The notes beneath the pieces are model-generated. The model saw only the letters and a list, made by a program, of their open reading frames with translations, ran no database searches and was not told the DNA's origin. The position numbers were made by a program, and so were the translations under genes. Of a stretch of DNA of 29,702 nt, positions 1-29,702 are shown piece after piece (position 1 is the first letter of the stretch; the number at the start of each line of letters is the position of its first letter). Origin of the DNA: a virus. The stretch lies in the IMG/VR virus record IMGVR_UViG_3300007512_001628, positions 1-29,702 of that record. One strand, given 5' to 3'.

Positions 1-204
1 TATAAGCTCATGCAACTATATGATCCGGCTCTCTCCTTACAGTGCCGAGATAAGGTACACTATGCTCTCGATAACTTTGAATACGACTATAATAAGACGG
101 AGATTATCCGCATGATGAATCAGGACGGCTTCGGGGTATTCAATTGGGACGATCTTCATGCAACAATGAACCGTATTTGCCTTGACAAAGCACTCCAGAA
201 GTAG
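1..204 (+). CDS. C-terminal end of an unidentified protein (cut by window edge)
   Basis: The reading frame is open from the first base of the window, and no stop lies before the first ATG at position 10, so this is probably the tail of a longer gene whose start is outside. The visible 67 residues are charged and rich in Asp, Asn and aromatic residues and end in DKALQK. I do not recognise a family. The gene sits directly upstream of the replicative helicase on the same strand, so a replication role (for example primase or helicase loader) is possible, but nothing in the residues shows it. If the ATG at 10 were the true start, it would be a 64-residue small protein; I see no clear ribosome-binding site for that in the nine bases available. 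Confidence 0.5.
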   Translation, partial: YKLMQLYDPALSLQCRDKVHYALDNFEYDYNKTEIIRMMNQDGFGVFNWDDLHATMNRICLDKALQK

Positions 205-228
205 TATCATAAGGCAATGGGGACAGCA

Positions 229-1596
229 ATGAAAATCAACGGTGAGCCAATGAGCTTCTCTAAATATGGGAAGTCATTTCAAGAAAAACTATGCATGGTC
301 ATACTTGATGACCGCGCTTTTGCGGATCAGATTGAGGAGGTGTTGGATGTAAACTTTCTGGAGTTGAATTATCTTAAGTGCTTCTTAAATAAAGTATTTG
401 ATTACCGTAAGAAGTATGAGGTTCACCCTTCTCGGGATATCATGAAGACTATTCTTAGGTCTGAGCTGGATAATGAGAACGAACTGACTTCAAAGCAGGT
501 GCGAGAGTACTATGTGAGGAGTCAAGTCAATGCTGTGACAGACATAGAATATATTAAGGACACCGCGCTCGACTTCTGTAAAAAGCAGAACCTTAAGTCG
601 GCGATGGTGAAGTCTATAGGACTCCTTCAGAACTCGTCCTTCGACGAGATCTCTCAAGTGATAAATGATTCACTTAAACTAGGGATGGACAACGACGAGG
701 GCTATGATTACAAGAAGGATTTCGAAGAGAGGTTTAAGCCACGCTTCCGCAACCCGGTCAGCACTGGGTGGGAACTTATTGACGATATTTGTAAGGGAGG
801 TTTGGGACAAAAAGAGTTGGGTGTTGTTATTGCCCCTACTGGTGCTGGCAAGTCTATGGCTTTGGTGCACCTGGGCGTTCAAGCATTGCTTGAAGGTAAA
901 ACAGTAGTACACTACACCCTAGAATTGCAGGACACCGTTGTGGCATCTCGTTATGACTCGTGCCTGACTAAGATCCCGCTTCAGAATCTGTCCGCATTTA
1001 AAGAACAAATTTACGAAGAGGTTCAAGATATTAACGGACGCCTAATTGTTAAAGAATATCCCACTAAGACAGCCAGCACCCAAACTATACGGAATCATTT
1101 AGAAAAGCTGCGCATGCGTAGTATAGATATCGATATGATCATCGTAGACTACGGAGATTTACTTCGCCCGGTGCGCTATCTAAAAGAGAAAAGGAACGAA
1201 CTCGAATCTATTTATGAAGAGCTGCGAGGTATTGCAGCAGAGTATGAGGCGCCAGTGTGGACAGCATCCCAGACGAATCGGTCTGGTCTTAACGCAGAAG
1301 TCATTACAATGGAATCCATTTCTGAAGCATTCAACAAATGTTTCATCGCGGATTTTATCTTTACTATTTCACGTACAATTGATGACAAGGTAGCCAACTC
1401 GGGCAGACTTTTCGTCGCTAAGAACCGCAACGGACCTGACGGGCTCGTGTTTCCCCTTTTTATGGACACTGCTAATGTATGTATCAAAGTTCTTGAGCCA
1501 TCAGAAGAAGATGAAGTGGTCGAGGTAAGTGTTAAGAAGCAAAAAGAGAATTTAGTTGAGAAGTATAAGAAGTTTAAAAAGAATAACGGAGGATGA
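229..1596 (+). CDS. dnaB: DnaB/gp41-type replicative DNA helicase
   Basis: A hexameric, ATP-driven superfamily 4 helicase that unwinds DNA at the phage replication fork. Numbered from the ATG at 217, an N-terminal helical domain covers about residues 1-165 and a RecA-like ATPase domain follows. Walker A is APTGAGKS (206-213, Lys212). The Walker B Asp311 lies in IIVDYGD. TASQTNR has the sensor Gln352, and KNRNGPDG has the arginine-finger candidate Arg404. A length near 455 residues is normal for the family. I prefer the ATG at 229 because GGGGA (219-223) lies five bases upstream; the in-frame ATG at 217 has only a poorly spaced AAGG, and 250 is a further option. The stop overlaps the first ATG of the ribonucleotide reductase, so the two are probably co-translated. 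The separate polymerase at 7258 would be its fork partner. The helicase call is firm; the exact start is not. Confidence 0.9.
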   Translation: MKINGEPMSFSKYGKSFQEKLCMVILDDRAFADQIEEVLDVNFLELNYLKCFLNKVFDYRKKYEVHPSRDIMKTILRSELDNENELTSKQVREYYVRSQVNAVTDIEYIKDTALDFCKKQNLKSAMVKSIGLLQNSSFDEISQVINDSLKLGMDNDEGYDYKKDFEERFKPRFRNPVSTGWELIDDICKGGLGQKELGVVIAPTGAGKSMALVHLGVQALLEGKTVVHYTLELQDTVVASRYDSCLTKIPLQNLSAFKEQIYEEVQDINGRLIVKEYPTKTASTQTIRNHLEKLRMRSIDIDMIIVDYGDLLRPVRYLKEKRNELESIYEELRGIAAEYEAPVWTASQTNRSGLNAEVITMESISEAFNKCFIADFIFTISRTIDDKVANSGRLFVAKNRNGPDGLVFPLFMDTANVCIKVLEPSEEDEVVEVSVKKQKENLVEKYKKFKKNNGG

Positions 1597-1598
1597 GT

Positions 1599-4025
1599 AT
1601 GTACAGCCAGGAACAAGTTAAGGAAGCCACGCTAGAATATTTTAATGGCGACGAGCTAGCAACCAACGTTTTTATGACGAAGTATTGTCTGCGAGATAAG
1701 AAGGGGAGCTTTGTAGAGAAGACACCGGACGATATGCATAAGCGTATTGCTAAAGAGTTCGCGCGGATGGAAGATAAGTTCATCACCCGCAAGTCCAATC
1801 ACCTTACAGAGAGCGAGATCTATTCCTACCTTAAGGACTTTAAATACATCGTGCCGCAAGGCTCGCCGATGATGGGAATAGGAAATGATTATGTTAATGT
1901 ATCTTTATCAAACTGTGTGGTTGTCGATAGTCCAGAGGATAGTGTTTCGTCCATTGTGGATGCTGGCAAAGACCTTGCTAACTTGTTTAAACGTCGCTGT
2001 GGTGTTGGGCTTGATATTTCTTCTCTGCGTCCCGAGGATGCTGTCGTTAACAACTCTGCTCGGACTACTACTGGGGCTTGGAGTTTTGCTGATTTCTATT
2101 CATACGTATGTAGGATGATTGGACAGAACGGGAGGCGAGGTGCTTTGATGATCTCAATGGATATCCGCCATCCAGATATTGAAAAGTTCGTAACCATGAA
2201 ACACGATCTTACCAAAGTCACTGGAGCCAATGTGTCGGTTAAGATTAGCGACAGCTTTATGGAAGCTGTTGAGAGTGGAGACACATTTGAGCTACAGTTT
2301 CCGGTGGACACAGACACTCCCGAATATGTAAACCACATAGATGCTCGTACTTTGTGGGCAACTATAGTAGAGTCGGCTACTGCCACAGCGGAGCCGGGGC
2401 TCCTGATGTGGGATAATATTACCCGTAACCTCCCCGCTCATGAATATGCAGCCTTTCGGACCGTCACTACTAACCCGTGCGGAGAGATCCCACTTTCAGC
2501 CTATGATTCCTGTAGATTAATTTCTCTCAATTTGAAAAGTCTCGTGAAAAATTCTTTTGAAAAAAATGCAGACTTTGACTTTTCTAAGCTTAAGCAAATC
2601 GCGTCGATTGGGATGCGCCTGTCCGATGACCTCGTGGAACTAGAACTAGAGAAGCTAGAAAATATTCGACAGGTGGCTGACACCGATGACGAAAGAAGCT
2701 TATGGAGCAAGCTATATGATGCCGCTAGGCTCGGTCGTCGTACTGGTCTAGGCACTCACGGTCTGGCGGACGCCCTGGCATGTTTAAATTTGGCTTATGA
2801 TAGTGACGAAGCACTTATAATCATTGAGAAAATCTATCGTACCTTAAGGGACGCCGCGTATGAAGAGAGTGTCTATCTGGCGCAGGAACGGGGCGTTTTC
2901 CCAGCCTTTGACTGGAGCGTAGAGGAAAGCAATGAGTTTATACAGAGATTACCCGAGAAGCTTAAGAAACTGATTGCGCAGCATGGACGTAGAAACATTT
3001 CCATTTTAACAAATGCCCCAACGGGGTCTGTTTCCATTATGTCACAGACATCCTCCGGATTAGAGCCCGTATTTAGAAACTCCTACATTCGCCGCCGCAA
3101 GCTATCGCATGACGAGCAGGATGTAGAAGCTGACCATATTGATGACCTAGGGGACCGGTGGCTCGAATATCAAGTATTTCACCACAACGCTCAAGCGTGG
3201 CTCGATGCGCATCCTTTCAAAGACCCCGGTGGCCTCCCGGGCTTCTTCGTCGAGTCTGATACTATAGACTGGCAAAAGAGGGTTGCAGTCCAGTCTGTTA
3301 TCCAACAAAGTATCGATCATAGCATCAGCTCTACCATCAACCTACCCAAGGGCACTGATCCCGCACTAGTCGGGGAACTATATATGGAAGGGTGGCGCCA
3401 GGGACTTAAGGGAATTACAGTTTATGTTGAAGGCTCCCGATCGGGCGTCCTGGTAAGTGATACTCCCACAGATAAGGAATTTCCGCAAAATACAGCACCG
3501 AAGCGCCCTAGGGAGTTGCCCTGTAACATTCACCACACCACCATCCAAGGCGAAAAATGGGTTGTCATGGTGGGACTAATGGAGGATCGCCCATATGAGG
3601 TTATGGGAGGACTAGCTCAATATATTGAAATCCCGCGTGACAAAGCGCAGGGAACCCTAATTAAGCACCCTCGAAAAACCATGAATTCTATTTATGATTT
3701 GCATATTGGCACAAACGGCGACACAGTTATAGTAAAGGACCTGGTAAAGGTTTTTGATAACCCCAATCAGAGCGGCTTTACTCGCATGATCTCACTAGGT
3801 CTGCGACACGGCGCCAATATTCAGTATGTGGTGGAACAACTACAGAAGGATCGAGACTCTGATATGTTTAGCTTTGCTAAATGTATTGCTCGGATCTTAA
3901 AGAACTATATTCCAGATGGGCAGACAGCCACAGAAAAGACTTGTGGCGAATGTCAGACCGAAGGGTTGGTATATGTGGAAGGTTGCGTGACTTGCAAAAA
4001 CTGCGGTTTCGCAAAATGCGGCTAG
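1599..4025 (+). CDS. nrdJ: Class II (adenosylcobalamin-dependent) ribonucleotide reductase
   Basis: Reduces ribonucleotides to deoxyribonucleotides for phage DNA synthesis, using a B12-derived radical. Numbered from the ATG at 1599, the active-site loop NPCGEI holds the radical Cys294 and Glu296. The redox Cys pair is Cys106 (in SLSNC) and Cys305 (in AYDSC). A TGSVSIMSQTSSGLEP segment is typical of class II. The last 30 residues form a zinc-ribbon-like CxxC...CxxC...C tail, as in NrdJ proteins, probably the thiol shuttle. No small radical-generating subunit (NrdB or NrdG) is near, which fits class II. The ACGGAGG site at 1586-1592 abuts an ATG at 1593 with no spacing but sits six bases before the ATG at 1599, so 1599 is the better start. 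The host must supply cobalamin. About 808 residues is normal for the longer class II type. Confidence 0.92.
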   Translation: MYSQEQVKEATLEYFNGDELATNVFMTKYCLRDKKGSFVEKTPDDMHKRIAKEFARMEDKFITRKSNHLTESEIYSYLKDFKYIVPQGSPMMGIGNDYVNVSLSNCVVVDSPEDSVSSIVDAGKDLANLFKRRCGVGLDISSLRPEDAVVNNSARTTTGAWSFADFYSYVCRMIGQNGRRGALMISMDIRHPDIEKFVTMKHDLTKVTGANVSVKISDSFMEAVESGDTFELQFPVDTDTPEYVNHIDARTLWATIVESATATAEPGLLMWDNITRNLPAHEYAAFRTVTTNPCGEIPLSAYDSCRLISLNLKSLVKNSFEKNADFDFSKLKQIASIGMRLSDDLVELELEKLENIRQVADTDDERSLWSKLYDAARLGRRTGLGTHGLADALACLNLAYDSDEALIIIEKIYRTLRDAAYEESVYLAQERGVFPAFDWSVEESNEFIQRLPEKLKKLIAQHGRRNISILTNAPTGSVSIMSQTSSGLEPVFRNSYIRRRKLSHDEQDVEADHIDDLGDRWLEYQVFHHNAQAWLDAHPFKDPGGLPGFFVESDTIDWQKRVAVQSVIQQSIDHSISSTINLPKGTDPALVGELYMEGWRQGLKGITVYVEGSRSGVLVSDTPTDKEFPQNTAPKRPRELPCNIHHTTIQGEKWVVMVGLMEDRPYEVMGGLAQYIEIPRDKAQGTLIKHPRKTMNSIYDLHIGTNGDTVIVKDLVKVFDNPNQSGFTRMISLGLRHGANIQYVVEQLQKDRDSDMFSFAKCIARILKNYIPDGQTATEKTCGECQTEGLVYVEGCVTCKNCGFAKCG

Positions 4026-4033
4026 TTAGTAAT

Positions 4034-4342
4034 ATGATACAACTTACCCCCACTGCAGTCACGGAGTTAATTAAGGCTTTAGAGCCCACGGAGGTCGTAC
4101 GAATTGCTGTCAAGGGCGGCGGATGCTCTGGTATGTCCTACAGCCTCAGCGTCGAAACCGACTTCGACGAGGATGACATTTTGTTGGAGATAGCGGGAGT
4201 TAAGGTTTATATTGATCCCTACAGTGCCGATATTTTGAAATCCACAACAGTGGATTATGTCATGAGTCTTCAGCAACAGGGGTTTGTATTTAATAATCCG
4301 AGCGCCAACACCACATGCGGATGTGGATCATCATTTAGTTAG
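4034..4342 (+). CDS. A-type iron-sulfur carrier (IscA/ErpA/HesB family)
   Basis: A 102-residue protein of the A-type carrier family, which holds and passes on Fe-S clusters. The three ligand cysteines are in their standard places: Cys31 in KGGGCSGMSY, and Cys95 and Cys97 in the C-terminal CGCGSSF. The fold-typical central segment is present (acidic loop, then VKVYIDPYSADIL). The ATG at 4034 starts where family members start (MIQLTPTAV). An in-frame ATG at 4016 would add six residues inside the RNR end and seems less likely. The upstream site is weak, so translation may be coupled to nrdJ, which ends eight bases earlier. Family membership is clear. Which phage or host enzyme receives the cluster cannot be read from the sequence. 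Confidence 0.9.
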   Translation: MIQLTPTAVTELIKALEPTEVVRIAVKGGGCSGMSYSLSVETDFDEDDILLEIAGVKVYIDPYSADILKSTTVDYVMSLQQQGFVFNNPSANTTCGCGSSFS

Positions 4343-4350
4343 GAGAATAA

Positions 4351-4629
4351 ATGAGACTTACACCAGTAAACAATTACCTCACGGTACGAACCGTCGAGGA
4401 AAGCGAGATAGAAGATAGCGGCATCCTGCTACCCCAGGATTACCGTGCAGTGGAGAGCCCATTTGCGGTGGTTGAAGTAGTCAACTGCTCAGGCGAGAAC
4501 GGAACCCTATGGGGCACCGGATTGCAGCTTGTTGTGGAAGCACACATGCTCCGCGACATCCAACACAACGGCGAGACCTTCACGGTTATCAAGGAAAACC
4601 ACGTAATCGGCATTTTAACGGATAGTTAA
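4351..4629 (+). CDS. groES: GroES-like co-chaperonin
   Basis: A 92-residue protein with the GroES layout. It has an N-terminal strand RLTPVNNYLTVRTVEE, then an acidic turn into GILLPQDY (the usual G-I-x-L-P). A central stretch that should carry the mobile loop and dome is divergent, and the C-terminal strands read GETFTVIKENHVIGIL. It would cap the phage GroEL encoded at 17528, or the host GroEL as T4 gp31 does. AGGAG at 4341-4345 lies a good distance before the ATG. The gene is 13 kb from groEL rather than beside it, so the usual groES-groEL operon is split. Sequence identity to bacterial GroES looks low, so I rely on pattern and length; the chaperonin partner in the same genome supports the call. 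Confidence 0.75.
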   Translation: MRLTPVNNYLTVRTVEESEIEDSGILLPQDYRAVESPFAVVEVVNCSGENGTLWGTGLQLVVEAHMLRDIQHNGETFTVIKENHVIGILTDS

Positions 4630-4630
4630 A

Positions 4631-4639
4631 CTATTTATA
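4631..4639 (+). promoter_or_regulatory. CTATTTATA late-promoter-like element
   Basis: CTATTTATA begins 13 bases before the ATG at 4644, which has no Shine-Dalgarno site. The same CTAWTTATA sequence stands 13 and 12 bases before the SD-less genes at 21215 and 26162. By position it resembles a T4-type late promoter (a lone -10 box), which would put the transcript start on or near the ATG. The function is inferred only. Confidence 0.4.
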
Positions 4640-4643
4640 AGTG

Positions 4644-5657
4644 ATGAAACTTATAATGGAAAACTGGCGCGATGCTGTCGCTGAAGACGCAGCCCATACC
4701 ACGTACCTTCAAAACAGAGCAGTCCTCCTCTCGGACCCCCAGTATGTTACTGAAGTCTTGGGAGTTCAAATACCTCTTACCGAGGCTTACCCGTGGTCCC
4801 CCACACTAACAGAACAGATTATTCAAGAGCAACTGCTGTTTGAAGCCTTCTGGGATCCTGTTGTTGCCTGGGGAAAGGCAAAAGCTGGCGATGCCGCCGA
4901 CAAGGTCAAGGAGATGGCTCAGTCGGCTGCCGCGTGGGGGAAAGACTTTGCCAATACAATGCTAATGATTTATAAAGCCATCGCCGGCGGCAAGCTGCGT
5001 ACCTATATGAAGGGACTTATGAGAACTGCTATTAACCCCGTAAAAAATCTTCTGTTTGGGTTTTTGGATCTCCTTATCAATAAGGGACCTGAGTGGGGGA
5101 TGCCGACTTTTGCGAAGTGGGCAGAGAAAACGAAGCAGCTAATAGAATCTGGAATTGCCGGGCTAGCCAACCTTGATGGGTGGAAAAAGGCTCTTGGGCT
5201 TACCACCCTGGCTCTTGGGCTTGCGTGGGTAAAAAATCAGATCGGCGAACAGGTAGAAGGCATTATAAAAGTTGTAAAAGAGAAATTAGGATTTGTATAT
5301 GATATCGCAGCTGGGGCGTGGAGTGGTGCACAAGAGACGGTCACTGAAGTTGATCCCCGCGTAAGCGGCGCCGCCCGCGGCGTCGTTAGTGCCGGCGCAT
5401 CCGCAGTCATTGAGCAAGTAAAAGAGGCGATCACCAAGCTAGTACAGGAAAAGGTTAAAGGAGCTATCGAGGGGATCTTAGGAAAAGCATTGTCCGCGGC
5501 ATCTGCTGCCTATGGAAACGTTACTGAATGGGTTAATCAAGTTAAGAAGATCTTCGGCGGAATGGACTTTGTTAAAAAGGCACTAGCTTCTGTGCTCAGC
5601 TTCTTTGCTGCCCGCGGCGGAATGAACGAAAACATTTTAATAGAACAAAACCCTTGA
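4644..5657 (+). CDS. Long helical protein, probable virion or assembly protein
   Basis: About 337 residues starting MKLIMENWRD. An in-frame GTG at 4641 adds one residue, but ATG is preferred. The protein is Ala- and Lys-rich and mostly helical, with weakly hydrophobic helices near residues 140-150 (LLFGFLDLLI) and 185-200 (ALGLTTLALGLAWV). Amphipathic repeats follow (VKEAITKLVQEKVKGAIEGI). It ends with a short polar tail. The opening MENWR...E resembles the N-termini of several long proteins I associate with large marine myoviruses, and it is echoed by NKWKDYV at the start of the gene at 21215. There is no ribosome-binding site, only the CTATTTATA box just upstream. The stop codon lies inside the -35 box of the next promoter. 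I do not recognise an enzymatic domain. A virion-internal or membrane-active role is a guess. Confidence 0.7.
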   Translation: MKLIMENWRDAVAEDAAHTTYLQNRAVLLSDPQYVTEVLGVQIPLTEAYPWSPTLTEQIIQEQLLFEAFWDPVVAWGKAKAGDAADKVKEMAQSAAAWGKDFANTMLMIYKAIAGGKLRTYMKGLMRTAINPVKNLLFGFLDLLINKGPEWGMPTFAKWAEKTKQLIESGIAGLANLDGWKKALGLTTLALGLAWVKNQIGEQVEGIIKVVKEKLGFVYDIAAGAWSGAQETVTEVDPRVSGAARGVVSAGASAVIEQVKEAITKLVQEKVKGAIEGILGKALSAASAAYGNVTEWVNQVKKIFGGMDFVKKALASVLSFFAARGGMNENILIEQNP

Positions 5658-5682
5658 CCTAACCAATCACCGGTGCTATACT
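5654..5682 (+). promoter_or_regulatory. Sigma70-type promoter with palindromic -10 region
   Basis: TTGACC (5654-5659), a 17-base spacer and TATACT (5677-5682) make a near-consensus promoter. The predicted start, about 5689, falls on the ATG of the next gene, so the mRNA may be leaderless. The -10 box sits inside the perfect inverted repeat GTGCTA-TAC-TAGCAC (5673-5687), a candidate operator. The -35 overlaps the stop codon of the upstream gene. It would drive the run through dnaE. Confidence 0.8.
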
Positions 5683-5688
5683 AGCACT

Positions 5689-6420
5689 ATGATGAAACTG
5701 CCTCCTCTTGAATACACCTTCGACAACGTAGTCCTTGGGTGGCGAGAGGAGGCAGTTTCGTTTGCGCGAGAGCACGGCTATCATTTGATTGTGAATAGCG
5801 AACAGCGCCCATTCCATCATTTCGTGGGATACCAAGACATTAAAAGCAAATGGTACGAGGGCATCTTTGATCTCGGCATGAGATCGTTGTTGCCTATTCC
5901 TTTTGACGTTCAGACAGTTGGACTAAATGAGGAGGGTAGACTTAAGGTGGTTACACAAGGGAACACCAAGGTGATGATCAACTTTAAAAGGCTGCATATC
6001 TTTGACTTAGATAACTGTGGTAATCTGGGGGTTGATGAAGTTATAAAGGACTATTTGGTGCACGATATGTTCGATATCACCGCTGGGTCACGTTTGGGGC
6101 GAGACATCATCCTTAAACCCAAGGATGCTTTCGTTAAGTTGGTGGAATTTGTTCCATCAAATCGCATAGATAGAAATACGACCGGGGACTTTAAGGATAT
6201 TATCACCACCAGTGTGATAACCCAGGAGGATATAAAGAGTTTCGATTGTTCGGAGACAGTAGTTCGTATCTTTGTGCAGCGTAAATTGAAGGAGCATGAG
6301 ATTAAGCAGCCCGATGGACGTAATTTAAAGATTCGCCATTCGTTTCGTCATCGGGTGAAGAATACTTTTCATTTTAAGCCGCTGGACGATATAGACCAGA
6401 GAATCGTCCTGCATGAGTAA
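5689..6420 (+). CDS. Unidentified 243-residue protein
   Basis: I do not recognise this protein. It opens MMKLPPLEYTFDNVVLGWREEA and has about 25% charged residues, with no signal peptide or membrane segment. A basic stretch near the C-terminus (residues about 212-232, KIRHSFRHRVKNTFHF) could contact nucleic acid. The ATG at 5689 is directly followed by a second ATG at 5692. Neither has a Shine-Dalgarno site, and the promoter just upstream predicts transcription from about the first ATG, so leaderless translation is likely. It overlaps the next gene by eight bases. As first gene of the transcript that carries dnaE, it may serve replication or early takeover, but that rests on position only. 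Confidence 0.75.
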   Translation: MMKLPPLEYTFDNVVLGWREEAVSFAREHGYHLIVNSEQRPFHHFVGYQDIKSKWYEGIFDLGMRSLLPIPFDVQTVGLNEEGRLKVVTQGNTKVMINFKRLHIFDLDNCGNLGVDEVIKDYLVHDMFDITAGSRLGRDIILKPKDAFVKLVEFVPSNRIDRNTTGDFKDIITTSVITQEDIKSFDCSETVVRIFVQRKLKEHEIKQPDGRNLKIRHSFRHRVKNTFHFKPLDDIDQRIVLHE

Positions 6421-7261
6421 ACTGACGATGCCGGCTATCGTCCCCGTTGCCGGCATGAACACAGAGTTTGGGATGGAGTGGGACGCATCTTTAATCCCCG
6501 TAGGTCTAAATTATACTGCCTTGGAGGCGACCGTATATGAGTGTCTGCATGCTGGGTGTAGTTCGATATGGATTGTGGCCAATGATGATATAGCGCCGCT
6601 AGTACGTCATCGACTAGGGGATGTGGCGACGGACATAGACAGCATTCTCCGCGGAACCTTTGTTAAGTTTGGACAAACTAAACACATAGAAGTTCCAATT
6701 TATTATGTCCCCATTCATCCTAAGCATCGTGATAAAGTAGACAATTATGCGTGGTCAGTCATATACGGCGCCAATGTTTCCTATTGGATTCACACCAAGT
6801 TTTCTCGGTGGTCTCGCCCTGATCAATACTATATATCATTTCCAATGGGCATGATGGATCCAAAAGAAGTATTAGAGCATCGTTCCTTATTACGTAAGAA
6901 TGCACCGTTTTATTTCTCACATGAGGGAAAAACTGTAAAGGATGGTTTGCCGCTGAGCTTTGTTTTAGAGCCAGAAGAGTGGCGAAGAGCCAAGCATGTA
7001 ATAACAACAAATGCCTCTGTGTGGAAGGCACCCGATGAAGGGATGCCTACCGAGAAGCTCCCTCCCGAGGAACAGCTCGTCTCTTTGGGCTATGGACTAG
7101 ATGACGTCTTTGGCGACGGACCGGAGGGCACCACACAAGAAATGAAAAGTTTTTATGACTTGACAACATGGTCAGGATATGGTAAATTTATATCATCGGA
7201 ACTTGGTAAGAGAACTAAGCGTCCGAACACTAACACAATGTATAGGGGAAGAAGTAAATGA
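6413..7261 (+). CDS. Nucleotidyltransferase-fold (sugar-nucleotide pyrophosphorylase-like) protein
   Basis: The N-terminal 65 residues read like a GT-A/NTP-transferase domain. PAIVPVAGMNTEFG stands where pyrophosphorylases have their PxAGxGTR nucleotide loop. It is followed by LIPVGLNYTALEATVYECLHAGCSSIWIVANDD, the layout that in the family precedes a second strand. The loop lacks the usual GTR Arg, so activity on NTPs is uncertain. A middle section IPIYYVPIHPKHRDKVDNYAWSVIYG matches my memory of conserved phage proteins annotated as putative nucleotidyltransferases. The C-terminal 100 residues are polar and end in a basic tail. It overlaps the upstream gene by eight bases and shares ATGA with dnaE. 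If active, it could be the GDP-mannose or other sugar-nucleotide step next to the cupin (20310) and phosphomannomutase (25421). Base modification or decoration is an alternative. Confidence 0.55.
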   Translation: MSKLTMPAIVPVAGMNTEFGMEWDASLIPVGLNYTALEATVYECLHAGCSSIWIVANDDIAPLVRHRLGDVATDIDSILRGTFVKFGQTKHIEVPIYYVPIHPKHRDKVDNYAWSVIYGANVSYWIHTKFSRWSRPDQYYISFPMGMMDPKEVLEHRSLLRKNAPFYFSHEGKTVKDGLPLSFVLEPEEWRRAKHVITTNASVWKAPDEGMPTEKLPPEEQLVSLGYGLDDVFGDGPEGTTQEMKSFYDLTTWSGYGKFISSELGKRTKRPNTNTMYRGRSK

Positions 7262-10200
7262 CAGACAAGAAGATTCCTTTCGTAGGGCTCCACGCACACA
7301 GCGTAGCAGGCTCTATTTTTGATGCCATCGGATATCCGAATGAGCATATGGATTTTTGCTACGAGAACGGAGGCGAGGCACTCGCCCTCACAGACCACGG
7401 GAACATGAATGGGTTCTCACACCAGTTTTTACACTGGCAAAAGATGCAAGCCGAAGGAAAGGACTTTAAGCCTATCTTTGGTGTTGAGGCATACTTCTTG
7501 CCTTCTATTGACGAGTGGCGGGATGACTATGAGCGTATTAAGGAAGATAAGAAGCTCGCGAAGTCACTTGCGAAGCAGGGCGATACCTCCGGCGCAACCG
7601 TTGAGGATGAAGACGCCTCTAAGAAGGCTATCAAGTCTGTCATCAATCGACGGCGCCATCTAGTCCTCCTAGCTCAAAACCAGACCGGTCTTAACAACCT
7701 GTTCAAATTGATCTCGGCTTCATACAAGGAGGAGAACTTCTATCGATACCCGCGCGTAGACTACAAGATGCTCGCAGAGCACTCTGAGGGAGTCATAGCT
7801 GCGTCCGCCTGCTTGGGAGGACCCTACGCCGGGAACTACTGGGAGAATCGCGACGAGGGACCAGAGGCTGTGAGAGAAGCGATGAGGGAAACGACCCGCC
7901 GCTTCGTCGAGGTCTTCGGCGATCGTTGGTATGGCGAACTCCAATGGAACAATATCCCAGAACAACACGAACTCAATCAGTATATCATTGAGGTGTGCCA
8001 AGAGTTTGATGTTACACTAATTTCAACAGCGGACAGTCACTACCCCAACCGCGAAGCCTGGAAGGATCGAGAGTTGTATAAGCGTCTCGGCTGGCTAGGA
8101 AAGGGAACTCCGGCATGGGCCGAAGACAACACTGAACTCCCGGCTGGAGTCGAAGAGATTGGGTACGAACTATATCCTAAGAATGGCAACCAGATGTGGG
8201 ACGCCTATAAGTATTATTCAAAGGTCGGCGGTCATGAGTATGACGATGAGCTCGTGATGAATTCAATTACAGAGACTCACAACATTGCCTTCAATCGGAT
8301 TGAGGACTTTGTTCCAGATACGACAGTTAAGCTGCCAGACTTTGTGGTACCCGCTGGGTTTACTGATGCGGAGGCTTTGGTAAACTATGCTCTAGAGGGC
8401 TTGCGCCAACGGGGACTTCACGAGAGTGAGGAGTATACCGATAGGCTGCAGATGGAGTTGGATGTTATCGAAGATCGAGGGTTTAGTAAATACTTCCTCA
8501 CAATGAAGGCAATATCGGACAAAGCAAATGCGGTCCAATTGACTGGTCCCGGTCGTGGCTCAGCAGCGGGCTCTCTGGTAGCCTATGTGCTGGGCATCAC
8601 CCAGATCGATCCCATTAAATACGGACTTCTCTTCGAGAGGTTCCTGCGTAGGGATGCCACCGACTATCCAGATATTGACTATGATGTTGCGGAGCCGATG
8701 GATCTTAAGGAAATGCTTATGGAGGATTGGGGGAAGAACTCGGTCATCCCAATCTCCAACTGGAATACACTACAGTTAAAGTCTTTGATTAAGGATATTT
8801 CAAAGTTCTATGGTGTGGAGTTCGGAGAAGTTAATAAAGTAACCTCGACGATGATTGCCGAGGCAACCCCCGCCGCAAAGATGAAACACGGGATCAAGGC
8901 TGGAGTGTATGCTCCAACCTGGCAGGAAGTTATGGAACTCTCTCCCTCCTTACGCGGGTACCTAATAAAGTATCCGCACATCAAGACGCACGTTGAGGCG
9001 CTGGTTGGACAGGTCCGTTCCTGCTCCCGACATGCCGGTGGTGTTTTGATTGCCGACGACTTGAACGAGCATATGCCGATCATCAGTTCGGGAGGGGTGC
9101 GACAGGCACCGTGGGCAGAAGGGCAGAACGTTCGTCACCTAGAGCCACTCGGGTTTATTAAGTTTGACTTGTTGGGCCTGTCGACACTTCGTATGATTGA
9201 GGGAGCAATCCGTCACATTTTGAAGCGACACCTCGACAACCCGGACCCGACGTTCGAGGATGTGAAAGCATTTTACGACGAGCACCTCCATCCGGACAAG
9301 ATTGATTTTGAGGATCAAGAAGTGTATAAGAATATATTCCAGAAGCAAAACTTCGCCGGTATTTTTCAGTTTACTGAACAGCGGGCACAGGAATTCTGCG
9401 CGAACGCAAAGCCGAAGTCCCTGGTTGACATCTCAGCCATCACCTCGATCTATCGCCCAGGTCCACTTTCTGCCAACGTGCACGAGCAATACATTCAAGC
9501 TAAGAGTATGCCACACGAGATTGATTATCTCAATGAGCAGGTGAAGGACGTAACTCAAGAGACTTACGGGTTCCTGATCTTCCAAGAGCAGATCGCGCTA
9601 CTGGCGCACAGGCTCGGCAAAGACCTCACGCTAGACGAAGGCAACATGCTCCGAAAGGTGCTGACTAAGAAAGGCACAGGTAAGGGAGCAAAGCTCAAGA
9701 ATCAACTCAAGCAGAAGTTCATCAACGGCTGCGTCGAGAAGGGCATTCGCCATGGCGAGTCCGAGGATATGTGGGAGAGGTTTGAATACTTCTCGGGCTA
9801 CGGCTTCAACAAGTCACACGCTATCTCATACTCGGCAATCTCGTTCCAGTGCGCGTGGCTATACAACTACTACCCGGTAGAGTGGATGGCAGCGTTCCTC
9901 GACAAGGAACCAGAGAAGCGCAAGGAGCGAGCAATCAACATCGCGAAGTCAAACGGCTTTGAGATTGTAGAAGCAGACATTAACACATCATCGTTTGTGT
10001 GGGAGATCCATCCCACCAACGACAAGATACTGGTGCAGCCCCTAGCTGGACTCAAGGGCTTGGGCGATGCAGCCATTCAGCAGATTGTCGACAACCGCCC
10101 GTTCAACAATATTGAGGAGTTCCTGTTCCACGATGACATTGTATACAGCAAGCTAAACAAGAAAGCGCTGGATGTACTGTGCCGTTCCGGCGCGCTGAAC

Positions 10201-10698
10201 AAACTGATGGACGACAGATTCACAGGGCGCAAGCACTTCTGGTCTGCCGTCGCCGTGGAGAGAGTTTACAATCGGAAGAAGTTCAATGAGAACATTGAGA
10301 ACTACCAAGATGAGGCGGACTTCAGTGTTGCCGAAGAGATTGATAATCTTACGACGCTTACTGGGATCTTTCCAATGCACTTGGTGATGACGCCCGAGGT
10401 CCGAAGCCGTCTCGAAGCCAACTACATCCCTCCGGTGTCCGACTACGACCCAGACTTAGGCGTTGTGTGGTTTATTCCACGCGAGATTATTCGAAAAAAG
10501 ACAAAGAACGGAAAGCCCTATTGGATCGTTGCAGTAATTGATTCAAATTCAGTGTTGACAAAGTTCCGATGTTGGGGTATAGTAGAGGGTAAGGATAGGA
10601 TTCATTTGAATCGTCCTTATATGGGTAAACTAGATTTCGACCCAGCGTGGGGGTTTTCAACTCGCTCGATTAAAAGAAATCTAAGATTGTTAGGATAG
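7258..10698 (+). CDS. dnaE: DNA polymerase III alpha subunit (DnaE type)
   Basis: A C-family replicative polymerase of 1146 residues, the normal DnaE length. A PHP domain opens the protein, with apparent metal ligands His12, His14, Asp46 and His47, and a later TADSHY. The ligands look intact, so PHP exonuclease activity is possible. The palm has PGRGSAAGS (431-439), catalytic Asp472 and Asp474 in YPDIDYD, and Asp637 in KFDLLGL. Further conserved blocks are SRHAGG, YRPGPL, FLIFQEQ and GYGFNKSHA. A helix-hairpin-helix (GLKGLGDAAIQQI) and a C-terminal OB-fold-like segment (GKPYWIVAVIDSN) follow. It probably works with the helicase at 229. Start: ATG sharing ATGA with the upstream stop, with AGGGGAA at 7244-7250. 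Having a bacterial-type C-family enzyme rather than a family A or B polymerase is unusual among well-studied phages. A promoter for dut lies inside its 3' end. Confidence 0.95.
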   Translation: MTDKKIPFVGLHAHSVAGSIFDAIGYPNEHMDFCYENGGEALALTDHGNMNGFSHQFLHWQKMQAEGKDFKPIFGVEAYFLPSIDEWRDDYERIKEDKKLAKSLAKQGDTSGATVEDEDASKKAIKSVINRRRHLVLLAQNQTGLNNLFKLISASYKEENFYRYPRVDYKMLAEHSEGVIAASACLGGPYAGNYWENRDEGPEAVREAMRETTRRFVEVFGDRWYGELQWNNIPEQHELNQYIIEVCQEFDVTLISTADSHYPNREAWKDRELYKRLGWLGKGTPAWAEDNTELPAGVEEIGYELYPKNGNQMWDAYKYYSKVGGHEYDDELVMNSITETHNIAFNRIEDFVPDTTVKLPDFVVPAGFTDAEALVNYALEGLRQRGLHESEEYTDRLQMELDVIEDRGFSKYFLTMKAISDKANAVQLTGPGRGSAAGSLVAYVLGITQIDPIKYGLLFERFLRRDATDYPDIDYDVAEPMDLKEMLMEDWGKNSVIPISNWNTLQLKSLIKDISKFYGVEFGEVNKVTSTMIAEATPAAKMKHGIKAGVYAPTWQEVMELSPSLRGYLIKYPHIKTHVEALVGQVRSCSRHAGGVLIADDLNEHMPIISSGGVRQAPWAEGQNVRHLEPLGFIKFDLLGLSTLRMIEGAIRHILKRHLDNPDPTFEDVKAFYDEHLHPDKIDFEDQEVYKNIFQKQNFAGIFQFTEQRAQEFCANAKPKSLVDISAITSIYRPGPLSANVHEQYIQAKSMPHEIDYLNEQVKDVTQETYGFLIFQEQIALLAHRLGKDLTLDEGNMLRKVLTKKGTGKGAKLKNQLKQKFINGCVEKGIRHGESEDMWERFEYFSGYGFNKSHAISYSAISFQCAWLYNYYPVEWMAAFLDKEPEKRKERAINIAKSNGFEIVEADINTSSFVWEIHPTNDKILVQPLAGLKGLGDAAIQQIVDNRPFNNIEEFLFHDDIVYSKLNKKALDVLCRSGALNKLMDDRFTGRKHFWSAVAVERVYNRKKFNENIENYQDEADFSVAEEIDNLTTLTGIFPMHLVMTPEVRSRLEANYIPPVSDYDPDLGVVWFIPREIIRKKTKNGKPYWIVAVIDSNSVLTKFRCWGIVEGKDRIHLNRPYMGKLDFDPAWGFSTRSIKRNLRLLG
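10555..10583 (+). promoter_or_regulatory. Sigma70-type promoter inside the 3' end of dnaE
   Basis: TTGACA (10555-10560), a 17-base spacer and TATAGT (10578-10583) match consensus closely. The predicted start, about 10590, lies some 110 bases before the dUTPase ATG. It would let dut and the following ClpP, purine and sigma genes be made without dnaE. Because it lies in coding sequence, it could be chance. Confidence 0.55.
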
Positions 10699-10701
10699 AA
10701 A

Positions 10702-11166
10702 ATGATATTACAATATCACATGTTACGAGGAAGTGAATTTCCTCCTGTGCGGGCCAACCCCAGCGATGCTGGTTTAGACTTGCGCTGGACGCCCACAGAA
10801 GAATCTGAAAGCACCTTGGCTATAGCCCCAGGCGCCAGTGTACTGGTACCAACTGGCTGTACCTTTGGAATCCCTCATGGATATATGATGGAGATTAAGA
10901 ATAAGTCAGGAGTTGCCTATAAACGACAACTTTTGGTGGGCGCATGCGTGGTTGATAGCGGCTACGAAGGGGAGGTTTTTGTGAATCTTCATAATCTGGG
11001 CAACGAGACTCAGCATTTAGAGCCCGGCGACAAGGTTGCCCAGGCAGTTGTCGTCCCGGTGGTGCATGCTCGCTTTGTAGCCAGCCAGACTCCCGATATT
11101 TATGATTGGTATCCCATTACCATGTCACAACGTGGAAACGGCGCTCTCGGCAGTACCGGGAAATAG
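10702..11166 (+). CDS. dut: dUTPase (trimeric type)
   Basis: Hydrolyses dUTP to dUMP and pyrophosphate, which keeps uracil out of phage DNA and feeds dTMP synthesis. All five motifs of the trimeric family appear in order. Motif 1 is SDAGLDL (about residues 22-28). Motif 2 is KNKSGVA, a slight change from the usual PRSGLA. Motif 3 is VVDSGYEGEV with the catalytic Asp. Motif 4 is GDKVAQAVVVPV. Motif 5, QRGNGALGSTGK, is the glycine-rich P-loop-like tail, with Ala-Leu where many enzymes have Gly-Phe. At 154 residues it has normal size. AGGAT at 10691-10695 precedes the ATG, three bases after the dnaE stop. It heads the run 10702-13570, and a promoter inside dnaE may serve it separately. Confidence 0.93.
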   Translation: MILQYHMLRGSEFPPVRANPSDAGLDLRWTPTEESESTLAIAPGASVLVPTGCTFGIPHGYMMEIKNKSGVAYKRQLLVGACVVDSGYEGEVFVNLHNLGNETQHLEPGDKVAQAVVVPVVHARFVASQTPDIYDWYPITMSQRGNGALGSTGK

Positions 11167-11175
11167 GGAGTATAC

Positions 11176-11736
11176 ATGATTGAACTACCGAGTCCAAGAA
11201 AGCGTACCTTGTATTTGTCCTCCCAAGTAACTCAAAAATCCATGAATGACTTGACTAAAGCGATTGTGGACATTAACGCCGACGATCGTTATCTACACCG
11301 CCTCTATCAAGTCCACGATATAGATTATAAGCCTAAGCCCATTCACCTATATATTGATTCCTACGGCGGAGCGGTGTATCAGTGCATGGGGCTTCTAGGA
11401 GTTATGGGGAAGAGTGAGACCCCCATTCATACTATCGTTACGGGAGCTGCAATGTCTTGCGGTTTTATGATACTTATTTGTGGGCATGAGCGCTTTGGAT
11501 ATGTTCATTCCACCCCCCTCTATCATCAAGTATCGACGGGCTTTTATGGAAAAGTAAAAGACATGGAGGAGAACCTTGAAGAGACGAAGCGCCTACAAAA
11601 GAAGATTGAAGAGATCACTGTAGCAAAAACCAGGATTAGCGAGAAGAAGCTTAAAGAGGTTTTAAAAAACAAGACTGATTGGTTCATGACTGCTGCTGAG
11701 GCTCTCTCTTTAGGAGTTATAGATAAAATACTATGA
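11176..11736 (+). CDS. clpP: ClpP-like serine protease, paralogue 1
   Basis: A 186-residue ClpP/crotonase-fold protease with a full catalytic triad: Ser94 in TGAAMSCGF, His117 in PLYHQVSTG and Asp168 in NKTDWFMTAAEA. The oxyanion-loop region IHLYIDSYGGAVYQCM and the closing ALSLGVIDKIL are also typical. It lacks a signal peptide, so it acts in the cytoplasm. It is translated with a Cys-rich small protein through an ATGA overlap. AGGGAG at 11165-11170 precedes the ATG. In large phages such ClpP homologues may degrade host or phage proteins with host ClpX or ClpA, or may work alone in capsid maturation. No phage unfoldase is in this window. A second, quite different ClpP is encoded at 15112, so the two probably have separate jobs. 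Confidence 0.9.
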   Translation: MIELPSPRKRTLYLSSQVTQKSMNDLTKAIVDINADDRYLHRLYQVHDIDYKPKPIHLYIDSYGGAVYQCMGLLGVMGKSETPIHTIVTGAAMSCGFMILICGHERFGYVHSTPLYHQVSTGFYGKVKDMEENLEETKRLQKKIEEITVAKTRISEKKLKEVLKNKTDWFMTAAEALSLGVIDKIL

Positions 11737-11987
11737 AAAAACTACGCAAAGTGAACACGGCGAAGCGCAAAGCCGACCGGAAGAACGTGGAGAAGCAATT
11801 AGCAGAGCAAACGGCTTTAATGATGAAGCATCCTAAAGAATGCTGCATGTGTAAAACGACGTTCGAAAGAAACAGAGAAACAGTTAAAACGTGGCACGTA
11901 ACTATTCGCGAAGAGCGCGTACACTTGACGTGTCCTGTTTGCTGGGGAGTAATAAACGAAGTACTGGAGACTAGAAATGAAGATTAA
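11733..11987 (+). CDS. Small basic protein with Cys pairs, probably zinc-binding
   Basis: An 84-residue protein. The first 30 residues are highly basic (KKLRKVNTAKRKADRKN). Two cysteine pairs follow, CCMCKTTF and LTCPVCW, about 30 residues apart, with His between them. This suggests a CxxC...CxxC zinc ribbon or treble-clef-like finger. The start shares ATGA with the ClpP stop, and the end overlaps the next gene by 11 bases, so the three are translationally coupled. A nucleic-acid-binding or adaptor role would fit the basic head and zinc knuckle; an adaptor for the adjacent ClpP is conceivable but unsupported. I do not recognise a named family. Confidence 0.75.
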   Translation: MKKLRKVNTAKRKADRKNVEKQLAEQTALMMKHPKECCMCKTTFERNRETVKTWHVTIREERVHLTCPVCWGVINEVLETRNED

Positions 11988-12999
11988 AGAAGCCCTTACA
12001 TATAATGATGTTTTATTGGAGCCCCAATACTCCGACATCAAAAGTAGATCCGACGTAGTCATTGGGAGTGCCCTAGATGGTCCTTATGCTTATGTTTCTT
12101 TAAGGCTGCCTATCATAGCGAGCCCCATGGACACCATCTCTGAAGAAGAGATGGGCGTAGCCATGTGGCAAGAAGGAGGTCTCGCCGTTGTTCATCGCTA
12201 TAACACGATTGAACGGCAATTAGAAATTATGGATCATATTATTACCCTGTGCCAATGCAACGCCGCTGCAGCGATAGGAACTTCTGGAGACTATTTAGAT
12301 AGAGCAACCGCCCTTTATGATGTGGGCACTCGAATCTTATGTGTGGACGTTGCCCATGGGCACCACATATTAATGAAGGAAGCGCTTCACGAATTACGCC
12401 AGTGCTTCGGCGACTCGGTTCATATCATGGCGGGCAATATTGCCACCTTGGAGGGTTACAATGATTTGGTCGATTGGGGAGCCGATAGTGTGCGTTGCAA
12501 TATTGGTGGCGGTTCTATTTGTTCAACTAGGGTTCAGACTGGCCACGGTGTCCCGGGCCTTCACACAATTATTGAGTGCGCGAGATCAGACAGGAACGCT
12601 CCCATCATTGCTGACGGGGGAATCCGTAACTCGGGAGATATTGTCAAGGCTTTGGCAGCTGGGGCTGACTTTGTTATGCTTGGTTCTCTCTTGTCAGGTA
12701 CTGATGAAACTCCTGGAGATGTAGTAAAGACGCACGAGGGCAAGTTTAAGTCTTACCGTGGGATGGCTAGCGCAGATGCGCAAATAGAGTGGAGAGGCAA
12801 GACTGCCTCCTTAGAAGGTATTGCCACCACAGTTCCCTGCAAGGGACCTGTTGATGACATACTTGAAGAGCTAGAGCGAGGTATTCGGAGCGGATTCTCC
12901 TACTCGGGCGCGCGCAGCCTCAAGGAACTACAGACGAAGGCTCGATTTATTCGCCAAACTAGTAGCGGACAGACCGAGAGCGGAACACACATCCTCTGA
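11977..12999 (+). CDS. IMP dehydrogenase/GMP reductase family enzyme without CBS domains
   Basis: A TIM-barrel purine enzyme of 340 residues. Family marks are [33 protein letters not shown], the catalytic loop GGGSICSTR with Cys182 and Thr184, [22 protein letters not shown] and KSYRGM. The CBS (Bateman) module that interrupts most IMPDHs after residue 90 is absent. The stretch after RGM is short, as in GMP reductases, and I see no Arg-Tyr pair, which IMPDHs use for hydrolysis. A Glu280 stands where GMP reductase has its catalytic Glu. The C-terminus ([15 protein letters not shown]...TESGTH) looks more like IMPDH. So GMP to IMP (GuaC-like) is slightly favoured over IMP to XMP. Either would tune the guanine pool for DNA synthesis. 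TGGAG at 11964 and the overlap with the upstream gene support the start. Confidence 0.85.
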
Positions 13000-13331
13000 T
13001 GAAAGAGATACCTGCCACGCACTCAAAGTTGTCCTTTTATATGAACTCTCAGCTTCATGAAAACCTGAAGATACGATTGTATTATGATGAGATTAAAACA
13101 CAGAGTGAGTTTTTTAGGTATTGTGTGGAATCCTATTTAGAACAGAACTCCCTTTTTATGGAATTTTTGGATGACTATAAAATAAATAAAAAGGTGCAAT
13201 CTAAAGTTCGTACGATTAAATCTAAAAAGTTACGAGAAAAGGGAAATAAGTTAATGGAGGAATTGGCATTAACAGATAAGGAAGTCCAAAACATTTTTGA
13301 TATACTAGAAGAGGAATTACCAGAGTTATGA
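12999..13331 (+). CDS. Probable ribbon-helix-helix DNA-binding protein
   Basis: A 110-residue protein. Residues about 8-50 (KLSFYMNSQLHENLKIRLYYDEIKTQSEFFRYCVESYLEQN) read as a ribbon-helix-helix: a short strand, a helix, a turn with the TQSEFFR cap, and a second helix. A basic linker (about residues 66-80) and an acidic, helical C-terminus ending in DILEEELPEL follow. The ATG overlaps the previous stop by one base (TGATG), and the gene runs into a sigma region 4-like gene through ATGA. That pairing suggests a role in transcription switching, as DNA-binding repressor or co-activator. The acidic, Leu-rich tail could contact RNA polymerase, but this is a guess from composition. No promoter of its own is visible. 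Confidence 0.6.
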   Translation: MKEIPATHSKLSFYMNSQLHENLKIRLYYDEIKTQSEFFRYCVESYLEQNSLFMEFLDDYKINKKVQSKVRTIKSKKLREKGNKLMEELALTDKEVQNIFDILEEELPEL

Positions 13332-13570
13332 AAGAATGTATAGAGGAGTGCGTAATCACTAAAGAGAAGTGCAAAAATACTGAATGTAGGCTACACATAG
13401 ACTTTGCGGAGGATTTAAATTGCACCTCCGTTGCTGTTATGAAGCACGGATCGATGACGCTTGAAGAGATTGGCAAGCGCCATCACGTGAGTACGGTGAG
13501 AGCTAAACAACTCGTAGATATTGCTCTCTTGAAATTAAAAAAGACATTGAAACGACAAAATACTATTTAA
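13328..13570 (+). CDS. Small sigma-70 region 4-like protein with Cys cluster
   Basis: An 80-residue protein. The C-terminal half (residues about 44-75) has the region 4 helix-turn-helix pattern MTLEEIGKRHHVSTVRAKQLVDIALLKLKK, close to the TLEEIG...RVRQIE..AL.KL of sigma-70 region 4, which reads the -35 box. The N-terminal half has five cysteines (4, 8, 15, 20, 32) that could bind zinc or an Fe-S cluster. Regions 2 and 3 are missing, so it is not a complete sigma factor. I recall similar short proteins annotated as sigma factors in marine phages. It probably binds host RNA polymerase and redirects or blocks -35 recognition. It starts by ATGA overlap with the ribbon-helix-helix gene and ends the coupled run. 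Confidence 0.75.
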   Translation: MKECIEECVITKEKCKNTECRLHIDFAEDLNCTSVAVMKHGSMTLEEIGKRHHVSTVRAKQLVDIALLKLKKTLKRQNTI

Positions 13571-13571
13571 A
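13563..13571 (+). promoter_or_regulatory. CTATTTAAA, weak late-promoter-like element
   Basis: An AT-rich CTATTTAAA lies just inside and after the stop of the sigma-like gene, about 50 bases before the acidic protein, which has its own good ribosome-binding site (TTAGGAG at 13594-13600). It shares CTATTTA with the element at 4631 but not the closing TATA. CTATTTA also occurs inside genes, so support is low. Confidence 0.2.
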
Positions 13572-13611
13572 AGTAGCATATTTCGCGATGATGTTAGGAG
13601 ATTAAACGATC

Positions 13612-14613
13612 ATGCCCAAAAAATCACTATTAAACGAATCACAGGTTCGACAGTTCATGAAACTGGCTAGCCTACAACCACTTGCCTCAGGTTTTGTTGA
13701 GGGACTTACCAAGGGCGACCCTGACGAAGAGATGGACGAGTCTCATGGTCGAGGCCGCCACGAGGGCGCTGCCGGTTATAATAAGCCGGACAATAATACG
13801 CGCCCCAAGGGACTCACTGAAGAGGACGACCTCGAATCCGAGCTTCACGCTACTGAAGACGAGCTGGGCGCTGAAGATCAGTTCGCTGATGAAGAAGGCG
13901 ACGAGCTCGATGACCTCGAAGGTCCGGAAGCTCCTGCACCCGACGAAGGTGCGGACAAGATGATTTCGGTTGCCGACCTTCTTGCCGCTTTAGAGAGCGC
14001 TATTGAAGAAGTAACTGGCGAAGAGGTTGAGACCGAAATGGACCCCGACCTTGAAGCTGATGAAGAGGAAGTCGCTCTTGACGTCGATGTGGCTGATGAT
14101 ATGGAAGCCGACACCGACATGGAAATGGACGACGAGATGCTTGCCGAGGAACAGGGTGCTGACGACCGAGAGGACGAGCACCTGGGCGCCAAAGACGGCA
14201 AGGAATCCGGTAAGAAGCAGAGCATGAAGGACCGACGCAAGGAAATGCGTGGAGCCCGACGCGCGGACGACGAGTCCGGTGACCCGGTTCCTACTCAGGA
14301 AGGTGTCTTCGGTGGTAGGGAAAAGAAGTGGGACCGAATTGCCAAAGGTCTGGACCCATCATCCGATCCCGCGCCTCATGGCGAAGACGAAGAAGAAGCA
14401 GCTGCGCAGTTCATAGCCGCGCGCGGAACCGAGACGGCGGACCAGCAAGCCGCGGTACGCGCCAAGCGACGACCCCGTCGCGACCACACTGCGGGCATGG
14501 GCGGCGGCATGAAGATCGGCGGCATCACTGCCGAAGGTCAGGACGAAATCGTCGAAGCTATCACCAAGCGTGTGGCTGCACGAATTCTGAAGAGCGCGCT
14601 CAAGAAGAAATAA
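13612..14613 (+). CDS. Very acidic scaffold-like protein, probable capsid assembly or virion protein
   Basis: A 333-residue protein. The N-terminus MPKKSLLNESQVRQFMKLASLQPL is an amphipathic helix of a type I recall at the start of many marine myovirus structural proteins. Residues about 35-190 are dominated by Asp and Glu with almost no hydrophobic core. A helical island (ISVADLLAALESAIEEV) interrupts them, and a basic segment (about 195-225) follows. The C-terminus DEIVEAITKRVAARILKSALKK is a second amphipathic basic helix. Acidic, low-complexity middle plus capsid-type end helices is the usual build of scaffolds and internal head proteins. TTAGGAG precedes the ATG, and a strong hairpin terminator follows. 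The antisense and +1-frame reading frames over it are shadows of the repetitive codons. Function is inferred. Confidence 0.7.
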   Translation: MPKKSLLNESQVRQFMKLASLQPLASGFVEGLTKGDPDEEMDESHGRGRHEGAAGYNKPDNNTRPKGLTEEDDLESELHATEDELGAEDQFADEEGDELDDLEGPEAPAPDEGADKMISVADLLAALESAIEEVTGEEVETEMDPDLEADEEEVALDVDVADDMEADTDMEMDDEMLAEEQGADDREDEHLGAKDGKESGKKQSMKDRRKEMRGARRADDESGDPVPTQEGVFGGREKKWDRIAKGLDPSSDPAPHGEDEEEAAAQFIAARGTETADQQAAVRAKRRPRRDHTAGMGGGMKIGGITAEGQDEIVEAITKRVAARILKSALKKK

Positions 14614-14622
14614 AAATAACGC

Positions 14623-14651
14623 TTGACTTTCAAGCACTCCTAACATATACT
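14623..14651 (+). promoter_or_regulatory. Sigma70-type promoter joined to the terminator hairpin
   Basis: TTGACT (14623-14628), a 17-base spacer and TATACT (14646-14651). The -35 is the left arm of the inverted repeat GCTTGA-CTT-TCAAGC (14621-14635). The predicted start, about 14658, falls inside the 5' arm of the terminator hairpin at 14652-14681. Transcripts begun here would carry only the inner six base pairs and could escape termination. Drives the membrane protein and ClpP 2. Confidence 0.75.
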
Positions 14652-14683
14652 AAAGGCTGTGGGATAACTCCCACAGCCTTTTT
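14652..14683 (+). terminator. Rho-independent terminator after the acidic protein gene
   Basis: A perfect 12-base-pair stem, AAAGGCTGTGGG (14652-14663) with CCCACAGCCTTT (14670-14681), closes a six-base loop. It is followed by a run of T (14679-14683). It lies 39 bases after the stop of the acidic protein gene and would end its transcript. It overlaps the start region of the promoter at 14623. Confidence 0.85.
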
Positions 14684-14694
14684 AGTTTGGATAG

Positions 14695-15111
14695 ATGATG
14701 TATGAAGTAACAATGGAAGAACTCTCAGTATTTGTGGTTCTGGGATTTATGGCAGGCGTTTTCACCAGTTTTTATTTAACGCGCTTCTTTGAGGTGGTGC
14801 ACATGTGGCGCCTCCTTCGGGAGGTAATAGCTCATTTACTATTGATGTGTCTAGGAATTGTTGAAGATGTGGCATTCCTGCAGGAGCTTAAAAAAAAGCA
14901 GATGAAAGAATCAGACTTTACGCGGGAACAGATTCGTAAGTTTGAGGAGGTCGACGAAAGGACCTTGACAAAGTGGAAGGATGCTGTTATACTATCTTTA
15001 GTAACTAAGGTACCGCGTCCGTTCCGGAGCATGATGCCTTTTAATAATTGGCATGAAGCCATGGTATTTTTAAATAAAGAGCTGCGCGCTCTAGGAAGAG
15101 AAGAAGAATAA
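14695..15111 (+). CDS. Small membrane protein of unknown function
   Basis: A 138-residue protein with a hydrophobic segment at about residues 10-28 (LSVFVVLGFMAGVFTSFYL) and a second, partly hydrophobic helix at about 42-58 (EVIAHLLLMCLGIVEDVAF). A charged, helical cytoplasmic-type part follows (KKKQMKESDFTREQIRKFEEVDE) and the protein ends acidic. One or two membrane passes are likely. It is the first gene after the 14623 promoter. Two ATGs lie in tandem (14695, 14698), a third is at 14713, and none has a strong ribosome-binding site. It ends directly before ClpP 2, so an anchor or partner for that protease is possible but unproven. A holin role is conceivable, but the long soluble tail argues against it. 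Confidence 0.65.
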   Translation: MMYEVTMEELSVFVVLGFMAGVFTSFYLTRFFEVVHMWRLLREVIAHLLLMCLGIVEDVAFLQELKKKQMKESDFTREQIRKFEEVDERTLTKWKDAVILSLVTKVPRPFRSMMPFNNWHEAMVFLNKELRALGREEE

Positions 15112-15729
15112 ATGTTTACCAATAATGAGAGTCCCGAGGAAGAGACTGCACCTAACGACGAACCACACATGATCGGACCAGCACACGAGGAAGACCCGCC
15201 CCTGATGGGGCTTGTCGGAGATATCACTGAAGAGGCTGCACAACAGATGGCTATGTCGCTACTGAGTTACAATGGCGGCAAGATCGTGGCTTCTAGAGAA
15301 GACTTAGACGATACTGTCGATATTGAGTTTCTTATATCCTCCGGGGGAGGCTCGGTCAATGACATGTTTACCGTTTATGACCTTATGCGGATAGTGAAGT
15401 CCAACCGTGACATTGCCACTTTTGGCTATGGACGCGTATACTCCGCAGCCGTGCTGCTACTAGCAGCGGGTACCCGAGGCAAGAGGCATATCGCGAAGAA
15501 CGCACGAATGATGATCCATCACTGCTCTTCTAATGCTGGCGGCACCCACCCAGATATCCGAGCCAACTTTGATGAACTCAAGAAGGTGGAAGACATGATG
15601 GTGGAAGCCCTTGCAGAGCACAGCGCCCTGTCGGTAGGGGAGATTTACAACATCATGTCCCGCAACACAGATGAATTTTTCTCAGCTGAGGATGCATTAG
15701 AAATGGGTCTTGTTGACAAAATCATCTAA
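15112..15729 (+). CDS. clpP: ClpP-like serine protease, paralogue 2
   Basis: A 205-residue ClpP-fold protease with an intact triad: Ser111 in GYGRVYSAAVLLLAAG, His136 in ARMMIHHCSS and Asp187 in RNTDEFFSAEDALEMG. ISSGGGSVNDMFTVYDLMR is the standard Gly-rich oxyanion segment. An acidic extension of about 30 residues (ESPEEETAPNDE...) precedes the fold (MGLVGDITEEAAQQM) and is not in paralogue 1. The two share little beyond family motifs, so this looks like separate descent rather than recent duplication. It stands between a membrane protein and long virion-type genes and 500 bases after the acidic scaffold-like gene, so a head-maturation protease role is plausible. Host-protein degradation with host ClpX is the alternative. 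The start directly follows the previous stop. Confidence 0.9.
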   Translation: MFTNNESPEEETAPNDEPHMIGPAHEEDPPLMGLVGDITEEAAQQMAMSLLSYNGGKIVASREDLDDTVDIEFLISSGGGSVNDMFTVYDLMRIVKSNRDIATFGYGRVYSAAVLLLAAGTRGKRHIAKNARMMIHHCSSNAGGTHPDIRANFDELKKVEDMMVEALAEHSALSVGEIYNIMSRNTDEFFSAEDALEMGLVDKII

Positions 15730-15734
15730 TTAGT
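15726..15734 (+). promoter_or_regulatory. CTAATTAGT, weak late-promoter-like element
   Basis: CTAATTAGT lies at the stop codon of ClpP 2, about 30 bases before the ATG of the 567-residue gene. It matches the CTAWTTA core of the elements at 4631, 21202 and 26150 but not the TATA end. Weak support. Confidence 0.2.
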
Positions 15735-15755
15735 ACTAGCGCCCGAGGACAAACC

Positions 15756-17459
15756 ATGAATATTGATACACTTGTAGAGAGTTTTTATAAAAAAGCAGAT
15801 GATAACGCAGACCTCATCAACGAGGTGATGAAACTTCTGTTGACCGAGGCTCCAGCTTCAACCGAACCCAAGTCTGAGACCTTTACATTTGACCTGATCC
15901 CCACCATTCCAGTTAACGAACTGGGTTGGGGTGCAATGGTCACCCCGAAAGGAAGGAAGACTCCGGTCCCTGTTGACAAGGGCGCGCGCACAGAGTTGTC
16001 TCAATATCTCCAAAACATTGGTAAAGGTAAAGACTTGCGCGGAAAGATTGAAGAACTCAATAGGTTCTTCGACGGCAAGAGTGCCCCGGGGCCCTCAGGC
16101 GGTCCCGGTAATCAGCTTCGAAAGACTATTTCATACCTAGTTTTTTATAAAACACTGACACAGATTATTACTAACTTCAATGCATCCTCCGCAGGCTTTT
16201 CTTTTGAATCCTTTTTGGCTGTTCTGCTGGACGCTAAGAGAGGAAGACAGGTGCCTGCATCTGGTGCCGAAACAATTGCTGATATCATTGTATACAAAGA
16301 GGGGCGCCCTATTTCCCTCAAATTATATAGAGAGGGAGGGCTTAAGGTGGGTGGATCCTACCGGCAGTTGATAGAGGACTTAACCCGCCCCCCCCACTTG
16401 ATGGAATATATCGTGGTGACTAAGGATGTTGAAGAGGGCGTCGAGGGTATTAGTAGACTGAGCTTCTATGGTTTTAACTTTACGTTGAACAATGTGGTGG
16501 AGATCCTGCCCCTGGGGGCGAACAATATCCCCAAGATGTCTATCCCGGGTGTCTTCTTTGATGATGCTGCCATCGCCGAACTCAAAGCCGCCGGCGGATT
16601 CGCGGAATATCTGAAGCTCCCAAAGAAGGGAAGCGTTAATGTTAAGCCGTTGCTGGACTACTTCATTGAGACTGCCACCACTTTGATGCAGAAGAACGGC
16701 CTGCCCGACGAGATGGTGGCGAGCCTAGAGCAGTCCATGGCTCAATACATAGATATGGAAACTGGGGAACTCTTAGACCAGAAGGAGAAGGACAATCCAA
16801 AAATATTATTTAAAAGCAATAAGAAAGGGGCCCCAGCGGCGGGACAGACCGCCCCGGCCTACAAAACACTGCTTAAGAACATTCGCAATGGACTTGTGGG
16901 GGGCGCCCCAGCAGAGGCTAAGGCTGCGGTACTCCTACTTCTCGACGCCTACATCGCGACCACTGCAAAGTTCAAGGAGGCAGTCGGCGCCGGCGGCTCC
17001 CGCGAAGCCAAGTTCAAAGAGTTGGACTTCCGGAGCGGAGAAGATTCGATCGCGCGGTTGAAAGAACTCCGCAAGGATCCGGAGATTTATAAGCTGGCTC
17101 TTCAAAATTCTGTTGGGGTTTCTCGCCGTGAAGACTTTGATTTAACCAAGGGACAGCTTGAGGCCATTGGTAATGCGAACTGGGAAGACGACCAAAAGCT
17201 CTATCCTTATGATGAATTTGATGTGGGAACCATTGAGATCGGTGTCCAAAAGGTTCAAGACATGCTGGACAACTCAGTTAACACATTTAATTCTGTTATC
17301 TTTCAAGTCTTCACAGATCTCAAGACTTTATCGGTCAATCTAAACGGCTACGTAGCCAGCGGACTTAACAAGCCCAAAATGGCAGACACGGCAAAGGAAG
17401 CTGCAGAGGATATCGCGACCGGTACCGGAGAGATCGCTGACGAAAAAGATGGCGGCTGA
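15756..17459 (+). CDS. Large protein with a PD-(D/E)xK-like nuclease core
   Basis: A 567-residue protein. Residues about 145-210 have a nuclease-like layout: GFSFESFLAVLL with Glu151, then ETIADIIV with Asp176, then PISLKLY with Lys189, and GGSYRQLIEDL. This fits a PD-(D/E)xK fold in which Ser replaces the acidic residue before Lys, a variant I recall in uncharacterised T4-like marine phage proteins. The helical N-terminus contains NEVMKLLLTEA, similar in feel to other possible virion-targeting starts here. The long C-terminal part (310-567) is helical, with Ala/Gly-rich linkers, and ends acidic. Size and position suggest a virion or packaging-linked protein, possibly an injected nuclease. 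GAGG near 15745 serves the ATG, and the gene runs almost to the groEL promoter. Function is inferred. Confidence 0.6.
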   Translation: MNIDTLVESFYKKADDNADLINEVMKLLLTEAPASTEPKSETFTFDLIPTIPVNELGWGAMVTPKGRKTPVPVDKGARTELSQYLQNIGKGKDLRGKIEELNRFFDGKSAPGPSGGPGNQLRKTISYLVFYKTLTQIITNFNASSAGFSFESFLAVLLDAKRGRQVPASGAETIADIIVYKEGRPISLKLYREGGLKVGGSYRQLIEDLTRPPHLMEYIVVTKDVEEGVEGISRLSFYGFNFTLNNVVEILPLGANNIPKMSIPGVFFDDAAIAELKAAGGFAEYLKLPKKGSVNVKPLLDYFIETATTLMQKNGLPDEMVASLEQSMAQYIDMETGELLDQKEKDNPKILFKSNKKGAPAAGQTAPAYKTLLKNIRNGLVGGAPAEAKAAVLLLLDAYIATTAKFKEAVGAGGSREAKFKELDFRSGEDSIARLKELRKDPEIYKLALQNSVGVSRREDFDLTKGQLEAIGNANWEDDQKLYPYDEFDVGTIEIGVQKVQDMLDNSVNTFNSVIFQVFTDLKTLSVNLNGYVASGLNKPKMADTAKEAAEDIATGTGEIADEKDGG

Positions 17460-17473
17460 ATAATAAAAACTGT

Positions 17474-17501
17474 TTGACATTTCAAACAATTGTGTTATAA
17501 T
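17474..17501 (+). promoter_or_regulatory. Strong sigma70 promoter of groEL
   Basis: TTGACA (17474-17479), a 16-base spacer and TATAAT (17496-17501) with an extended TGt before the -10. Both boxes are full consensus. The -35 lies in the inverted repeat TGTTTGA-CATT-TCAAACA (17471-17488). The -10 region GTGTTATAATA..ACAAT is nearly identical to the hsp20 promoter at 20712, which suggests joint control. Predicted start about 17508. Confidence 0.9.
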
Positions 17502-17527
17502 AAACAATAGACGAAAGAGAGTCATGA

Positions 17528-19102
17528 ATGCCGAAGTGCAAGTTTGAGGACCGTACTGGTCTGAGTGAGAAAGTTTTAAGGGGAGTGAATAAGCTAGCAG
17601 ATAATGTGGCCACCACCCTTGGTCCCAAGGGGCGCAATGTTATCCTCCATCAAAAAGGAAAAGACCCGATCATCACTAAAGATGGTGTAACCGTAAGTGC
17701 GTTCGTTCACATCGACGATGAGTTTGAAAATGCTGCAGCCCAGATTATTAAACAGGCAACGTCCCAAACGAATGCCATGGCAGGCGATGGAACCACAACA
17801 GCGACCGTGCTAGCTAGAGGAATCCTGACGAAGGCGCAGCGGTACATCACAGCCGGCGCTTCACCAGTAGAACTTAAGAGAGGGATCGACTCCGCCGTGA
17901 CTTATTTAACAAATTGTATGCGAGACACAGCATGCCCTATTGAAACTCTTGCAGATGTGGAGAACATTGCTAGTATTTCTGCCAACAATGATCGGGAGAT
18001 CGGCAAGCTAATTGCGACCGCTGTTGACAAAGCCGGAAAAGACGGCTCCATCACCATTGAGGAGTCTAAAACGGTCGACACCTCCTTAGACATCATTGAG
18101 GGGTTCAGGCTAGAGTCGGGATATGCCGCTAGCGCTTTTATAACCGATGAACGCCGCGGCGCAGTCCACTATGAATCACCTCTTTTTCTAGTTACTGATA
18201 ACCGTATTGACGCGGTAGATCAAATTTTGCCCGCTCTGGAACTCATCGCTCGCGACGCCCGTCCTTTGATTATTGTAGCGGAAGAGATCGAGGGGCAAGC
18301 TTTAGCTGCGCTTATAATGAATACGGTACGGGGGACTATGAAGATTGCCGCTGTAAAAGCACCCTTCTACGGCGCCCGCCGCCGAGCCATGCTAGCTGAT
18401 TTAGCCTTGTCCACAGGTTCAGAGTTCTTCACCCGCGAGAGTGCGGTTAGTTTGAGAGACATTAAGCTAAGCCATTTCGGTCAGGCAAAATCAGTGGATG
18501 TGCTAAAGGGAAAGACAACCGTCATTGGGGGGAAGGGATCTCCCGAAGCCATTGACAAGCGCATCGAGATTTTGAAGCAGGAGATGGCTGCCACGGATGA
18601 TATGCACGAGTGCGAGAATATACAAGAACGGATTACGAAGCTAGCTGCTGGAGTGGCCGTTATCCGCGTCGGCGCGTCGACCGAGGTAGAGATGATTGAA
18701 AAGAAGCATAGGATCGAAGATGCACTAGAGGCTGTGAAGTCAGCACAAGAGGAGGGCATAGCCCCCGGGGGCGGCATCGCTCTCCTTCGTGCTGCAGCAA
18801 AACTAGAAGCGGTACAAACAGCAAACGAAGATCAGGAGTTTGGGGTAGAAATTGTTCGCACAGCTGTCGAAGAGCCACTACGTCAGATGGCACTCAACTG
18901 TGGGCTCTCGCCGGATTTAATCCTTAATATTATAATGGGAGAGGACCCCGAGTACGGATACGATTTCCGAAATGATAAAGTGGTAGACATGTTTAAGGCA
19001 GGCATCATTGATCCAGTCAAGGTAACTCGAACTGCCCTCCAGAACGCAGCATCGGCAGCAGGAACATTAATAACAACTTCGCATGCTATTATAGAATTAT
19101 AA
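17528..19102 (+). CDS. groEL: GroEL chaperonin (phage-encoded)
   Basis: A 524-residue group I chaperonin that folds proteins in an ATP-driven ring. Key residues fall exactly at E. coli numbering: Asp87 in GDGTTTATVLA (nucleotide) and Asp398 in RIEDALEAVKSA (ATP hydrolysis). GPKGRNV, TKDGVTV, the apical-domain substrate groove region and EEGIAPGGG are also conserved. The flexible GGM tail of bacterial GroEL is absent; the protein ends SHAIIEL. The N-terminus MPKCKFEDRTGLSEKVLRGV differs from the usual AAKDVKFG, which argues against recent capture of the host gene. A strong dedicated promoter and a purine-rich GAAAGAGAG site precede the ATG; a nearby ATG at 17524 is out of frame. Its likely partner is the GroES-like protein at 4351. 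Probable clients are phage capsid or tail proteins. Confidence 0.96.
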   Translation: MPKCKFEDRTGLSEKVLRGVNKLADNVATTLGPKGRNVILHQKGKDPIITKDGVTVSAFVHIDDEFENAAAQIIKQATSQTNAMAGDGTTTATVLARGILTKAQRYITAGASPVELKRGIDSAVTYLTNCMRDTACPIETLADVENIASISANNDREIGKLIATAVDKAGKDGSITIEESKTVDTSLDIIEGFRLESGYAASAFITDERRGAVHYESPLFLVTDNRIDAVDQILPALELIARDARPLIIVAEEIEGQALAALIMNTVRGTMKIAAVKAPFYGARRRAMLADLALSTGSEFFTRESAVSLRDIKLSHFGQAKSVDVLKGKTTVIGGKGSPEAIDKRIEILKQEMAATDDMHECENIQERITKLAAGVAVIRVGASTEVEMIEKKHRIEDALEAVKSAQEEGIAPGGGIALLRAAAKLEAVQTANEDQEFGVEIVRTAVEEPLRQMALNCGLSPDLILNIIMGEDPEYGYDFRNDKVVDMFKAGIIDPVKVTRTALQNAASAAGTLITTSHAIIEL

Positions 19103-19135
19103 GCCTATTTAGTGAGCGAAAAGGGGATAGGTACA

Positions 19136-19417
19136 ATGACGGACGATGAACAACAGAAGCTTACTGTTATGATGGTAGAGCTGTCGAGTAAAGTTCAAAT
19201 ACTATTAGACAAACAAGATGAATTGGCTGAGAATATTAACAAAATCAAAGAAGCGGTCTACAATCCGGACTCCGGTCTATACGCACGACTTCGAGACCTG
19301 GACACTAGAATCCAGCACATTGAGACATGGAAGGCGATGAACGCAAAGATTCAGTGGCTCGTCGGCGGCTCCGTGGTGGGACTGTTGGTAAAGACCGTAT
19401 GGACAACGTTATTTTAA
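19136..19417 (+). CDS. Coiled-coil protein with C-terminal membrane anchor
   Basis: A 93-residue protein from the ATG at 19136. An in-frame GTG at 19112 would add eight residues, but GGGGA at 19123-19127 sits eight bases before the ATG. Residues about 5-65 form a heptad-type helix (VELSSKVQILLDKQDELAENINKI), broken by YNPDSGLYARLRDLDTRI. The last 25 residues (IQWLVGGSVVGLLVKTVWTTLF) are a membrane helix. This resembles XhlA-like or holin-accessory proteins and short phage membrane proteins of unknown job. Lysis control or envelope attachment are the leading ideas; neither is shown. It follows groEL closely and could be read from the same promoter. Confidence 0.6.
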   Translation: MTDDEQQKLTVMMVELSSKVQILLDKQDELAENINKIKEAVYNPDSGLYARLRDLDTRIQHIETWKAMNAKIQWLVGGSVVGLLVKTVWTTLF

Positions 19418-19439
19418 TAAACATACAAAAGGAGAGAAC

Positions 19440-19754
19440 ATGAGAGTAAAATTATCTTATACAGTGGACGAGGCAGATGTCATGCAAGAAGCCTCCAAGC
19501 TGGTGGGACTGTCAGGGGAAGATATGCAGAAAATAATTGATTATTTTACGCGATTACAGGGTGAGCTGAATGGCAAAGAGGGTGAGAAGCCCAATGCTGT
19601 CCAGTGTTTAGAAACAATTGATGAATTTAGAGGCACCCTTCTTAAGGTGGACCTTCGACTTAGCGAAGTAGCAGAAGTAGTAGGAGCCTATGCTGACTAT
19701 CAGCTTCGTCATCATGACCCCGAAAACGATCCAGCCACAGAGGACGTGTCTTAA
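19440..19754 (+). CDS. Small acidic helical protein of unknown function
   Basis: A 104-residue protein with an excellent ribosome-binding site (AAAGGAGAG just before the ATG). It starts MRVKLSYTVDEADVMQEASKL and is mainly helical, with an acidic tail (HHDPENDPATEDVS). I recall short proteins with a similar MRVK.SYTVD start in large marine phages, but no function is attached to them. It overlaps the following gene by one base (TAATG), so it belongs to the run 19136-20708. Confidence 0.7.
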   Translation: MRVKLSYTVDEADVMQEASKLVGLSGEDMQKIIDYFTRLQGELNGKEGEKPNAVQCLETIDEFRGTLLKVDLRLSEVAEVVGAYADYQLRHHDPENDPATEDVS

Positions 19755-20005
19755 TGGCGCCCCCTTGTAAGGTGGGAGATCTAGTACATATCCCTCAGTC
19801 TGTAAGTCTCATCGATTGCCCCCCCGCCGACGACCCACAGCTTACTATTCCGTTAAGAATCAAGGAGACTACCGCCCCGGAGCTGGGAGTCGTAACAGGA
19901 TTGTCTCAATCCGGCTATGTTCGGGTTTTTTGTGACGGTACAAACTGGTCAGTTAAAGATGGTAGCGTTTATACCCTACCCATTCCAGGAGAACAACATG
20001 ATTAG
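19754..20005 (+). CDS. Small beta-rich (KOW/SH3-like) protein
   Basis: An 83-residue protein. The pattern KVGDLVHIP, then PELGVVTGLSQSGYVRVFCDG, then WSVKDGSVYTLP is that of a small beta-barrel with an opening GDLV strand and a GxV turn, as in KOW or SH3-like domains. A second protein of this build is at 29246 (IKVGDLVRIKGNDW...LGIVTEI). The function is unknown. Its start shares TAATG with the upstream gene, and its end overlaps the next gene by eight bases. Confidence 0.7.
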   Translation: MAPPCKVGDLVHIPQSVSLIDCPPADDPQLTIPLRIKETTAPELGVVTGLSQSGYVRVFCDGTNWSVKDGSVYTLPIPGEQHD

Positions 20006-20306
20006 ATTTACAGAAGTGGTTAATCAGACAGAGTTCAATCCCAGAATGGAAAGAACCGCGGTCTTAGACTTTGCTATTCGCGAGGTATGGATTAACCCTG
20101 CACATGTAGCAAACCTGCGCGAAGCACCAGGATATCAAAAACTTCTTCAGGAGGGACGGCTCCCTGCGGACCTGGATTTGCAGCATCGCTTCACCGCTAT
20201 TACAACTATGACTGGGAATATAGAAGAGGTGTATGTGGTGGTGGGTGATATGAGCACTATCGCTAACCGCTTGAGTGTTAACCAAACTAGGTTACTGAAG
20301 GGATAA
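19998..20306 (+). CDS. Unidentified 102-residue protein
   Basis: I prefer the ATG at 19998, because AGGAG at 19987-19991 sits just before it. A longer in-frame start at 19917 lies inside the upstream gene. The protein reads MIRFTEVVNQTEFNPRMERTAVLDFAIREVWINPAHVANL. It has a regular mix of strands (DFAIREVWINP, RFTAITTMTG, EEVYVVVGD) and could be a small alpha-beta fold. The layout resembles short proteins that govern attachment or sensing of phage factors, but I do not recognise it. It lies just before the cupin gene. Confidence 0.65.
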   Translation: MIRFTEVVNQTEFNPRMERTAVLDFAIREVWINPAHVANLREAPGYQKLLQEGRLPADLDLQHRFTAITTMTGNIEEVYVVVGDMSTIANRLSVNQTRLLKG

Positions 20307-20309
20307 GAT

Positions 20310-20708
20310 ATGCAGCGTACAGCTACAATTATAGATAAGCCATGGGGTACTGAAGAGATTTGGGCGACTACTCATCATAGCATAGGGAAACTACTCACTA
20401 TCAACCCCGGGCACCGATTGTCTCGCAAGTATCATAAAAGGAAGAGCCATACTATTAGAATTCTGGAGGGAACTCTTCTACTTGAAATCGGTCCCCGAGC
20501 AGAGGGGGCTACAATTGAGATGCGTTGGCTTGAGCCGGGGATGGTTCACCATCTTCCCTCCAACACCATACATCGGTTCTGCGCTGGAGAAGAGGTGGTT
20601 AAAATTCTAGAACTTTCTCTTGCGGGACCCGATGACTCGGTTCGCTTGGCTGACGATTATAAGCGCATTACAGATATTCCTGAGCCTCTTCATCAAAGTG
20701 ATAAATAA
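20310..20708 (+). CDS. Cupin of the type II mannose-6-phosphate isomerase family
   Basis: A 132-residue single-domain cupin that matches the isomerase half of ManC/AlgA enzymes. It has KPWGTEEIW (10-18), GHRLSRKYHKRKSHT (34-48) with metal-ligand-type His residues, LEGTLLLEIG, PGMVHHLPSNTIHRF (76-90), and the closing DSVRLADDYKR (109-119), which parallels DIVRxxDDYGR. That end motif is characteristic of the family. It would convert fructose-6-phosphate and mannose-6-phosphate. Free-standing small cupins of this kind exist, and some serve other sugar phosphates. It is one of two or three mannose-route genes here (with 25421 and perhaps 6413). The ATG follows AAGGGATAAGAT, four bases after the previous stop. 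Confidence 0.75.
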   Translation: MQRTATIIDKPWGTEEIWATTHHSIGKLLTINPGHRLSRKYHKRKSHTIRILEGTLLLEIGPRAEGATIEMRWLEPGMVHHLPSNTIHRFCAGEEVVKILELSLAGPDDSVRLADDYKRITDIPEPLHQSDK

Positions 20709-20711
20709 TAC

Positions 20712-20739
20712 TTGACAATCAAATCTCCAGTGTTATAAT
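20712..20739 (+). promoter_or_regulatory. Strong sigma70 promoter of hsp20
   Basis: TTGACA (20712-20717), a 16-base spacer and TATAAT (20734-20739) with an extended TGt. It matches the groEL promoter at GTGTTATAATA..ACAAT and also has a TTGA-CAA-TCAA inverted repeat on the -35 (20712-20722). Predicted start about 20746, at the foot of a hairpin. Confidence 0.9.
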
Positions 20740-20746
20740 ACACAAT

Positions 20747-20764
20747 GTAAGCGGTACAGCTTAC
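20747..20764 (+). promoter_or_regulatory. Hairpin at the 5' end of the hsp20 mRNA
   Basis: GTAAGC (20747-20752), loop GGTACA, GCTTAC (20759-20764). The stem begins at the predicted transcript start and leaves the AAGGAG site (20770-20775) free, so it does not look like an RNA thermometer. Protection of the 5' end from decay is the likelier role. The 14623 promoter gives a transcript with the same six-pair, six-loop form. Confidence 0.6.
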
Positions 20765-20781
20765 AATTCAAGGAGATAAAT

Positions 20782-21192
20782 ATGTACCCCGTTCTTAGTA
20801 ACAACATGCTGCTCAAGCAGCGCAACCTGATCGACACCCTGTTCGGTGAGGACTTTTTCAGCACGCCCACCGCGGCTGTGATTGATGATTATTCGGTGCG
20901 CACTAACGTGTCCACCACTGATGAGGAGTATCGCATTGATATCGTTGCTCCCGGACTCGACAAGAGCGACATGAATGTGAAGGTTGAAAACAGCCAGCTT
21001 TATGTTTCTTATGATAACGAGAACACTGATAAGACTGAGCGAGTTTATTATCGTTCGTTCACCCGCTATTGGAAGCTGCCCGTTGATGTGGACGCTGCCT
21101 CCATCCGTGCGGACTACAACCAGGGCATTCTGTCCGTCTTCGTTCCCCGCGAGACCCCTGCGTCCAATTCCATTGATATTGACATTAAGTAA
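20782..21192 (+). CDS. Small heat-shock protein (Hsp20/alpha-crystallin)
   Basis: A 136-residue ATP-independent holdase that keeps unfolded proteins soluble for GroEL or other chaperones. The alpha-crystallin domain spans about residues 38-120. It has VRTNVSTTDEEYRIDIVAPGLDKSDMNVKVE, then FTRYWKLPVDVDAASIRADY and NQGILSVFVPR, the family's GxLxVxVP strand. An IDIDI motif at the C-terminus matches the I-x-I tail that docks neighbouring dimers. The N-terminal arm (LLKQRNLIDTLFGEDFF) is typical. AAGGAG at 20770-20775 gives a near-ideal start. Phage Hsp20 is known from marine T4-like phages. The dedicated promoter resembles that of groEL, so the two are probably made together. Confidence 0.93.
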   Translation: MYPVLSNNMLLKQRNLIDTLFGEDFFSTPTAAVIDDYSVRTNVSTTDEEYRIDIVAPGLDKSDMNVKVENSQLYVSYDNENTDKTERVYYRSFTRYWKLPVDVDAASIRADYNQGILSVFVPRETPASNSIDIDIK

Positions 21193-21201
21193 AATACACA
21201 A

Positions 21202-21210
21202 CTAATTATA
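21202..21210 (+). promoter_or_regulatory. CTAATTATA late-promoter-like element
   Basis: CTAATTATA begins 13 bases before the ATG at 21215, which has no ribosome-binding site. It is the same arrangement as at 4631 and 26150. A lone -10-type late promoter giving a leaderless or nearly leaderless mRNA is the inference. Confidence 0.4.
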
Positions 21211-21214
21211 GTTG

Positions 21215-22897
21215 ATGTATCTGCGTCAATCAAATAAATGGAAAGACTATGTGCTTCAGGAGGGGGTCGAGGATATTGGCCTTCCTCCTGAAGTTGCACA
21301 GTATCTGCGAGGAAAAGCAAAGTGGGTCGAAGAAGACCTCAAAGCACAAGGCAAAGACGACGTACGTCTCCAAAACAAGCACCTCACTTGGATTGGCCAC
21401 CTTGTAAAAGGGGTTAGGAGTCGAAACCTCTACGGGCCCGGGTCAAACAAAACCATTATTGAAGATATCATTGGCCGCGGCTCTTGGCCAGACACCCCCG
21501 AAGGAGAGGAAGGCTGGGCTAATGCGGTCGGCTTCTTTAACGAGTGGTATATCGATCACACCGGTCATCGGGGGCTGCCTAATCTTGCGGACCTCAAAAC
21601 TCTGAGGAAGCGCGCGCAGAAAATGTTGAAGAAGCGCGGTGCACCCGACGCCATGATCAAACAATTAGATTCATATTTAGAGTATAGAACGACACAGGGG
21701 GTTCGAGCCCTACAGGCATACTTTGTTCCTATTATGCAACTGCTTGCTGAAGACCCCGCCTTCTACGATGAATTCCGCGAAGAGCTTGGCACTGGTGAAT
21801 ATGCCCCCGATCCGGCTCGCGCGCTTCGTCTCGCAAGTACGATAGCCAAAGATGAATTGGCCAGTCCTATGAAGAAAGAAGATCAAGTACTCCATACTTT
21901 TGATAACGGATACTTCTGGTATGATATCCAGAGTCACGCCTGTGATTTTGAAGGAAAGAAGATGGGCCACTGCGGACGCGGCGATCGCGGACAACTCTAT
22001 TCCCTCCGCAGCGGAGAAAAACGCCGCGAGATCAAGCCAATGATCACGCTAGAGATGGACGAAGATAGAGCTGTCTATCAGATCAAAGGTAAAGCCAACC
22101 AGGCACCAAAGCAAGATCTCTGGCCCTATATTGACTGGTTCATTGAGAATGCAGATGTCCAAAGAATTACCGAAGAAGGAATGCACAGTTCCGACGCTGC
22201 TGGTTTTGCTGAGATGATGGAGTATCTGAAACAGAAACATCCCGATGTTAAGTTTGAGGACTCATGGGTCTTGGAAGCCACGGAGTTGCTGGAACAGTTC
22301 GCCCCCACGATGGAGAATGACAGTCAAACAACTCAGGAGGTTGACTGGCCCTCCCTAGGCGATGAACCAGTGAACTTTAAAGTGCTCCACCAAGCCTTCT
22401 GGCCGGTCAAGGATGTCATTGTAGATGAAGACACCAACCGCTTGCGCTGGGAGATCCGACAAGATGCACAGAGCATTGCCGACGACACTCTCTATCCTAA
22501 CCCTCGCATTACCACCGTCGATGTATTTGCAAAGGGCGTGCAGGATTCACAAGCAGCAATGATCCGCGTCGAGCTGGTTTGGGAAGACAACTTTGAGCCC
22601 ACCGACACTGAGGACGAAGAGGATGTGAAGCACGAGTTGGGACGCCTCACGGAGTTCTTGGACGAGATGCAAGATGTCTCCGGCTATCTTGTCAGCACCA
22701 CAGCCGCACCCGAAGAAGCCGAGTTCGATTATAACGAGTTCCACGAGAGAGTCCAGAAGAGACTAGAGGAGTACGGCGTCTACCGCGACATTGCGGGAGA
22801 GATCGACGCAGAGGAAGAGCGAGAACATTCAGGGCAGATGGATCTCCCCCTCCAAGAGCAGCGCATTATACAGCGTTGGTCGACTATTATTAAATAA
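21215..22897 (+). CDS. Large protein with a PcfJ-like domain
   Basis: About 560 residues. The N-terminus MYLRQSNKWKDYVLQEG has the aromatic W-K...(E) helix also seen at 4644. Residues about 235-320 carry the pattern CDFEGKKMGHC, then YSLRSG, then PMITLEM, then VYQIKGKANQAP, then WPYIDWFI. I read this as the PcfJ-like domain found in plasmid and phage proteins, whose biochemical role is unknown. The last 200 residues are acidic, with an extended EEAEFDYNEFHERVQ tail. It is probably a late virion or internal protein. No Shine-Dalgarno site is present; a TTG at 21212 in frame is not preferred. Nothing identifies an enzymatic residue set, although the paired Cys and His in CDFEGKKMGHCGRGD may be functional. 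Confidence 0.6.
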   Translation: MYLRQSNKWKDYVLQEGVEDIGLPPEVAQYLRGKAKWVEEDLKAQGKDDVRLQNKHLTWIGHLVKGVRSRNLYGPGSNKTIIEDIIGRGSWPDTPEGEEGWANAVGFFNEWYIDHTGHRGLPNLADLKTLRKRAQKMLKKRGAPDAMIKQLDSYLEYRTTQGVRALQAYFVPIMQLLAEDPAFYDEFREELGTGEYAPDPARALRLASTIAKDELASPMKKEDQVLHTFDNGYFWYDIQSHACDFEGKKMGHCGRGDRGQLYSLRSGEKRREIKPMITLEMDEDRAVYQIKGKANQAPKQDLWPYIDWFIENADVQRITEEGMHSSDAAGFAEMMEYLKQKHPDVKFEDSWVLEATELLEQFAPTMENDSQTTQEVDWPSLGDEPVNFKVLHQAFWPVKDVIVDEDTNRLRWEIRQDAQSIADDTLYPNPRITTVDVFAKGVQDSQAAMIRVELVWEDNFEPTDTEDEEDVKHELGRLTEFLDEMQDVSGYLVSTTAAPEEAEFDYNEFHERVQKRLEEYGVYRDIAGEIDAEEEREHSGQMDLPLQEQRIIQRWSTIIK

Positions 22898-23062
22898 AAT
22901 CAGAAGTTCTTCCGTCAAAGAGGGTTTGCTTCCTAATTACTAATAGACAAACGGGTTAGAAAGGACTCAAGGTTGTATGCAAAGTAATGCGTCCCACGGG
23001 AGTGTGCAGGTAACGATACGGTGATGTAGTGGTAAGGTAACCCTAGACACGAGGGGATACGC
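22898..23062 (+). other. Longest gap (165 bases), no gene seen, possible translational hairpin
   Basis: No reading frame of note fits. The stretch contains CTAATTACT (22933-22941), a GTAGTGGTAA string (23026-23035) that looks like a tRNA D-loop, and CCCT (23041-23044) that can pair with AGGG (23052-23055) and so cover the GAGGGG ribosome-binding site of the next gene. I find no T-arm, so it is not an intact tRNA, and no consensus promoter. It may hold a promoter that does not fit sigma70, or a small RNA. Confidence 0.5.
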
Positions 23063-23896
23063 GTGCTTAGGTGGATTAAAAGTTTTATAATAATAGCTTC
23101 TTTACTTTCAGTAAGTTGTACCACCCCCGTTTTACCTTCTAATTCTAATTCTCAACCAGTAGAAATACTAAAAACTCAAGATACAGTTGAGGTCCGCACA
23201 GCTTTCGGAGAAGTTCTGGAAGTTTTTGACGCGCACCACCTATCTATCACAGAACAACGAGCACGATCGGCCGCCGTTAAGGTAAGATCCTTATTGCAAG
23301 GCGGTCATGGATCGGGAACTTATATGGTTGCCCACGGCCGCCGCGTCGTCGTTACTGCCGCTCACGTCGTCCGGAACGAGAGCGTCATGGCCATTGATGG
23401 TCGCGATGGCGAAACGGTCGTGGGCCAAGTTGTTTTTGTGGATCACGATGTGGACATTGCTTTTGTTGTAGTCCCCGAGATGGAGACACGCACGGCGATT
23501 CGATACCGCCCCCAGCGCCGCTATGATGAGCGCCTTGTGGGAACCACTCTTACCTATACCGGCTTCCCCTCTCACCACGATCTGCTTACCATCCGGGGCT
23601 ATATTGCCGCAGTGGAAAAGGAGCACTTAGTAACCAATATGTTCGGCTGGTTCGGCTCCTCAGGTTCCGGAGTTTTTGATCAGCACGGGCGTTATATGGG
23701 ATGCGTCTCGGGTATTGATATAGGGAGCATGGGCTTCGGAGTGCGTATCCCGCTGGAATCTATCGTTTGGGTTGCTCCTGTGAGCATGCTAGACCATGAG
23801 ATGGTAAAGATACGGATTATAACTTCGGTAGTGCCACAAACCATTAATGCCTTCCCCGGTGCAAGAGCACCGAGAAGGGGGGGACTAAGGGACTGA
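23063..23896 (+). CDS. Secreted trypsin-like serine protease (probable lipoprotein)
   Basis: A 277-residue protein of the chymotrypsin/DegP-like fold without a PDZ domain. The triad is His101 (VTAAHVV), Asp131 (DHDVDIAF) and Ser200 (GSSGSG). The N-terminus has a short positive start, a hydrophobic core (FIIIASLLSV) and Cys19, a loose lipobox (SVSC), followed by a Ser/Asn/Pro linker, so it is exported and possibly lipid-anchored. It starts with GTG, supported by GAGGGG at 23051-23056, six bases upstream. A Pro/Arg-rich end follows the domain. The next gene is another lipoprotein with a VWA domain, which suggests they act together at the host envelope: cleaving a surface or periplasmic protein, superinfection exclusion, or prey or host signalling. 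Phage-encoded exported proteases of this class are rare in my knowledge. Confidence 0.85.
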   Translation: MLRWIKSFIIIASLLSVSCTTPVLPSNSNSQPVEILKTQDTVEVRTAFGEVLEVFDAHHLSITEQRARSAAVKVRSLLQGGHGSGTYMVAHGRRVVVTAAHVVRNESVMAIDGRDGETVVGQVVFVDHDVDIAFVVVPEMETRTAIRYRPQRRYDERLVGTTLTYTGFPSHHDLLTIRGYIAAVEKEHLVTNMFGWFGSSGSGVFDQHGRYMGCVSGIDIGSMGFGVRIPLESIVWVAPVSMLDHEMVKIRIITSVVPQTINAFPGARAPRRGGLRD

Positions 23897-23900
23897 TGGC

Positions 23901-24965
23901 ATGAAGCGGATCTTCCCTCTCATTGTATTAGCCGCCTGCTTCGTGTTTGGGTGCGAGGGGGACTATACGATTTATGATATGCACCCGCCCGAGATCGTCG
24001 AAGTGGAAGTTCCAGTAGAGGTTCCAGTTGAAGTAATTGTCGAAGTTCCAGTAGAGGTTTTGGTCGAAGTCCCCGGCGAAGGCGGCGATGTTTGGATCGA
24101 CTCTTTTGATCAGCCCTATACCATCGATGGCATTGATATTGTATGGCTCATTGATAAGTCAGGCTCGATGAATCAGCATGCCCAGTCGGTTGTCGACGGG
24201 ATAGAACAGATGATGCTATCGCTGCCGCCTTCTGGCTGGCGCTTAGGGATTACTACCACCGCGTGGCAGAACTCCGCGAACTCTTCGTACTTCCCCTTGG
24301 TCCCAGGTGATAGCGTCCAGGATGCGTGGGATGCCTATAACAACACTGGAAACTATGGACTAGAAGCGGGCTTCGACGCATTATACTCTTACCTGGTAGA
24401 AAATTCATATAATCAATCTTGGCTGCGCCCCGACGCTGGGCTACTTGTCGTCTTTGTAAGTGACGAAAATGACCAAAGCTTTCGCGACTTTACTTCAAAC
24501 GCATCTGGCTTGCAGGACTTTATTAATTGGTACGGAAATCAAAGACCCTCAGTATTCTTGGCCAGCATTGTAAATATTCACCGCACAGAGAACGACTGTA
24601 CCAACAATATCCCTCCAACTTATGTGGGGGATCGTTATATGGATGCCACCAACGCATTCGGCGGAGTCGTTGTAGACATCTGTTCGGAAGACTGGGCGCC
24701 CGGAGTTCAAGCAGCGACCACACAAGTCGAGCCCTATGAAGAGTGGGAGCTAACCTTTACACCTATTGAGGATACATTGATTGTTTTTGTAGATTCTGTG
24801 GTGATGCCGGCTAATGATTGGCAGTACAACGTCGTCACAAATAGTGTGGAATTCCTTGTTGTTCCACCAGAAGGGGGACATGTGGAGATTGGTTATGTTA
24901 TTGATTATGATGCTGGCGACGATGATGACAGTGCTGGGGATGACGACGATTCAGCTGGGAGCTAA
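23901..24965 (+). CDS. VWA-domain lipoprotein with VEVPVEV repeats and a DDDDSAG tail
   Basis: A 354-residue exported protein. Its signal peptide (MKRIFPLIVLAACFVFGC) has Cys18 as the lipidation site. Residues about 32-60 are a rigid repeat of VEVPVEV type, with the 18-base unit at 24006-24023 repeated exactly at 24042-24059. A von Willebrand A domain follows, with the MIDAS motif DKSGSM (85-90: Asp85, Ser87, Ser89) and Asp188 in SDEND. The C-terminal part is beta-rich and ends in tandem DDDDSAG repeats. VWA domains bind protein ligands through a metal ion. The repeat stalk and acidic tail recall secreted proteins from Myxococcota and related deltaproteobacterial lineages, so the gene was probably acquired from such a host. 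It probably works on the cell surface with the adjacent protease. Confidence 0.85.
   Translation: MKRIFPLIVLAACFVFGCEGDYTIYDMHPPEIVEVEVPVEVPVEVIVEVPVEVLVEVPGEGGDVWIDSFDQPYTIDGIDIVWLIDKSGSMNQHAQSVVDGIEQMMLSLPPSGWRLGITTTAWQNSANSSYFPLVPGDSVQDAWDAYNNTGNYGLEAGFDALYSYLVENSYNQSWLRPDAGLLVVFVSDENDQSFRDFTSNASGLQDFINWYGNQRPSVFLASIVNIHRTENDCTNNIPPTYVGDRYMDATNAFGGVVVDICSEDWAPGVQAATTQVEPYEEWELTFTPIEDTLIVFVDSVVMPANDWQYNVVTNSVEFLVVPPEGGHVEIGYVIDYDAGDDDDSAGDDDDSAGS
24006..24059 (+). repeat. 36-base-period repeat encoding VEVPVEV
   Basis: An 18-base unit, GAAGTTCCAGTAGAGGTT, is repeated exactly 36 bases apart (24006-24023 and 24042-24059) in the stalk region of the VWA lipoprotein gene. It keeps the reading frame and may allow length change by recombination. 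Confidence 0.8.
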
Positions 24966-24971
24966 CTACTT

Positions 24972-25241
24972 ATGAAGTATAAAAAAGAGGTAATTGTTTT
25001 GAAAGATAAATGGAATCCGGGAGCGCATGACGTACCGGCAGCAAGAACGCTAGAGATGACAGAGGTTGCGCCTGACACTTATATGGACGCACCCTTCCCA
25101 CTCAGCTTAGATGCACAAAAAAGATTGTTAGAGTTAATCTATAACCGGAAGTCAGGTATAATTACTAGACAGGAGTTAATAAATGTTCTCTATAATACAC
25201 AAGATGTTCGCACGGGCACGATCATTCGTTGCCTACTCTGA
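24972..25241 (+). CDS. Unidentified 89-residue protein
   Basis: The protein starts MKYKKEVIVLKDKWNPG seven bases after the VWA gene stop and has no clear ribosome-binding site. Residues about 45-85 (SLDAQKRLLELIYNRKSGIITRQELINVLYNT) are a helical stretch that may form a small helix-turn-helix or EF-like fold, though no metal motif is seen. The last 59 bases overlap the next gene, an unusually long overlap. It could be truncated or shortened by a frameshift. I do not recognise it. Confidence 0.5.
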   Translation: MKYKKEVIVLKDKWNPGAHDVPAARTLEMTEVAPDTYMDAPFPLSLDAQKRLLELIYNRKSGIITRQELINVLYNTQDVRTGTIIRCLL

Positions 25242-25428
25242 TCGCTTAGACAAAATAGAATCCAAACTAGAACGATTTGAAAAGCTAGCCGACGAGAATG
25301 AGTCGTTGTGGCAATATCTCGATGAGCAAAAAGAATTGGATGGGGTGTGGACAGGCTCGGCGGACGAGTTTGCAGCCGAGATTTCTGACATGATGGTTCG
25401 CAATATGAAGCCTCAAGGCGATGCCTGA
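25183..25428 (+). CDS. Small helical protein of unknown function
   Basis: An 81-residue protein with AGGAG at 25171-25175 before its ATG. It reads MFSIIHKMFARARSFVAY, then a charged coiled-coil helix (DRLDKIESKLERFEKLADENESLWQYLDEQ), then an acidic end. A short amphipathic head and long coil suggest a membrane-associated or oligomerising protein. Its first 59 bases overlap the upstream gene in another frame, and its end overlaps the phosphomannomutase start by eight bases. The function is unknown. Confidence 0.6.
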   Translation: MFSIIHKMFARARSFVAYSDRLDKIESKLERFEKLADENESLWQYLDEQKELDGVWTGSADEFAAEISDMMVRNMKPQGDA

Positions 25429-26161
25429 AACCGTTTATCTTTTTGATGTCGATGGCACACTCACTCCTCCTCTTACGGAGGTGGATGATGTGTTCGCGGA
25501 AGTCTTTTTGAGCTGGATGCGCGACAACGGTAAAAAAGTCTATCTCGTGACGGGGTCCGATATCAAAAAGACTAAAAAACAATTGTTTAGTTCTTTTATT
25601 GACCAGTGCGAGGGAATATTTACTTGTTCTGGAAATGTTTTCTATTCTAAGGGTCGCAAGGTCTATGAGAATAAGCTGGTACTCCCAAAGGGATTTATAG
25701 AAAACCTCCAGCTCTATTTAGATATAGGGACACAGTGGAGAAAGAAAACCGGAACCCACATAGAGATGAGATCAGGAATGGTAAATTTCAGTACGGTTGG
25801 TCGCGACGCTTCCCCGGACTTGCGAGAAGCATATTCTAAATGGGATGCTGCCCACGGCGAAAGGGAAGACATCGTAGACTATATTAAGGGGATATACCCT
25901 GAGTTGGAAGTTGCCATTGGGGGTCAAATTTCAGTTGATATATATCCAGCTGGCAAAAACAAGGCTCAAGTGGTAGACAACATACAAGAGATGCATGGAC
26001 CCGATACTTCCATGGTATTCGTCGGCGACCGTAATGTCCCGGGCGGAAACGACTGGCCGTTAGCACAACGATTACAGCGAATGGAAGGTTGCGCCTGGTA
26101 TCAAGTCTTGAGTTATGAGGAAACAAGAGCTTTAATTGAATATGACGAACTATTTATATAG
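25421..26161 (+). CDS. Eukaryotic-type phosphomannomutase (HAD family)
   Basis: A 246-residue HAD protein of the PMM1/PMM2 type, which interconverts mannose-6-phosphate and mannose-1-phosphate. The nucleophile loop FDVDGTLT has Asp9 and Asp11. The three substrate-binding Arg of the family are spaced exactly as in PMM2 (gaps of 11 and 7): Arg117 (MRSGM), Arg128 (TVGRD) and Arg135 (DLREA). The GGQISVDIYPAGKNK loop and GDRNVPGGNDW (202-212) are also conserved. Length matches human PMM2 (246). The ATG overlaps the previous gene by eight bases. With the isomerase-type cupin at 20310 it would feed GDP-mannose for glycan or surface modification. Bacteria and phages mostly use the unrelated alpha-phosphohexomutase class, so this version is unusual. 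The family call is firm; substrate preference is inferred. Confidence 0.85.
   Translation: MPETVYLFDVDGTLTPPLTEVDDVFAEVFLSWMRDNGKKVYLVTGSDIKKTKKQLFSSFIDQCEGIFTCSGNVFYSKGRKVYENKLVLPKGFIENLQLYLDIGTQWRKKTGTHIEMRSGMVNFSTVGRDASPDLREAYSKWDAAHGEREDIVDYIKGIYPELEVAIGGQISVDIYPAGKNKAQVVDNIQEMHGPDTSMVFVGDRNVPGGNDWPLAQRLQRMEGCAWYQVLSYEETRALIEYDELFI
26150..26158 (+). promoter_or_regulatory. CTATTTATA late-promoter-like element
   Basis: CTATTTATA begins 12 bases before the ATG at 26162, inside the 3' end of the phosphomannomutase gene; that gene's TAG stop follows at once. No ribosome-binding site precedes the ATG. Same arrangement as at 4631 and 21202. Confidence 0.4.
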
Positions 26162-27529
26162 ATGTCTACCCTTGTTCCTATTGCTGATAACTTTTTAGTT
26201 GAGACCGAAGATGCTTCCTATTATCAGGAGACTTTTTATTTTACGATGCTCGTCGGCATGTCGAAGGATTACGGCGGATCCCGTGACGAAACCAAGAATG
26301 ATATCCGCGCGCTTCCCGAGGTTCTCACGGTTACTCTGGTCGAAAGGGAAAAGGGAGGCGTACAGAAAGACTTGGGAACCAAGTATCTGTCTACTCTGAA
26401 GATTCACGTTCGAAAACCGAGAGAGGTTTCTAAAGATGTTATGATGAAACGGATTGTTAAAATGTCCGCTCGTCTCAAGGGAGTATCTGTACTCAGGTGG
26501 AAGGAGAAAAAGCCCACCCAGCGGAAAAAGGTTTTCCGAGGACCTGGATCCTATAAAATAACAGAGCAGGATTATCAAGCTTCGCCTGTTCGCCAACAGC
26601 GTAATCGCCAAGGATGGAAAAAGATAACTCAGACGGGTCCAAACGATTCCGGTCCTTACAAACAAGTAAAAGATGATCCCGAATGGAAGTCGGCTCCTCC
26701 CGGTGCAGTTGGTGGATTAGAAGAGACAGAAGAACTTGATAATTCTATTGTTAAGAACAAAGACCTCAGCCGCTTTGACCGGCTCAGAGAAGAGATACTT
26801 ATAGCCATTGGTGGTGACTCGGATCTGATGGCATTTGATATCCAGCCTGACCTTAATCAAAAAATTTGGAACCATAGTGATTCTGTACGACCGGGCGTTA
26901 AGGGCGCCTTGATGGGTATAGTAGATGAGTTTATGGAAGGACTTGATTTGGGAATAGATCCTGATGATGTTATCATCACTGGGTCCATCGCAAATTATAA
27001 TTGGTCGAAGTTCTCTGATATCGATTTGCATATTTTATTAGATTTTAAAGGGATAAACGATAACGAAGAACTTGTTAAGCACTTCTTTGATGCAGTGCGC
27101 TCCAACTGGAACAAGCTCCACGACATTCGGGTTAAAGGACACGAGGTGGAAATATATGTACAGGACATAAATGAGCCTCATATTTCTACTGGAGTTTATT
27201 CCTTGGTGAATGATAGGTGGCTAGTAACCCCCAAGAAGGTGAAGCCCCAATTGGATCGCGCTACCTCCACTAAGAAAATGCTTCAATACGGGCGGGAGAT
27301 AGATAAGTTAGCTGCGCTTTATGATTCGGGGTCCGCCGACGAGGCTTTCGCGTTGGCCACGAAACTGAAAGAAAAGATTAAAAAAATGAGACGAGCAGGA
27401 CTCGACCGCACTGGGATTTATTCCCCTGAAAATTTAGCATTCAAGATGCTCCGACGCTCCGGAGATATCGAACAGCTGTTTTCTATTTACACTAAAGCCT
27501 ATGACGAGATTCATAGTTTAGACCAATGA
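26162..27529 (+). CDS. Pol-beta-type nucleotidyltransferase with an N-terminal phage domain
   Basis: A 455-residue protein in two parts. Residues about 20-95 (FYFTMLVGMSKDYGGSRDETKNDIRALPEVLTVTLVER...LSTLKIHVRKP) have a beta-alpha-beta pattern I recall as a common N-terminal module of marine phage proteins. A charged linker (120-200) follows. The nucleotidyltransferase core has GSIANYNWSKFSDIDLH (274-290): Gly274-Ser275, then the metal-binding Asp286 and Asp288. A later VEIYVQ could supply the third acidic residue. It would transfer a nucleotide to an acceptor not evident from sequence. Such GSxANYxW proteins are frequent in T4-like marine phages. It ends by ATGA overlap with the Nudix gene. 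There is no ribosome-binding site, only the CTATTTATA element 12 bases upstream. Confidence 0.8.
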   Translation: MSTLVPIADNFLVETEDASYYQETFYFTMLVGMSKDYGGSRDETKNDIRALPEVLTVTLVEREKGGVQKDLGTKYLSTLKIHVRKPREVSKDVMMKRIVKMSARLKGVSVLRWKEKKPTQRKKVFRGPGSYKITEQDYQASPVRQQRNRQGWKKITQTGPNDSGPYKQVKDDPEWKSAPPGAVGGLEETEELDNSIVKNKDLSRFDRLREEILIAIGGDSDLMAFDIQPDLNQKIWNHSDSVRPGVKGALMGIVDEFMEGLDLGIDPDDVIITGSIANYNWSKFSDIDLHILLDFKGINDNEELVKHFFDAVRSNWNKLHDIRVKGHEVEIYVQDINEPHISTGVYSLVNDRWLVTPKKVKPQLDRATSTKKMLQYGREIDKLAALYDSGSADEAFALATKLKEKIKKMRRAGLDRTGIYSPENLAFKMLRRSGDIEQLFSIYTKAYDEIHSLDQ

Positions 27530-27930
27530 GTGATACATCTTTAGAAGGAGCCATAGTGCTCATCCTTAATGCCGATAACGAAGCTCTTCTCCTGCTTCGC
27601 CCTAGCCATGCGGTATGGGCGCCTAATCTGTGGGCCTTCCCGGGAGGAAAGATAGAAGAGGGAGAGACCCCCTACCGCGCGGCAGTCCGCGAAACCCTGG
27701 AAGAAACCCAACTAACTATTAAGAACTTGAAGATGGTAGGATCAAAGGTTGACAGTGAGGTGAAAGTGTATTATACTAGAGACTATAATGGAGAGGTTCA
27801 GATTGATGAAGAACACGTGGACTGGAGATGGTCTCCTCTGGAGTCCCTAAGGGCGCCTGCCTATCTAGGGGGAATACTCGGTGCACCTAGAGTGGCTGAA
27901 TTATTTGAATGGGTACTAGAAAATGAGTGA
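27526..27930 (+). CDS. Nudix hydrolase
   Basis: A 134-residue Nudix protein that hydrolyses a nucleoside diphosphate linked to another group. The Nudix box starts at Gly41: GKIEEGE (Glu47), then seven residues, then RETLEETQL (55-63), with the catalytic Glu59 and Glu60. The usual Gly of the final EExG is Gln62, a mild departure. PNLWAFPGGKIEEGE and a LEGAIVLIL opening resemble MutT-type enzymes that handle oxidised nucleotides, and the final YTRDYNGEVQIDEEHVDWRW fits the family fold. The substrate cannot be told; sanitising dNTPs, or a nucleotide-sugar or NAD product of the neighbours, is possible. The start overlaps the nucleotidyltransferase stop (ATGA), and the end overlaps the next gene by eight bases. 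Confidence 0.88.
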   Translation: MSDTSLEGAIVLILNADNEALLLLRPSHAVWAPNLWAFPGGKIEEGETPYRAAVRETLEETQLTIKNLKMVGSKVDSEVKVYYTRDYNGEVQIDEEHVDWRWSPLESLRAPAYLGGILGAPRVAELFEWVLENE

Positions 27931-28303
27931 AGTAGAAAACATAACAGGGGAAGAACCAGAAGTTAAATCTAAGGATTTAACACCGAAGAAGCCACCACGC
28001 CTCGCCCCCGAAGGGATTCGTACCTTTACCGTCGCGCGACAGTACGACGAAACTGGCGTTTCAGGCGAAGGGGTAGTTATTGAGGGCGTCACCCTGGCGA
28101 CCGGACAGTGTATCGCACACTGGTTGTTCCCTCCTCCCCGGGGCTCGATTGCGGTATTCGATTCCATGAGCGATTTTATCACGGTTCATATCCGCCCCCA
28201 TCCCTCTAATCGTACAATTATTACCTATGATGATGGCGAACAAGAACGGTTTGGACTATTTACTGAAGAGGAAGGAACCGAAGATGAAAAAACTACTGAC
28301 TGA
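27923..28303 (+). CDS. Conserved phage-type small protein of unknown function
   Basis: A 126-residue protein with an acidic, Pro-rich head. Its beta-rich core TFTVARQYDETGVSGEGVVIEGVTLATGQCIAHWLF...DSMSDFITVHIRPH...TIITYDD resembles a family I recall from phages and actinobacteria (pattern DxSGVSGxGxVxEGVxFxDG...W), which has no assigned function. The tail is acidic. It overlaps the Nudix gene by eight bases and the next gene by 20 bases, so expression is coupled. No catalytic set is evident. Confidence 0.7.
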   Translation: MSEVENITGEEPEVKSKDLTPKKPPRLAPEGIRTFTVARQYDETGVSGEGVVIEGVTLATGQCIAHWLFPPPRGSIAVFDSMSDFITVHIRPHPSNRTIITYDDGEQERFGLFTEEEGTEDEKTTD

Positions 28304-29003
28304 GAGGCGCCTCTGCGAGCTAGCAGGCATCACAGAGGCTGACACAGAAGAACTCTGGAAGACCAAGCGAGATGCGAAGAAGCGAGAGCGCCATGCCGCA
28401 GAGAAAGATTTTTTCGGAACCGACGGTGACCCTCTGGTAACTACTGATGTCCCCCAGATCCCACAGCAGGATCCCAATGCCACCCAGAAATTAACACCGG
28501 ATCAGCTGGCTCAAATCGAGAAAGATGTTCCCGAAGAGGCTCGCCGTCCCGTTGCAATGGAACTATATAAAAGCTTAATTGAGCCCAACTATACCGAAGA
28601 TCAGCTAGAAATATTAGTAGCACAGCATGAGGATGTAGCAGATGCGTTGTCCCAGCTGATTGGGTGGTTCCACCCAGCCTTTCATGATGCTGGCGGCACT
28701 CCCACTTACGACAACCCTAGTCGCCTAGGAGTTCAAGTAGCCCAAGAATTTGAGCAAGAGGGTTTAGATCTCGTCGACCATGCAGACGAATTTAGCAAAC
28801 GTGTAGAGAAGTATATGTATGATGAAGCCAAAGCCGAGTTTGCGGCCAACAGGGCTGCACGAGATCCCGCGCGTAATGTCAAGGTGGGACGAAGTGCCAC
28901 TCCCGGGACTGCGGAATATGATTACCTTCAAAAATTCTTTAAGAAGGATGCCGCGGCAAAGGAAAGATCTTCTGCACCCACGCGCTACCGAAAAAGAAAA
29001 TAA
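28284..29003 (+). CDS. Probable virion-associated helical protein
   Basis: A 239-residue protein from the ATG at 28284, where GAGGAAGGA (28268-28276) gives a good site; a longer start at 28227 lies inside the upstream gene. MKKLLTERRLCELAGITEAD matches the pattern of MPKKSLLNESQVRQFMKLA at 13612. Both read K-(S/K)-LL-(N/T)E followed by a helix with R and LA. The middle (residues about 75-180) has a helical, mixed composition with a FHPAFHDAGGTPTY segment; the last 60 residues are basic with an RKRK end. I do not recognise a fold. The shared start suggests a common destination, perhaps the capsid or prohead. It ends before a strong promoter for the small genes that follow. Confidence 0.6.
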   Translation: MKKLLTERRLCELAGITEADTEELWKTKRDAKKRERHAAEKDFFGTDGDPLVTTDVPQIPQQDPNATQKLTPDQLAQIEKDVPEEARRPVAMELYKSLIEPNYTEDQLEILVAQHEDVADALSQLIGWFHPAFHDAGGTPTYDNPSRLGVQVAQEFEQEGLDLVDHADEFSKRVEKYMYDEAKAEFAANRAARDPARNVKVGRSATPGTAEYDYLQKFFKKDAAAKERSSAPTRYRKRK

Positions 29004-29006
29004 ATC

Positions 29007-29035
29007 TTGACAGCGCACCTCAGCTCTGCTATGAT
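29007..29035 (+). promoter_or_regulatory. Strong sigma70 promoter for small genes
   Basis: TTGACA (29007-29012), a 17-base spacer and TATGAT (29030-29035) with an extended TGc before the -10. Predicted start about 29042, just before the AGGAG at 29047-29051 of the next gene. No inverted repeat lies on the -35. It begins four bases after the upstream stop. Confidence 0.85.
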
Positions 29036-29057
29036 GAGACTAGAGTAGGAGATTGAC

Positions 29058-29255
29058 ATGGTTTTTCACGGTGACTACGAGGTAGATTTTGAGATTTACG
29101 AGAAGAGAGAAGGCGACTGGCGCTCTCAGCTTCTTGGACATATGTCCGGAATCAATCCTGAGGATGCGAAAGCACGGTGGATGGAAACGCACGAAATCTC
29201 AACAGACCGAACCAATCGCATTCATGCCGTCCCTGCACTGGAAGAATGGAAATAA
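29058..29255 (+). CDS. Small early-type protein of unknown function
   Basis: A 65-residue protein with AGGAG six bases before its ATG and the strong promoter at 29007 directly upstream, the layout of an early, highly expressed gene. It reads MVFHGDYEVDFEIYEKREGDWRSQLLGHMSGINPEDAKARWMETH. The pattern (a strand, then GDWRSQLLGHMSG, then PEDAKARWMET) looks like a small alpha-beta protein. I do not recognise a function. It overlaps the next gene by ten bases. Confidence 0.65.
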   Translation: MVFHGDYEVDFEIYEKREGDWRSQLLGHMSGINPEDAKARWMETHEISTDRTNRIHAVPALEEWK

Positions 29256-29455
29256 AAGTCGGAGATTTAGTGAGGATTAAGGGCAACGATTGGCTCGGGA
29301 AACCGCTCGGGATCGTTACCGAGATAAGACACCTTGTCCACGACCAGTCAGGAACGGAGTATACTGCCGTATCGGCGATGGTCGGAGGCAAGTCTTTTAC
29401 CTTCCCCGACGAAGCCTTCGAGCTTGTAAACTCTGTAGAAAGCGAAAAGAATTGA
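29246..29455 (+). CDS. Small beta-rich (KOW-like) protein
   Basis: A 69-residue protein from the ATG at 29246, overlapping the preceding gene; a longer in-frame start at 29177 is unlikely. MEIKVGDLVRIKGNDWLGKPLGIVTEIRH is a small-barrel pattern with an opening VGDLVRI strand and a GIVTEI turn, similar to the protein at 19754. The tail is acidic. The stop is shared with the TTG start of the following gene (TTGA). Confidence 0.6.
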   Translation: MEIKVGDLVRIKGNDWLGKPLGIVTEIRHLVHDQSGTEYTAVSAMVGGKSFTFPDEAFELVNSVESEKN

Positions 29456-29679
29456 GAACAGTTATTATTATTGGCGCACTCCTGCTAGGAGGGTGCGCCC
29501 ATCTAAGTTTGCCAAACCTAAACGGCACATGTCCTGCAGGATATCCGGTCAAAGGAAATGCAAACTCCCACCTATACCACGTGCCGGAAAGTCCGTATTA
29601 TACAAAGACCATCGCAGAGTTCTGTTTTGACAGCACCGAAGCCGCGCGCAAAAATGGTTTTATTGCCCCCAAACGTTAA
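29452..29679 (+). CDS. Small lipoprotein with a sunset-like domain (TTG start)
   Basis: A 75-residue exported protein. From the TTG at 29452 it reads LRTVIIIGALLLGGC, a lipoprotein signal with a standard LGGC lipobox and Cys15. The mature part CPAGYPVKGNANSHLYHVPESPYYTKTIAEFCF...AARKNGF matches what I know as the sunset domain (xVKGNxxSxxYHVPxxxYY...AExCFxxxxxAxxxGF), found in actinobacterial and some Gram-negative proteins and perhaps linked to nucleic-acid or nuclease contexts. The TTG overlaps the previous stop. A longer ATG reading from 29290 would be in frame but would break the signal peptide. Function is unknown; an envelope role such as exclusion is a guess. Confidence 0.7.
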   Translation: MRTVIIIGALLLGGCAHLSLPNLNGTCPAGYPVKGNANSHLYHVPESPYYTKTIAEFCFDSTEAARKNGFIAPKR

Positions 29680-29686
29680 ATTTCAC

Positions 29687-29702
29687 TTGACATATCCTTG
29701 AC
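29687..29702 (+). promoter_or_regulatory. Promoter cut by the right window edge
   Basis: TTGACA (29687-29692) follows the last gene by seven bases and would be the -35 box of another sigma70 promoter. A second TTGAC starts at 29698. The -10 lies outside the window. Confidence 0.4.

Follow-up and report, generated by a model that had tools for sequence, protein, structure and literature searches.

Why would a phage genome place an exported trypsin-like protease directly beside a VWA surface lipoprotein, and do the two proteins serve one task? The locus lies in a single virus record of 29,702 bases, which is called the window below. A preliminary description of this DNA had placed two adjacent ORFs with signal peptides at 23063-24965, and both were recovered there. 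The protease gene (PROT) opens with a GTG codon downstream of GAGGGGA, and the frame of the lipoprotein gene (VWA) opens with ATG on the same strand, 4 nt past the PROT stop. The N-termini of PROT (MLRWIKSFIIIASLLSVSC) and VWA (MKRIFPLIVLAACFVFGC) both read as a signal peptide with a lipobox, LLSVSC (Cys19) in the former and VFGC (Cys18) in the latter, so both products look like lipoproteins. Both genes are under purifying selection, with dN at 0.16-0.21 and dS saturated, at roughly 2 or higher. The conserved residues, the Pfam scores and this selection together place both genes far beyond chance. The features are collected in Table 1.

Table 1. Features of the PROT-VWA locus (positions in the window)
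Feature	Position	Strand	Evidence
Conserved non-coding leader before PROT	22898..23062	+	Alignments and pattern scan; 12 window-type loci share its blocks; ends in the ribosome-binding site GAGGGGA
PROT, exported PDZ-less HtrA/DegS-type serine protease, 277 aa	23063..23896	+	PF13365 E 2.8e-15; AlphaFold pLDDT 80; DegS-deltaPDZ Z 21.8
PROT signal peptide with terminal lipobox LLSVSC (Cys19)	23063..23119	+	Sequence; no change at Cys19 across 11 close relatives
PROT catalytic His101 (TAAHVV)	23363..23365	+	Invariant in 25 relatives
PROT catalytic Asp131	23453..23455	+	Invariant in 25 relatives
PROT catalytic Ser200 (GSSGSG)	23660..23662	+	Invariant in 25 relatives
VWA, integrin-like MIDAS/VWA surface lipoprotein, 354 aa	23901..24965	+	PF00092 E 3.7e-6; integrin I domain Z 15.6
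VWA signal peptide with lipobox VFGC (Cys18)	23901..23954	+	Cys18 invariant in 25 relatives
VWA flexible stem, VEVPVEV repeats	23955..24086	+	Sequence; 24-60 aa in relatives; pLDDT <50 at residues 17-54
VWA MIDAS motif DKSGSM (85-90)	24153..24170	+	D85, S87, G88, S89 and M90 invariant in 25 relatives
VWA MIDAS loop 3, VSDE (186-189)	24456..24467	+	Invariant in 25 relatives
VWA C-terminal tail GDDDDSAGDDDDSAGS, candidate host-lineage tag	24915..24962	+	Double unit in 6 GTDB assemblies (among the matches listed) and 4 viral contigs
Small gene 3' of VWA in window-type phages	24972..25241	+	Same order in relatives; missing along with VWA in L076

The complete His/Asp/Ser protease proposed for the first gene is borne out. 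PROT passes the gathering threshold of Trypsin_2 (PF13365) with 57.7 versus 27.6 bits, and the triad H101/D131/S200 does not vary across 11 close and 25 diverse relatives. For each protein, the window sequence and its relatives in phages served as input for an AlphaFold model. The PROT model matches DegS lacking its PDZ domain (2qf0_E) with a Z score of 21.8 over 186 residues, at 3.2 Å and 22% identity, and the fold search also matched the HtrA family at large; on this predicted fold, PROT has a chymotrypsin-fold protease domain with a His-Asp-Ser triad. HtrA, MarP and DegS are its nearest named relatives, and its scores fall far short of the NCBIfam cut-offs (MarP, 32.7 versus 250 bits; DegS, 15.8 versus 423 bits). 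No PDZ domain was matched by Pfam in the 277 residues; in the predicted model, the protein ends where that domain would start, with a short disordered tail beyond residue ~255. PROT thus resembles the DegS/HtrA proteases (S1C), for example DegS-deltaPDZ 2qf0, in trypsin fold, triad and envelope location, but it has no PDZ domain, replaces the transmembrane anchor with a lipobox or signal peptide, is encoded by a phage and has the VWA gene as partner. The lipobox is present in 15 of the 17 loci with the order PROT>VWA, while the VWA>PROT loci have a plain signal peptide instead.

The second gene had been described as a metal-binding VWA domain on a VEVPVEV stalk, which stands with one refinement. 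VWA scores 27.7 versus a cut-off of 23.8 bits for PF00092 and its MIDAS motifs are invariant; at the loop-2 place of the canonical MIDAS threonine, however, it appears to bear an invariant Glu155 (EAGFD/EEGFN), as judged from the alignment by eye. The pair Cys233/Cys261, which would be expected of an exported protein, is as unvaried across the 25 relatives as Glu155 itself. A search of solved structures by sequence profile gave no match for VWA, and the fold search was clear: the model aligns with an integrin I domain (5hj2_C) with a Z score of 15.6 over 183 residues at 3.3 Å. The headpiece of β3-integrin, whose I domain sits as an insert within a second β domain, aligns with VWA residues 61-344 with larger deviations (rmsd 7-13 Å), and predicted strands flank the MIDAS domain of the model on both sides (63-70 and 281-334). 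By its predicted fold, DxSxS motif and loop-3 acidic residue, VWA is a MIDAS/VWA-domain protein. Its nearest NCBIfam model is NF052240, the Bdellovibrio MIDAS adhesins, which it matches far below the cut-off (24.7 versus 700 bits). Like Bd0875 and Bd1483 of that family, VWA combines a lipobox, a MIDAS domain and an additional β-rich part (architecture per PMC11003981); it differs in being phage-encoded and in its VEVPVEV stem, its GDDDDSA tail and its neighbour protease. In that family, the MIDAS domain is an insert in a small β domain built from both termini, a layout with which the lipobox and the flanking strands of VWA would be compatible. A further VWA lipoprotein of a phage was seen in L112 at 1429-2706; it has a choice-of-anchor D-like domain and is closer to NF052240 and to the gliding lipoprotein CglD.

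The stem between the VWA lipid anchor and the domain is long, variable and disordered, as would suit a protein that PROT itself cuts. PROT might then be a sheddase or activator that cleaves this flexible stem and so releases or unmasks the adhesin, much as proenzymes of some defence systems are activated by a partner protease; protease-substrate gene pairs of such a kind are known (PMC12799240). We regard this reading as quite unlikely, as the stem is free in both length and sequence, being short in L038, and no conserved cleavage-like motif was seen in the stems of 25 relatives.

Protein and profile scans of IMG/VR gave relatives of PROT and VWA in 65 contigs, with one locus taken per contig. 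PROT and VWA are immediate neighbours in 49 of the 65, in the window order PROT>VWA in 17 and as VWA>PROT in 32; as many contigs are fragmentary or nearly duplicate one another, the counts do not represent independent events. The remaining contigs comprise one with the genes on opposite strands 2 kb apart and, within the locus stretch compared, six with VWA only and nine with PROT only. When whole records were searched for the partner, the genes were found 31 kb apart in one 191-kb contig and ~14 kb apart in another, and a third contig has PROT ~30 kb from a distant VWA; whole records of 114 and 185 kb encode VWA without any protease. The suggested two-part exported system is therefore upheld as a recurrent pair, kept in both orders and in three contexts, but it is not obligate, given the VWA-only contigs and the separated genes. 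The terminase family PF03237 was found in 7 of 11 records tested, which marks the carriers as tailed phages, and the longest contigs reach 171-203 kb. The pair belongs to a clade of large, uncultivated marine tailed phages. Neither gene was matched by tblastn in 50,697 described phages of INPHARED, and the nearest described phages by DnaE and GroEL are distant (<60% identity), so these matches give no clue to the host.

The pair stands in three arrangements in different neighbourhoods, each of which was also found with one partner missing. In the window type, the row is a gene of the g21212 family, PROT, VWA, a small gene, F8 and HAD, and L076 (compared with L028) has the same row without VWA and the small gene. 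In the diverged group, the row is F4, F4, F19, F12, VWA, PROT and nudix, and L090 and L094 (compared with L037) have F4, F4, F19, PROT and nudix; the VWA of L094 sits elsewhere in the genome, between F54 and F55. In the 203-kb phage L042, the row is F54, two genes, PROT, VWA, one small ORF and F55, and L047 and L110 have VWA without an adjoining protease. The L042 VWA (group-B) is 78-81% identical to the VWAs of the diverged group, while its PROT is just 31-32% identical to theirs. In the trees, the PROT>VWA phage L042 is nested in the VWA>PROT clade by VWA (98/92) and lies outside that clade by PROT, on a long branch with weak local support. A second, distant exported-protease copy was also noted in the L042 record (G005) at 185381-185959, about 155 kb from the pair.

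These comparisons bear on simple synteny, in which the genes would be neighbours merely through a gene order inherited by related phages. The whole block is indeed co-linear within the window's group. However, the diverged group reverses the order and has its other neighbours replaced, and L042 pairs a different protease; together with the missing-partner relatives in all three contexts, the L042 trees make inherited gene order alone insufficient, and we consider this explanation very unlikely. The comparisons argue instead that PROT and VWA came to be paired repeatedly, in different phages. Either repeated joining or repeated loss beside each other would speak for a shared task, and the repeated pairing thus argues for a joint function, in which PROT and VWA would probably cooperate at the infected-cell envelope. 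The preliminary description had held that a two-part system would be refuted by a pair confined to unrelated contexts and differing in order; orders and contexts do differ, and the pair persists through these changes, which strengthens the link.

The DNA around the pair was also surveyed. The leader (~130 nt) before PROT holds conserved blocks, TTAGAAAGGACTC..AGGTTGTATGC..GCGTCCC..GGGAGT, in 12 window-type phages. It matches no Rfam family, and its single-sequence fold is no better than that of shuffles, the structure signal being weak. No sigma-70-type promoter was found on the + strand directly upstream of 23063, and the window contains no tRNAs. Two different ClpP-family proteases are encoded at 11176-11736 and 15112-15729 of the window, with GroEL, Hsp20 and a protein for iron-sulphur cluster biosynthesis nearby. 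Additionally, an N-terminal peptide like MK(L)(I/L)xENWR is common to unrelated phage proteins (window 4641-5657, L037 5943-6545 and L069 11479-11943); it could be a targeting or capsid signal.

Because GroEL, Hsp20 and two ClpP proteases share the block and the nearest named relatives of PROT are HtrA, MarP and DegS, PROT might be the periplasmic member of a phage-supplied set for envelope protein quality control, with VWA as a chance or indirect neighbour. This seems hardly likely, since the diverged group pairs PROT and VWA in another block that GroEL does not adjoin, and PROT lacks a PDZ domain. A cytosolic conflict or defence system that combines VWA with a trypsin-like peptidase, of the MoxR-vWA-VMAP type or akin to nuclease-protease pairs, is extremely improbable. 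PROT has PADLOC matches to RT-Protease_XI and to the LmuA protease domain, but they are weak and confined to its protease domain, so that an identity as a defence system was set aside; VWA has no PADLOC match. In MoxR-vWA-VMAP systems, which are cytosolic, a MoxR ATPase and VMAP adjoin the vWA gene (PMC7159879). This identity was rejected as well: no MoxR, VMAP or nuclease partner was seen among the Pfam-scanned ORFs of the block, and both proteins carry export signals.

The acidic C-terminal tail of VWA, a feature beyond the preliminary description, points to the host. The window tail is a doubled GDDDDSA heptad, encoded as GGC GAC GAT GAT GAC AGT GCT in unit 1 and GGG GAT GAC GAC GAT TCA GCT in unit 2; the two units share one codon only, which indicates that the peptide and not the DNA has been kept. 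The repeat number in relatives is (GDDDDSAG)1-3, and the doubled heptad was also noted in L113-L192. Among 2.9 million viral contigs, only four have the doubled heptad, and all four carry this VWA family. Two VWA peptide patterns run over genome contigs found no relative, and matches then came from the tail pattern and from whole-genome profile searches. Specifically, a degenerate-DNA search for the tail GDDDDSAGDDDDSA across 84,980 species genomes gave 91 stretches. The 80 listed all fall in six assemblies of marine type, whose labels read Deltaproteobacteria or proteobacterium; three of the six are placed in Myxococcota. In these genomes, the heptad is scattered over many proteins as linkers, post-lipobox spacers and C-terminal tails. 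Among the matches listed, GDDDDSA behaves as a lineage-specific, proteome-wide tag that can serve as a host marker. It is a strong hint that window-type phages infect this narrow marine myxobacteria-like lineage.

Each of the six tagged metagenome-assembled genomes (MAGs) has 7-14 matches to the VWA family profile, some of them full-length proteins (E as low as 3e-30) whose VWA and C-terminal parts are arranged as in the phage protein. These lipoproteins join a VWA domain to a C-terminal β domain as the phage VWA does (L209 aligns over positions 59-330 of the 337 in the model), and their proteomes bear the same GDDDDSA tail; many, unlike the phage VWA, have extra Ig-like or choice-of-anchor domains. 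The PROT matches in the tagged MAGs are HtrA-like proteins, several with DegP-type extra domains, and none of the VWA genes there lies next to a PROT-type protease among the matches listed. The VWA architecture occurs commonly across 235 candidate-host genomes from the same phylum, in which no contig is shared by a PROT and a VWA among the matches listed. A search for the pair beyond the window, as first suggested, therefore finds it in other phages and, among the matches listed, not as a co-located pair in these candidate hosts.

The host-like architecture and tail would also suit a decoy or mask, in which VWA alone, as a copy from a host adhesin family displayed on infected cells, blocks the attachment of other phages or alters cell-cell contact, PROT being a separate, co-expressed envelope helper. 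The 114- and 185-kb contigs with VWA and no PROT fit this view, as does the better retention of VWA than of PROT in distant members of the window's group (59-75% versus 43-48%). Repeated independent adjacency of VWA and PROT would not be expected of unrelated genes, however, and we judge the mask unlikely.

The reading that we favour, tentatively and as plausible rather than probable, is a phage-supplied module acting at the infected-cell envelope, in which VWA docks an envelope or surface partner and PROT cleaves or remodels it. HtrA proteases choose their substrates via PDZ domains; PROT, a DegS/HtrA-type protease without this substrate-choosing domain, is a predicted lipoprotein in the window's group and carries a plain signal peptide in its diverged-group form, and VWA would supply the docking. 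With its host-style MIDAS adhesin form, its lipid-anchored flexible stem and its metal site for partner binding, VWA would capture an envelope or cell-surface protein via the MIDAS site and keep it near PROT, which would cleave or remodel the docked protein at the surface or in the periplasm. The likeliest benefit would be that a host surface protein which admits a second phage or traps progeny is removed or masked, and receptor removal would be the likeliest use of the module. The preliminary description had proposed superinfection exclusion first, beside cleavage of surface proteins and a prophage-like state; exclusion of a second phage is a possible role of the pair. The exchange of the PROT lipid anchor for a simple signal peptide in the diverged group, and the phages with VWA alone, speak against a tight module. 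As related support, Bd0875 of Bdellovibrio, a lipobox MIDAS protein of the nearest named family, is observed at the moving predator-prey junction and requires the MIDAS Asp for its function (PMC11003981).

Among known systems, the nearest functional analogy, though not a relative, is vertebrate complement factor B, which combines a serine protease with a docking VWA domain on a single polypeptide; in complement factor B and C2, the VWA domain docks, with Mg2+, a partner for the trypsin-like protease. T5 Llp is a small superinfection-exclusion lipoprotein that the phage exports to the host envelope. The pair resembles it as exported phage proteins predicted to act at the envelope, a likeness by description rather than by any demonstrated sequence relation, and T5 Llp is not known to have a protease partner. 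The PROT and VWA families are each known separately; the literature searched on phage VWA and protease pairs held nothing on point and did not describe phages in which a PDZ-less HtrA-type protease and a MIDAS lipoprotein of host style are repeatedly paired. A more specific proposal, which we hold as doubtful, is that these phages have built a split, targeted envelope protease more than once: a host-derived, integrin-like MIDAS lipoprotein would stand in for the PDZ domain in selecting substrates and steer a DegS-like protease towards one particular surface protein of an infected host related to myxobacteria, its tail being a copy of the lineage-specific host tag.

Most known phage genes that act at the host envelope encode single small proteins and come from a handful of model phages. 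An exported protease and an integrin-like lipoprotein that occur clade-wide and appear to have been joined repeatedly offer a concrete, testable partnership. Additionally, the GDDDDSA tail may provide a simple sequence marker for host assignment, which would link the phages of the window's group with a single narrow lineage of marine myxobacteria-like bacteria.
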